Shown here piece after piece: positions 1 through 64,000 of a stretch of 64,000 bases of DNA. Where the stretch lies: contig JAEMWC010001104.1 in NCBI GenBank assembly GCA_016490735.1, forward strand, positions 86,001 through 150,000. Direction: 5' to 3'. The position numbers and the translations under genes were made by a program. The notes under the pieces were generated by a model. It ran no database searches and was not told where the DNA came from. It worked only from the letters and a program-made list of their open reading frames with translations. The DNA is from Pachyseris speciosa. Lineage: Eukaryota; Cnidaria; Anthozoa; Scleractinia; Pachyseridae. Positions within the stretch are counted from its first letter, which is position 1. Each line of letters opens with the position of its first letter.

Positions 1-1313
1 GACAAAACACGGCCCTTCCAACCAGGATCCGCATCTACACCATATCATAGTGGTGAAGAAATTCAAATGTGAACGCATTTACACGAGATGAGTGGGCTGC
101 CAGACACATCTTATGATGACATCTTGAGATGAGGTGGCGGCAGCATTCCTTTACTCGGGGGTTTTACTCATCAAGATGACAAACCCACTCTGCTTGAAAG
201 AGCAAGAACTTTCATCAAAAAAGGTTTCCCCAAGTGGATTTTGCAAAATTAGGCCCTATTGGTTTCAGTAAAAAAACCCGGAAATGAGACAACAATTGTC
301 TCGTTGGTTTCGAAAGGTGGTAAGACTGAAATTTTTAAAAAGGATGGCAGCGGCCTTTTCAAAAGATTTACAGACAAATTCAAAACAAGCCTTGGGCCAG
401 AAGCTGAATCTCTGATTTCTCAAGATAATGAAGAAATGAGAAAACCGGTGGAGACTGAGAGAAGCAGAAAAACAACTTAAAGATGCTGAATGTAAAAGAT
501 CTGAGAATAAGAATTGAACAAACTCAAGCCAAGATTGATCAACTCAGGGAATTGAACGCCGAAAACGAATAAGAATCGTGCAAGCAGCAGCAGCGGGCCA
601 AAAACTATCGAGAAGATTTTGAAAACAAGAAAAAAGAGGTTGCTTCTTTGGAAAAACAGGCGAAGCAGCAGGTGCGGCAAATAGCTCAAGAAAAAACCAG
701 GGTCGCCCAAATAAGGGCAAGCCTTGAAGATAAAGAAAGTAAAAGAAACGCTCTCGAGCGGGGGCTCAATGACACAAAAACCTTTGATGATCTGAAAGAA
801 CAAGAAGCTGAGATTCAGCGCCAAAATGAGCAAGATCAGGCAATAATTGATGATCCAGACGCCTCCCCTTCTGACAAACAAGCTGCGGAAGACAGGGTGG
901 CTGAAACAACCGAGGAGCTCGCGCGCTTGCAAATGCAGATTGTGGAAAGAGAAGGGGCGCTTCCGCTCCGTGAGAGGGTCAAAGCGATTTTTAAAAAATA
1001 CGGCATTACTGTAACAGCAATAGTTCTTGCCGCTGGTGTAACAATTGGTGCTGTGGTTGGCGCCATCACCAACTCTTTGAAAGCCCTTGGGAAAGGGTTG
1101 GGAAACGGGCTGAAAGAAATCGGCCAAAAAACCGCTTCACTTTTGCCCAGCCTTATCGGATCAATTGTGTCTTTCCTTTTCAAAACCGCCAGTCAGGCAG
1201 TCGGTTTTCTGTCTGAGCATACCTGGCTGATTATTCTGGCTGCTGTTGCTTTTCTAGTGGAGATGTATGTGAAGAAGACTGCTAGTTTCAGCTTTGCGCC
1301 GCCGCTCCAGTGA
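1..1313 (+). pseudogene. Broken coiled-coil and membrane protein gene of a multi-gene cnidarian element
   Basis: Reading blocks at 259-480 and 648-1313 belong to one former gene, with further remnants of the same reading before 259 and between 481 and 647, all separated by frameshifts and stops. The first block is a compact soluble region with a KKDGSG motif. The middle (about 480-960) is rich in Glu, Gln, Arg and Lys with heptad-like spacing, so a long coiled coil is likely. The end (about 1000-1290) has hydrophobic Ala/Gly/Ile/Val stretches typical of two or three membrane segments around a Gly-Lys linker, then a basic tail. Its 3' end overlaps the 3' end of the convergent gene at 1254-3819 by about 60 bases. 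I recall proteins of this layout repeated many times in coral genomes beside the other genes listed here; function is unknown. The host, virus or transposon nature of the cluster is not proven from this copy. Confidence 0.55.
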
Positions 1314-3819
1314 AAAGAACACCACTCCGGCAAGTAAAAGGGCGCATATCGCGACAATTATTTTGTTCATGTTGTGGGCATCGTTTCCTGAACCTGTTGG
1401 CTGGATTGGTTCTGTTTCCTGATTTGGAGTTGCGTTTGTGTTTTCCTGTTGTAGATGTGAAGTTGGAATTTTTGTTTTTTCTTTTGCAGCGGCCTTGTGG
1501 ATTGGGTTTGACAGGTGGCTGTTCTGGGGGTTAATCTTAAAGGGGCCTCCTACCATAAGGTGAAGAGCAGCTTTTTTTGTGCCCTGGTTTACGTCGTTCT
1601 TTATACCAAGACTCATTTCATTTGTTGCCTGTTTCAGTCTGCTATTGTAACCAACCACGCTTCCTGTGTTAATTATCATGTTGCTCGGCATAAGCCAGGT
1701 GCCCGGACAAACAGCAAATTCAGCCTGACCTTTTGCCTCATCCACAGCCAACTGATAACGTTGCACGCTCTTGGCCATGTCTGGTTGCCTTATCGTGTCT
1801 TCCATCAAAACAAGAAACTTGTTTCGCACCTCCACGGCACGCCCTCCATCTACAAGAATGCTACTTTGAACATTTACCTGGGCACCCCAAATGCAGTAAA
1901 CAAACACCTCTATTGACTGATTTATTCTTGACAAACCTGCCGGTGTAAGACCGCTGGATTCATTGGGGCAGAACCAATCTACCTGCATTTCAGCATCACT
2001 TTTGGGTTTTATGGAAAGAATTGCGTTCCCTTTGCTTGCGGAACTGCCTTCATCACTGAACTTATCGTGGCCTGGGTATGGTGCTCCAGTTTTGTAGGGG
2101 CCGCGGACCCAAATGTTAACACTGCCCAGCCCATGATTGGCGCCTCTTTTGAAACGAAAATCAGTCGAGGGATCAACCCCAAACTCGTTACAAATTCTTT
2201 TGTATGGAGCCACATCATACTTGTTGTTTGTCCGATTAAAAGTTGGGTGGTCGGGCAAAGCGCTTACCGTATTTATTCGGCTATAAGCCGATCCCGGCTA
2301 TAAGCCGAGACCCTAAACTTAGCAAGTGGAGTAGTGACCAGATGTTCACCAAAAAAACCCAGAAAACACTTGGCTATAAGCCGAGTCTTGAAAATCGAAT
2401 GCCGAAGTTCAGTGGAGAAAAAAAATACGCATGGATCGTGTGCCAAACTTCAGCGAGAATTATGTTGAAAATCTGAAAAATTTAATGCCACACCTTCACC
2501 ATGAAGGAATTTTAACGAACCTTGTAACTTTAAGGAAATTTTTGGAACCTTTTTATGCCAAAAAAACTCAAAACACTTCCAAAACACAAAAGGTCGAAGT
2601 TGTAGACGACCCGCCATCTTGTATGATCTGGCAGGCTAGGTGAGCGAGAGGTTACCAAGCCAGCAACGTGCTTTGAGTCACGCTCGGTTGTGCTTGATCC
2701 CAAAAGGAGAAACAGGATGGTTTTGCTCAAGTTTATTGAAGAATTTCTTCCACAGATAACATCACAAAGTAGACCCAATTAATTCACAGGAAATGTGACG
2801 ACTTCTGTGGAGATAACAAGCTTATAGTAGGGTATGTGAAGCAACAAATAGGTTAAGTGTGATGCCGACAACGACCGATGAAACTTTCCTTGAATCAAAA
2901 CTAGCAAATGGCTCCTTTACGAGCCACCACACATAAAAAAGTCAATGATAACACAGAAAACTTGTTTTTGGCTCTCATTTTTATTGTTGTCTTTGGGTCT
3001 TTGAACTTTTTCCCCCCGAGAATTATCGGCTATAAGCCGAACACCCTTCTCTGGTGGAAATTTTTACTCTCGGTAGTTTAATTTAACGGAAAAATCGCTC
3101 GGCTTATAGTCAAATAAATACGGTATGTTCTGAATCCCACCCATCTGAAACAGGATACGCCTGATAGTGAAATAGACATGGAAGTGATAAGAAGATCTTA
3201 CCTGGGGTGGTAAACTAAGAATTTTGTTATCCTCGAAAATCTAACGACTAATGCCGCAGCTGGTTGTAGTGCACCAAACTGCAAAGTTAAGCTGTTGCTG
3301 CCAGTAGGTCATATTTGGGCCGGCTAACCATTTATTTGCCTCTTTTCCTGAATGATGAGTAAGATCGAATATTTGAAATATATCCCTTAATTTCATTGAA
3401 AAATGTTGGTATGGTGTTACATAAATATCGATTGGGCTGCTAAATATTTTTTGCAAACTGCTATTTGGTAGTTCGTAAAAGGATATAGCAGGTATTGGCA
3501 AATTTAAGTTTTTAAAATCTTCTCTAATCACGAGCTGGTGTGGAAACCCTCCAATCTTACCAAACCCCAAAGCCTTTTTCATTGCCTAGGGCCAATATTT
3601 TTTGTCTGAACCGAAAGCACTTTTCAGATTATCTGGCCCACCTTTGAAAAAAATTTCTGCTGTTGCCTTGTGGTCTTCGGTAAAGTTGGTTTCCGCAGTA
3701 AATTTACTCTTGTTGGCAGAGGGGAATTTAGACAAAAACCCAGGCCAAGCTTTATCTTTTGCAGTTTTAGAAATTTGGCAGGCCTGCGGTGATTGGATCC
3801 ACTGCAAAAAAATTGCCAT
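1254..3819 (-). pseudogene. Large element-encoded protein with C-terminal membrane anchor, split by a TIR insertion
   Basis: Two parts of one minus-strand gene. The N-terminal part reads from 3819 to 3241 in one frame with a single internal stop near 3583-3585 and contains a conserved-looking region ending around a Trp-Gln-Gln-Gln motif. Remnants continue between 3240 and 3127. The C-terminal part is an open frame from 2258 to 1254 (334 codons). It is rich in Gly, Asn, Gln and Val in the body and ends with a Pro/Thr/Gln-rich linker, one transmembrane helix (ICALLLAGVVFF) and a basic tail. The two parts are separated by a TIR element (2265-3125) that interrupts the reading. I recall full-length homologues in coral genomes that fuse these two parts, so this is one broken gene rather than two. 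A structural (capsid-like) protein is a possibility but cannot be shown here. Convergent with the gene at 1-1313. Confidence 0.55.
2265..3125. mobile_element. 861-bp TIR element with repeated CGGCTATAAGCCG palindromes
   Basis: The ends are imperfect inverted repeats beginning TACCGTATTTATT and continuing into a CTATAAGCCGA block. Inside the left end the palindromic block CGGCTATAAGCCG recurs at least three times (about 2277-2385), and related blocks occur near 3025 and 3100. No transposase can be seen, so it is a non-autonomous element. It sits inside the large minus-strand gene and breaks it. No convincing target duplication is visible, so the superfamily is undetermined. Confidence 0.6.
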
Positions 3820-3844
3820 CTTATGAAAGGGGTGATATTTTCAA

Positions 3845-4306
3845 TTGAATGTTTATGTGCGCTTAAATAAAATGGTTGTTATCACAATCGACATGACTTT
3901 GAATGGGGACACTGTATACTTTAAGTGTCCTATTCCAAACCCTAAGTTTGTCCAACTTCTCTCTTGCTCGCTTTTCAATACTTGGAACTATTTGGAAAAG
4001 ATGGGGGAAATATTTTACAAAGACGGTGATAAAAACATCACACAGGAATTTCCCCCTGGATTCTACAATTTTGAAAAATTTGTGGAAATTTTGAAAAAAG
4101 CCTTTACCAAAAAAGATTATGACAAACCTTTGTCTATTGAAACTAATTCACCTTCACATGCATTGATAATTAGTAAAAATAAACAAACAACTGGTTTTTG
4201 GGTTAATGAACCTCTTTCAAAAATTCTCCGAATTTACCCGAATCAAATTATTGCTAAAAGTTTCACTGTTTTGCTCGACATTCCAAACAACTATTACATC
4301 CATTGA
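3845..4306 (+). CDS. Uncharacterised 153-residue protein of the multi-gene cnidarian element
   Basis: Open frame starting just beyond the 5' end of the divergent gene at 3819, so the two likely share a short promoter region of about 25 bases. There is no signal peptide and no membrane helix. The middle has a P-P-G-F-Y-x-F-E-x-F motif followed by a long basic helix, and the C-terminal third reads like a beta-rich domain. I recall many cnidarian repeat-encoded proteins with this P-x-G-x-Y pattern in multi-gene, virus-like clusters, but I cannot assign a function. This is the only gene of the cluster that is still open from end to end. An alternative start at the internal Met near 3872 is possible. 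Confidence 0.5.
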   Translation: MNVYVRLNKMVVITIDMTLNGDTVYFKCPIPNPKFVQLLSCSLFNTWNYLEKMGEIFYKDGDKNITQEFPPGFYNFEKFVEILKKAFTKKDYDKPLSIETNSPSHALIISKNKQTTGFWVNEPLSKILRIYPNQIIAKSFTVLLDIPNNYYIH

Positions 4307-4339
4307 AAAACAAATTTCCGATGAGGAGGAACATTACAG

Positions 4340-4826
4340 GACCATGTTTAAAAATACAAAAAGGCCAGGAAAGTGGTCCGATACTTTACAGTCGGCCTTG
4401 GCGGGGCATCGGTTGCCCTTTCTTCCAGCGATTTAGCCGCGGCTCTGACTGGTGTGGGAATTGTTGTTGGAGCCCCTTTGGGTGCTGTAGGTGCATTTTG
4501 TGGGGCGGCTTCCACAGCCCTAGCAGCTTTCAACAAAAGCTGGAAAAAAAGGTTGAAAACACGCTGAGGTTCACGTTCTGGCTTTTGCGAAACATGATTC
4601 CATCAAGGGTTGCATTTCCATCGCAATCAATGACAACAAGGTCTCCAATGAGGAGTTTCAAATAGTTTTGCATGAAATCGAGAACTATCAAAGCTGCAAA
4701 GAATCTTTGAATGCAAAATTTGCAAAAAACCAGCCCGATTCTAACCCTCCACATCTTAAAAAAATAAGGGAAGATGATCGCGAGGAGTTCAGAAAAAAAC
4801 TCGCAGCGAGCACAGCTTTGAACTAA
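4340..4826 (+). pseudogene. Glycine-rich hydrophobic protein gene of the element, frameshifted twice
   Basis: The 4373-4567 frame encodes a run of Gly, Ala, Val and Leu residues (glycine-zipper-like) ending in a Lys-rich segment. The coding sense then shifts: a short stretch reads on in the frame ending at 4665, and from 4566 to the TAA at 4824-4826 a third frame gives a helical, charged C-terminal domain of about 86 residues rich in Asp, Asn, Glu and Lys. The order hydrophobic Gly-rich, basic, helical acidic/basic tail is one I recall from repeated coral proteins. It follows the 3845-4306 gene by a few dozen bases on the same strand. Confidence 0.5.
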
Positions 4827-4912
4827 AATTTGAAGGAAGAAACGTAAAATTCTATACAAGTCTCTTGAAAAATGTAACTTAAACAAACAGATGATTACAT
4901 CTTCGGGACAAA

Positions 4913-5038
4913 ATGATTGCTCTGTTCCATGCTATTGCTTATTTTTTAGCAGAGCTTTCAACGCCTGTTTGGCAAAAAGAGGTCAGACAAATCACCTTTG
5001 AATTTGCTGAAACAATGAAAGACGCAGAAATTAAATAA
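4913..5038 (+). CDS. Small 41-residue protein downstream in the element
   Basis: ATG at 4913 and TAA at 5036. The N-terminal half is hydrophobic with aromatic residues, a possible membrane segment, and the C-terminal half is charged. It sits in line with the genes at 3845-4826 and before the remnant at 5113-5319. Too short to identify by itself; listed because of its position in the cluster and its non-random composition. Confidence 0.3.
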   Translation: MIALFHAIAYFLAELSTPVWQKEVRQITFEFAETMKDAEIK

Positions 5039-5112
5039 AAAAAATTCCAAGATAGGATGGAAGATCTTTACTGTGTGAAGGAAAAAAGAAAACCCCGAAT
5101 GTTCGGGGCACA

Positions 5113-5319
5113 ATGGATGGCTTCATGGATAATTTGTTTAACCATACCCCATCCCTGGGCATTTCGCTCTCTTATTTTTATGAAAACGAGCTCCCTGCAA
5201 ATTTTTTCGCGAAGTTCAAAAGGCAGTTTTTGAATCAGTTCTCCTAAGGAAGACTCGGCTTGGGCGGGCAGGCCGTTGTTTCCCCCCAGCAGGGCGGCTT
5301 GGCCTTAAAACTTGTTTAG
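5113..5319 (+). pseudogene. Short gene remnant at the right end of the multi-gene element
   Basis: One frame runs from ATG at 5113 to TAG at 5317 with a single internal TAA at 5245-5247. The second half contains a Gly/Gln-rich motif ending SPQQGGLAL. It is in line with the preceding small genes and is the last recognisable coding piece before the inverted repeat at 5470. Function unknown. Confidence 0.35.
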
Positions 5320-5469
5320 GACTTCTTCCTGCACTCTTGAACCGGCCATTCCTTTGTGTACCCTGTACACGCTTTTCTCTAAAAGGGGGTGGCTTTGATC
5401 CACTTTTTATGGTTTAAGGGCTATTTCGCTGTGAATTGTGTTAAAACGAGTTTAACTATTTTTATTAAC

Positions 5470-5621
5470 ACACACTGATAAAGTGGGGCGTTTTGATCCG
5501 GTGGAATGCAGCATTGGGTTGTACAAACCATTCAGGCAACGAAGCTTGCGAGTTGCCTGTATGGTTTGTACAACCCAATGCTGTATGAAGGTGGATCAGA
5601 ACCCCCACTTTATCAGTGTGT
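5470..5621. repeat. 71-bp near-perfect inverted repeat (hairpin) at the right edge of the multi-gene element
   Basis: Left arm 5470-5540 and right arm 5552-5621 are complementary over about 70 bases with few mismatches, around an 11-bp centre. Both arms start ACACACTGATAAAGTGGGG and contain TGATCC. A weaker relative (GGGGGT..TTTGATCCAC) lies at 5382-5403. This looks like two abutting terminal inverted repeats or a foldback end of the element to the left. The adjacent TGG/TAG microsatellite starts exactly at its right edge. Confidence 0.7.
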
Positions 5622-5889
5622 GATAGTGGTTGTGGTAGTGGTCATGGTAGTGGTTGTGGTAGTGGCAGTGGTAGTGATGGTGGTAGGGGTATTGATAGTG
5701 GTAGTGATAGTGGTAGTGGTAGTGACAGTGACAGTGACAGTGGTAGTGGCAGTGGCAGTGGTAATGGTAGTAGTAGTAGTGGCAGTGGTAGTGGTAGTTG
5801 ACAGTGATAAAGTGGCAGTAGAAGAGGTAGTGGTAGTGGTAGTTGATAGTGGTAAAGAGGCAGTAGAAGTGTTAGTGGTAGTGGTAGTG
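5622..5889. repeat. TGG/TAG-type microsatellite (left part)
   Basis: Degenerate tandem GTGGTA / GTAGTGGTAGTG and GTGACA units over about 270 bases. The same repeat continues at 10720-10830 on the other side of the Gypsy element, so it was one array before insertion. Valine- or serine-rich frames here are by-products of the repeat. Confidence 0.9.
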
Positions 5890-5894
5890 ACATT

Positions 5895-6021
5895 TGTAGA
5901 ATATTGTTGAGACAAGCTGGACAAGATATGGCTGCCCGCAGCCAGGCGTGGAACTAGCTTTATTAAATATTCAAACCAACTTAAATACACGAGCCTAATT
6001 TGAATATGCTAATCCGTGACA
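5895..6021 (-). repeat. 3' LTR of the Gypsy element
   Basis: 127 bp, about 93-95% identical by eye to 10593-10719. In element orientation it starts TGTCACGGATTAGC and ends ACTACA-like. The few differences between the LTRs suggest a moderately old insertion. Confidence 0.9.
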
Positions 6022-6204
6022 CTACTTTCCCGCCAAAAAAAGAAACTTGAAATATCAACAAAAATAATAAAGGAAAATACAACAACACTTTTTCCCCGCC
6101 AGAAAACAAAACAAACAAACAAAACAATATCTTGATGTCAAGTCAACAGCACAGTTCTCACTCAGTCATTACAATTCCCCCTGCACAACTTCTTACAAAT
6201 TTAA

Positions 6205-7695
6205 TCACACTACCAGCTTTCGAATTCTGGTAGAACGTCTTAGAGTTTTTGAAGGTGACAAGATCATTTCCGGGTTGCCTTCAACTTTGATTTCTTTAGC
6301 AATGGGTGAACTAGCGATTGGCATGGTGCAGTCGTTGCCCGATATTGGTGGCACAGCTCCACATTGACTACTCTCCGCAACAGTTCGTGGAAGACTAGTT
6401 TCCTGGTTTTGAACACCAACAGGCCCCAACACGCTTTGAAATTCTTGCAAACAGCTTCCTTCCTCAAATGAGTTCCCCAGATCAGCTGACATCTTCTGGT
6501 TATCAAGTGCCCTGATAAGATGATCCGCATGAACACGCCTTATTACAGCGCCCATCTGGATGAGATACCACCGACCTCCACACACCTCCAAAACAACACC
6601 TGGACTCCACTTCGCAGACTGCAACGTGAATCCTCTGTCAGGAATATGGACCTGGACGGGGGCGTTCACCATAAAACCCCTCTCAATCTGTGATTTGTCA
6701 TGGTAAAGCTTCTGCTTCATCTGCTTATTCTCAACAGCTTGTACCAGATTCGGTTTCAATAAGGACAATCTAGTTCGCAATTGCCTCTTCACCATTAACT
6801 CAGCTGGGGTTCGCCCTGTCACACTATGCGGTGTGGAACGGTACTTGATCAAAAAATTGGCTAGCCTGTGCTTCATCGTCACACCGCCAGTTCCCTGTAA
6901 CACCTGTTTCTCCAAAGCTTCCTTCACCACGCGGACTGACCTCGCTGCTGCATTGACCATTTGAAGCAGGATGGTACAGAGGAACTAAAGTATGCTTGAT
7001 TCCATTCTGTCTTGTGAATCTCGCAAACTGCTCTGACGTAAATTGTGGACCATTATCTGAGACCAGTTGTTCTGGAAGGCCATGCTCGGCAAATATGAGC
7101 CTCAGCTCATCAATGGTGTGCTCAGTAGTGGTTGAGGTCATGGGCTTTATGTCTATCCATTTGGAATGACTGTCGATGAGCACCAGAAAATAATCAGTTC
7201 CTTTCTGACAAAAGTCAATATGCAGCCTCTGAAAGGGTCTTGATGGCCATTTCCAGGGATGCAAAGGCATTTAGGGGGCAAACTTCTTACATTCTGACAC
7301 ACTGTGCAACTCTTAACCACCGATTCAATTTTTCCGTCTAATCCAGGCCATCACATGAAGCTTCTGGCAATGGCTTTCATGCTGCATACACCTGGGTGTG
7401 CCCAGTGCAATTCACTCAACAGCAGACCTCTCAGAACCGTCGGAACAACCACCCGAATTTCCCAGAGGACACAACCTTGTTCACATGACAACTCATATCT
7501 CCTGTTATGGAACGGCTTCAGCTCCACATCATCACAGGTCTCAGGCCAACCATTCATGGTATACTGATGCACCTTGCACAGCAAAGGATCTTTGAGTGTT
7601 GCCTGTGTAATGTCCATGGCCATAACTGGGAAGTCTTCCCAACCGCTCCAAGAGTGTAAACTTCGCCCTCCATGGCAACGCTTGAATCCTGGCAC
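6205..7695 (-). pseudogene. Gypsy integrase (zinc-binding, catalytic core, C-terminal domain), broken
   Basis: Read leftwards from 7695: an H2C2 zinc-binding region (His residues in LHWAHPG, then CTVCQ after a TGA at the end of the first block, near 7351), the catalytic core at 7270-6824 with the first Asp in HIDFCQ and the second Asp in VSDNGPQF, then a frameshift near 6950 into the frame 6960-6205. That frame carries the rest of the core, a basic linker and a long C-terminal tail. Around the frameshift, where the catalytic Glu of the D,D-35-E triad is expected, the downstream frame reads AAAR, so the acidic residue is missing. The tail ends Ser/Thr/Arg-rich. Not functional. Confidence 0.88.
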
Positions 7696-8129
7696 GGCAA
7701 TCTCGACAACGTGGCAGAATTCAAATGTTCCTCTGACCTACGATACACAAGATCATAGTCATATGCTGATAGCACAAGTGCCCGTCTCCGCATACGTGCT
7801 GCAGCAAGAGTTGGAACAGCGGACTTGGGACCAAAAATTGCCTGCAAAGGCTTGTGGTCTGTAACAAGAGCAAATCTGTGCCCATACAAAAACTGGTGAA
7901 AACGTTTCATCCCAAACACCAAGGACAAGGCTTCCTTTTCAACTTGAGCATAATTGTTCTCACTGGCACTCAATGTTCTTGACGCAAATGCAATTGGTCG
8001 TTCTTGCCCATCATCCATCATGTGATTGATAACTGCTCCAAGTCTGTAAGATGAAGCGTCACACGCCAGTCGAAGATCACGTTTGGCATCATAATGAACA
8101 AGTAGTGCATCACTGCTCAGGCCTGCCTT
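7554..8129 (-). pseudogene. Gypsy RNase H domain
   Basis: Contains the RNase H motifs LACDAS (upstream of 8021), FASRTLS and the TDHKPLQAIF signature, then the tether region that leads to integrase. The N-terminal part runs up to about 8129, where a foreign AT-rich insert of about 100 bp separates it from the reverse transcriptase thumb/connection at 8223-8447. Confidence 0.85.
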
Positions 8130-8228
8130 ACTTTTTTTATTGATTTTTTTATTGATACAGCAATTAGAAACTAATTACACCTACTACAAACTAAAATACA
8201 ATAATATAACAGATTAAACTAATTACAA
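8130..8228 (-). mobile_element. Short LINE 3'-tail insertion inside the Gypsy pol gene
   Basis: AT-rich segment lying between the RT and RNase H reading blocks. On the minus strand it ends with two tandem ATCAATAAAAAAA units, as at the 3' end of a non-LTR element. No coding sense. It is too short to assign to a family. Confidence 0.5.
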
Positions 8229-9612
8229 TAAAGCCTTACACTTTTCATAAGCTCTCTGTTCTACACTGGTCCACCTCCACTGTACATCTTTCTTCAGTAA
8301 CAGATGCAATGGCGCAAGAGTTGTGGCCAACACCAGTAGGAAATGCGAGTAATACTGTACCATTCTCAGAAACAACTGCAACTCACTCACATCTTTCGGT
8401 GGTGGGGCATTCTTTATGGCATCAATCTTCTCCTGAACCGGATGCAACCATCACCATCCACTCGCAAGCCAAGATACACAACTTGCTTCTTCAGGAAAAC
8501 ACACTTTCTTAGGTTTAGCCGCACATTATACTTCTGCAGTCTCTCTAACACTTCTCCCATGATTTCCAAGTTTTCTTCCGTGTCAACACTGCCGACAAGA
8601 ATGTCATCTTGATTACATAAGCAATTCTCCACACCTTGCAGGATTTTATCCATGGTTGCTTGGAAAATAATTGGCACTAACTTGACATCGTAGGGCAACT
8701 TTGTATACGCATACAGTCCCTTATGAGTGTTAATACACAGGTACTTTTGGCTCGCTTCATCAACACTCATTTGTGCATAAGCATTTGTGAGGTTAAGTTT
8801 TGTGAATACCTTGGATCCAGCCAGTGCGGAGTACAGGTCCTGTGCTGTTGGGAGAGGATACTGTTCATCATCAACCACTTGATTAATTACTTTGTAATCG
8901 CCGCATATTCTGACCAATCCGTCAGCCTTCGGCACAACAACAATAGGGCTCGCCCAATCGCTGCGGTCGATCTTGATGATAACTCCACTTTCCAGCTTGT
9001 TAAGCTGCGCCTCCACAGCCTCCCTCCATGCATACAGGACAGGGCGCGACTTGAAGTAAATTGGACTTGCTCCCTCACGTACACGGATGTGCGCTTCTAT
9101 TCCCTTCATACCATCATATCCTTCTCTAAACAGATCGGCATGCTTGTCAAGGATGCAGTCTAACTCCTCATTCCTCAACGTTACGTTCAGACTGAAAACC
9201 TCATTCCAATTGACCTTGAGTTTTTCCAACCAATTCTGCCCCAGCATAGTTGGCTTGCCCTCATTCTCAACTACGATCATCGGAAGAATGTATTCTTGTC
9301 TGCTATAAACAGCCTTACACAGCACCTGACCTCACGTCCTTAATGTTTCACCTGAGTAGGTCTTGAGCTTCACGTCAGTGTTCTGAGGTGGAAAAGATTT
9401 GAACCTCTTGACGTGTCTCGATATTACATAATATGATTGTTGCTATGCTACACTAGGGACATGCGTAGTTGAGATAAGTGAACCATGTGCTTGGAGCCAA
9501 ATGGCGTTGTTTGTACTTCGATGTTGTGTTCAGTTTTATTAAACTTAGTGTGATCTCAAGACAGTAAGTATCTCTACTCATGATAGAAAAATCAGCTGCC
9601 GTGTCAACCTTT
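8223..9612 (-). pseudogene. Gypsy protease remnant and reverse transcriptase
   Basis: At about 9600 the former protease reads VDTAADFSIM, so the aspartic protease D-T-G has become D-T-A. It lies in a different frame from the end of gag. The RT is open from 9325 to 8414: LNKLESGVI, then the palm motif region FTKLNLTNAYAQ, then QDDILV as the catalytic Asp-Asp box (the usual Tyr two residues before the pair is Asn). The frame breaks near 8440 and the thumb and connection continue to 8223. The canonical LPFG motif is altered. Substitutions and frameshifts mark it as a pseudogene. Confidence 0.88.
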
Positions 9613-10497
9613 GTCGATACTCTCACCATTTATACCTACCTCAACAAGGTAGCCCTTACTCGCTCTGCCGCTGTTCGTAGCATAGAGCCCAAAAATACCC
9701 CACTCATCGTCTGAACTCCGAATTTCATCTTCATCTGGGGTCTGATTGTCGACTGCCAAATTCTGAACTCTTCCCTTCCTTGCCCTTCCTAAAGTGCCAC
9801 TCTTACATGCAGAAGCGATGTGTCCCACCTGCTGACACTTATAGCACATTGCCCTCTTACATCTACCTGACCTGAATGAGTGGTTACCATTGCACCGTGA
9901 ACACTTTGCATCTGGCTGTCTGTTGTCCCCTCTGTCACTTGTGCTGACTTTATTAACTGAAATCGTCGTTCCCGTCCCTGAACCATGGTTTGGTCTAAAA
10001 TCACGGCTATTCCTCTCTGCCAGCTCCATAGAAATGGCAATGTTACATGCAGTATCAAACGTCAATCTTGATGTGTTCAGCAACTTGTTTTGAATTTTCA
10101 CATTGTTTAAACCGCAAACAAACCTGTTCCTCAATGCTCGGTTCAAGAATTCTCCATAGCTGCAGTGGATCGACAATTTTGTTAAGGCCACAATGTAATC
10201 ACTAATCGACTCATCCGTTTGTTGATTTCGCATGCCGAAGTGAAAGCTTTCCGTAATCTCCAAAGGAGCAGGATCATAATGATTCTTTAGCCTCTGCACA
10301 ATATCTGCCAAAGATGTATCTGTAGGTTTCGCCGGCGACAACAGATTACTTATCACAGAATAAATTTCCGAACCGACTTCAGCAAGAAAAATTGCCTTCT
10401 TCTGCTCGGCGACACGTCCATTCGCGGCCACGTGTTCTGTACCCGGAGTCTCATCATCATCATCATCATCATCAGCTTTATTTAAACATGGTATCAA
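9604..10497 (-). pseudogene. Gypsy gag (capsid and two zinc knuckles), N-terminus lost
   Basis: 297-codon frame. The capsid-like region (about residues 25-150) resembles retrotransposon gag, followed by a basic linker and two Cys-His boxes, CSRCNGNH and CYKCQQVGHIASAC. The second is a canonical CCHC knuckle. The start codon lies before a poly-Asp run encoded by a GAT repeat (10455-10475). The usual N-terminal capsid helices are missing, so the 5' end of the gene and the leader have been deleted. Confidence 0.85.
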
Positions 10498-10592
10498 TTC
10501 ATATGTACAAATAATATATGCTCTTCCATCGAGCCATGTATTTACAATTAATCCTACAGTAAAAGAACGACAATGTTGTTCGCCGTATAAAA

Positions 10593-10719
10593 TGTAGTAT
10601 ATTGTTGAGACAAGCTGGATAACATATGGCTGCTTGCAGCCAGGCGTGGAACTAACTTTATTAAATATTCAAACCAACTTAAATACACGAGCCTAATTTG
10701 AATATGCTAATTCGTGACA
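10593..10719 (-). repeat. 5' LTR of the Gypsy element
   Basis: 127-bp direct repeat of 5895-6021. In element orientation it starts TGTCACGAATTAGC. It is followed on its right by more of the TGG/TAG microsatellite that flanks the other LTR. Confidence 0.9.
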
Positions 10720-10830
10720 ACAGTGGCAGTTGGGCTGGTATTGTGGCACAGTAGTGGTCATAGTAATGGCCGTGGAATTGCCTGTGGTTGTGGTAGTGGT
10801 GGTGGTACACTTTGGCAGCAGTAGAGGAAG
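10720..10830. repeat. TGG/TAG-type microsatellite (right part)
   Basis: GTGGTAGTGGTGG-type units, the right half of the array interrupted by the Gypsy insertion. Confidence 0.8.
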
Positions 10831-10915
10831 TGGTCCTTTGAAGGGAATTATTAGCGAACGAACGAATGAATTAATGAATGAGACAAACAAACAAAAGCTA
10901 ATAAAAACAGCCTAC

Positions 10916-11035
10916 CTTTCTGGCATTACCGTGGCCATACTTAAAGTTTCGGTAGTCCAAACCAAAATCAGTGATTTTACAAACACAGTTTCTGTCCAGT
11001 AGAACATTTCTTGCTGCCAAGTCTCGATGGATGAT
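10916..11035 (-). CDS. RTK exon: catalytic loop and DFG
   Basis: 120 nt, phase 0 at both ends. It begins [10 protein letters not shown] (the tyrosine-kinase-type catalytic loop with Asp and Asn) and contains ITDFGL (the Mg-binding Asp). Acceptor CTTAG, donor GTAGGC. The activation segment continues in exons to the left of the window. Confidence 0.95.
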
Positions 11036-11992
11036 CTAAGACCATAAGGTTTAAGAGACCATAAGGTTTATTAAAAATAAAATGGATAGAAATATTACAA
11101 TTTAGACTGACCTACAGGTAGCTTAGCTAATCGTGGCAGATCTAAAATTCTAGAATGATCTAAAAATGGTCAGATTATAGCTAATCAACTCTTTTTGAGA
11201 CAGCCTTTAAGAGACCCTGCCAGGGTAAATTCCTACAAACGACATGGCCCAAATAGTAGCGACAGCACATAAAATGAAATCCCGACGAAAGACATCATTC
11301 CCGGCAAAATTCCGACAGTGGCATCAAGGCCGAGATAAGGGAGATTTTAAAATTCAGACAAGTGACAAGTCCCTCCCCCTGCCCTGCCGCACCGGCAGGG
11401 CCTCCTTTAAGGCGGACCATTCTGTATGTCAGCATCTTACCTTGGTAACAGCTTGTTAATTACCTGTTTACAGATAACAGTAAATTAACACTATATTCGC
11501 GTTATGCTCTCTCAAATCCTAGGTGCACCCAGATAAATTTTTGTCTGGATGACAACCATTTCATATGCTAGATATAACAGATATAAAGTAGGAATTTTCG
11601 GAGTAACTCATCCAACCCAGTCGCTCGGCATTTTAATCTCCCTAACCATTCCAAACAACACATGTCGATCTCAAGCGTTTTCCTACATCAAGGTACCATG
11701 GAAAAGCCGTAAAAATCTCGAGCACAAATTGATCTTTCAAATCGGCACTCTTAATCCCCACGGTATCTACGAGCGGTTTTCATTCAATTAATTTATTCCT
11801 GTTTGTCACGTTACCATGTTCCTACAAATAGCGCAGCTCCATTTTCTGTATATAAACCATACACAACCCACAATTCCTCGATTCGCTCTGACCAAGGGCT
11901 AACGCTCGAAACATCAGCTAATCGAATCCCCGTGCGGTGGCCAATTTACATTATCAACTCAACTGATAAACCAAATTTACGTGTTTCACTCC

Positions 11993-12038
<46 letters not shown>

Positions 12039-15000
12039 TTAATTTGTAGTAACATAGCCCGGATTTGTGCTAAGTGGCTCTCCTTTGTTTTGATAAAGGT
12101 CCACACATCTTCGGAAAACAAACTGTTAAAAGATCCGGAAGCGCGATAAGGCGTTTCTGCAAAAGGGCCCATGTCTTGTCGGGTTGTTTCCGTAGTTTAC
12201 AGGGGCACCCAACGACAAGTTTCGGTAGATATCTGTTTGGTGGAGGGTAATTCGCCTTGGACTTTCGGCGTCGATTAAACAGTGCACTCTGATTTTCGTA
12301 ACTAAGGGACCGTTCGTTTTTTACGAGATAGGGGGGGCTGGTGGGTTTGGGGGAGGGGTCACCAAAAAAAATCCGGCCTTAAAGGGGGGGCCATCCAAAA
12401 ATAATAAGGGAAAAGGGGGGGGGGGGGGTCACGTAAAGTATTTTGGTAATACTTTAAGGTGGGATATGTTTATCCCCACATAAAAAAACAAAGAAAGTTT
12501 TTAAATCGGCTACAGACTACAGTTTTAAAGCTATGGAACTTAATGAACCAAAAAAGATTTCTTTTTTTATGTTTACTTAATTTTCATCTCTGTATTGTTG
12601 GATTTTTTAATCTTTTTTGATTTTTTTAAAACAATTTTTTCATTTTTTTTACAACTTTTTTAAATAATTTTTTTAAAAAAGGAATTTTGACATAAGTACA
12701 AGTGAGCAGCACATTGCACGTTACGCAGGATTTTAGTCATATCCTGCGCATAATTTTCTGTAGGTGTCTTTCGCTGTTCACACCCTAGTTGGAACGTGAT
12801 TTGTACTTTGTGTATGTTTGTAAAAAATAAGTTCCTTTTATCCATGTTTTTCAAACCTCCTGACGAAGTCTGTGTGATCAGACGAAAACGGTCGTTGAAA
12901 ATAAGGCAAGTTGACAAGATCTGTTGCTGTGTGCTGCTCACTAGTACTTATTTAAAAATAATACATCTCGATGTGGTAGATTTCAGCAAAAAAGAGGGCA
13001 GAGGAGAGGGCAAAGGAAAGCCAGAACGCGAAAGAGAAAAATTATGAAGATCATGCTTGGAAAGATTTGTGTGAAGATCCGATAAAACTAAAAAAGCTCT
13101 GAGTACCAGAGCTAAACAAATATCTCAAACACCATAGACTAGACAAGCAACTGAACAGCACCAAAACTGACAAGGTTCAGGTATTTACCAGACACTGGCT
13201 TCTCCAAATGAATCCTGAAGTAACTGACAGATCTACTACAAACAGGATTGAGAGGAAGAGACGAGGCTGAAAATGAACCTTTGCTAGACAGTGATAACGA
13301 CGACAGCGATAAAGACGACAACGGTGGCAGTAAAAGCAGCGCTGATGAGGAGAATGAAAATGATTGCATTGACTCTGGTGATAGAGACGAGTTGAGGGTT
13401 GTCATTTTTGCGTTCATCAATGACGAAGAAGAAGTTGAGAGGCCAGCCATAACACACTCGGGAAGAACCAACAACACAATTGCCATCAACATGCCGTCTG
13501 TTCTAACAACATCGGTTCATTACCATGTCACTGCCAGAGCGGCTATACTGGAGATAACCAGAAGATCAGAAATTGATTTTTCTATCTTTGATTCCTCAAT
13601 GAACTCAGAGCGAGCTGGCACATTTCTTTTTTTGATGATTTTATAGTATACAGTTAAAAGTGACAGATGCAACTGTAGTATGAATTGTAATACCTTGATA
13701 ATGCCAAAAAGATACTGTGTTACTTGTACAGTATGTATAGCTGGTTTCATTGACAATTTTTTGGGGGAAGGGGGGGTCACCGAAAAAATTTACCTTTATT
13801 TGGGGGGTCATGGAAAAAAATTTAATGACGGGGGGGGTCATACAATTTTTTAATGACAGTTCAAAAAATCCCACCAGCCCCCCCTACCTCGTAAAAAATG
13901 AACGGTCCCTAAAACGTTAAAACGTGGCCTAAAAGATTCGCAATTGGGAAATCATAGCCACTGAGATTTTCGGAAAGGTCGGAATTGAAGGGCTGAGAGC
14001 ATAAACTGCCTATGTGTAAATTTAGGTCGTTTTTCGATTTTCCTCGGAAATGAAACAAATTTTTGCATGTGACTTGCAAGCAATTCGATTCAAAAACATT
14101 TTCCGGTATTTTTATTCACTGATTTTTGTTTCATTTCCGAGCAAAATCGAAAAACGACCTAAAATTACATAAAATAATCCGTATCGTCTGATGCGTAACA
14201 CAACGACTTGTTAAAATGTCTCGCGTGCAAATACTTTTTTGCTGGTGTTTATGTCACTCGAAAATACGTTTTGCTGATGTTTACAAGCCTCCATAGAATC
14301 AAAATAACCGAGTTGATCGATGCAAAACTGATTTATATGTTGAAATTCGGCAGCATGTCTCCCTGTGTTTACATAACAACTCGACGACCGACCACGAAAT
14401 AATATTTTCCACGCGCGTCCATGCAACTTTTCCCTGGATTGTTTTCAAGATACTCATCGAAAACAGATGGGCTTGTCGTCATGCTGATTTCCCTCTCTCG
14501 GATGAATTCTCCGAAATGTTTCCGAATTCACGGCAAGACAGCGCCCACTTCGGCCGCAATGAATTCTGGGAATGTTATGCCCTCCGCGAGCGAAAGACAC
14601 TCTGCAAACATCACTGACTTTTTTGCCCTAAACTCCGAAAACACCTCTGCTTTTCGGAAATTCTAGCACGGCAACCTTTCAGAAATGGACCAAGGCTAGC
14701 AAAACCGAGCCGCTTTTGAGACGAGAGATGTTTTCAGAGTTTTTTTTCTGCCCGGCTCTTAATCTCTACTCCCAAACCGGAGAGTCAAATTAATCTCTCT
14801 CTTCATGGTTTGGCAAGCAGAGAAAACACGACTGGCTTCTTTCAGCCGTGTTAGACTTTCGGATCTAAAGCCTTCATGATGTCCTTCGACCACCGAGCGA
14901 ACAGGCAAACTGACATAATTCGATTAAACCAAACAAGCTAGCGCGGATCGAGTCAGGAGCTCCAACATAAACGTCGCGTAAGTATCGATGTTTTAACCAC

Positions 15001-17968
15001 CAAAACTTTTAGTCTACGTCACACTATGGAACAGTCCTTTCTACCTGTCAATCATTTCATGTCCAGTTTCGGTTTTACCCTTCAGTTACGAGCATTTGGC
15101 GCTTAGTTTTCAAATAAAGAATACCCTTGGGCATTGCTTCATGCATGTTAATAAGGCAGACATATGAAGGGCTGAGAGCATAAACTGCAGATGTGTAATT
15201 TTAGGTCGTTTTTCGATTTTCCTCGGAAGTGAAACAAATTTTTGCATGTGACTCGCAAGCAATTCGATTCAAAAACATTTTCCGGTATTTTTATTCACTG
15301 ATTTTTGTTTCATTTCCGAGCAAAATCGAAAAACAACCTAAGATTACACATAGGCAGTTTATGCTCTCAGCCCTTCAATTGTTGTTTCTGGCAGTCAAAA
15401 ACGTCAGCTAGCATTTTTGGAAAGAAATAATTCCCTAGCCGGAAAGCTCGTGGAAAGTTCATTTTCAGCTCGCATTTTCTCAAAGGAAAATTTTGTTCCC
15501 TAACATTTTCGGGCAATTAAACTTTCAGCTAGGGAATCTGAACAGAAGGTTATGAAAACATCTCTTTTTAAACAGACTTCAAACATCACAAGATACTTAA
15601 AAATGCCTTTCTATAGCTTTTGGTTGATATGGCTAGTTGGGTGCCCCTAAGTTTAGCTAATCTTGAATTAGACATTTTGATGCGTTTGGTAGGAAAGGCA
15701 ACGTAAGAATGAAAATGTCGCTACGTGTGGAGAGATATTAAAATTAGGACAGTGTTTGAAAAGGTCGGCGTTGCTTTTATATTCTTTCCATGGCTAAAGG
15801 CTAAAGGCGCGGATAAATTTATTGATAGGAATCTACAGTATGGCAAGGAATAGTAACGCGAGCGCGCGATTAAAATTGCTCCTCACGCTCACCCAGTAGG
15901 TGACGCAACACATGAAGGGAAGCGGGGAAAAATCAGTCATTGACGTTCCGTCGAGCGGCTCGCTCAGTTTAATGGAACATACTTGGGACTGTTCGTAGTA
16001 GCCCTTACGATTTGAAGGTAAAAATATTCTAATACATGTCATAGGATTGTGTACTCTGGCAAATGAAAAAAATATATCACAAGTTAAATCGGGAAATGTA
16101 TGGCCTAGGTATGGCCATTATGTGCAGCTTCCTTGTTGCTACATTGTTACTACTCTCGAGTGATGAACAATGACAGTTTTGTGAGGTTTGATGTGACGTG
16201 GATGAATGTTTTGAATACATTGTGTGTAGCAATTTGAAAATGGTGTTGAACGTGGGGTGTAGCATATTTAATTTCTGGCCTCACACTTAAAGAACGACGT
16301 TTGTGGCCTCACGCTTGAAGAACGAAGAATATATATTGTGTTTAGCTTGTTTGCTAGATCAGTTCCCGTAGAATTATCACGTATGATTTGCACTTCATTT
16401 CGACAGTGCAAGGCAGTTAAATAAAGGGAAATGATATGTTTTGAATACATTGTGTGTAGCATTTTGAATTTGTGGCCTCACTCTTGAAGAACGACGAATA
16501 CAAATGGTGTTTAACTTGGGGTGTAGAATATTTAATTTGTGGCCTCGCACTTTAAGAACGACATTTGTGGCCTCACGCTTAAAGAACGAAGAATATAAAT
16601 TGTATTTTCCCGTAGAATTATCACGTATGATTTGCACTTCATTTCGATAGAGCAAGGCACTTATGGAAATGATATGTTTTGAATAGATAACGAGTACTGT
16701 GTATCCGCGTATCCAGCCTTTGCGTATCCCTGTATCCAACCAACCTTTGCTTATCCGCGTATCCAACTTTTTTCGGGGTATATCTTTGAAGTGGCAGGGT
16801 ATTCTGCAGTTAAGCCGAATTGGAGTGAATTTTCTATGAACTGAAAGATTTCTTAAACTTGATAAGAAATTATTATTTAATCATCGGATCAGGAAAATTA
16901 CCAATCTATCGTATATATTTGTAAAAATGAATAACTGAATATTTCCAGAGGAGGCTTACTGCATGTATAAAGAGTTATAATATTTTGTCATCACAACTGA
17001 GGCGATCACCCCTTTAATTTAGGTTATTTATTAATAATTCAATTTAAATTAATTTAGGCGAATTTAGGTTAATTAATCAGGTCAACTTATAAATTTGGTT
17101 CACAGAATGTTCCCTGAAGGACACAGCAAAAATAAGTCTGTTATTACAAGAACATTGATGAGAACTTAGGGTTTATAAATGTGAGCTTCCTGGGCTCTTG
17201 TAGGACAACTTTATTACTCGGGCCGTGAAACCCCCGAGTTCTAAAACGGCCTTTGTTCTTTTTCTTTTTCATACACAAAGCTCACTACCGGCATTTCTGC
17301 CTAGCGATAACGATCAGGCACCAAAAAAACCCGAACTATCTCCGGATTCGAGCTTTTTGTTGAGCTTGCAGTTTTTCCTGTCTTTTCTCTCGTGAGTCGA
17401 AGCTTCGAAGGATCAACATGTCTACAGCTGTGGCAAACTTACGTTCAGTTCAGTTCAGTTCATTTTATTTTATACTATTTACAAAGTAATTACATGGCAA
17501 AAGAAAAGTACAGGAGTTACACTAACAAATGCACACGCTGTTCACGGTAGACTCGCAAGTGTTTCATCGACCAAGCTCACTCCGGTCATCTTCACGTGTC
17601 GCGCACGAGACTTGAGTGACCTCCAGTGCAGTTGACCTTGCATACAACTCTGCACGAAAGATATTTTCAAGTTCAAATTGTTTTTTTTTTTCAGTGTTTT
17701 TCTGCAACAGATGCTTCGATGAGTTATTTTAGAGGTTTCTGTGACCACATCTCGAATACTAAACCGCTCGACAAGCGTTTTCATTCTCAAACGCAGAGCA
17801 CTGAGAAATTGTGATTTAAACAATGTGATTAGTCATTTTTTAATATATAAACTATTTTCTCCCTATTAGCTATGCTGATCATCTATGGTATAGTTGTCAG
17901 CGTAACTGTTTCTTAAGCAGTTGGTCCCAGGGCCAAGCCATAGTAATGGCAACTTTTCCGTGTTGTTG

Positions 17969-18000
<32 letters not shown>

Positions 18001-21000
18001 TGCTTCTCTTTCTATTGCTCTGTTTGTTTTGTTTCGTTTTTTCTTAGAAGTATTATTATTGTTATCAAAGGTTGACCTCTAAAGCAATTCGGCAGTTTTA
18101 AAGGGATGTATGCTGACAGGGTACACACAAAAAGGCTCGAACATCATGATAAGCGCAGTGCGTCCGATGTAAGGAGGACAGACGTCTCTTTTTTCTCTTG
18201 GCTTTTTGCAGGCCCGAGTTTAGGCTAATTATAGCCTCTAGTTTTAATAGTGATCGATTTAAAGGGTAAAATCAAATGCTTTATTTATCTGTCGACCTAT
18301 TAATCTCCACATACCCCTCTTGATCCAAGGAATATCATCCCATCTGCAATCTCCCTGGCAAATGACACCAGGTCATACGTTTCCAGCTCCACAGCCTCAC
18401 CCTCTCCTCGATGATACTTGTCTTCAATTCCTCGGCTTTTTCTCAGATAGCCCAGCAAATCTCCACAGGGCAAGTACTCCATGATCAGAATTGGGTGAAC
18501 TGTGAGCACACATACAACAAAAACCAAGGCAAGCTACAGAATAGTTGAAACTGTCCATCCTCTAGAAACAGGGCGAAGTTAGTTCAAAATAAGTCTTACA
18601 AGAGCTGAAGAATATTTTGCTATCAGTTTCAAAATGAATAATGTCAAGATGATTAATACCTTAGTTTGTATGTGCTGTGCTGACATTTTGTTGTCTACAA
18701 AATGCTCTAGGAGTTCACCATGACCGCTAAATAAAAGCATTGAGAACGCATTCATACAGGGTTAGCCTCAACCTAAAGTAAAAAATTCACAAATACCGGC
18801 GGGAAGGTGCCACAATTTGAAAATTAAATAATAATAGACGGAGCTGTAAATATGTCATCTCCTCGCTGGAATTTGTGAATATTTTACTTTACGTCGAGGC
18901 TAACCTTGTTCAAAGTACTTTTATTCAGGGGCTATGGCGAACTCGAAACTGGGCTATTTGCATCACATACACCATTTGTTGCGTAGCTAACAGTCTGGAT
19001 GCCCCCCACCCCATGAAGACAAAAAGAGAAAGTTCACAGAATCATAGTGAAGAACAACGAAACTCCCTCCAAAAGCACATTCAGGATGGGCCTTTGAAAC
19101 TTTTTCTGGCCCCTTGTTTTGGTCAATTTATTGATGTGTTAGACAGTTAAGCATCGAGAAAGACATTAAAAACTTACTTCGTGTTGTAACGCAACCAATG
19201 AAGGTGACGATGTTAGGTTGAGAGTTTTCTTCAAGTTGTTTTCCCAACTCAATCTCCCTCATCAGCGCTCTTCTTCCTTCTGCCCCCGAGGTGGCTGATG
19301 CAGAAGATTAGAGAACAATGAATACCAAGCAAACTTAATAACAGATAGTAGATGAGCTAGAGTCCTTGTCCAGTGAATATGTGAATGATCATCGCAGATA
19401 GATAGTTAACGTTCTACAGACTTAAAACGCCAATAGTTTTTCATAAAAGGGCCAGCAGAATCATTATTAGATCACTCATCCCCCATTGAAATCATTAAAT
19501 GCTACCCTTACATTTCAATAACGAGCCCATTCAGGAGAGAGCTTGTGGATAAACCTAACAACACAATACAAAGTTATGAGGAAACAATTTGAAGGCTGCA
19601 GAGGCAAGGGACATCATCATTTTGGAATGAAGTTGACCATTGATTCAACAAGTGGGTAGCTAGGACATAAACTGCTGGAATCACTGCCTTAAAACTTAAC
19701 CATCTTACAAATATGGTAATTCATTATCACTGTAGATGAAAACCAGTGGTTTCTTACGTGTAAAGCACTTTGCTGCAATAACCTGTCTTCTATGGCCTCG
19801 ACCTGGTTCCTTCAAACTTCCTTTCCAGACCACTCCAAACGCCCCTGAGCCAATAACCTCTCGCAGCACTATACGGTCACGTGAAACTTCCCATTTATCC
19901 GCTTCATGATCCATCTCTTCCAGCTCATATCCTTGCTCTTCATCAAGACTGAATCGTGTTTAAAAAGTGAAATAAATTTGTTAGTCTTACTGCCCTAACC
20001 ATTTTTCAGTTAACAATAATTAAATACTTAGATTGAACTCTCTTAATGAACAGATTAAAATTATCGACAAGTTAAGGTGGCTCTGTATCCGCTGCTAAAA
20101 TATTATGTTGTTTGTTGTTGTTGTTTATTCCACACAAAATTCTATACAAAGTAATCATAAGTTGGGCCAGAGCCAGGGGCTTAAATGGCTTATGCAATTT
20201 ATGTCCGGGTCACTTACATCGTTTTTTAGTTATTTTCTCTTAAAGCTAATATTAGCGGTGTTTTTTTTCTAACAGGTTATAGTTTGCTTTGATGACTTGA
20301 GCATTTATTTGACCCCACCATAAAAGTAACAACATATAAAGATTGGTAGTAATGATCCATCGAAGTACGGATGCTGGAAAATGCTGGAAACCGGTGTTAG
20401 TCACCTTAAGCAACTGCAGCAACTGCAGGTTCAATTTTGGCACCGTTATTAAATTCTGATTTTTAAAATGCAACGAGATTATGGACAGCATCCTCATAGG
20501 CATAAGAAAAGGTAATTTGTGAGTAAATGTGGGTATGGTGTTCCCTATTAAAAAGACAAAAAAGGAAGGGCTGAAATCCTGGAACATATGTCACCAAGAT
20601 AAAGGGTCCCAACCTTTGCAGGTCTTTTGCCTTCCTCATATGTCTAAATACTTATAACAAGCATATTGAGCAAGTAATGGCTCTCTGCTGAGTGCGTTGC
20701 TATATGACGTTATATTATAAGACGTACACAACACGTAGGTACACGTCTTAAATCAAGTAGAAGATATAAAAGCCTTTCACTTACTTGGCGGCCTTGGCTT
20801 TGTACACTGCAGTGCAAAACAATTATAAATGAAACAAAATTGATATCTAAGCAACGTATAAATTAAAATAAATAGATTTCATTTGGGCAAAGAGAGGAAC
20901 GAAACATAAGAAGAATAGCAGTCACGCCACTCGCCTGCGCTCATAGGATTCTTCTTTGTTCTTACCACGTCTTGACGTCATCTGTGCGTAATAAAAGCGC

Positions 21001-23835
21001 ACAATATGGTTTCACGTACTGATCAATTTAAACCAATCAAACTTCGGATCCGAAAACATTTAGTGGGTAAGCACAGAGAAGCAATAGAGCGTTTCTGACG
21101 AGGGACTATCAGCTTACATTTACGATCCCCGTCCACTGTAAAATTTTTCTCCGAGCAAAAGTCATTGAGTTTACTGCACACCAATTTAACCGTTAAAAAA
21201 AGAACAACAAAGGCAAAAATAAACAAGATTTCAAAACTACAGTGTGACCAAACTGTTGGTTACTATCTATGCGGATGGATTTTATCGCGACGCCTGATAA
21301 TACGGACTCTCAAAGTTTAGTGGTAAGCTATGACAGACTAAAAGACAAAGACAACAAGACAACTTATAAAATTAAGTTGGGTTGGATCTAGTTATGCAGA
21401 CGCAACGCTCATTTTTTTTTAATTCACTCGCTTCATATACTTCAATACAGCGGCAGAAAATGTACCGAAACGGTGCTTTATGAAACAGTACTCGAAGAAT
21501 TCCCTCCGCAGCGACTTTAAATTTGTATGATTGACTTAACCCCCCTCTAAAGTAACCGATTCACAATCTCCCTTTTTAGAAATATATCATTGTTTTTCCA
21601 GATCCTGTCCCCCAAAAGAGTCCTAATAAGCAGATGCTCCAATAAATGAAATAAACAGATACGTTTTGGCCTTAGAGGAAACCTCGGGCTTCAAGTGGAA
21701 CCCCTTGTGGGCTGCATAGCACCTTGTCAAATATACACTACTACCATGAACATCTATTATTTTGCATTGGTGTCATTATCTCAATTTTGATTGGCTAAAA
21801 GCATGCAGCTAATTACTGCTGGAACTGTTTTTTTTTTGTCATACTTACAGAAAATAGGTTTTTATAAACGTAGAAGTGACGTCATACCTACAGACTATAG
21901 GTTTTATACATGCAGAAGCTAGGGACGTCATTTTGCAAACAATATTTTTTCACACGCGACAAACACGTTTGTTTTGCTGAAGCTCTTCTGGAATTGTATT
22001 GCAAAAGGTTTTACCAAAATGGGTCAGTGTTCAGTAAACAGTTTAATTTAAGTTTTAAAAATTGTTTTAGAGTGGGTTTTTGTAAAATTTTGCTGGAAAC
22101 ATTTGGACTGTACTTACAATTTTAGGTTGTAAGCTTTTGTTTCTTGTACGCGCTCTTGTTTTTTACAAACGCTCAAGTGTATGCATAATAAAAAAGTTAT
22201 TGAATTTGGTTTTTGCATAATAGCAAGAATTATCAGGGCCATCATATTCTCGCTATAATGCCCAATCTCATCCAATAAATACTAAATTGAATGACATGAA
22301 ATCCTAACTTGAGGCAAATTTATCAAAGGCGGGCATCCCATACCTGTCATACGACGTTTGCAGATGTACCAAATGACAAATATTACAACAATAATGATGA
22401 CAGCAGACAGAGGACCAGCAATGTAATACCACTCAAATATCTTCCTTTCTGTTGGAGCAGTACCCTTTACATCTACCAAGTAAAGTTTGAGACCGAGCAT
22501 TAGCAGGCCTCATCAGCATGGCATAGCTAATAACCAAGCTCAAGTACCCACATGAATAAAACAAGCCACGAAAATGTGAAGATAGAGAATAAATGTGATA
22601 TCAGGTAAATGAATTGTGTCTATAATACAGGCAACAAATGCAAAGAGTGTTGATGTACTTGTAATATTTCGATATAATTCTATATCATCTTCAGACAGAA
22701 GCGACATACAGGTAGCAGAAATCGGAATACTGTAAGATGGTACATTAGCATTAATATACACGAGAGAAGGCAAAACAGAGAAAGTGCTATAAGGAGAATA
22801 GACATAATTCCCTACTGGCTTTTAAACCAATGTTCAAAGATGGTGCTGAACGCTTGATATGGAAAGCTTCTTTGCATAGTAGTAGGTTCCAATTATCGTC
22901 GCTGTCTATTATGTAGACATGTATGCGATGTGAAATGTTCCATTAATTGTGTGTTGTAACCCGCGTATTGTGTACATCTTTTGATATTGGACGTCAATGC
23001 CATCGAGGTCAGCTGTTTTTTGAAGTTGACCAGGTACTGGTTTTCGATTGGATCGCAGGCTCAAGCCAGGTGTGGGGCACCCAAGCCAAAACGAGGCTTA
23101 ATATTTCGCGCGCTTTCTGCGGCTCGAGATCTCACATTCAGTTGGTTTCTTCATTTTGAGCAAAACAACTTCATCTTCTTCGAAGTTCTCTCTTTTAATT
23201 CGCGTAAAAGGCAGAGGGTGAATTTTCAACTGATAAAATGGAAGAAGAGCAAAATTTTCTCAGGAATTTCTTAAATTTTGGACCCAGTTGTACATGGCGC
23301 CCGGATTGTGTGGTTGAAAAACAAAATGATTTAACGTTTCAAGGGCTTGTTCACTTTACCGCGGCATCTTGCAGCTCACCACGAAAGTTCACTTTACAAT
23401 TCACCGACATTAATGGGAGGAACGTTTAGCCCAAACTTGGTGCAAGAAGGTCTTTCTTTGGACAAACCGTTTGCTATTTTTGTAGATGCGTGTTTTTGCT
23501 TCAGTGGATCGATGTGTATTTTCAAGTCGTGAGGTTTAATCGTTATTAATTTTGTTCAGGAATGAAACTTGTATTTTTGTCTCGACTGGATATAAATAAC
23601 AATCTACTCGTTTTGAACACAAGGAAGTAGCTAGTCGAATTGTTTGTTTGTTGTTTTGCCAAGCGAACGAGTGTTTTCCTCCGCTTGGCTGACTGTACAT
23701 GTTTTTTGACGTCAGTGTTTCTATAGTGTTAAGAACTGAAACAAACGTTTGCCCTTATGTTATTAACACGTAATCGCAGTGAGTCCTCGTAAAGTATCTC
23801 TCATGTTTTGCGCGACGAGGGCAATTTCAGCAAAT

Positions 23836-23875
<40 letters not shown>

Positions 23876-26800
23876 GCCCCATGCGATTACCTATCCAAAC
23901 TATCAGGATTGTTTTCCTTTTTCTCTTTTCTACATTTAAGCTTATGTCTAAGCTTTACGTACTACGAAACATGTTTGCTAAGCCCCGGCTAAAGATCAAA
24001 CATTTTCATCCAACATCGTGTTTTTCACACATAACGTTTGGTGGCTAAACGCATAACAATGTTTGACCAAACAGCGGACCAAGTGAGTCCAAAAAATGAT
24101 CTTTGCGTATTATCGCTGAAATTTTTGACGTTATGTGGTTTATTTGGCAAAACACTGAGGGCAAACATCGCTCTCGCAAACTTTTGCTCGACAAAGGTTA
24201 ACTTTGGTTGGGAGGATGTTGTGGATGACTTTGAACTGGAACATTGTTACACTTATGTCGTTTTTAAACTTAAATGGAAATTCGTAAACCCGATGAATAT
24301 TTTCCTGGGTGAAACCATGTCTTAAAATTTTGCTTTCAGCGGTAGGGGCTATAAAAATATCTTTTAACAAAATCGAGTTAACTGTCTTTGTGGAAATTTT
24401 CATTTCTTTATATCCTTGCGTCTGTCTAGAGATGGGAAAAACGGAATTATGCTTTATTTCTGATTCCCAAGAAGCTGGTATAGCGTTTATTAATCCAAAA
24501 TACAGGGTGAAAGGTATCTTCAGGCGGAACTTTTCGCAAAATTGGGTAAACGGAATAAAATTGTTGTCGGCTTTCAGTAAGTCCTTGACATAGATAATCC
24601 CCTTGTCGAACCACCTTTTAAAGAAAAGAGATTTTCCATTGATTCGGATGTTTTTATTGTTCCAAATAATTTCGCCTTGTGGAGAAGTTGGCTTTTCAAA
24701 AGCAACTTTTGTGTTCTGCCAAAATGTTAATATTTCTCTGTAAAAAGATGGAAGGTTATTGATTTGTAACGAGCTGATATCATAATTACAGTTAGTCAAG
24801 AAAGACAGTCCACCAAATTTCTCAAGGGCAGCTTCCGGGATGATTTTCCAGGAAGCATCGCTATTAGATTGCAAACGTGGTATCCACGCAACCTTTAAAG
24901 ATTTATTCATGGTGTGAAAATCTGTCATTTTGAGGCCACCTTGCTTTTTTTCCCCTATGATAGTTGATTTTTTAATCTTAGCGGGTTTCCCGTCCCAGAT
25001 GAAGTTAAAAATTAATGTCTCAATTTCCTTAATAAAGTTTCCTGGAATAACGAGAACAGACGTGTTATAAATTAACTTGGAAAGGCCAAGTGTTTTAACG
25101 ATGTTCATTTTGCCATAAAGTGTAAGATTTCGTCTTTTCCAACCATTTAGTGTCTTTTCTAGTGTACGGATCTTCTCAGCGAAATTTAGCTCGTTTAATT
25201 TATTTAAGTCGTAAGAAAAGAAAACGCCAAGAGCTTTTATTGGGTCCCGAGGCCAGCGGAAGCCAAAAGGTGTTTCCGTGCTATTTTTCCAGCGACCGAG
25301 CCACATTCCCTCAGTTTTTGCAGGGTTAATTTCCAAACCAGACACAAATTTGAACTTCTTAAGAAGAGTTAGCAAATTTGTAATGGAGTCAAGGTCTCCA
25401 ACAAAGGCAGTGGTGTCATCAGCATACAAAGAAACTTTAATTTCTTTCTCGCCTACTTTGATACCATTAATGGTGCTATCGTGTTTTATTGCTCTCGCAA
25501 GAATTTCTATGCCAAGTATAAATAGCAAACCGGATAAAGGGCAACCTTGCCTAACACCTCGTTCTAAACGGAAAAATTCTGAAGCGTGTCCATTATTCAT
25601 GACGCAACTGGAAACATCGTTGTAGAACACCTTGATCCAGTTTTGAATATCGGGACCGAAGCCAAATTTCTTCAGCGTGTTGTTTATGAAGTCCCATTCA
25701 ATGGTATCGAAAGCCTTTCTGAAATCTAAGAAGAGGGCTACGCCAGGTATATTATTTTCCTCTGTGTATGACATGACGTCCAGAATTAAACGAACGTTTT
25801 CACCTATGTAGCGGTCTTTTACATATCCAGTTTGATCCGGATTAATTATATTAGGTAAAACTTTTTCTAGACGTTTAGCGATAACTTTAGTTAAAATTTT
25901 GTAATCGACGTTTAGGAGAGATATTGGTCTGAGATTGTCCAGTAAGGTATTGTCTTTGTTTGGTTTGGGAATGAGTGTTATGACACCGCGTCTTTGAGAA
26001 ATTGGAAGCTTTCCAGTATCAAAAGCGAAGTTAAAACTGTTTGTCATATCCTCATACAGCTCTTTCCAAAAGTACTTATAAAATTCCGCTTGAAAACCAT
26101 CTGATCCTGGTGATTTTTGGTTTTTAAAGTCATTTAGAGCTTTTAAACATTCTTCTGGGCTAACTTTTCCTTCACACGATAACATATCATCGTTCTTCAA
26201 AGAGGTGATGTTTTCTAAAAAACTAGGCAAGAAGTCATTGGACCCTGAAGATACGTCTCTTTTGGAAGTATAGAGTGTCTTGTAAAAACGCATTTGTTCT
26301 TCTAGGATTTCAAATTGGTCATTGGTGAAATTGCCGTCCGGGAGTTTTAATTTAGTGACCGTCTTTTTTTCATGATTACGTTTTTCTAAACCATAAAAGT
26401 ATCTGGTGTTACGTTCGCCCTGTTCATGCCATCTAACTTTACTCCTGAGAATTGTACCTTTTGTTTTATGCTGCATAATTTTCCGTAATCTCGATCTGGC
26501 ATTATTAATATCGGTGATAATCGTCTTGTCATTTGGCTGTAGTTCAGCCTTTTTATACAAATCATTAATCTGCTTCTGAAGGTGGTTTTCCTCAGCTCTT
26601 CGTTTCCGAGCCTTGTTTTTAGAATATTGGATTGTGAAGCCTCTGATCTCCATTTTAATTAAATCCCATCTTAGGCTTAAGTCTTTCACGTCGATGTATT
26701 TTTGTTTGAATTTTGTTATTTCTGCGCGCAGATTAGAAACGTATGTTTCGTCTTGAAGAAGCGATTGGTTGAACTTCCAGAAGCCAGGACCTCTTTTCTG

Positions 26801-29800
26801 TTTAAGTTCTTCGGATTTTATGTGTATCAAAATCGCTGAGTGATCCGTTTCGGGTGCCCATAGTATCTTGCACATCTCTATCGGATTGTTAAACTTTGGG
26901 GGAGTCAGAAAAAGGTCAAGGCGGCATTGAATTTTGAATGACTTATTTCGCCAGGTAAATTGTTCAGTGTTTGGATTTAGAAGGCGCCAGACGTCGTTTA
27001 AACCGTACAAATTGCAAAGTTTTTTTATTTCCTCCACCACCAAATTTTTGCGAGAATTCAAGTTGCCTCCTTTTTTATCTTTTTCAGATAAAGTACAATT
27101 GAAGTCACCTCCTATGATGATTGTTTCATTTGCATATTCTTGAAGTTGTTTTTGCAATTTCTGAAAGAAAAGTACCTGTTGGCGTGCATCATTTGGTGCG
27201 TAGATGTTAACAAGTACGATGTGTGAACTTGCAATTTTAGTGTCCAATATGTATCGACCATTTTTGTCGCAAACTTGCTTCTCGACTTTACATTGTATTT
27301 TAGGGTTTATAAGAATCATTGTGCCTTTGCTATGGTTCGTTCCATGGCTGAAGAATACTTCACCACCCCATTCCGCTCGCCACGCATTTTCACATTCTTT
27401 TGAGCTATAGGTTTCTTGCAAAAAAACAAAAGGGCAGTTTTGGTGATGAAGCCATCTGAAAACAGTACGGCGTTTCAGCGCTTTGTTTAAACCTCTAATG
27501 TTTACCGACAGACATTTGAAATCAATGGGGTCATTCATGATGAAATTTTTGCATTGTTTTCCGATTGTAATCTTTGACACATGCAGTTCGACAGTTTTCT
27601 TTGTGATTTAAGGGAAGGAAATTGACATTTGCATTTTTTATAAAAAAAACAGCTAAGAAAACAAAATTGATAGATAATGCGATTTTCTTAACAATCGAAA
27701 GTTTAAGTTTTGGATTTGTAATTACTAGTTGATCGTGCAACAAGCAAAAGCAAAAAGATTGGCAAAAATAGTAATAAGTAGCGGGTTTGGTAAAAAAAGA
27801 CAGCGAAATGAATTTAAGAGGTCTAAATGAGAGACCTGAACCTGTACAAATAAATAAGGTTATGAGAAATAACATTAGAACGCACCACGATAAAGTGGTT
27901 AAATGGTTTGCGTTCGGTAACAACATTGTAGAACAAAAAAAAAACTAGCTCCTACTAGCGGGTTAGCATTTATTCTTAAAACTATAGTAAACATTTTAGA
28001 GGACCTGTTCATCCTGATTCGTAGGTGGTGAAGCTCAGCTCGGTACTTCTGTAGCATCCTGGCTACTGCTTCCTTCAGCACTTGTGCCTTGTGTTGGAGG
28101 AGGTTGTAGCCACGATTTTGGAATTTCATAGTGGAAATAACGCTTTCCGTTGACTACCAGTTTATCGCCTACAACCGTTGCTCTTGAGAATGGGTTGTCT
28201 TTCTTAATATTCTTCATAGCTGGGACCAAAACGTTCTTCCTTATCTCTTGAACTTGCTTTGGTAGGTCCTCACTCATCGAGATATTAGAGTTCTTTAGCC
28301 GATAACGACACTTCCAAACTTTATCTCTGTCCGCGCGGCAGGTGAAGCGGACGATGACAGGTCTAGCTTTGCTTCTGTTAGGTTTGCCAAGACGGTGAAC
28401 GCTGCAAAAACTCATACATTGAACTTCTTCATTCGCTATTTCGAGCTTTTCTGTCAGGATAGATCGAAGAAGCGCAGGGCAGTCTTCGTCAGAAGATTCT
28501 TGAATCCGGTAGAAAATTAAATTCCATCGCCGGCTGTAAATATCTTGCTGTGTTATTTCGTTCCATTGGGCGGACTGCTCGGTTTCACATTGTGTAACAC
28601 GTTGAACAAGATCTTCCTGCTCGCCTTGTGTAAACTCCAGGGATTCTTTTGTTTCGGTTGCGAATACTTTTACCTCGCTGAGCTTCTGTTTTAAGTCGTG
28701 AACCTCCGCTTGAGCTTCGTCTAGGCGAGCTTCAAGATTTAATATTCTTGCATCTCCTTCTTTGGCCTGATCTTCAATTACAGTCAGCTTTCCGAGCAGG
28801 TCTTGTTACTCCTTCACCGTCATTTTGATGCAGGCGCCAACTTGCTCTTGGTCCTCACTCATGTTTTCGGCACCGGAGCTACTTACTCTCTGTCTTTTTT
28901 TCTCTTTATCTTTGCTGCCCATCGGTGCCTCAGAGGTAGCTTCTGTAGATAGATTTTAGTTTAGTTTGACTGTTTGCGCACACTTGTCTCTTGGTTTTGA
29001 CGTTTTTTTAGCGGAGCTCGTTAACACACGTCTACTCGCAATGACTCATCTCCAGGCTCTCCTTCGTGTTTATTTGGTTGCTATTTACCGTTTGTGTACG
29101 ATTTGTTTGTTAGGGTGGCTAAACGATCAAACATTTGTTCGTAATGCGAAATTTTGGATGAACATGTTTGATCTCAATCAAACATGGAAAGCCATTTAAT
29201 GCACTATTGTGAGAGGTGGCTAAACGTTCAAAAATGCTCTTCCAACGATGTTGGATGAAAATATTCATTAGATGGCTAAATTTGTTTTCGAACAAACACA
29301 CGCTTCGACTGTATTGTTTTCTTGTAATGTTTTGAGGTTTTTGAGCCACAGTCAATTCCTGTTGACTGCTCTAAACACAAAATATTGGTGCAAGGAAAGC
29401 CATGCGGTGTTGCTCAATACCAGTAAAAAATAATAATCGTGGAGCTCCGCTGTTAGACTTGGCTAAATCTATATATTAAATATACTTTCTGCGCCCAAAA
29501 ATTGGACTCAAAATGCTGATTGGCTAATTTGACCGGGTGATAATGTATTCTATCATCAAGCGTGGACTGCATGGTTTGAGTTTGTTTGGTTAATGTCCGG
29601 AAAGGGCCAGACATTTGTATTCGCGAAGCTTGCAAACATCTGAACTGTCCGTCAGATTTGAAACCAGAACAGCGTCTAGCAGTCGATAACTTACTTCAAA
29701 GCAAAGATGTTCTCGCTGTTTTGCCTACATGATTTGGCAAAAGTACCAGTGCGTGCCACTGCAATCTAAAATAATTGGTCGCAGACAGTATTGGTTGTTT

Positions 29801-32800
29801 TCCCACTTCAAAGCCTTATCCACAACCAGGTGGCCGAAGCCCGAAGTATGGGGGATGTCTGTTGCGATCTTTTCTTGGCGATCCTTCTTTTGACCGGGGC
29901 TTCTATCTGGCGTAGTTACCGAGGCTGGCAAAGTTCGCTTCATACTTGGTCCGACATCCAATACTTCAACTTCATTCTCCGGCTGAGCAAACTTTGGGTT
30001 TATCACGTTCAATGGCGATAATTTAAATGGTTTGATGGACCTTTCTTTCACTGCTGACCCAATATCCCATATTTGTCCATGCTGGCGCTCGTTTGTCGAA
30101 ACTCCCAAAAATGTTTCGGGCTCGAACAACTATTTTACATGCACTAGGTTCATTTGCAGACATTCGATTTCTAATAATTATAATGATATTTTAAGAAAGA
30201 ACGCTATAAAATAGGGAAGAATATCCGGGCTAATTACTTAAAAAACTAGGACCAATCTATAGAAAACCCACGTGAAAAATACTTCTCGGGCCAGAGTTTT
30301 GAGAGACGCACACCTGATCCCTAGAAACCATTTTCTTTGCTTGCGTTAGTAATGTATTGTCTTTATTTAGTAATGTATTGTCTTTATTGTTTCAAAAGCT
30401 AAATTTTTAGCATTGTAAGTAGTATATTTACGTAATACCCAAGTATCACAACTCTCAAACTGAATCAAAGAATAAAAATTTTCTGACATACTGATCCTGT
30501 GTTCCTACTGTTCCTACTGATCCTGTGTTCCTTCTGTTCCTACTGATCCTGTGTTCCTACTGTTCCTACTGATCCTGTGTTCCTACTGTTCCTTCTGTTC
30601 CTACTGATCCTGTGTTCCTACTGTTCCTTCTGTTCCTACTAATCCTGTGTTCCTACTGTTCCTGTGTTCCTACTGATCCTGTGTTCCTACTGTTCCTTCT
30701 GTTCCTACTGATCCTGTGTTACTACTGTTCCTACTGATCCTGTGTTCCTACTGTTCCTACTGATCCTGTGTTCCTTCTGTTCCTACTGATCTTGTGTTCC
30801 TACTGTTCCTTCTGTTCCTACTGATCCTGTGTTCCTACTGATCCTGTGTTCCTACTGATCCTGTGTTCCTACTGTTCCTACTGATCCTGTGTTCCTACTG
30901 TTCCTTCCGTTCCTACTGATCCCGTGTTCCTACTGTTAATACTGATCCTGTGTTCCTACTGTTCCTTCTGTTCCTACTGATCCTGTGTTCCTACTGTTCC
31001 TACTGATCCTGTGTTCCTTCTGTTCCTACTGATCCTGTGTTCCTACTGTTCCTACTGATCCTGTGTTCCTTCTGTTCCTACTGATCCTGTGTTCCTACTG
31101 TTCCTTCTGATCCTGTGTTCCTACTGTTCCTACTGATCCTGTGTTCCTACTGTTCCTACTGATCCTGTGTTCCTTCTGTTCCTACTGATCCTGTGTTCCT
31201 ACTGTTCCTCCTGATCCTGTGTTCCTTCTGTTCCTACTGATCCTGTGTTCCTACTGTTCCTACTGATCCTGTGTTCCTACTTTTCCTTCTGTTCCTACTG
31301 ATCCTGTGTTCCTACTGTTCCTACTGATCCTGTGTTCCTACTGTTCCTTCTGTTCCTACTGATCCTGTGTTCCTACTGTTCCTTCTGTTCCTACTGATCC
31401 TGTGTTCCTTCTGTTCCTACTGATCCAGTGTTCCTACTATTCCTACTGATCCTGTGTTCCTTCTGTTCCTACTGATCCTGTGTTCCTACTGTTCCTTCTG
31501 TTCCTACTGATCCTGTGTTCCTACTGTTCCTTCTGTTCCTACTAATCCTGTGTTCCTTCTGTTCCTACTGATCCTGTGTTCCTTCTGTTCCTACTGATCC
31601 TGTGTTCCTACTGATCCTGCGTTCTTACTGTTCCTCCTGATCCTGTGTTCCTACTGTTCCTTCTGTTCCTACTGATCCTGTGTTCCTACTGATCCTGTGT
31701 TCTTACTGTTCCTCCTGATCCTGTGTTCCTACTGATCCTCTGTTCCTACTGATCCTGTGTTCTTACTGATCCTGCTGATCCTGTGTTCCTACTGTTCCTA
31801 CAGTTCCTGTGTTCTTACTGTTCCTCCTGATCCTGTGTTCCTACTGTTGCTACTGATCCTGTGTTCCTACTGTTCCTCCTTATCCTGCGTTGCTACTGAT
31901 CCTGCTGATCCTGTGTTCCTACTGTTCCTACTGATCCTGTGTTCCTACTGATCCTCTGTTCCTACTGATCCTGTGTTCCTACTGTTCCTACTGATCCTGT
32001 GTTCCTACTGATCCTCTGTTCCTACTGATCCTGTGTTCCTACTGTTCCTACTAATCCTCTGTTCCTACTGATCCTCTGTTCCTACTGATCCTGTGTTCCT
32101 ACTGTTCCTACTGATCCTGTGTTCCTTCGGTTCCTACTGATCCTGTGTTCCTACTGATCCTGTGTTTGTACTATTCCTACTGATCCTGTGTTCCTACTGT
32201 TCCTACTGTTCCTACTGATCCTGTGTTCCTACGGTTCCTACTGATCCTCTGTTCCTGCTCTTCCTACTGATCCTCTTTTCCTACTGATCCTGTGTTCCTA
32301 CTGTTCCTACTGATACTGTGTTCCTACTGTTCCTACTGATCCTGTGTTCCTACTGATCTAGCCTACGAGCAAGCTCTCCTATTTGGGGATATCGTGAAAA
32401 GTACACGCGCGAGAGGCACGCGAGAGGAGACGCGACTGCGGGGGGCGGGGAAGAGAAAGGGAGAGCTTGCAACTATCTCTCATAAAATTTCATTTCCACC
32501 CCGGAAACCCCGGGACATTGTAAAGCGTGAAAATTGTCACCACAGACATGCCGCAAATTAGAAAACTGACAAGCGCCTGTCAAAGTTAGAGAGCCGAGCG
32601 CGCGTAATTTATTTTCGGCTCAGACAAAATGGCGGACAATTTGAGTGAGTTGGATGATTGTATTTCTGATGTTTTGAAGAAGTTCCAGTTAGGCTCGGGC
32701 TTGCAGTTCAAACTCCGACAAGAACAAGTTATTGCTGTTAAAACTTTACTTTCTAATCGAGATGTTTTTGCAGTTCTTCCAACGGGTTATGGAAAAAGTT

Positions 32801-35800
32801 TGATATTTCAGTGTTTCGTTGTCGAAAAAAAACTACTCGAAGCGAAGAATGGCCACGGCACTCAAACGTCTCCGTGTGCACTCGTTATTTGTCCTCTAAC
32901 GAGTATAATCGAGGATCAAATGGCGGAGGCTATGTCGCTGGGTATAAGCTGTCATCGTCTCCAAGATATCAAAGAATTGGAAAAAAGTGCTTTCCAACTT
33001 GTGTTCTCCTCCGGAAATGGAGAACAGTGTTTTCCTGGACTTAGCTCTTTTCGATTTACTCTTGTTTCTCCCTCTTCCTTCCCTTGTTCTTCTTGGCGGT
33101 CAACTGCTATTTCTTGGTCAGCTACTCTGCCATGAACTTGTTTTTGAATTTTCCTGCTCAGTGGACTTTGATCGGGCGAGGAAACCGACATTGGAAGGCA
33201 GCGCTTGAATCGCTCTTCGCTCGAATCAATGTTCTCGTTGTCGGAATTAATCAAGGCGCTTGAAACAAAGGAAAACAACTGATGAAGGTTTCTGATCTTC
33301 CTTCCACAGGAACTATACACTCGCTCCGACTTATCCTCGCAATATTTTACTGGCAAGCCAACATTTTAACACAGCTTTGCCAGAATAACACCAAACGAGC
33401 CCTTCTGCTTTGAGGGCTGAAACAAGTTCTCGGTTCCAATATGACGGGCCTGAGATCCAAATTTGACTCTAAATGAACAACCACACAGACGACAGTTGTC
33501 TCTCACGGAAGGAGAAAGCGATTTTCTTCCTCTGCCGGTTTTCTTTTTCGAAGTGAGCTCCGCGATCGTCGACATAACACGGGTTTTTGGCGAAAAGAGC
33601 ATCGTGTTTCTACATTTCCCGCGAAAATTTAGGGCAGGCTGGCTAGGCCTGTTATCAATCAACTTTAATTTCCGGAACGTCATTTTTCAGCCAATGGTAT
33701 TTCCCTTCGTCTGGGCGAAGTACAAATGAAAATTTGAAAGGGATGGTTGCAAGCTCTCCTTTCGCCGGCCCCTCATGGCTTCACCGCTCGCTCGCGCATT
33801 TGCGCGTGGCCCGCTTCGCTTCGCTCGCCCAAATAGGAGAGCCTGCTCGCAGGCTACTACTGATCCTGTGTTCCTACGGTTCCTACTGATCCTCTGTTCC
33901 TGCTCTTCCTACTGATCCTCTGTTCCTACTGATCCTGTGTTCCTACTGTTCCTATTGATACTGTGTTCCTACTGTTCCTACTGATATTGTGTTCCTACTG
34001 TTCCTACTGATCCTGTGTTCCTACTGATCCTGTGTTCCTACGGTTCCTACTGATCCTCTGTTCCTGCTCTTCCTACTGATCCTCTGTTCCTACTGATCCT
34101 GTGTTCCTACTGTTCCTACTGATACTGTGTTCCTACTGTTCCTACTGATCCTGTGTTCCTACGGTTCCTACTGATCCTCTGTTCCTGCTCTTCCTACTGA
34201 TCCTCTGTTCCTACTGATCCTGTGTTCCTACTGTTCCTACTGATCCTGTGTTCCTACTGTTCCTACTGATCCTGTGTTCCTACTGTTCCTACTGATCCTG
34301 TGTTCTTACTGTTCCTACTGATCCTGTGTTCCTACTGTTCCTACTGATCCTGTGTTCCTACTGTTCCTACTGATCCTGTGTTCCTACTGAACTCATGTTT
34401 CTACTGTTCCTACTGATCCTGTGTTCCTACTGTTCCTACTGATACTGTGTTCCTACTTATTCTGTGTTCCTACCGATCCCGTGTTCCTACTGTTCCTACT
34501 GATCCTGTGTTCCTACTGATACTGTGTTCCTACTTATTCTGCGTTCCTATGTTCCTGCCCAGTCAATTTTGTTGTCACTCTTATAATGACGTCAGTCAGG
34601 TCGTCGTACACCAGCCATGAGCCAATTTGAGCTTGTGAGTGGTAATCCCGAAATAGCTTCGGCCGCGCAACCTTCCAACAAAGATTTGAGATATTGAAAT
34701 TTGTCGACTTCGTTGAGCTTTTCATTCGAATGAATACCAGAATTAAAACTATCTGAGAACGTTGTTCACTTTGTAAGGTCTCTAGCAAACTTTGGCGGAG
34801 TGAACTTCGGCAATTTTGCTTTTTTCGCTGTCGGGAGAATTCTGCGAAACTTCTTGTTGAATTATCGATGCTGGCGATAATGATGCCGGCGTTGGCATCC
34901 GTTCCTCTGAATTCTTGGATTCCTTGACCAACAAATGTGAAGAAACGAGGGAAATGATTTCCTGAAGAGCTGCTTCGGACTCGCATCGCTCCAATATTTC
35001 TTTTTCGATTACATCGGCTTCCAACAATTTCGCAATTTCTTGTTCGAGTGATTCTAGCTCTCGTTGTTGCTTTTCAAGGTCAATCTTGAGCGATTCCAAC
35101 TTTGTGCGGTTGTTTTCAACTCCGCCATCGTCTAGCAATTCTTTGACCGTGTTCATCATTTTTCTCACGTACACTCTGAACCCTGAACGTTCCAATATTT
35201 TCTTTTTCAGTTTTGACATGGCGATCGAAGGGTGTTCAATCCGCCGACTTGAATTCCAGCTCCCTTCCCGGATCTCGCCACCAAAATGATTGTAACGACC
35301 AAACTCTATAATGATGACTTCGATAGATAGATTCCTTTGAAACTAAGTTCCAAAAAACTACTCCGATCTACTGAACTTTGAGATAAATCCGACCTTTCAT
35401 CCGGCCCGAATTCCGACCTGAATTGAATCAACTACTATGGTTTGAGTGAACGTTCTTGAATGTTTTCCGATCCTCATGTTGTAATCCGATACTCGATACC
35501 ATTCCTAACTCATAAAAGTTAAAAGTTTTACAAACTCGGAGCTAAAAGTTAAAACTTATGAAATATTTCCTCCGTTTTTTTTCAACCGGACTTCATCAGT
35601 CAATGATATGAATGTTGTAAAGATGAATTTTAAAAAGGGGTTTTAACGCCTCTTGGGGGTTAGAATTGTGTCATAGATAGCTGCTAATTCGTAACCATTG
35701 TCTCTGTTTAACGCCGGTTTCGTAAGTTTAATTTGAATAGCTTCTTTTATGCTGCGTTTGAAGGTGTTACCTTCGGTTGATAGTACTTTTGTCTTATTTG

Positions 35801-38718
35801 GGTCCACCGAGTGGCCCTCCAGGCGACAATGCTCGTGAATAGCTGATGAACTTCTTGATTGGTGTTCTTTCACTCTGATTTCCAGAGAGCGGGCCGTTTC
35901 GCCAACGTACTCCTTGTTACACTTCTCACAATGGATCTGGTACACAGTACCGCATTTCTTGAGATTGACAGCTGTCAATCTCAAGACAAAAAGTACTATC
36001 AACCGAAGGTAACACCTTCAAACGCAGGATAAAAGAAGCTATTCAAATTAAACTTACGAAACCGGCGTTAAACAGAGACAATGGTTACGAATTAGCAGCT
36101 ATCTATGACACAATTCTAACCCCCAAGAGGCGTTAAAACCCCTTTTTAAAATTCATCTTTTCAACATTCATATCATTGACTGATGAAGTCCGGTTGAAAA
36201 AAAAACGGACGAAATATTTCATAAGTTTTAACTTTTAGCTCCGAGTTTGTAAAACTTTTAACTTTTATTATGTTTCCGGAGCAGGAAACAAATGTTTTTG
36301 ATTGTATTCCTAACTCAGTTACATCACGTTCAATTGTATTCGGTCATAGTAGAGAAGACTGGTTATGGAAGCCGGCGAACTTTAAAGGGTCAAACAAAGT
36401 CAAAAGACAGATGTTGAACGTACCAGTCACGTGATCACGACCATGCACACTCGAAACAAGATGGCGAACGAGGCAGACGAACTCTACTGTTGGAAGACGA
36501 TTTTGAAACAATACTAGACATTCTAGAAGATGAAGCAATTGAGGAACAGTTTATAGCAACAGTTCAGAATATAGCTCTAAAGCGTGTTAATTTCGAATCG
36601 TAATGACTTGCTACTAAGCTAAAACTTTTAAACCTATTACTTTGTGGCGTTCTCGTTGCCGTTGCCGTCACCGTCGTCGTTGCTTAAGCTCTCTAATGGT
36701 GATGGTGGTGTACTGGTAATGGCAATGGCAATGGCAATGATGATGGCAGTGGCTGTGGCAACGACAATGGCGACAGCAATAGCGATGGTAATGGTGATGG
36801 CAATGGTCGGTGATGGTAACAGCAACGGTAGAGGCAATGAAGCATTCCTTAATGTTAATGGTGTCGGTACTGGCGATGTTTGTTATTAATTGTGACAGCA
36901 ATTTCCCTCTGAGGAAAATCCCTGTATAGTGCATGCAAAATGAACATACCTGTTGCAACAAGTGTAATCCACGAACTTGACGTGTAAACATCCTGCAAAT
37001 GCAAAAGAATTTTCACAGGTTTTGAAAGCCTTTAATTGGAAAAACAACCAGCGGTTCCCCTCTAACAAATAATACACCCCTAGGCCTACCAACTTAGCAT
37101 CTTCCACCATAAGGGCACGGCCACAGAAGACCACTGTACCGTTATTAACTATAAGGGCGTTTAAGAAACGAGGACGCGACGGTAACGAAAACGTCATTTC
37201 AAATATACACGTTCTCGTTATTGTAGCACTTTCGCGATTATTCCAATTTGTTCAACTTGTAAAATGTCGGCGAACTATCCAGGAACTGAATTTCTATGAA
37301 CGGCGTTAAAGTAAAGGAAAAGAAAGAAAAATTTGCCATCGTGTGCTCACGTTCTCGCCACAACCTAAAATTTGGTCATTTCACGTTGTTGTTTTGCAGA
37401 GGACGGCAAAGAAATGTACCAAAATGAAAAGCGGACGTTCTCGTTGACGTTCGCGTCCTCGTTTCTTGAACTTCCTATTATCGAACAGGATACCACTGTG
37501 TTTCCTAACACTACATATTCATTGTTCCGGTTTATGCCTTGATGTTGCTGTTGTATTGTTGATTGAGTTTTTCATGATCTTGACTCAACTCCACAAGTCA
37601 TCAAGTCAAGTTCAAGAAAACAATGCATTTTTTCCTTCGCAAACGCTTTCCAATATGAAATCAAACCTCTCAATTTGGCTTCAGCTTATTAGTTTGTTCA
37701 TTGTTTAGCAAATTTTGCCTTCGCGCTAGAGACAACCCCGCACTCGTGCTTGAAAATCGAACCTAAATTAGTTATGTCCCAACAGCAACAACAACACCAG
37801 TGCCGCAATAAAATTCAGGAGACAACCTTGTTAAGATAGGCACGCTGAAAGACCGCATAATATGTATTTTCCTCCAGAGGACCGTTGACAAATCCTGTAC
37901 CACTATTCGTCTCTCTTCTCCTTCTTCTGCTAGTCACACCTATAGCATCTGAGCTTGTGCGTCTGCCGTCTCCAACAACAAAATACTTGTAACGATCAAA
38001 TTCACTGGCGCTGAATTGAGCTGCTATGTAGGGCACCAGTTGTGGCCTCATTTTACGAGCTTGATCATACGTATAGAGATCCTCTGGTTTGTAGCTTTCA
38101 GGGTCTTGGGCCGGTACGGGTTCGTTGTTATTATCTGTGGCTAACTCTATCACGATCACTTGGTAAAAGCTGCGAATTAGTGAAATATAAATATGTGGAC
38201 TAAAAACATAGTAAAGGGAATGGAGCACTTAATTTGTCAACCGTGTAGGATCCCAGATTTATATTAAAGGGAAAACAGCACTTAATTTGTCAACTGTTCT
38301 GGATTCCAGAATGTCTGGCGCAACTTAGTAGCAAGCTTTCCCACATCTCGTGAAAATTCAGTTGCAGTGCGCTGCCATGGTACGTTTCACATGATTACTA
38401 TTGCCACAGTTTTGAATATTATAACTGTGATTTAAACACACTGATTTTTCTATGGTGAACATCAAGAAAGAAATATAAAACATCGAACAAGGAAGTGAAA
38501 CAAACTCATGAATAGCAAGGCAATGGTCATATTCCCTTCGATGCAATATCCTCGCCTGCTATTCCCAATCCAATGCCCTGCATAAGCCCCTTAAAAAATT
38601 CCCAAAACAGAGCAACACATCCGATGTTAACACAGACATGCAAGGCTGCTCATCAGAAAACAAATAGTTTTTATGCACGCGAAAATGTCACCGACTTTGA
38701 CGATGGTGTAAACCTCCT

Positions 38719-38802
<84 letters not shown>

Positions 38803-39951
38803 CAAGGTTAATTTGGGAACAGATGCACGGGAGCATGCTAACTACATTAATAATTAGAAGAAGAGAAAGAAACTGTCCCTGACTTCAACTTTGCATTAAG
38901 GTCTTATCCCCGCTCCCCTCCCCTCCCCTCCCCTCCAGTTTTATTTGTCATTTAGTTTCCACTCTCTCTCAAAGAAAGAAACGTGCATTTGAAGTCTTCG
39001 CGCGGTCAGTTAGCTCGCAATGACGTCGTTAGAGTTTGATTTTCCGTTGGCCTCCTAGAGCAGAGTATTCCTTAGGACATCATTAAGTCCAGTGAGGGGA
39101 AAAGTCTTGCGAGGTGCAGTGTCTGCCTCGTCTAATATCCTGCTGTGCAGTTGTTTGCTAAACGAGTACTTTGTTTACCCGGGCGGTACTGCTGGAACAA
39201 TGCAGGGATATTGAGAGCTCTGCTTTGAGATGTAACAAGTCTTTAGCCTCAGAAAGTAGGTGTCGGTGATCATTTCTAGGATCAGGGAGAGAAACTGGTG
39301 TAGAATTTGGAGCATGCTAAAGACTTAGTAAAAATGCTGTGGCTAGATGGTCGTCAACAACTCCTCGCTAACACGGACAGTAAACATCCGGGACCTACCT
39401 CATGAAATTATCGAGAAAGACACAAGGCATGGCTGGGAATTTGTCTGCAAAAAGCGTAAGTTTGAACATTTTTTTGACTAGTTTCCGCCCTCGCAACTTT
39501 ATCGAGTGATTTGATAGTCTGAAAGTGTCATAATGACTGGTTTCCGGTGTCAGAAGTGATCACAAAATCGAGTGATAATTTACACAAATAAAATTCGACA
39601 ATAATTAGCTGTGATTCTTCGTAGCAATCACGAACGCTCGGTTGAAAACGCTGCTAGACTTCGCCTAAATCTATGCCGCTAATTCCAAAGCTAACTTTGC
39701 CGTCAGAAAGAGCGTACTCTAGAGTGATTTGGCCGAATAACGCACCAAAATTCTCATGTCAGAGGTCACGTCAATTTTATGTCTAATTGCAAGACAAATA
39801 ACATGTATTATTTGTCTTCCCTTTGACAGAGACTGTAGGTTCATAACGGGCCTAAATGCAAGTCTCCCTTTTGATAAACCGAGGTATCGATAAAGAAAGT
39901 TCTAAAACCCCTCAAATTTTCATGTGTGTGTGTGTATGTATATATATATAT

Positions 39952-40023
<72 letters not shown>

Positions 40024-43000
40024 ATGTATATCTATATATTTATTTATTTATTTATTCATTTTCTTGCATCAGAGAACCCCACCAACTCAAAATAGGTGTG
40101 TCCTTCACCTGTCACCTATGGAATAACTGACGCAATCAAGCCGAGCTATCTGGCTACACACAAAAGCCCGGTACAAAGGGAATATCTTACTGATACCCCC
40201 CCCCCCCCTCCCCAACAACCACCACATCTCAAGATTAAATAAGCCCTCACGTACCTGACAATCCAATTTTCGTTGGATGCTTCAGTCAGAACAATGCTGA
40301 AAGTGGAACTTTGAATTGATTTAGGAGCTGGCAATGTGCCCAGTGGAGGAGGTGCTGCATTGAGAAAAACATATGCTACGTTGGAGTTTTGTAGACTTTT
40401 ACTTCGTAGTAAACTAAACTCTCTTTATTACCCTGTGAACAGAACTGGGGGAGGGGTGGGAGGGGGGGGTAGTTTCCGGAAAGAGCTTAAAACAACCAAC
40501 CTACCTACCAGGGGCCAGTATAGTTTAGAGAACATGGACTTAATATCATGCTCCGGGTACTAAAGTTCTAAGGCACTGCACAACAGTTTTGATACTTACT
40601 AGGCACCCCCAGAAAAAAACCCAGAAAAAAATAAGTCTATATCACAAGGTAAAAGCTAACAAAAAACGAGATCACGCTTTGCATCCCAAGTAAATTTGGG
40701 AAATTTTAAGACATAAAATGATACTGAAAGATCAGTGGGAAATGCTTTATTGCAGCTATCTATCTGAAACTTAATTGCACATTACATTGTCAGATAAAAG
40801 GGCTACATTTTTTAAGACAATATTTGACACCAGTCATTTCAAGTTAAATGTTAACGCGAAGTCAAGCAAACAAAGATTGTTATGTACTAAACACTGTAAC
40901 ATCAAACACAACAGATTTTGAATGTCGCTGAGTCGTGAAAACGTTTTATGTGTAACAACGTGACATGTCGCGCAACTCATTTTGAACCAAACAAAACAAA
41001 AGGCTAGTTCGCGAGGTAGAGTTTCCATATCACCTGATTTAATGAAAGAAAAAACAAAAAGCAAACGGGGGTTGAGGGTGTCGGAGTCTGTGGAAAACAC
41101 GGGGTGACTAAATAGACTAAACACGAAAATAAGGTGTAAACATTGCAATCCTATGACACTTAGTAACTTATTCTGCTAATATATTGGTTCCAGCGGTTGA
41201 AAATTTGTACTTATTGAAGAAACGGTTAACGAAAAAAATACCAAGAGGAAATACCAAACAGTAACTAAAACAAAGACCGATCATTTGAAAACGACTGTTG
41301 AAATAACGAAATAAAATAACGTCACGTTTCATGATCCATTTTTCAAGACTAGTTCAAATTACAGAGAGAATTTCTATCCTAAAACGCCAGCTTCAATGGG
41401 AACTTTACTGGAACATTTGAACTGGATGGAACCTAACAGTAACGTTTTCGAACATATTTATTTATCAACCTGTCCCGGCGGTTGAAAATCAGGTAAATAT
41501 TGAAACTCCTGAAAATATTAGAAAAATCTATAAGTATAAAAAAGAGTATATAGAAAAAAAAAATTCCAAATCAAGTTTCGTTCACTGTGACTCAGATACC
41601 TAGGTTATATTAAGTATTGCCTGCGCGCCTAAATAATGTGAGCGACGTTGCGATTATTTCTAGAAGATGGAGCAAAAAAAGACAGATCCGTCACCCCATG
41701 TTTTCCACAGACCCCGGAGCCCCGCGTCCATCTTTTCCACCAAACCTGCACCCCGTGTTTACTACAGATCCCGGCACCCCGCGTCCGGTCTTTTCCACCA
41801 AACGAACTCACAGACTCCTTCTTCTTCCAGATCTGAATTCATCCCTTCATCGGGGATGTCGAATTCTTCCGAAGAGTCGAAGAATCCTTCGACTGTATAC
41901 TCATGTTGAACGTTAGCCATATTGTAAAAGGCCCTTTAAATTTTCTCGGTCACGCTATGAACAAAATCTTCGAAAAAAATCTCATAAAAAACGGGTCATA
42001 ACTTCATAGAACTGTACACGTAAGCATAAGCAACATGGAGGAAAGGAACTATAACCGAGGGAAGGCTGGATACTGTAAACAGCGAATCCGCTGAGCGAAG
42101 ATCAGAAGCCGCATCTGCCGTACGCGATATTGCACACTGGGCGTCAAAGGGTTAAAAGAAGGCTGGTCCTCACAAGTCTTAAATGATCTGGTAGGCCGTT
42201 CTAAAGTGATGGTGCACAAACGGAAAAGGATCTGTCGCCTGCCCAGTTTACTTAGAATTGGACCGAGAAATCTTCAGAAGACCGCTTGATGCCGAAGATC
42301 GCAATGACCGTGGTGGCACATATTGATCAACAGAACAGTTATGTACAGTCACTGGTGCAAGACATTGTAAACAATAGGATCTACATCTACATCTACATCA
42401 TTTATTATGTAGGTAAAGTCGATTACATGTCACACCAATACGCTGACTAACAGGGAGCCAATAAAGCTCGACCAACAACGGAGTTACACGATCACGCTTC
42501 TGTTTACGCGAAATTAGACGGGCGGCACAGTTCATAACAGCTTGAAGTTTCGCAATAAGATATTTTGCAAGTCCGTACAATAATGCATTCCCATTCTCCA
42601 ACCTAAACTTAACAAAACCATCGGAACTAAAATCTTGGTACTCTCCACGACTAAATACTTTCTTCTGCGAGGTACATCGCGAATATGAAAGAACGATGGC
42701 TGATTGACGCTAGACACTTGATATTTCATTTCAGAAAAAAAAAAAGCCTGTAGGCGTTCACGCGGGATGTGCTGGTCGATGTTAGCTGGCTAAATTTGAA
42801 AGGCTACCCACAGTCAGAATTTGTTCTCACGTACAAATAAATGGAATTGCAAATGTAAACAATCAGTATAATGTTACAAACCGCGCACACTGAATATATT
42901 CCCATTTATTATATGTGCCTTTTTGTTAATGATAACGCAAGGAGTAAAGCTTCCATGTGATGCATGAGGTGTTCTTCTTAACAAATAATTATTTCCCCCG

Positions 43001-46000
43001 TATTTATAAGTATAAAAAGCGTATGAGCCTTATCCGGCGTCATCGCTATTTATATTCTGGTTATGCAATATCAGAAAGAATATTACAACCATGAACATAA
43101 CACAGCGATTATCTATACAAAAAGAAGCATACTATGTGAATATTGAACGGTAAAATCTTCGATAGAGTGCAACCCTTTTCGACCGGAAACCAAGAAATAT
43201 CCAAGTATCCAAAGTATCCAAGTATCTAAGTATCTCAAGTTCCGCCTCAATTGAGGCGGAGCTGTCAAAACTTGACATGTTCACGCTCTAAATTAATTTA
43301 ATAAAAAAAAAAAAAAAAAAGCGACAATTTGTCTAGTCAAACTTGAATTTTTTAAGCGTGGAACAACGCGGAAAAAAGTTGGCCTTTCACGGTAGCTCGA
43401 AAATGGTAGTATTTCTCTATTGGTTTTTAGGTCAGTATTTAAAGTATCCCTCCGGACCCACAGCGAAGATTTTGAGTGGTGAATTCGCCGAGGCTGTAAA
43501 ATATCTTGCCATTTTTATCACTACACAGCAGGCTCGCTCAAACGCATTCTCGTCCCCAGAGCCACTCGTCTTAAAATGTCGTTGACGAGTGGCTCTAGAC
43601 GCGCCAAAAAATTCGAATTTTTTCATTGGCTGACAAAAAATAAATGCGCAACAAGAATTAAGTGATGAAGTACTACGCACTTCCTGTCATTCTCGTCCCC
43701 AGAGCCACTCGTTTGCAGTTACCGTTACGGGTGAGATATATTTTGCACAATTCAACAATGGAATTTGACATTCTCTCTGTTACCTTGCTTATAAACCTTC
43801 AAGCCAACACGTAGTGTCTTCAACTTTTCAATTTGGTCGGGAATGAGCACATTCAGTGGCGAAACTACAAGAACACAACTGCTTACAACCGTATAAAGAT
43901 CTATGGTCCACCACGAACGAGAGAAACTGCAATATCAGCGATTTTCGAAACCCCGTGGGCGAAATACACAGCCAGTCTCGTTTCTGTACAGCTACTGCAT
44001 GCAAGGCAGGTTGTTGTTCCCTTTTCCTATAGTAAATTTTCTAGTTTCAATGAAGTTAGTCTCGTTCAAAGCTTCGCCGAACCAGCTTTGGAGCCAGCCA
44101 TCATAAAAAACCAAAGCTGGGCTGTCACTCACTTCCTGAGGATACATATCTGAGCATGAGCAAATACATTCTTGGCAATATGACATGCGCTTCCGGATGT
44201 CCGTGATTTACGTAACTGCTGCTACCAGAGCCCTTCGTTTCTCCGACCACGTGACCAAAAGAAACGGAAACTCTGGGGACGAGAATGGCTCAAACGCAGA
44301 ACAAATGCGCAACCGCCAAAACAAGTTACTAACTCGTTTTACCGGTTCAAATTTAATTTATTCGTCCTTGGCGCTGAACGGCGGCTCACTGAAAGAAACG
44401 AACGGTCGCTCGCAGTGGCTTCTCTCTCGGGAAGCGAAGGAGAAACCAACTGTTCCCAGCGTATGAATAAAGCGATACGCGACCGAAACTTCAACACGGT
44501 CTTGCCATAGGCACCCCGCGTAACAAAAAATCACGAACGAGTTTATTAAACACAACAACAAAATCAGTAATTAATTACTGACATCCAAGGCCTGATGTGG
44601 ACGTTCTTAAAGGACAAAGAATGACAGTCACTGTGATAAAAAAGACCAACGTTAAGTTCGAAGTTTCCCTAGTCACACGAGCGAGTAATTTAAAGTAGAA
44701 AAGATGACAGTACTCGGATATTTCAATATAAATAAAGTGCTGAAGTGTGACGTCACAAATATTAGAATTTTTGAAATTATGGATTTGTTGAGATTTTCAG
44801 AAAGAGCAAGATGAAAAAATAAGGCTAATTGGCCAAAAATCAGCAATTGAAGGCAAATTGGCTTTGAGATATAAGCGCCGTTATGCTCTGCTGACTCCAT
44901 ACAAATCCTTCTAAATTTGACTTGGTTCATAGCGTTATGAACTAAGTAAAATTTAGAAGGATTTGTATGGAGTCAGCAGAGCATAATGGTGCTAATATCT
45001 TGCTCTAAAACTGTACGAAATGCTGATTTTTGGCAAAGAGGTCTTTGTTATCGTGTTCTTTCTAAATATCCGAACAACTCCCAAAATTTCAAATTTGGGT
45101 TTTGTGACGCCATCACTTTAGTACTCTATAAAACACAAACAAACAAACAAACATTTACCTCCTGGATCTGTCCGTTGTTCTACCCACTCGGAGTATGGCC
45201 CAAGCCCGCCGCTTGACTGACAAGCCACACGTATCCGATAATGGCGAAAAGGTTCTAAGTCAAGGATTGTATGAACGCGCCCCTTGACGTTCTCGTTAAT
45301 ATTCTTCATGTTCGGTTGATCTCTATCGTAGTACATGACGTCATAACCCTCGATGATGCCATTCGGCTCAGGTGGCGGGACCCAAGACAAGGTAATGGAT
45401 ACTGAGGTGGTGCCGTTTATTACGATATTCCTTGGTGGATCTTTAGGTTCTATAAAAGGAATAGGACATAACAAGAGTGTCGATTAATTGCACGGGAGAG
45501 TACTTATGGCCATGGTATTGTTAGGTCGACTTCACAGCTTCCATCATTAACAACTTGCTGAAAAACCGTGCTTGCCAATTTTTTTCACATGCCACCCCCC
45601 TTAAAGAGGTAATTTTTTCGGATGACCCCCCCCCCTAAAAAATTAACCCTCTCCCAAGAGTTTACCTTTTTAAATATTTTCTGTTATTCCCTAATTCACG
45701 TGATTGTGCTTGCTTTGAAGACAATATTTACGATTTCTATACTAGAGAGCCCAGGGCCGGGGGGGGGGGGGGGGGGGGGCTCACTTCGAACGCATTAGCG
45801 TGAGTAAACTAGGGGGGTCTGGGGGCATGCTGCCCCGGGGAATTTCAAATTAAAGTCCTCTGAACTGGCTGGAACGGCATTCCTCCAGAGTCAATGGCAT
45901 CACTTTCAGTGATACTCATTATTACGGTGGCCCACAACTGTCACGGCAAAATAAAAAGACCCACGGTAAAAAGAAAAGACTCGCGGCAAAAAGAAAAGAC

Positions 46001-49000
46001 TCGCGGCAAATTAAAAAAACGTCACGGTAAATTAAAAAACCTCACGGCAAAAAGAAAAAACCTCACGGCAAAAAGAAAAAGACACAAGGCAAAAGAAAAA
46101 AACCTCACGAAAAAAAAAAAAACAAGACTCACGGCAAAAAGAAAAGACTCGCGGCAAAAAGAAAAAGACTCACGGCAAAAGGAAAAATCTCACGGGAAGA
46201 GGAAAAACCTCACGGCAAAAGGAAAAACCTCACGGCAAAAAGAAGAAGACGCAAGGCAAAAGAAAAAAACCTCACGGGAAGAGGAAAAACCTCACGGCAA
46301 AAGGAAAAACCTCACGGCAAAAAGAAGAAGACGCAAGGCAAAAGAAAAAAACCTCACGGCAAAAAGAAAAAACCTCATGGCAAAAAGAAAAGACTCGCGG
46401 CAAATTAAAAAACCTCGCGGCAAATTAAAAAACCTCACGGCAAAAGAAAAAACCTCACGGCAAAAAGAAAAAGACTCACGGCAAAAGAAAAAACCTCACG
46501 GAAAGAGGAAAAACCTCACGGCAAAAGGAAAAACCTCACGGGAAAAAGAAAAATAGCGGGGAATTGGGTCGAGTTTACTGGAAGAGCACTATAACATGCA
46601 GTCCGCCATCTTGAATCAAAAGTACGAGGAGGTATGTTTTGCTCCAATTGTGGAAAACAACTTGCAGAAGGGGGCAAGTTCTGCACCAATTGCGGAAAAG
46701 GTATCATATAACGTTGCTTATTGTTTGTTACTTAATTACTGAGAAGATCGAGTTTTATCTACTGCTTTTAATTTGTTCATGTTTGTGACGGAAAGATTTT
46801 GACTGAAAGCGGTGTTACTTTCGATTAGTTCGCAATATGATTGAAAGAAAAAAGGCATTTGACCTTATTTCCAAGATTAGAAACTCCAATAAATGTTGTA
46901 GTCTGAGTCGTGTCACACAAAACAGTACACAACTTCGCGGTGAACTGGCTTTTGCAAGATTTGTCAGTAGGGATGAGTAAGGCTTAAATGACTCATGAAT
47001 AAGCTTAAATACAAAATAAAAATTATAGAATTAGACAGTTTTAAAGAGAGGACAACAGAAAAAAGGAAAAGACATGAGGCTGAAACAGGTAAAGTAAAAC
47101 AAAATATAGGTAAAGAAATTACTCTAAGTGGGTATTTCCCCTTGATCTAAATAGGTAGAATGAATGTTGAGTGCTGTCATAAATTTGATATTTCTTAAAG
47201 GGAAACATGGGTCTAGAAACTTTTTACCTTAAATGAAAGGCCACGTACACACGATTTCAAATCTGGTATTCGTTTGGTTTAGCGCCGTTCTAAAGTCTAT
47301 TCAGATGACTTTGAAATCGCGCTAAATTGCCCCTTTTGAGAGCACGGGGCCGCCATCTTGGAACTGAGAAATGATATCGAGGCTGTGACGTAACATTAGA
47401 CAAGCTGATCTTTGGCAAACAGAGGATTTCTGTGAAGATTGAGTCATTTTGATTCAATACCTTGCTGTTAGCTGCAAAAACAGTTATACAAATGCTAAAG
47501 GACGGGTTACCTTTCATGTACTACCTTCGTATGAAAGAATGAGAAGATTGTAGCTCGCAAAAATAAAAACGTGAGTGTAAATTACCGCCTTGAACTGCTT
47601 TGACTGTTCCGACCAATTCAAGTTTAATACATCTGAGCCGGACAACACGCGAGATCTTCAGGTACGTGAGATTGTTTTCATTCGTGTTTAATGCCTTTAT
47701 TTAAAATGTGCTTACTAGTTCCTTGCTTTCCTCTTCTATTTTCTTTACCATAGTGAACGGTTTTCTCCATTTTTTGAACACACGAACTCAGCATTAGCCA
47801 TGCATATTTTGTCACGCACGCATACCGGCATACATTGTTTGTGGCCGTATATTTTGTCGGAATAGTGCGAAAGTAATTATCTACAATCACAGCGATAGCC
47901 ATTTTAATTTCATACGAGGACTATACCATGAAGTCATAGCCTTCCTCGTTTGGTAGGGTGCGTAATAATAAATTTAATCGTCCCTTGTTTATTACTTTAC
48001 AGGCACAGCTTCTCGGAAGAAAGGGGAGAGGAATGAAGCCACTATTTGACAGCTGATTTGCTGAAGCTGTCCCTTCCATTTTCAGCTCGCAATGCAGAAA
48101 TATTGCCTTTAGTATGTAGTTTAGAATTTCCATCGATTTTCAAAGAATGGAGCTGTAAGGGAGTTGAGGTCCCGTCGGTCTCATTTATTTTTGTATAGAT
48201 ACGCAGGTTCAAGTCAGTGTTGCAAATTATTACCCCGGCAAAGAATCATTTCCCTTGGCATCGCATCTTTAAAGCCTGTATTATTACCGCCTTCTTTTGG
48301 GCATTCATTTTGGATTGCCGAGACAACGCAAGAAGGAATCACCCGTCTATTCCCCTTTCCAAGGTTGTTGTACAGTTTATATTTCCAACACGTGAACTGT
48401 CGGTAGACAGCTAATCTCATGCTTCTGAAATAATAATTTCAGAAAATGATATGATTTAATAATCCCAAAAGAATATTAGCCTTGAGGATTGAAAAGTTTA
48501 TTCATTTCCATCCTAGTTACGTGCATGCATTGAACATGCTAAATGAAATCAACCTTGTTTACACTTTTTCATATAGAGAAATAACCCTGTGGCACCCTCG
48601 GTGGTAGGTGTTGACGTCCACAATTACTCTCTTGTGTGGTCTCGCAATTTACTAATTGCGTATTTGTAAGTGAAACCAGGAATACTATGTAGCCTGATCA
48701 CAAGTGCCTGAGTTTCACTGGAGACAAATGACTGGAACCAAAACTCGTTCCAAAAAATGAACATCCGTTGAACAAAACATTCGAGTTCCCGTAGCGAAGT
48801 CCAGACTATAGTATTTTAAGCTGTGCACGGTAGCGCGCTCTCGGGAGGAAATGTTCACAAAATCAAGCACGCGAAGCATATTTATATCGCCCTTTTAAGA
48901 AATCTCTTAAATAAGCAACAAATTCTTCTCTTGGTTCAGTTGGTAGTGTGAAAAAATAGGAATTTATTTGTGGGCATCGCTTAATTAAGTTGATTTTATA

Positions 49001-52000
49001 CATCACGAAATTGCTCTGTTGTAAACCCTTACGGTACATTCTGTAGGGACCTTCTAGTTGATCACCGCGCACATGATTATTAAGTCCGACAAGAGCAGTC
49101 CTTAAAACATCCGCTAACAAACAGACAAGTTGAAAGGACTTGTGTTCTGTTGTGTATCTGTACAGCGTTCCTGGATAAATGGACAGCAATTATCCCAGTA
49201 CTAGTAAAAGTTGGCCTGCACGCCTAGGGAGCATATTGTGCGGTAATAATCCCAACGCGTTCGGTTATTGGAATAGTCGACTTTTTAAAGTCGGTCTCCC
49301 AGAAAGGCCATCTCGGCCTGTCAGCAAATGCTTTCGGTTTCTGTAGACAAAACCTGGCAATTGCCGCAGACGCACTATTCGTGATCGGCCAAGGCGCGAT
49401 CGATGGTATGGTACGCTCGGCTTCGGTTTCTTCTGTTTTTTTGTTTACCTTGAGCTATGCTGAAGTCAACTTCTTCTTCTGAGGACCTGCCGTTTTGTGG
49501 TTCAAACATAAACGGGTGTATTGCCACATTTAAAGAGATATCTAGCTCGAGAATCGAATCGTTCTCACTATCCATATCACTGTTAACATCTTCTCAAGCC
49601 AGTTCGCCTTGTCTAATGTGACGTCACAGCAAAGATGGCGGCTCACGGGGAAAAAATATCAATATTTTGTCCTCGATTACCGGTAAAGAAATTGATGACA
49701 GGTCAAATCAATGTTATTATCAGTTATTTCACCGTATGAATTTTCACTTTAGGTGAAAATTTTCTAGGTCCTTGTTTCCCTTTAATTATTTCACCAGGCA
49801 TTTCTTCAACATGTGAAGATGACCAACCATCTTACACAGGTATGGACTAGATAGGAGAGAGATGCAAGTATCTATCTTGTCATTAGAGTGAGAACAAGTA
49901 ATATCGCTAAGGGAAGTGTCTATCAAGGCCATGAAAGCTCATTCCAAGGATGTTCATGGCATAGAGTGACTTTCAGTTTGTTTGCAAACCAAAAGCTCAC
50001 CCAAATGTACAAGATGCATGTCCGGGCAAACACCCTTTGAAAACCTTAATATAATTTACGTATCATTCCATCTGAAGAGAGTTGGAGTGTGCTTTGCATT
50101 AGGCAGAGTAGGTGAAATTTAATCAAGGATAACAGCATACAATATGGAAAAAAACCCACCATCCTGTGTCCCTTGCAATCACAGATAAAGGAATTTCAAA
50201 AACAGCAGGGGAAGTTTAATGAATGTCAAAACAACCTGTTCTGTCCTAAGCTAGAATTTCAGACATTTCTGTAAGCCTCTGTCAGTAAGGAAACGTTATG
50301 TTAAGTTATTTTTGTATGTAGTCGCAGGCCCTTCTTCAACTGCTACAAGGCCAATTTCAAATGCTGCAGGCTCAGTTTCAAGTCCTGCAGGCCCACCCCC
50401 AAGTGGATGTGTCAGTGGTAAAGCCATTAAATCATTCTCTGCATATCGTAAATCAAAGGGACATCAGTGGAAACAGTGTGTGAGCAAGAAGTCAGTAAAA
50501 GAAGAAGAAGAAGTAGCAGTAGGAATTGGTCTAATGGAATTCAATGAAAAAGAATCAAGGCTAAAACCGGTTAGAGGGAAAAGAGTCATGCTCCGAATAT
50601 CTAACAGAGCCCCATATGAAGATGTCCGTATGCAGGCAGAGGCAAAGTTTAAAGTTTATCACAACAACTGTTACAAAGAGGGAGAGGAGTACCATTTACG
50701 ATATGAAAGTGGGAAGGAGCCCAGTTTCTACCTGGGACAACTGAGTTTGTTCACCCTGAAAAGATATAAAGAAGAGACTGGAAAAGATTACAAGTGCATC
50801 GTTCTGTACCTATGTACAAATGAGGACTTGAATGCAAATGAAAAATCCTGTTACTGACGAAGAAGAAAATCTGTTTGCAGAGGATGACAGTGCTGGCCGG
50901 CCAGAGAAGAAACTGAAGTTAACTCAAGTTGAAATTGATGCAATGCTGGCCAGGCAGCTCCAGTCAGAACTAGACAACAGTGAACATGTTGATGCCGACA
51001 ACCAGTCTTCTGAAGTTATTAGCGATCAAGACCTTCTCATCTGCAAGGCACCAAGCCAAGACACAGTGGAGAAATTTGACAGTTTCACAGCTCTAATATC
51101 GTTTTTGAAGATTAAAATCATGGAGAAAGATCAGTTCTTTTTTGTCGTGAGGAGGGGTTCTTCTCTGCAACGATACATAACAATTTGGCGGAGAGAGGCC
51201 AAGACAAAAACATCTGAAAATCAATTGCGAGTGCATTTTGCGGGCGAAGACGGTATTGACACTGGTGCCATGTCAAAGGAATTTCTGTCATCTGCTGTTC
51301 ACTATATCAGAAGTCAGGTTTTTCCAAATGGTGCACCAACAGACTCTATGCTGTATGCCCACAAAGGGTTCTTTTACACATGTGGCCAGATTTGCGCAGT
51401 CAGTATCGTACAAGGGGGGCCACCCCCTTGCCTATTTGTGCAGTGCATGAACGATATGTTGATCAACCCGGATGTAGATGTGAATCAACTCACTGCAGAT
51501 AAGAATCTTACCAAGCATGGGAAAGACTTCATTGAAAGAATTAACAGTGATCCCAACCAAGTGGAGGATGAAATACTCGAACATGGGTATACAGGAATCA
51601 TAAGTGCTGACCACGTTGAGGCTATAATTGGCACAGTAACATTGAGCACTGTAAGTAAGAGGCTTTTATACCTTAGAGAGTTCAAAAGAGGCCTGGACCT
51701 CTATGGTCTTCAAAGTGTACTTCACAACAGTGCGGAGCTGTGTAAAGAGCTCTTCCTAATAAACCGAGATGAAGTGGACGCTAATTATGTCGTTTCTCTC
51801 CTACACCCCGAATTCTCCGAGAAAGGCTCGTCGAAAAGACAAGTAGAAGAAATAGTTTTTGACCACCTTCATGACTTCATTCTACACGTTGGAGATACTT
51901 AAGTAATTGGATACAGTGAGGAGCGTGCTTATGATCATGCAGACACCGGGGTTGCAGCAGGTGAAGAGTGTAAATCTGAAGAAAGTTCCAAAGTTCAATC

Positions 52001-55000
52001 TGCCGACATAAGTCCCTTAGGCCTGTTAGGATAGTTAACCGGACAAAGGCATCGGCCTATTGATGGACAAAAGTTGCTTATCTCAATCCCAATCACACGC
52101 TTTGTTTTAGCGTTGTTGGAGCGTGTGCAAGAAACCTCACTTTGCCAGTGGCCCACATGCGAGAGCAGGAGTTCAAAAGGGTTATGCTGCTTGCGTTTTG
52201 CAAGGGACAGGCATTTGGTCTCAGATAACTTTTCTACCTGATCTGTATGGAATCTTTGATAACTTCCACAGCTTTTGTGTTACAAGGAAGGATACCCACT
52301 GACTTGTTGTGCTGGTATTTCCTTGTTTTTGGCGCTTTGAACTAGAAAATTACTTATGTTAGAAACACCTTGAGAGCAATCCATGTTGGAGTTTATGTTT
52401 GTTTAGGGATTGAATTTTACAGTTTTAAACTCTGTTCATTCAGCTTTCTTCTTTAACTGAGAGCGTAACAGCCATAATAATAAGTTGTAAGATTTTGGCA
52501 TGTTTGATAAAGCTGATATTCCAGTTTCATCTCTGCATATATTTACTGTGTTTGTAGTAAATGAAATTATTTTACTGCAGAGGGGTGTAGTTTTGCAAAA
52601 GTGTTTTTAGCATTTCAATACGAGTACCACTGTTACGCTTTACATGTATAAGTCCCACTTAGCTTTGCTTTTTGCCCAGCTATTTAATTAGCGTGACCCT
52701 TGGATTGCACTAAGTTCTGCCTTCATATGTTATGGCAATGGTTTCATAGTGTGAAAAGGTGTGCATAAGAAACTGTAGATTGGGATTAAGAGCCTGCAGT
52801 GGAAAGTTTGGCAAAATATTAACTATAGCTGCAACAAAATAAGAACTACTGCATCCAGACATATGGATCATGAAAAATTGTAAACCTCACTCACTTTGCA
52901 AAGCTTAAATTTGAAGTTTACCGGTAGATAAGACTAACAAACTGTCAGGGACTAATTGATGAATGCATATAGGCCTGAAGATCAGTGCTTTATTTGTATT
53001 ACAAACAGTACACAGTTCAGCACTGCTGACCCTGTAAAAAAATTAGAACCAACTCAACAATGTAAACCTGGTCTCTCGCTAGATATCCCAAATGTAACAA
53101 CCATTTCTGCCTGCCTGGGAAAACAGGAGTTCTTGTGTGGTGTTCTAATGTGCTAGTCATTTGGAACTACACAGAGCCATTCAAGATATGCTAATCGTTT
53201 CCCCTACCATGAAAGATCTACCCAGTGTAACCATTTGCAGCTATACAAATTAGTTTTTGAAATAACTCGAGTGCATCTTGCCAATTTGTGGGTTTTGATG
53301 CCCCTAGACTGTCCTTGACATATTCAAAGTATTCCAGATGGACATTGTTCTCTGTTTCACAGATGCACTGTTGCGAAACTTCATCGACCTCTGCCATGGG
53401 TACCTTTTAAAGCAGATCTGTTGCACCTCCATGGTACTCTGGTAGGAAAAACAATGAGTCTGGCCTTCGAGGCACAGTGTCATGCCTGGATTTCCTTATG
53501 CAATGAGTGTTCCAGTGCTCTTTAACATGATTGCACTCTTTCTACAATACAAAAGAGAAGCAGTACCAAAGACACTCTGTGTGGATTTCAGATGTTGTAT
53601 CAATTACAACCTGGGTTTCTCAGTCTTCAAAAAAACTTCTCCACCATAATGTCCGATTCTTGCAAAAGAAACTCCACCATCCTTCAATTCTTTGATTTCT
53701 TGGAGAAGGCACATACCTGTGAGCATCATCATTTTCTCTGAGATAACACTGCATGGAGGCAACTAAGCCATTCTCAGTACCCAGATCTGTAACCAGTTCA
53801 ATTGGGACACCTCCTAATTCAGCAACAGTGTCTAAAAAATACCTTGCTGGATTCCCTGGCAAATTATTTAAGCGTGCAACTTTAAGCCACAGTATGCGTA
53901 GGCTAAAGCCATCGTTGCATCCATGTATTGGGAACCCCCATGGCTTTAATTTGTCATATCCATCTAGATGCTACGAATAATTTGGTCCTGGATTGCGGTA
54001 AACTCTTCTCCTTAGGCGGTGCTCTTTACGGGCTACAACACCCTCTGGATCTATTTCTTGAAGCAATTGTTGTATAATTATTCTAGGTACTCTGATGCCT
54101 TCTAGTTGAAGAGTATGCCAAACAGATCGGTACCCTCCAGCTGATAATGGGCCACTAACTATTTCTTCTACACGTTTCCGAACCTCATCTTCCGGGTGCT
54201 GTATACCCTGGTTCCGTCTAGAAAGCCCATACTGCTGTAGTTTTCTCAACAGGGTACTATAGCTGATGTTGTAATTATGATTCTTAGAATAAAGAGGATT
54301 ATTTCTTGATACTCAAAGCCCCTATTGAAATAGTACTTGATAACTGCCTCTTCATCAAACTCCACTTCACTGTCTGTATCTGAGTCATCCTCTCTCAGAC
54401 CTGTGGAGATACGAAAAAAATAGCTCAATGTCCTCCAGAGCTGCGTCTCTTCAAGAACATGTTTGAACTAGGCAGTCCAAGAGTACGTCTTTTCACAGTG
54501 ACATCAAACGGGAAACAAAAATCCACCATGCGTCCCAAACTTTCGAAGCCAGCTTATTTGAAATGCTCACCTTTTCCACAGTTTGAGCAAAAATTGTCCC
54601 CTTCTGCAAGATGTTTTCCGCAATTGGAGCAAAACATTCCTCGTGCTTCGGTTTCAAGATGGCGGACTGCATGTCCTGGCAACTCGACCCAATCCCCCAC
54701 TATTTTTCTTTTCGCCGTGAGGTTTTTCCTCTTGCCGTGAGGTTTTTTCTTTTGCCGTGAGTCTTTTTCTTTTTGCCGTGAGGTTTTTTCTTTTGCCGTG
54801 AGGTTTTTTTAATTTGCCGTGACGTTTTTTAATTCGCCGCGAGTGTTTTCTTTTTACCGTGGGTCTTTTTATTTCGCCGTGACAGTTGCGGGCCACCGTA
54901 CATTATTGTCACTTCATCCGTTTCACTGCTGTCAGCGCTTGCCCTGTTGTCATCAGTTGTGTCAATGTCTTGGCATTTCTCAGTGTTGGTTGGCCAGCTC

Positions 55001-58000
55001 TGAGAGGACTCGTCTGCTGCCAGCAATGCCTTTACTTTCTCACTCTTGCTGCTCTTGAAATGCTACTTCAGCGCGTGGTGACCGTGGTGGGTTAAGTATT
55101 TGTTTAGTTCTGGAACACGTAGCTTTTTGAGGTTGGTTACATCTTCACACTGCCCAGTCCAAGGATAATCCTCATATGAGTTAGCTTTTGCCTCCCTACT
55201 TTCCTTCGCCTTTTCTTCTTAAATTCCAGCACTTCAAGACGCTGAAGATGATCCCCCACAAACGTTGATTTGAAAATAAACTTATATGCAAATAGAGCAA
55301 CGCTCGTTGGGTCGGGTAAAACCAGCCTGCCACTTCCTTGCTCTTTCTTCGCTTGGATCCTTGGCTGCCAGTCATCTTCACAGAAATATCATGTACAAAA
55401 CCGACTTTCTTAGAGTACAACAATTTATAAGGGAGAAATATTCAACAAAGAGTCAGTTCTCGACATGAGAGCCCACTTCAAACCAACAGAGACACTTCAG
55501 TACACGTTCTTCACAACCTGTCACCCAGCGGGAGTAAAGAAAGGCTTTGTCAAAGGCGAAGTTCTAAGACTCCTAAGAACAAATTCTTCAAAAGAAAAAT
55601 ATGAGGGAAACATTAACAAATTTAAAACATCTAATGGAGAGAGGCGAGGACTTTTATTAACAACACACTCTCTGATGTTAAATTTGAAGGAAGACAACAG
55701 GCTCTCCTCCAACAAAACAACACAAAGAAACGAATCTTGCCCTTCATAACGCAATACCACCCAGGAGTTAAAAACCTCAAAGAAATCCTAACAAAGAAGT
55801 GGTGCCAAATACTACAATAACCATTGTTAAACGGGATTTTCAAGGAACCGCCACATAGAACTTGGGGCGTTCACTCAAAGACATACTCGTGAGAGCAAAA
55901 TTATAACAAAGCCAATAAAAGCAGATCATATATACCGGAGCCGTCTAAGCCTGCCAACCACACAAGATAAAAACTTAAATGGCTTACTTCCAGAATACCT
56001 TAACAATATTATAACAAAGGCGATAAAACTAGATCACGTATTCCAGAGTCGTGTAGGCCTGTCAACCACACAACGAAACCTAAAAAAACTAACAATCTTA
56101 GTTTAAAGTTAGAAGTAGCTACAAATATTTTTTGTAATCAAACGTTATTTAAAGTACAAGGAAAGTTTGTAATAAGTGTGTATTCTGTCTACTATGTTTG
56201 TTCTATAGCAATTTTTTTTTAAATATTAGCACATTATGCCATTTCAAAGTTTTGCTAAAATATTTCACGTGACCCTCCCTCCTTTCCCTTATTTTTTGGG
56301 ATGCCCCCGCCCCCTCAAAAGCCTTTTTTTTCGCATGCTCCCCCCCCCAAAAATCCCACCAGCCCCCTCATAAAAAATGAACGAACCTTAAATATCCGAA
56401 CAAATCCCAAAGGATTGGCGCTATATAATTTGGAACAACCAGGACATACGAGTAAACAATAAGCCAGTTTTCTATGAAAAGTATGTTACATTCGGAATCC
56501 ATCGCGTTAACGACCTTCTTTTAGATCTTGATAACGTTCAATCTTTTGACAGAGCGGCAAGAAACATCGTCAGAAACAATATTTTAATGTGAACCGGCCT
56601 GCGCCACTCTGTACCATCAGACCTGAGGCACAGAAACTACCACTCTATGATAACAAATCCCTCTTTTAAATATTCTAATTGTGTGTTTGATGTAACTAAG
56701 AAGAAATCGAAAGAATATTACACGCTCCTAGTGAGTACCAAAGCTCAATTATCTAATCATGCTGCAAACTTAAAACATGACTTCAACTTTACAGATAATC
56801 AACTCATACAAGTTTACAGTCTTCCACACACTGTCACTTTCGAACCTTACCTGAGCTTTTCAGTACAAGGTTTCGAATTCCATTTTGTATACGAATGCAA
56901 AATTATTTAAGATAGGCTTTATTGAGGATGATAAATGTACTTTCTGTAAACAAGAAGCCGAAACCATCTACCATCTGATGTTTCACTGTTTTTACTCAAA
57001 AACAATTTTGGAGGCATTTTGAATCCTACTTCTATTCAATAACAAATCGGCAGGTTCACCTGAATCTCAGAGATGTGATGTTTGGTATCATCACTTCAAA
57101 CTGTATCTTGCTCAATTACTTGTTAATCATAGGAAAACTGTACCTTTGGGATGGCAGAAGGAACAAAGTTCACCCTAGCATACATGGCTTTCAAACAAAA
57201 GTAAATAACAAATATGAAATAGAAAAATATATATGCGCTAGAGACAATAAAATGACAGAATTTTATAGTAAATGGACAATAGCATCCTGTTTAAGTCAAT
57301 TATAATTTATGCAAAATCTTTAGAATGTATGTGTACTTATGGGTCATTATTTTATGTATAAGTTAAGGATGTCTATGTATATATGTACGTATGCAGTAAA
57401 TAGAAAACGTCAATGTATATATAATCGCAGATTATAATTGTAAAGTCTATTTATTGTAGGTAAACTGTTCGTATCTAAATGTAGCCTTTCACTGTACGTT
57501 GTATGTTGATAATTAACCCATGGCACCCGTGCCGGCCAAAACCGGCCGTAAAAAACTCCCATGCTTCAAAACATTGCAACTTTCTCAATCGCACGAATAT
57601 TGCCTTAACTGTTAGTTGTGAGCACGAAATGGAATGCCCTTTAAATTTGGATATTCAATAAATGCAAGAAACGTAGCGATTTTTAACAAATATGGCCTTT
57701 TGAGTTTGGACAAGAACGAAACTGGCCGTTTTTAACGTCAAAGAGAAACAACAAAAATGCCCCTTTTTGCCTTCATGTTTTTTAGGGAAATCATCGTCGA
57801 AAAACCAAAATTCAACCATCATAACGAAATTCAGTCCTTTTTCTAGCTTAGAAATGACTTTTTTTGTTCATATTCTTCTCCCGAGCGTAGATACAGCCTT
57901 TTGTTCCAGTGCATTCGGGCCTTCCCGACATTTTCAACATCTTGAGCGCATTGCATGCTGGGAACTAACGAGAATTTTTGACAGCGCCCGTTCCTTCCCC

Positions 58001-61000
58001 CAATTCTTTCACACAGCCACTCCGACCTACCGCCAAAATTTCCTGCTCGTAGTCATCTTCAATACACAGAAATTCCAAAATATGTGGCGGTAGGTCGAGA
58101 AATTCATCAATAGTCGAGTCCCAAAGGTACTAAGTGTTCGACCGGCCAAATTCCCAGTTCGTCGAGTAACAAGCCAAATTCAACAACGAAGTACATCACC
58201 TTGCTCGATTCTTTGAGAAAGTGGACTCTTAGCTACCGTCACGCTTAATGATGCTCATCAGGCAGCCGCTAAAGATGAAAAATGGCTGTAAATTTAGCAG
58301 AAATCGCAAGCAAACCGAACTTGGGCCATTGTTGTCGCTTCACGGATAAAAAATGGCTACGTCAAAATGACGTTTTCAGAAACCTTGAGCCTCCAGTGGC
58401 TTAGGACAGCACCACTTTTCCCTGGTAGTTCAAATAAAGAGTCACGAATTGCTATTCATCGTTTATAGGTGGAAAATCACTCCGAAAATGTAAAAACCTG
58501 CGGTAGTCAATGGGTTAATAAAGTGTATATTCCAAAAAAAAATTCCCAAAATTTCACAAATTTAGTTTTTGTGACGTCATCACTTAAGTACTCTATAACA
58601 CACAAACCAAACAAAAAAACAAGCAAACATTTACCTCCTGGATTTGTCCGTTGTTCTACCCACTCGGAGTATGGCCCAAGCCCGCCGCTTGACTGACAAG
58701 CCACAAGTATCCGATAATAGCGAAAAGGTTCTAAGTCAGGGATTGTATGAACGCGCCCCTTGACGTTGTTAATGTTCTTCTTGTTCGGTTGATCTCTATC
58801 GTAGTACATGACGTAATAACCCTCGATGATGCCATTCGGCTCAAGTGGCGGGTCCCAAGATAAGGTAATCGCTACTGAGGTGGCGCCCTTTATCACGATA
58901 TTCCTTGGTGGATCTTTAGGTTCTATAAAAGGAATAGGACATAACAAGAGTGTCGATTAATTGCACGGGAGAGTACTTATGGGCCATAGTATTGTTACGT
59001 CGACTTCACAGCTTCCATTATTAACAACTTGCTGACACACCGTCGTCATAATCGTATCTCTTTCTCTCTGCTACGAAGCAACACTGTTGAATTTCGATTA
59101 ACATGTTCGAGGCTACGCGCATAACAAACTCGTACCTCGAGTCTTGTTCCCTCACTGCGCACGCCTGAACAAACGAGCGACTATCAAACAACACAAACAA
59201 CCGGAAGTAAATCTCGTGGTTTGGATGGCACTGAGAAGAAAATAAATATAAGATAACTTGGAATTGCAGCCAAATTCTAGGTATCACGCTGCGCGTTTTG
59301 CAAACTTCGAAGGATTTTGGCTTTTTCTGTTCCGTCAATCATCTGATTGGGGGCGGGGTAATGCAAATACCCCAATCAGAACGCGTTGCGTTGTGATTTG
59401 CATAACCCCGCCCCAACTCAGGTGATTGGCGGAACAGAATTTATACCCATTTCTTCTTCCGAAAACGCGCAGAGCGATACAACGAATTTGGCAGTAAAAA
59501 AAAACGGCTTTATAAAAATTTTTTTTAGGTTCATACACGTTCAAATAACGTCCGACCAAATCCTAGGAATTGAAGTTCCTAACACACTACTAAATAGCTG
59601 TTAACGCATTACAGACTGCATTGCCTTTCGTCATCCAGACACAAGTACGAAATGAACGCATTTAAACGCATAATAATCTGCGATCGAAAGAAAAGGAAGG
59701 AACAATGATCATTTCAAAAGAAATTAAAATTTAGAAAAGAGAAATTCACGCTTTCAGGACTGAATTACAATGAAAGTCAAAGGGTAAACACAGCATGATC
59801 CTGCAAAAAAAAAACCTTAAAGAACGTTGCACTGTCCACCACACTTGATGCAGGTCACTTATTTTGATGATCACTGATGGCGCTCCAGTCCATCGGTCAG
59901 TCTGTAAGTCAGATAGCCCGTCAATCCATGGGTAGTCAGTCAGTCCGTCATGAAGTCAATCAGTTCGTCCGTTCGTCTATCGGACCGTCAGCCAGCCAGC
60001 CAGCCAGCCAGTCCGTCCATACACCCAACAGTCAGTCAGCCAGTCCGTTGGTCAATCAGTGGGTCCACCAATGATTTAAGTGATCGAACATTCAATAGGA
60101 CATTAAGCCAGTGATGTTGACCTTACTATAGCTGTTCTTTTTCCAGTTGTTAGTGAACGTTAAACTAAACAGGGTCACGTTGGATCTTGAATAATATTTA
60201 GGTAAACATAGTGTTACATGCGTACCTCCTTCTGCCGTCCTAGAGACATAAGTGGCGGCTGGACCAACTCCCACTGAAGTACTGGCATTCAGAGAAATTC
60301 TATACTCTGTATAAGGCTCTGTAGAGAAAAAGGAAGCAGATAAAATATTACAACCCGAACGACCAGCAAAGGTTCTATGGTGGCTTCACGAAAAATTAAT
60401 ATCCGAATTTTCCCAACTTATTTTTAATTTATTTTGTTCGTGGAATGTTGCTATTGACTTTGATCTGCCGTCTCAAAGCAGAAATGATCATTCCACATAA
60501 ATGACCGCAGTAAACCTCACCTACAGAGACAGATGGCTACGTTACGAAATTATTTTCCACGAGTCCATCCATTTGCAAGAGTTTGACGTTTCAACAGCGT
60601 GGCTTGACTTAAACCTCACTCGTGATTGACATTACTTTCATACGGCAAATTCAACGTTTGGAGGTTCTGCTCCATTTCAATCAAATCCGATTTGATTGAA
60701 ATGTACTTCTACGGTGGCACCGTAGAAGTACATTTTCTTAAGCCGGAATGATCACTGGCCATCGCAAAAGACTGGGACGCTTCTGGAGAACAGATATACT
60801 AACTCGTTTTCCAAATAATGCAAGCCTCTGGTGGACTGTTCTGGGAGACTCAGCAAACATACGAAATTCTCGTTCGCTTGGAACATACCTATTTTTGAAA
60901 AACTCTTATTTTTTCCCTTTTCCCCATAATTTCTCCGGTAACCAATATATTTTTAACATACTCACTTAGCTTCGGGATTTCGTGTGAACGCCTCGCTCCA

Positions 61001-62490
61001 TTTAATTTGACACACGTTCGGTTTTGTAAATTCGCAAGACTCCAACACAACCTATAGGCTTTGATTACACCATTGGTTTCTGCAGGGGGTTTCCACATCA
61101 CCTCCAAGGAATCGGGCTTCGTATTATTAACTCCCTCTATCACCGGTGCACCAGGCACTGCGATCGAAAAGTAAATTCAGAACACTGAATACGTACATTC
61201 AATGACTGACTGACTGATTGACTGACTGACTGACTGACTGACTGATTGATTGATTGATTGATCGAATTGATTGATTGATTGATTGATTGGCATACTTAGG
61301 TACTTAATAAAGACAGAAGAAAATTATTAACAGCCCAAGGTTGCAATTGCGTGAGAATGGAGCAGAAAATCTACTGCATCTTTCAGTTTAAATGTAGCTG
61401 AATGTAATTTAGGCTAAGTTAAACTCGGGACATGGTGGTCAGCGGCTGTTCACAGTGCCCATGCGCATGGGGTACATGTGGGGGGGGGGGGGGGAAATGG
61501 CTTGCAGGGGCTTGCATGATTTGCATTCTATCCACGTTGAGGACAGCTTCCTTCGCTCTCGTGCGTTTCAAGTGCTTTTCAGTTCCCACGCCTTCCACCT
61601 TTCTGTGCTGCCTTAGGAGTGTGGTAAGTATAAGAGTCTATGAGCATCTCCGCTGATCCATCAGCGTGACGGTGCATGGTGGTTGCCGCTCTCATGGTTC
61701 CCATGGATACCTGCATGCTCGGCTCGCTTCACGCGCGGCTCCACCTAACCTATGGCACCTTCCCCAAGCTCATCTTGGCGATGAGTTTAACATGCCGCTT
61801 GAGGCAATTGAATCGGCGCACCTCAACTAAAACCTCTAACGACGGCAACACCAACGGCAACGAAAATGTCATTTCAAAATACAAGTTCTCGTTATTGTAA
61901 GTACCGGTAACCCCGTTTCGCGATTATTCTGACTCCTTCAGCTTGTGAATTAAGGACGAACTACGCAAGACCTAACAAAAATTATACTGGACGGCATCAA
62001 AACAAAGTGGAAGGAAGAAAGATTTACCGTCATATGTTGTCTTGCTGGAGAGGGCAATAAATGAACCAAAATGTGAAAAGCACGTGCAGAGAGATTGTTG
62101 TTGCTCGTTACCCAGTTTTTTTCTGGCGTTCTCATTGTCGTTACAGCTGCCTTTCCTAAGCTCTCTGGTTTCTTTTTATAATAAGGAGGAACTTACCGTC
62201 TTCAAATGTCGTGTTCACGACAACCTCACTAGGTGGTCCAACACCTATATTATTTTCTGCCTGCACAGTGAAATAATACGATGAATACTTCTTCAGGTTT
62301 GTCACAAGAATTCGTGTTGTGTTGTCAGAAGTGCTGTTGTTTGCCTCTTTGCCCGAAGAAACGTTGTACTTCACGATGTAACGCGTAATGATACCATTTC
62401 TGTCCAGTTCCAGTGGTGGCCTCCATTTGATGAGTATAGATGTTGATGACTGCGTCAGTGCCATTACATCCTGAGGCGATCCGGCTGGCG
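10916..62490 (-). CDS. FN3-repeat receptor tyrosine kinase gene, internal part (14 exons in window)
   Basis: A receptor tyrosine kinase would bind an extracellular ligand, dimerise and phosphorylate tyrosines on itself and partners. Exons in transcript order: 62490-62197, 61157-60966, 60318-60226, 58922-58635, 45449-45159, 40354-40255, 38169-37827, 36992-36950, 22472-22344, 20806-20785, 19948-19758, 19294-19178, 18499-18315, 11035-10916. Each has AG and GT borders, and all phases fit across 13 junctions, giving about 802 codons. Domains: FN3 x5, a run of five Arg, one TM helix, a glycine loop GSGAFG, the beta3 Lys in IAAKCF, the alphaC Glu in MREIE, a kinase insert, HRDLAARN and DFG. The Asp, Asn and Lys needed for catalysis are present. 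The family could be FGFR/Tie-like or a cnidarian-specific RTK. The signal peptide, N-terminal ectodomain and C-lobe lie outside the window. Confidence 0.93.
11041..12304. other. Intron of the kinase gene, no identifiable feature
   Basis: Mostly unique-looking AT-rich DNA. A short duplicated phrase (agaccataaggttta) occurs at about 11038-11070. I see no exon or known repeat. Confidence 0.5.
12305..13910. mobile_element. 1.6-kb TIR element carrying a SAP-like gene
   Basis: The ends are inverted repeats of about 40 bases beginning AGGGACCGTTC, followed by a poly-G stretch and GGCTGGTGGG. Subterminal G-rich/C-rich blocks (GGGGGTCA) recur on both sides. Inside is a degenerate SAP-like gene (12982-13646). 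The same right-end sequence occurs at 56350-56388 and related internal sequence at 45570-45650, so this is a repeated family. I see no transposase and no clear target duplication. Confidence 0.75.
12982..13646 (+). pseudogene. SAP-like DNA-binding protein fragment with acidic tail
   Basis: From 12982 a Lys/Glu/Arg-rich helix leads to HAWKDLCED and then, after a [14 protein letters not shown], which has the spacing of a SAP-type DNA-binding helix-extended-helix. Near 13235 the frame shifts into 13248-13646, which is very acidic (Asp/Ser/Asp runs) and ends with a THSGR motif. A second copy of the same family is at 54925-55190 on the minus strand. I recall such SAP-domain proteins being repeated in coral transposons. 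Non-functional here. Confidence 0.6.
13987..14170. mobile_element. MITE, GAAGGGCTGAGAGC family, right end lost
   Basis: Starts GAAGGGCTGAGAGCATAAAC and contains a fold-back pair (AGGTCGTTTTTCGATTTTCC against its complement). It is a direct repeat of 15166-15376 but lacks the last 35-40 bases of the right arm. Confidence 0.85.
14171..15165. other. Spacer between two MITE copies, no gene seen
   Basis: Unique-looking sequence with no long frame and no recognisable repeat. Confidence 0.4.
15166..15376. mobile_element. MITE, GAAGGGCTGAGAGC family, complete
   Basis: 211 bp with terminal inverted repeats of about 65 bases (GAAGGGCTGAGAGC... against ...GCTCTCAGCCCTTC). The whole element can fold into a hairpin around a central spacer. 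It is over 95% identical by eye to 13987-14170 where they overlap. Confidence 0.9.
16207..16686. repeat. Tandem duplication of a 230-250 bp unit
   Basis: Units at about 16207-16433 and 16434-16686 share the phrases TTTTGAATACATTGTGTGTAG, TGGCCTCACGCTTGAAGAACG and the ATTATCACGTATGATTTGC block. Within each unit the phrase GTGGCCTCACxCTTxAAGAACG is itself repeated two or three times. No coding sense. Confidence 0.8.
17438..17530 (-). mobile_element. LINE 3'-end fragment with (GAACT)n tail
   Basis: Read on the minus strand it ends AAAATAAAATGAACTGAACTGAACTGAAC, a short tandem tail of the kind left by non-LTR elements. No coding region is preserved. Confidence 0.45.
17957..18000. repeat. (GTTTT)n microsatellite
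   Basis: About seven GTTTT units followed by a T-run. Confidence 0.8.
18315..18499 (-). CDS. RTK exon: kinase hinge and insert
   Basis: 185 nt (two bases complete a codon, then 61 codons; ends phase 0). It contains [16 protein letters not shown], the hinge and alphaD of a tyrosine kinase, then a charged insert of about 20 residues and the alphaE start [12 protein letters not shown]. Acceptor CACAG, donor GTATGT. Confidence 0.95.
18760..18905. mobile_element. 146-bp MITE in a kinase intron
   Basis: Terminal inverted repeats of about 40 bases, GGTTAGCCTC...AATTCACAAAT against ATTTGTGAAT...GAGGCTAACC. Confidence 0.8.
19178..19294 (-). CDS. RTK exon: alphaC helix
   Basis: 117 nt, phase 1 to phase 1. 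It contains [11 protein letters not shown] with the alphaC Glu, then [11 protein letters not shown] (beta4). Acceptor GCATCAG, donor GTAAGT. Confidence 0.94.
19758..19948 (-). CDS. RTK exon: juxtamembrane and glycine loop
   Basis: 191 nt. An acidic juxtamembrane ([20 protein letters not shown]) is followed by [12 protein letters not shown], the ATP-binding loop, and IAAKCF with the beta3 Lys. Acceptor TTCAG, donor GTAAGA. The Tyr in EQGYELEE is a possible phosphosite. Confidence 0.95.
20110..20225 (-). mobile_element. LINE 3'-end fragment with (ACA)n tail
   Basis: On the minus strand it reads ...TTTGTGTGGAATAAACAACAACAACAA, again a polyadenylation-like signal followed by a short tandem tail. 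No coding sense. Confidence 0.45.
20785..20806 (-). CDS. RTK 22-nt micro-exon, juxtamembrane
   Basis: Bounded by TGCAG and GTAAGTG. It completes a Val codon from the TM exon, adds YKAKAA, and starts an Asn codon completed by the next exon. It is supported only by exact phase fit and splice sites, but no other candidate in this 1.5-kb gap fits both neighbours. Confidence 0.78.
20850..22343. other. Kinase intron, no identifiable feature
   Basis: AT-rich; no exon, TIR or coding remnant seen. Confidence 0.4.
22344..22472 (-). CDS. RTK exon: transmembrane helix
   Basis: 129 nt, starting with 2 bases that complete an Asp codon and ending phase 1. After a short linker (KGTAPTERK) comes [20 protein letters not shown], a single membrane helix, then the stop-transfer CKRRMT. 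Acceptor GGTAG, donor GTATGG. Confidence 0.93.
22473..23939. other. Kinase intron, no identifiable feature
   Basis: Several short frames but nothing with recognisable sense; the 23238-23429 frame has no family I know. Confidence 0.35.
23940..24139. repeat. Repeat of the GTGGCTAAACG / CAAACATT family at the 3' side of the LINE
   Basis: Contains GGTGGCTAAACG, CAAACATTTTCATCCAACATCG and GTTTGACCAAAC. Related phrases occur in inverted order at 29110-29290 beyond the LINE's 5' end, so the LINE may lie inside a larger MITE-like unit or between two copies. Confidence 0.5.
24140..27580 (-). CDS. LINE ORF2: endonuclease and reverse transcriptase, 1146 codons open
   Basis: Nicks target DNA and reverse-transcribes the element RNA at the nick. 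The N-terminal 230 residues are an exonuclease/endonuclease/phosphatase-type domain: [25 protein letters not shown] and TDHSAI with the catalytic Asn, Glu, Asp and His. RT motifs follow: [39 protein letters not shown] and LYADDTTAF with the two catalytic Asp. A connection region follows and the frame ends in a Cys motif normally followed by more residues, so the C-terminus is truncated. It has no internal stop, which marks a fairly young copy. Confidence 0.92.
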   Translation of the reverse strand: MSKITIGKQCKNFIMNDPIDFKCLSVNIRGLNKALKRRTVFRWLHHQNCPFVFLQETYSSKECENAWRAEWGGEVFFSHGTNHSKGTMILINPKIQCKVEKQVCDKNGRYILDTKIASSHIVLVNIYAPNDARQQVLFFQKLQKQLQEYANETIIIGGDFNCTLSEKDKKGGNLNSRKNLVVEEIKKLCNLYGLNDVWRLLNPNTEQFTWRNKSFKIQCRLDLFLTPPKFNNPIEMCKILWAPETDHSAILIHIKSEELKQKRGPGFWKFNQSLLQDETYVSNLRAEITKFKQKYIDVKDLSLRWDLIKMEIRGFTIQYSKNKARKRRAEENHLQKQINDLYKKAELQPNDKTIITDINNARSRLRKIMQHKTKGTILRSKVRWHEQGERNTRYFYGLEKRNHEKKTVTKLKLPDGNFTNDQFEILEEQMRFYKTLYTSKRDVSSGSNDFLPSFLENITSLKNDDMLSCEGKVSPEECLKALNDFKNQKSPGSDGFQAEFYKYFWKELYEDMTNSFNFAFDTGKLPISQRRGVITLIPKPNKDNTLLDNLRPISLLNVDYKILTKVIAKRLEKVLPNIINPDQTGYVKDRYIGENVRLILDVMSYTEENNIPGVALFLDFRKAFDTIEWDFINNTLKKFGFGPDIQNWIKVFYNDVSSCVMNNGHASEFFRLERGVRQGCPLSGLLFILGIEILARAIKHDSTINGIKVGEKEIKVSLYADDTTAFVGDLDSITNLLTLLKKFKFVSGLEINPAKTEGMWLGRWKNSTETPFGFRWPRDPIKALGVFFSYDLNKLNELNFAEKIRTLEKTLNGWKRRNLTLYGKMNIVKTLGLSKLIYNTSVLVIPGNFIKEIETLIFNFIWDGKPAKIKKSTIIGEKKQGGLKMTDFHTMNKSLKVAWIPRLQSNSDASWKIIPEAALEKFGGLSFLTNCNYDISSLQINNLPSFYREILTFWQNTKVAFEKPTSPQGEIIWNNKNIRINGKSLFFKRWFDKGIIYVKDLLKADNNFIPFTQFCEKFRLKIPFTLYFGLINAIPASWESEIKHNSVFPISRQTQGYKEMKISTKTVNSILLKDIFIAPTAESKILRHGFTQENIHRVYEFPFKFKNDISVTMFQFKVIHNILPTKVNLCRAKVCESDVCPQCFAK
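28035..28922 (-). pseudogene. LINE ORF1: coiled-coil RNA-binding protein with one nonsense codon
   Basis: 296 codons from ATG at 28922 to the stop at 28035, open except for one in-frame TAA at 28806-28808. The order is a basic N-terminus (KDKEKKRQR), a long coiled coil (about residues 40-110), then an RRM-like and C-terminal domain with [11 protein letters not shown] and [17 protein letters not shown], as in L1 ORF1p (Transposase_22). ORF1p forms a trimer that coats the LINE RNA. An internal restart at 28415 would yield only the C-terminal part. Confidence 0.85.
29110..29300. repeat. Repeat of the GTGGCTAAACG / CAAACATT family at the 5' side of the LINE
   Basis: GGTGGCTAAACG occurs twice (29113 and 29217 areas), with GATCAAACATTTG and CCAACGATGTTGGATGAAAAT. 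It is related in inverted orientation to 23940-24080. Confidence 0.5.
29590..30129. mobile_element. Remnant of a RecQ / zinc-finger chimeric element (copy 1)
   Basis: On the plus strand, 29600-29740 reads [13 protein letters not shown]...DVLAVLPT, then a stop, then FGK. This is the Q-motif and Walker A of a RecQ-type helicase with the first Gly of the P-loop lost. 29785-29865 reads [20 protein letters not shown], motif Ia. On the minus strand, 30129-29870 carries [16 protein letters not shown], matching the [15 protein letters not shown] region of the minus-strand gene in the element at 32359-33856. The two fragments converge, as in that second element. Ends not resolved. Confidence 0.6.
30485..32358. 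repeat. 17-bp minisatellite, left block
   Basis: About 1.87 kb of TGTTCCTAC and TGATCCTG blocks in irregular order, giving a basic 17-bp unit with 9-bp and 8-bp sub-units (TGTTCCTTC is a common variant). It continues at 33857-34555 after a transposon insertion. No spacers of unique sequence are present, so it is not a CRISPR array. Confidence 0.95.
32629..33020 (+). pseudogene. RecQ-like helicase 5' fragment
   Basis: ATG at 32629 in a MADNLSEL context. The Q-motif region is [15 protein letters not shown], Walker A is LPTGYGKSL and motif Ia is [17 protein letters not shown]. After LVFSSG (about 33015) RecQ similarity ends and the frame runs into the antisense of the neighbouring gene. The motif II DExH box and all later helicase motifs are absent. 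A helicase with this content could bind nucleotide but not unwind DNA. Confidence 0.82.
32952..33683 (-). pseudogene. Cys-rich (ZAD-like) zinc-finger protein 5' part
   Basis: One frame from 33683 to 32952 with a single TAA at 33366-33368. A basic N-terminal region ([10 protein letters not shown]) is followed by NCRLCGC, then on the other side of the stop [20 protein letters not shown]. The Cys-x2-Cys ... Cys-x2-type spacing is like a ZAD or similar zinc-binding fold. [15 protein letters not shown] follows, and the frame then reads antisense to the RecQ fragment. The same KRxLPxSVxxPD region occurs at 29870-30010. Likely a DNA-binding protein of the parent transposon. Confidence 0.6.
33857..34555. 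repeat. 17-bp minisatellite, right block
   Basis: Same TGTTCCTAC / TGATCCTG units as 30485-32358. It runs directly into BEL/Pao sequence at about 34556. Confidence 0.95.
34556..35290 (-). pseudogene. BEL/Pao gag, N-terminal fragment
   Basis: Frame 35219-34782 starts [14 protein letters not shown] and is a long helix with charged heptads, then a Ser/Pro-rich linker. After a shift near 34790 another frame reads [17 protein letters not shown] and [12 protein letters not shown], the conserved first domain of BEL/Pao gag (DUF1759-like). The expected Trp at the start of this domain is a stop. The region 35220-35290 is the leader, with a TGGCGAGATCC stretch next to the LTR edge as a possible primer-binding site. 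The gene is cut off on the left by the minisatellite. Confidence 0.75.
35291..35511 (-). repeat. BEL/Pao LTR fragment, interrupted
   Basis: Starts TGTAACGACC directly after the presumed primer-binding site, so this is the inner edge of the 5' LTR read on the minus strand. It breaks off at the Penelope insertion. The phrase ATTCCTAACTCA appears on both sides of that insertion (35501 and 36306 areas), so the LTR probably resumes at about 36270. Confidence 0.5.
35512..36268. mobile_element. Penelope-like element 3' end as an inverted dimer
   Basis: Left arm 35512-35795 and right arm about 35985-36268 are near-perfect inverted copies. Each carries the end of the endonuclease gene, the 3' UTR and the same outer end ATAAAAGTTAAAAG. 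Between them lies the unique part of the endonuclease gene of the left copy and a perfect palindrome around 35958-35985 (TTGAGATTGACAG and its complement). Penelope-like elements are known for partial inverted and tandem copies, which fits. Confidence 0.85.
35643..36002 (-). pseudogene. GIY-YIG endonuclease domain of the Penelope-like element
   Basis: [19 protein letters not shown] matches the GIY-YIG core in the Penelope form (V-Y-x11-Y-V-G), with a Cys pair between (CEKC) and the Arg in [10 protein letters not shown]. Further down are EGHSVD and the C-terminal helix ending in LTPKRR. The right arm repeats the last 48 codons in inverse orientation (about 35992-36135, plus strand). The reverse transcriptase part is absent; the domain reading is open but 5'-truncated. 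Confidence 0.85.
36466..36603 (+). pseudogene. Acidic N-terminal fragment of a repeat-encoded protein
   Basis: Starts MANEADE, then after a one-base shift reads [20 protein letters not shown] to TAA at about 36603. I recall similar acidic starts in coral repeat proteins with C2H2 fingers, but nothing further is preserved here. Confidence 0.3.
36655..36840. repeat. (GATGGC/GGCAAT)n microsatellite-like region
   Basis: Degenerate hexamers ATGGCA, ATGGTG and GGCAAT. The left edge resembles the end of the repeat at 61840-62165. Confidence 0.7.
36950..36992 (-). CDS. RTK 43-nt exon closing the last FN3 domain
   Basis: Between TTTGCAG and GTATGTTC. Reads [14 protein letters not shown] plus one base; that base joins the TM exon to make Asp. 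Phase 0 to phase 1 exactly bridges the neighbouring exons, and the residues fit the last beta-strand of an FN3 domain. Confidence 0.88.
37163..37467. mobile_element. 305-bp MITE, AAGAAACGAGGACGCGA family
   Basis: Terminal inverted repeats of about 33 bases, AAGAAACGAGGACGCGA against TCGCGTCCTCGTTTCTT. Internal phrases (CGTCATTTCAAA, TTCTCGTTATTGTA, TTTCGCGATTATTC) recur in 61840-62165. Confidence 0.8.
37827..38169 (-). CDS. RTK exon: main part of the membrane-proximal FN3 with RRRRR site
   Basis: 343 nt, one base completes Ser, then 114 codons, ending phase 0 (AAG|gttgtc). Starts FYQVIVIEL (FN3 C-strand) and ends [12 protein letters not shown]. Between them is an inserted loop with [13 protein letters not shown], five Arg in a row, a furin-type cleavage motif. 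The position, in the last FN3 before the membrane, resembles the processing sites of receptor tyrosine phosphatases of the LAR type. Confidence 0.93.
38170..40254. repeat. Intron with two (TA)n microsatellites
   Basis: (TA)n at 38721-38800 and a GT/TA array at about 39923-40039. A (CTCCC)n run is at 38910-38936 and a C-run at 40197-40208. No exon seen between the two FN3 exons; the stretch 39000-39480 is unique-looking with no clear frame. Confidence 0.85.
40255..40354 (-). CDS. RTK exon: start of the membrane-proximal FN3
   Basis: 100 nt (2 + 96 + 2). Reads [14 protein letters not shown] and then [11 protein letters not shown], the A and B strands of an FN3 domain, ending IV plus two bases of Ser. 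Acceptor ATGCAG, donor GTACGT. It follows the exon at 45159 directly in phase 1. Confidence 0.9.
40355..42376. other. Intron, little recognisable
   Basis: At 41690-41810 the phrase CCCGTGTTT..CACAGACCCCGG recurs two or three times, and an inverted relative is at 41085-41107. No exon or full element identified. Confidence 0.4.
42377..42735 (-). mobile_element. CR1/Jockey-type LINE 3' fragment
   Basis: On the minus strand it reads FFHIRD, then after a shift [19 protein letters not shown] and [10 protein letters not shown] then [10 protein letters not shown], the thumb region typical of CR1/Jockey-type RT (usually DYCNSLLYGLP...NAAARLV). It ends in a short tandem tail (GATGTA)n at 42384-42400. 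5'-truncated and frameshifted. Confidence 0.75.
43241..43260. repeat. Perfect 20-bp palindrome
   Basis: TCCGCCTCAATTGAGGCGGA, preceded by five or six AAGTATCC/AAGTATCT units from 43199. Confidence 0.8.
43547..44287. mobile_element. TIR element, CATTCTCGTCCCCAGAG family
   Basis: CATTCTCGTCCCCAGAGCCAC occurs at 43547 and again in direct orientation at 43691. The inverse, CTCTGGGGACGAGAATG, is at 44271-44287. The segment 43691-44287 therefore has terminal inverted repeats, and a partial second copy precedes it. No transposase. Confidence 0.65.
44734..45120. mobile_element. Foldback MITE next to the FN3 exon
   Basis: Long inverted repeat: the innermost 38 bases (44881-44918 and 44949-44986) are perfectly complementary around a 30-bp loop, and the match continues with gaps to GTGACGTCACAAA on the left and TTTTGTGACGCCATCAC on the right. 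The right arm lies 40 bp from the 45159 exon, and a copy of it lies next to the duplicated exon at 58635. Confidence 0.8.
45159..45449 (-). CDS. RTK FN3 exon, copy 1 of a duplicated exon
   Basis: 291 nt, phase 1-1, one whole FN3 domain ([38 protein letters not shown]). Acceptor TATAG, donor GTAAAT. About 95% identical by eye to 58635-58922. Being symmetrical in phase, it can be skipped, used alone or joined with its twin without a frameshift. Confidence 0.95.
45935..46556. repeat. CACGGCAAAAAGAAA minisatellite in the left TIR
   Basis: About 30 variable 17-20 bp units (CCTCACGGCAAAAAGAAAAA, GACTCGCGGCAAAAAG). The matching block in the right TIR (54700-54890, inverse) has about ten units. The Lys/Arg-rich frame running through it is a repeat by-product. 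Confidence 0.92.
46634..46700 (+). CDS. Zinc-ribbon first exon (left TIR copy)
   Basis: 67 nt from ATG, reading [20 protein letters not shown] then GK, with donor GTATCA. Cys-x2-Cys ... Cys-x2-Cys is a small zinc ribbon. Phase 1. It joins in frame to 49798-49839. An inverse copy with the same length and phase is at 54571-54637. Confidence 0.8.
46701..49797. other. First intron of the HECT-like gene, with minus-strand coding remnants
   Basis: Contains degenerate minus-strand coding fragments (see 47921-49575). AT-rich, and otherwise without recognised repeats. Confidence 0.4.
47921..49575 (-). pseudogene. Possible P2X7-type cytoplasmic domain gene remnant nested in the transposon intron
   Basis: Scattered minus-strand blocks: 49575-49375 with [16 protein letters not shown], 49189-48863 (helical, unidentified), 48420-48214 with [20 protein letters not shown] and IPSCVVSAI, and 48133-47921. 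The second motif block resembles the YRQ...LG+...PSCVV region of the cytoplasmic (ballast-type) domain of P2X7 receptors, which I recall as widely copied in cnidarian repeats. Links between blocks are not proven; some may be unrelated. Confidence 0.35.
49798..49839 (+). CDS. HECT-like gene exon 2
   Basis: 42 nt between TTTCACCAG and GTATGG, phase 1-1. Joins the zinc-ribbon exon to exon 3 and reads [13 protein letters not shown]. Short linker without known fold. Confidence 0.7.
50328..51902 (+). pseudogene. HECT-like (G2E3-type) protein exon 3, HECT N-lobe only, one frameshift
   Basis: After GTCGCAG the frame reads a Ser/Pro/Ala-rich linker, then a conserved domain ([15 protein letters not shown] ... 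[23 protein letters not shown]) known from G2E3-like proteins. At the A-run 50841-50845 the frame shifts by one and continues to TAA at 51902. A Gln-rich segment ([16 protein letters not shown], ubiquitin-interacting-like) precedes a HECT N-lobe: [36 protein letters not shown]. The C-lobe with the catalytic Cys is absent, so no thioester ligase activity is expected. The frameshift may be real or a sequencing error in a homopolymer. Confidence 0.75.
51903..53217. other. Gap between the convergent HECT-like and transposase genes
   Basis: Probably the 3' UTRs of both genes. No further domain found. Confidence 0.4.
53218..54400 (-). pseudogene. DDE integrase-type transposase, exon 2
   Basis: Acceptor TCTCCACAG at 54401, then an acidic start ([19 protein letters not shown]), a helix-turn-helix-like region ([10 protein letters not shown] ... 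[15 protein letters not shown]) and the rve-type catalytic core: the first Asp in [10 protein letters not shown], the second in VTDLGTENG, the Glu in NQRIEGWW. The C-terminal part continues to TAG at 53218. Defects: a one-base shift near 54290 and in-frame stops at 53971-53973 (just before the first Asp), 53620-53622 and two more further on. Residues of the D-D-E triad are intact but the copy cannot make protein. Confidence 0.85.
54571..54637 (-). CDS. Zinc-ribbon first exon (right TIR copy)
   Basis: 67 nt from ATG at 54637, reading [20 protein letters not shown] then GK, donor GTGAGC. Same length and phase as 46634-46700. It joins in phase with the transposase exon at 54400, so the transposase would start with the same zinc ribbon as the HECT-like protein. 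Confidence 0.8.
54907..55190 (-). pseudogene. SAP-like protein fragment, copy 2, split by the 9-kb transposon
   Basis: Reads [29 protein letters not shown], a stop, then [14 protein letters not shown] and an acidic Asp/Ser/Thr tail that runs into the transposon at 54900. The reading resumes at 45922 on the far side ([12 protein letters not shown]). Same family as 12982-13646. Confidence 0.65.
55250..56110 (+). pseudogene. Penelope-like reverse transcriptase C-terminal fragment
   Basis: Open part 55465-55749 starts [13 protein letters not shown] and contains [18 protein letters not shown] and LRLLRTNSS, the conserved region after the RT palm of Penelope-like elements. Shifts follow, with [18 protein letters not shown] and KKWC near 55740-55805. 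From about 55970 a repeated block ([25 protein letters not shown]) follows that may belong to another retroelement. Confidence 0.6.
56389..56411. repeat. Left piece of the foldback MITE beside the duplicated FN3 exon
   Basis: TAAATATCCGAACAAATCCC matches 45063-45082 except one base and directly abuts the end of the SAP element. It is separated from the rest of the duplicated block (from about 58541) by the LINE insertion. Confidence 0.6.
56412..58541 (+). mobile_element. 5'-truncated L1/Tx1-type LINE split by a piggyBac-like element
   Basis: Frames read a degenerate ORF2 C-terminus: [27 protein letters not shown], a Cys-rich segment near 56930-57000, then [19 protein letters not shown] and the end at 57305. 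The 3' UTR runs to 57516, resumes at 58515 with AATAAA (58517-58522), and has a run of nine A at 58534-58542. The host 9-mer AATCCCAAA before it and ATTCCCAAA after it look like a target duplication with one change. Confidence 0.75.
57517..58514. mobile_element. 998-bp piggyBac-like non-autonomous element
   Basis: Flanked by TTAA on both sides (57513-57516 and 58515-58518). Ends CCCATGGC... and ...TCAATGGG form short inverted repeats (CCCAT[GT]G). TTAA duplication with CCC ends is the piggyBac pattern. No transposase inside. Just inside the left end is a GCCGGCCAAAACCGGCC palindrome. Confidence 0.8.
58635..58922 (-). CDS. RTK FN3 exon, copy 2 of a duplicated exon
   Basis: 288 nt, phase 1-1, FN3 domain ([38 protein letters not shown]). 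One codon shorter than 45159-45449 (INN against INEN). Acceptor TATAG, donor GTAAAT. Duplicated intron follows on the right to about 59034. Confidence 0.95.
59035..60225. other. Intron with a GC-box/octamer inverted repeat and a CAGT-type microsatellite
   Basis: 59349-59366 (GGGGCGGGGTAATGCAAAT) and 59394-59414 (ATTTGCATAACCCCGCCCC) form an inverted pair. 59885-60060 is a degenerate (CAGT/CCGT)n array. No exon seen. Confidence 0.6.
60226..60318 (-). CDS. RTK exon: second half of FN3 domain 2
   Basis: 93 nt, phase 1-1. Reads [19 protein letters not shown], the F strand and G-strand turn of FN3, ending TAEG. Acceptor TCTACAG, donor GTACGC. Confidence 0.92.
60674..60732. repeat. Two adjacent hairpins
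   Basis: 60674-60702 (ATTTCAATCAAATC and complement, one central mismatch) directly joined to 60702-60732 (TGTACTTCTACGGTG and complement around one base, perfect). Confidence 0.85.
60966..61157 (-). CDS. RTK exon: first half of FN3 domain 2
   Basis: 192 nt (2 + 189 + 1). Reads [25 protein letters not shown] and YRLCW; the Trp of strand B is in place. Acceptor TCGCAG, donor GTGAGT. Confidence 0.93.
61201..61288. repeat. (GACT)n/(GATT)n microsatellite
   Basis: About 22 tetramers switching from GACT to GATT. Confidence 0.9.
61840..62165. mobile_element. Relative of the 37163-37467 MITE
   Basis: Shares AACGAAAATGTCATTTCAAA, GTTCTCGTTATTGTA, TTTCGCGATTATTC and GGCGTTCTC..GTCGTTAC with that MITE, but the ends have diverged. 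The same end phrase (CCTAAGCTCTCT against CTTAAGCTCTCT) is at 36685. Confidence 0.6.
62197..62490 (-). CDS. RTK exon: FN3 domain 1 (first in window)
   Basis: 294 nt, phase 1-1, a whole FN3 domain: [28 protein letters not shown] and [18 protein letters not shown]. Three Asn-x-Ser/Thr sites (NVSS, NNST, NTT) suggest glycosylation. Acceptor TCCGCAG, donor GTAAGT. The preceding exon must end with one base and lies to the right of the window or is not recognisable. Confidence 0.95.
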
Positions 62491-62789
62491 CTGCGGACAC
62501 AAAAGAAGAAGACAGGTTGATGCCTTCTCTAGACTGACAGCCCATCAAATCCACCGCCTGGCTGAAGGTTTGACTCTCAATGCAAATACAATATAGTAAC
62601 AGGTCGCAACAGTACTCTAACACCAACAAAAACAAACGTAGTGTTTCTAATGGACAAATTACAGTCCACCTAACCTCCCCAATTTTCTTTCGCTAAAATA
62701 AATGTTTGCACCTGTTCGAAATGCACTGCGCTTTTTTTCAAAAACCAAATCTTGACTTTTTATAGACTGCAAAAGTTACGAAGTCACGC

Positions 62790-62947
62790 CATCATCTCTC
62801 ACACGACCAAGCTGATGAGGGGCATGGGTCTATTCCTGATTTGACGTCACAGACTGAGTCCATTTAAACACGCATGCAAAGCAGTTTGTGACCTTAAACC
62901 AGGAATAGACCCATGCCCCTCCTGACTCGGTCGTGTGCCAAATGATG
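62790..62947. mobile_element. 158-bp MITE
   Basis: Inverted repeats of about 48 bases, CATCATCTCTCACACGACC...GGGGCATGGGTCTATTCCTG against the inverse at 62899-62947. Confidence 0.85.
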
Positions 62948-63435
62948 CTTAGTTTATCGTAAGTTTTGAAGAAAGTCTAACAACTGGAAATAAAGTCTAA
63001 ATGTTTTAGGAATAGGTACAAAATATTATATTAACACAAAAGTAATTTGGGCTTAGGTGCACTTTGAAACAGAGATTCTAAAAAGATTACAATGAAGGAA
63101 TTTCTTTCCTTCCAGTGACAATTAAAAGAAACAAAAAATGCGAATAGAGCGCGGTAACCAATTAAGAATTGTGACTCGTCGCAACAGGCGAACCACTCGG
63201 CTACAATGTATTTACAACAAATCCATGGCACGGTTTCACAGCCTTCATTCCGCTCCGTTATATTAGTTAAAGAAGTACCTCTTTCGGAAAGCCAACAATT
63301 TGCCTTAAACATTTTGATATTTTAATAGTTTTATACTTGATTACATATTTTTAGTTTTCAATTAAGCATTGAGTAAAGCGCTATGTAAATCTAATTTTAT
63401 CATCAAAAATCATCATCATTATTAATATTCACTCC

Positions 63436-63872
63436 GTGAATGATATATGTGATGAATCATATATGAACTGCGGAAATGAAATGAAATGAAATGAAATGAA
63501 GAATGATCCTCGCAGTTATGAACGCAATTTATACAATTGCGAAAAGAAGCCTAAAAAAAAATTCAGGACTTTAACGGGGTTTGAACCCGTGACCTCGCGA
63601 TTACCGGTGAAAGAAATAAGTGTGAATGATATATGTAATGAATCATATATGAACTGCGGAAATAAAATGAAATGAAGAATGATTTTCGCAGTTGTGAACG
63701 ATATTTATACAATTGTGAAAAGAAGCCTGAAAGTTAGAGCATCGCACCGGTAATCGCGAGGTCACGGGTTCAAACCCCGTTGAAGTCCTGAATTTTTTTT
63801 TTCCAGGCTTCTTTTCGCAATTGTATAAATTGCGTTCACAACTGCGAGGATCATTCTTCATTTCAATATTCA
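63436..63872. mobile_element. tRNA-derived SINE cluster
   Basis: A tRNA-like block with anticodon-arm CACCGGTAATC, GAGGTCACGGGTTCAAACCC (B box GGTTCAAAC) and a T-run lies on plus at about 63735-63800, and in inverse orientation at 63556-63605. Both are embedded in repeated AGAAGCCT / CGCAATTGTATAAATTGCG sequence. A direct repeat GTGAATGATATATG..ATGAATCATATATGAACTGCGG is at 63436 and 63622. The A-box region is short and the D-arm is missing, so this is not a functional tRNA gene. Confidence 0.65.
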
Positions 63873-64000
63873 CTCCCTTGGAAATTCGGTACCATCACTG
63901 CACAAACGTATCTAGTACACGTGCAAACGTCGTGGAACTATTGGTCGATTGGTGGTACGCAAACCGGCTTTAATTGGGTGATTACAATACAATACTTTAT

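Follow-up and report, generated by a model that had tools for sequence, protein, structure and literature searches.

A coral DNA transposon with a zinc-ribbon exon in each terminal inverted repeat, predicted to open both a transposase gene and a HECT ubiquitin-ligase gene

The element and its two genes

The window analysed here is a stretch of 64,000 nucleotides from the coral Pachyseris speciosa (contig JAEMWC010001104.1, positions 86,001 to 150,000). It contains a DNA transposon that, as read from the sequence, occupies positions 45923-54900 and ends in TACGG..CCGTA (Table 1). The sequence TACGGTGGCCC begins at 45923 and its complement ends at 54900, with an exact 6-bp CATTAT on both flanks, and this bears out the view of an earlier note on this DNA that the interval is a transposon. 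Sister copies are present in the same 984-Mb genome, and in 31 other pairs of flanks that we fetched, the 6-bp target-site duplication was exact in 25, carried one mismatch in 2 and was more divergent in 4. Since these copies were fetched via the TACGG-type end, with up to two mismatches allowed, their termini are no independent test of the end motif; one-base variants of the terminus were found in copies L009, L017 and L036.

Both genes of the window copy are broken 3′ of their splice junctions, so that neither full protein can be made from it, whereas sister copy L011 has both genes intact. The transposase belongs to PF24764 (rva_4) in Pfam; its exon 2 is open in L011, with a predicted spliced product of 416 aa. 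The HECT main exon is open in both L010 and L011 (668-aa frame). The exon at 50328 had been called HECT-like, and support for this came through L011: the window's own pieces gave no HECT hit in Pfam, and the assignment therefore rests on the intact relative, whose protein matched PF00632 with 26.9 bits (cut-off 23.9) over its full length, with no individual stretch above the threshold by itself. With two other relatives, P0151 and P0166, PF00632 scored below the cut-off or gave no hit. The CFP motif, which holds the C-terminal catalytic cysteine, was at least 90% conserved in 41 relatives. Furthermore, all 11 PDB profile matches were to HECT, and the best 50 of 206 Foldseek matches to a model of relative P0121 were all HECT structures. 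By its HECT fold and C-terminal catalytic cysteine, the second protein is a predicted HECT ubiquitin ligase.

The first HECT intron of the window copy measures 3.1 kb, a length that was ruled out as native by the 2583-bp TTAA insertion inside it. The inverted ends of this insertion are imperfect, with 36 matches in the first 60 nt, and L011 represents the empty site, with a native intron 1 of 516 nt.

Table 1. Positions of the transposon's features in the window
Feature	Position	Strand	Remarks
Left target-site duplication	45917..45922	.	CATTAT; sequence reading
Left terminal inverted repeat	45923..46702	+	TACGGTGGCCC end, ~20-bp tandem repeats, leader, zinc-ribbon exon
Repeat array	45941..46553	+	Unit of ~20 bp, repeated ~30 times; putative binding sites for the transposase
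HECT gene, exon 1	46634..46700	+	ATG, Cys4 zinc ribbon, phase-1 donor AAAAG|GTATCA
Nested insertion	47199..49781	.	2583 bp, TTAA-flanked, within HECT intron 1; foreign to the element
HECT gene, exon 2	49798..49839	+	42 nt; in F1 (F2 exon 1 is already in phase with the main exon)
HECT gene, main exon	50328..52228	+	Decayed in the window; 3′ end is our reading
Transposase gene, exon 2	53218..54400	-	PF24764 integrase core; decayed in the window; 3′ end is our reading
Right terminal inverted repeat	54569..54900	-	~20-bp tandem repeats at 54703-54882
Transposase gene, exon 1	54571..54637	-	ATG, Cys4 zinc ribbon, phase-1 donor AAAAG|GTGAGC
Right target-site duplication	54901..54906	.	CATTAT; sequence reading

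The zinc-ribbon exon pair in the window and its relatives

The zinc-ribbon exon comprises 67 nt and 22 codons and is open in both terminal repeats of the window copy. The two exon copies differ at 9 of 67 nt, and each ends in phase 1 with a GT directly after it. The presence of such an exon, with ATG, Cys4 ribbon and phase-1 donor, inside both repeats was thus confirmed. When short N-terminal peptides including a few following residues were scored against the zinc-ribbon family PF13240 with its CxxC..CxxC pattern, the two window peptides reached 31.4 and 35.6 bits (Pfam cut-off 25); within the full L011 HECT protein the score was 24.2 bits, slightly below the cut-off. The acceptors at 49798, 50328 and 54400 are preceded by AG and in phase, and predicted phase-1 junctions with AG acceptors could likewise be read for the transposase and HECT genes of F1, the family of the window element, and of a second family, F2. 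The in-phase junctions that the earlier note had proposed for the two convergent genes accordingly appear in both families.

A DNA search in which 40 exon places were scored yielded four of the HECT-side type, each accompanied on its own contig by a transposase-side exon in convergent orientation. These four F1 pairs are those of the window, L010, L011 and C288. A HECT body was seen with the first three; for C288, no HECT match was present among the matches listed, and the stretch read showed no terminus on the transposase side. F2 displays the same layout and phase with a different exon sequence: the exon is in both ends of L009, L012 and L013, and L009 has both genes open. The transposases of the two families share ~61% identity.

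The prediction that the exon always lies inside both repeats held for F1 and F2 and failed as a general rule, since F3, F4 and F5 differ. No ribbon was found in F3 over the stretch read from terminus to transposase, nor in F4 over the 301 nt read, which did not reach the terminus. In F5 the ribbon is contiguous with the transposase and a second copy was not found; the HECT body of this family sits 3′ of a phase-1 acceptor, with its upstream exon not seen. Internally deleted copies had been expected to keep the exons, and here the data disagreed: at one end, all 25 short copies fetched have lost all but ~10 nt of the exon, and in 21 of 21 whose opposite end has a readable exon, its codon 7 is a stop (4 of the 25 were unread).

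Gene models from octocorals support the claim that an N-terminal ribbon is common to both proteins. The transposase models P0044 (Dendronephthya) and P0184 (Xenia) and the HECT model P0151 (Dendronephthya) begin with a ribbon, although PF13240 scores for P0044 (15.6 bits) and P0151 (14.2 bits) are below the Pfam cut-off; no ribbon was found in the gene models P0164 (Xenia HECT) and P0080 (Oculina transposase). In a transposase tree of 87 rows, the five ribbon-bearing rows all belong to one well-supported side of 71 rows, yet are scattered there and do not cluster. They imply five changes, a number as low in 500 of 500 label shuffles, and a single origin of the ribbon is not demonstrable from this tree, in which most other rows derive from predictions on genome or metagenome contigs, a source in which a separate exon could go unseen.

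A probable start exon for two proteins and its alternatives

We consider it likely that the window holds a decayed, two-gene cut-and-paste element of the IS3EU/GingerRoot type, in which exons carried by the repeats start both the transposase and the HECT protein by predicted splicing. Each terminal repeat would be composite. The outer TACGG end with its ~20-bp repeats would serve as the recognition end for the transposase, and the inner part would supply a leader with a putative promoter, the start codon, the 22-codon ribbon exon and the phase-1 donor. The exon of one end would be spliced to the transposase body and that of the other end to the HECT body, so that both proteins would begin with versions of one ribbon. 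Because the start exon lies inside the mobility repeats, the same repeats appear to start a transposase and a ubiquitin ligase. As the ribbon is contiguous with the transposase in F5, the one family that speaks to this step, it was probably first the N-terminus of the transposase and was later captured by the inverted repeat. The HECT gene, a convergent neighbour of the transposase in many copies, would then have acquired its promoter, ATG and ribbon from the repeat at the other end. As to use, the common ribbon would most likely direct transposase and ligase to the same DNA or partner, and the ligase would target either silencing factors of the host or the transposase itself.

The exon copies differ at 9-12 nt within F1, at 0-2 nt within F2 and at 25-29 nt between the families, and the two copies of F1 are more alike than either is to its F2 counterpart. 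Probably, recurrent homogenisation of the ends maintains this likeness, as one would predict for repeats whose recognition depends on similarity, with selection at the protein level in between. The differences between exon copies fall on third positions in 7 of 9 cases in the window (p=0.008) and 7 of 11 in L011, with pN/pS values of 0.18 and 0.28, respectively; between families, pN/pS is 0.43-0.63. These values bear on a rather unlikely but serious alternative, namely that the repeat exon only supplies promoter, start codon and donor, the ribbon itself playing no common part in the two proteins. A gene carried within an element has to be expressed from the ends, and for MuDR both promoters are placed in the repeats in the accessible part of its description (PMC3440606); the ribbon was not found in the F3 and F4 stretches read. 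However, a mere start exon would require neither a pN/pS well below 1 nor the four cysteines, all of which are kept in both exon copies of the F1 pairs compared.

It is more improbable that the exon belongs to the transposase only, the copy at the HECT end being a passive by-product of long repeats and the HECT protein starting elsewhere. Long repeats do copy anything near the end: both ends of L039 carry sequence of transposase exon 2, and the F2 repeats extend ~60 nt into the intron. Moreover, the F5 ribbon is so far on the transposase side alone. In F1, however, the homology of the two ends breaks off at the splice donor: they are 82-87% alike across the exon and 44-47% over the following 60 nt, the latter at the level of shuffled sequences (mean 45%, largest of 300 at 55%), while the exon, its four cysteines and the donor are intact. 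The HECT-side exon is open in 4 of 4 F1 cases, 481-711 nt inward of the terminus, both families have in-phase HECT acceptors, and the octocoral HECT model begins with a ribbon, all of which argues against a passive copy. That the arrangement is a chance open frame in an inverted repeat or a mis-assembly is barely credible: although decay affects both genes of the window copy, L010, L011 and L009 occupy different contigs and have 6-bp duplications of their own, and these independent copies, together with a second family that repeats the layout with a different exon sequence in the same phase, rule out a chance origin.

Beyond the reading of repeat-borne start exons for both genes, we tentatively put forward a broader idea, which we regard as a real possibility without quite favouring it. 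The terminal repeat could be a portable start module of binding sites, promoter, leader, ATG, ribbon exon and phase-1 donor. Whatever gene body arrived within the element would, given a phase-1 acceptor, come under the transposon's expression programme and gain the N-terminal domain of the transposase, and concerted evolution would keep the tags alike.

Comparison with known systems

In DNA transposons, the terminal repeats usually count as non-coding recognition ends that at most carry promoters. Mutator elements such as maize MuDR are characterised by a Mutator-type transposase, which is unrelated to that of the window element, and by duplications of ~9 bp. The rva_4 transposase and 6-bp duplications rule out membership of this group, although the element works similarly. 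According to the accessible part of its description, MuDR has two convergent genes, for a transposase and a second protein, and promoters in terminal inverted repeats that also carry the transposase-binding site; its start sites are in the repeat or just inside, and that part describes no shared coding exon (PMC3440606). A further parallel is provided by the ICP22 and ICP47 genes of the virus HSV-1, where, as far as the available text describes, copies of one promoter in repeats bracketing a unique segment drive two genes with an intron 5′ of the coding sequence (PMC10688380). There, an intron separates the promoter from the coding sequence, and what is shared is accordingly no protein domain. 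The KolobokP composite-like transposons of animal phyla combine, in the portion of the report available, a DDD/E transposase with a second gene that encodes a His-Me finger endonuclease in place of HECT, with no mention there of repeat-borne exons (PMC9587614).

The closest likeness is to IS3EU/GingerRoot elements, for which the available portions of two papers give TA..TA termini, usually 6-bp duplications and a DDE transposase, with TAYGG..CCRTA ends in TET-bearing members from rust fungi (PMC10045372, PMC12730594). The window element has TA..TA termini, a 6-bp duplication and a PF24764 integrase core. Membership also calls for an IS3/IS481-like DDE transposase that groups with Repbase IS3EU, and the comparison made here is one of features rather than of a tree with named Repbase IS3EU elements. 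The word HECT is absent from the main text of both papers, and their available portions describe no exon within the terminal repeats (PMC10045372, PMC12730594). Our literature search, which covered titles and abstract openings, with most subscription papers and Repbase Reports outside its scope, yielded neither, among the entries listed, a transposon with a terminal-repeat coding exon common to two genes nor a match for IS3EU together with HECT. A scan of viral contigs for the element also gave no match.

If the proposed arrangement is true, one stretch of DNA is constrained simultaneously as transposase substrate, as promoter and as protein domain. A coding exon in both ends would offer transposons a simple route to gain and tag accessory genes, and it provides a testable prediction on the HECT ligase, whose gene is oriented towards that of the transposase in many elements of the lineage. 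The whole-genome protein searches scored 105 of 1564 transposase and 72 of 265 HECT candidates. Of 115 transposase rows, the pairing test used 50 and 49, leaving out 16 (second pieces of a locus and fragments of short copies), and took one HECT row per place. Among the 72 HECT candidates scored, no match was near 19 of the 50 transposase places tested or the 49 further rows; at the other 31 places a HECT match lay within 12 kb of the transposase, and in 31 of 31 the two were convergent.

Ends and first exons of the window element and its sisters

An earlier note had proposed that a zinc-ribbon first exon, held in each terminal inverted repeat of the transposon, starts two convergent genes, one leading to a transposase and the other to a HECT protein. 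Indeed, we observed such an exon at both ends; each finishes in phase 1 with GT next to it, and both are scored as zinc ribbons by Pfam. The phases also agree with the claimed junctions, the left exon being in phase with 49798-49839 and then 50328, and the right exon with 54400, so that splicing, as predicted from the window sequence, would join the ribbon exons to the HECT and transposase bodies. The window transposase contains the PF24764 integrase core (Pfam).

Features of the transposon and of the insertion nested in it
Feature	Position	Strand	Description
Window element	45923-54900		begins TACGGTGGCCC, ends with its complement
Target-site duplication	both flanks		CATTAT, exact
Arrays of ~20-bp repeats	45941-46553 and 54703-54882		most of each terminal repeat
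Ribbon exon, left	46634-46700	+	open, 67 nt, inward of leader
Ribbon exon, right	54571-54637	-	open, 67 nt, inward of leader
Nested insertion	47199-49781		2583 bp; TTAA both sides; ends AGGGAAACA..TGTTTCCCT

That the window copy is an intact element was ruled out by frame changes or stops downstream in both of its decayed genes. Its long HECT intron is not native either, since it results from the nested insertion, which is TTAA-flanked and, by its TTAA and ends, presumably Kolobok-like; the related copy L011 has an empty site at this position, and its HECT intron there measures 516 nt.

When the terminus pattern was searched in the 984-Mb genome with up to 2 mismatches allowed, at least 158 matches were obtained, versus 0 for the reversed control. 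We fetched 31 convergent pairs of ends (L009-L039), with exact 6-bp duplications in 25 and one mismatch in 2 more. Two of these copies, L010 and L011, are full-length sisters of the window element (together family F1), with 98.7% identity to each other over their longest match. The predicted spliced transposase of L011 comprises 416 aa without stops and its HECT main exon lies in a single 668-aa frame; L010 has kept the HECT frame and shows a frame change in the transposase. A DNA search by leader plus exon, with 40 of 49 candidates scored, assigned the HECT-side type to 4 of the 40 scored exon places, namely the window (contig C1104), L011 (C35), L010 (C31) and C288. All four exons are open, lie 481-711 nt inside a terminus and share their contig with a convergent exon of the transposase-side type. 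On C288 the two ribbon exons are 9.3 kb apart and the transposase contains stops; a HECT match was absent among the matches listed from a genome protein search with part of the candidates scored, and a terminus was not found on the transposase side in the stretch read.

Conservation of the ribbon exon and a second family

Between the two ends of the F1 elements (window, L010, L011), the exon is 82-87% alike, the 60-nt leader 57-65% and the 60 nt after the donor 44-47%. Since this last value is at the level of shuffled sequences (mean 45%, largest of 300 = 55%), the likeness breaks off at the exon edge. The two exon copies of the window element gave a pN/pS ratio of 0.18 and those of L011 one of 0.28; third positions accounted for 7/9 (p=0.008) and 7/11 of the differences, respectively.

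As far as the sequences tell, the layout is repeated in a second family, F2 (L009, L012, L013), the transposase of which is ~61% identical to that of F1. Here, MFCSACGSLVDQNA(N/T)FCK(G/D)CGK-type exons stand at both ends with 65-67 of 67 nt identical, and the likeness between the ends continues ~60 nt into the intron. Both the HECT (691 aa) and transposase frames are open in L009; in L013 the transposase is open and HECT broken. The acceptors (a slash marks the boundary) of the HECT gene, TTTACTCAG/CAATTCC, and of the transposase gene, GTCTTAG/ACCTAAGG, would accept a phase-1 exon, as in F1. The F2 ribbon exon continues directly and in phase into the HECT main exon, with no need of the 42-nt exon 2 seen in F1. 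Between F1 and F2, exon pN/pS was 0.43-0.63; therefore, longer-term constraint is weaker or the sites are saturated. Exon copies within an element differ less (9-12 in F1, 0-2 in F2) than same-gene copies between families (25-29), a pattern that may reflect concerted evolution or separate duplications in each family.

Another copy, L044, has an F2-like terminal repeat that ends short of the ribbon exon, with unrelated sequence beyond. By eye, the end of P0169, a Stylophora pistillata protein named Protein HEG-like 1, is very like the F2 HECT protein; P0169 is probably a gene model running into a transposon.

Other families and short derivatives

The layout with a ribbon exon inside both repeats is not universal, judging by three other families sampled. 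In F3 (contig C97), no ribbon was present from terminus to transposase, whose first residues, MATADD.., lie immediately inward of the repeats, and in F4 (C181) none was present within the 301 nt read, the transposase starting with MADGDS.. after similar repeats. In F5 (C124), a stretch that is ribbon-like by sequence (MAAVVNSTTALKCEVCTAILTICNKFCSSCG..) runs on without a break and in frame into the transposase; a DNA search with it gave six places on six contigs, 0 of them paired. Upstream of the F5 HECT body lies a phase-1 acceptor, TTTTTAG/GTACAACACC.

The earlier note had further claimed that any internally deleted copy keeps both exons. This failed in all 25 short F1-derived copies fetched (L014-L038; 3.2-5.7 kb), which lost the HECT gene by a common deletion and keep only ~10 nt of the exon at the HECT end. 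Codon 7 is TGA in 21/21 short copies with a readable transposase-side exon; L053, a further copy of this sequence type, lacks the stop. The short derivatives are probably a non-autonomous burst. The flank TTGGTT is common to five of them (L027, L032-L034, L038), three on contig C778, which suggests segmental duplication over separate insertions. L039, a fold-back-like derivative, has at each end the ribbon exon together with sequence of transposase exon 2; the exon is open at both ends, and the base before the donor GT is C instead of G.

The HECT partner, related proteins and known systems

PF00632 was above cut-off for the whole L011 protein, no single stretch passing alone. A profile of 41 relatives matched 11 PDB sequences, all HECT ligases, and the modelled structure of the relative P0121 (mean pLDDT 82) resembled HECT ligases, most recognised by title, throughout the 50 listed of 206 matches; these include Tom1, HACE1 and 6j1y, which we take to be HECT ligases. 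Among the 41 HECT relatives, a CFP motif that places the Cys where it is expected near the C-terminus is at least 90% conserved. In genome searches with part of the candidates scored, a HECT match lay within 12 kb of 31 of the 50 transposase places tested and was convergent in 31/31, F1-F5 among them. The other 19 were without a HECT match in this range, and 49 further transposase rows, mostly distant families, had none nearby.

Among 5.8 billion proteins searched, 1835 were related to the transposase at E <= 0.001 (best 120 listed) and at least 63 to the HECT protein. A Cys4 motif occurs within the first 60 residues of 6/184 related proteins: the transposases P0044 (Dendronephthya), P0184 (Xenia) and P0063, and the HECT proteins P0151 (Dendronephthya), P0166 and P0182. 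Pfam scores the ribbons of P0044 and P0151 below its cut-off; P0184 has PF13240 by the database's own annotation. Gene models without a ribbon include P0080 (Oculina transposase) and P0164 (Xenia HECT). In our judgement, the relatives stem mostly from contigs on which a first exon, if separate, may go unseen. A tree of 87 transposases places all 5 ribbon-bearing rows on the 71-row side of a 100/100 branch, within which they do not cluster (5 changes, same as shuffled labels). The 16-row side contains P0080 and P0097, the latter with a frame from an apparent terminal repeat straight into the transposase, without a ribbon.

In the portions available of the reports on IS3EU/GingerRoot, termini and duplication length agree with those of the window element (PMC10045372, PMC12730594). 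The closest functional parallel is MuDR, whose convergent genes are driven by promoters in the terminal repeats (PMC3440606), and HSV-1 ICP22/ICP47 have a common promoter in inverted repeats (PMC10688380). A protein-coding exon shared via terminal repeats is described for none of these systems in the same portions. IS3EU together with HECT was not found in the literature searched.

Presumably, the promoter of the window element is located in the terminal repeat, with the ~20-bp repeats as candidate binding sites. The ribbon may serve as a common address tag of both proteins, and the HECT ligase may counter host control or target the transposase. CCGCCAT is found 28-40 nt before the ATG in 10/12 exon ends from six elements, and TCGCCAT in the other two; this motif resembles a YY1 site and could be part of the promoter. 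CCGCCAT or ATGGCG, both of which we take to be YY1-like, was also seen near the start codon in all five families sampled (L081-L083; window 46603, 54665).
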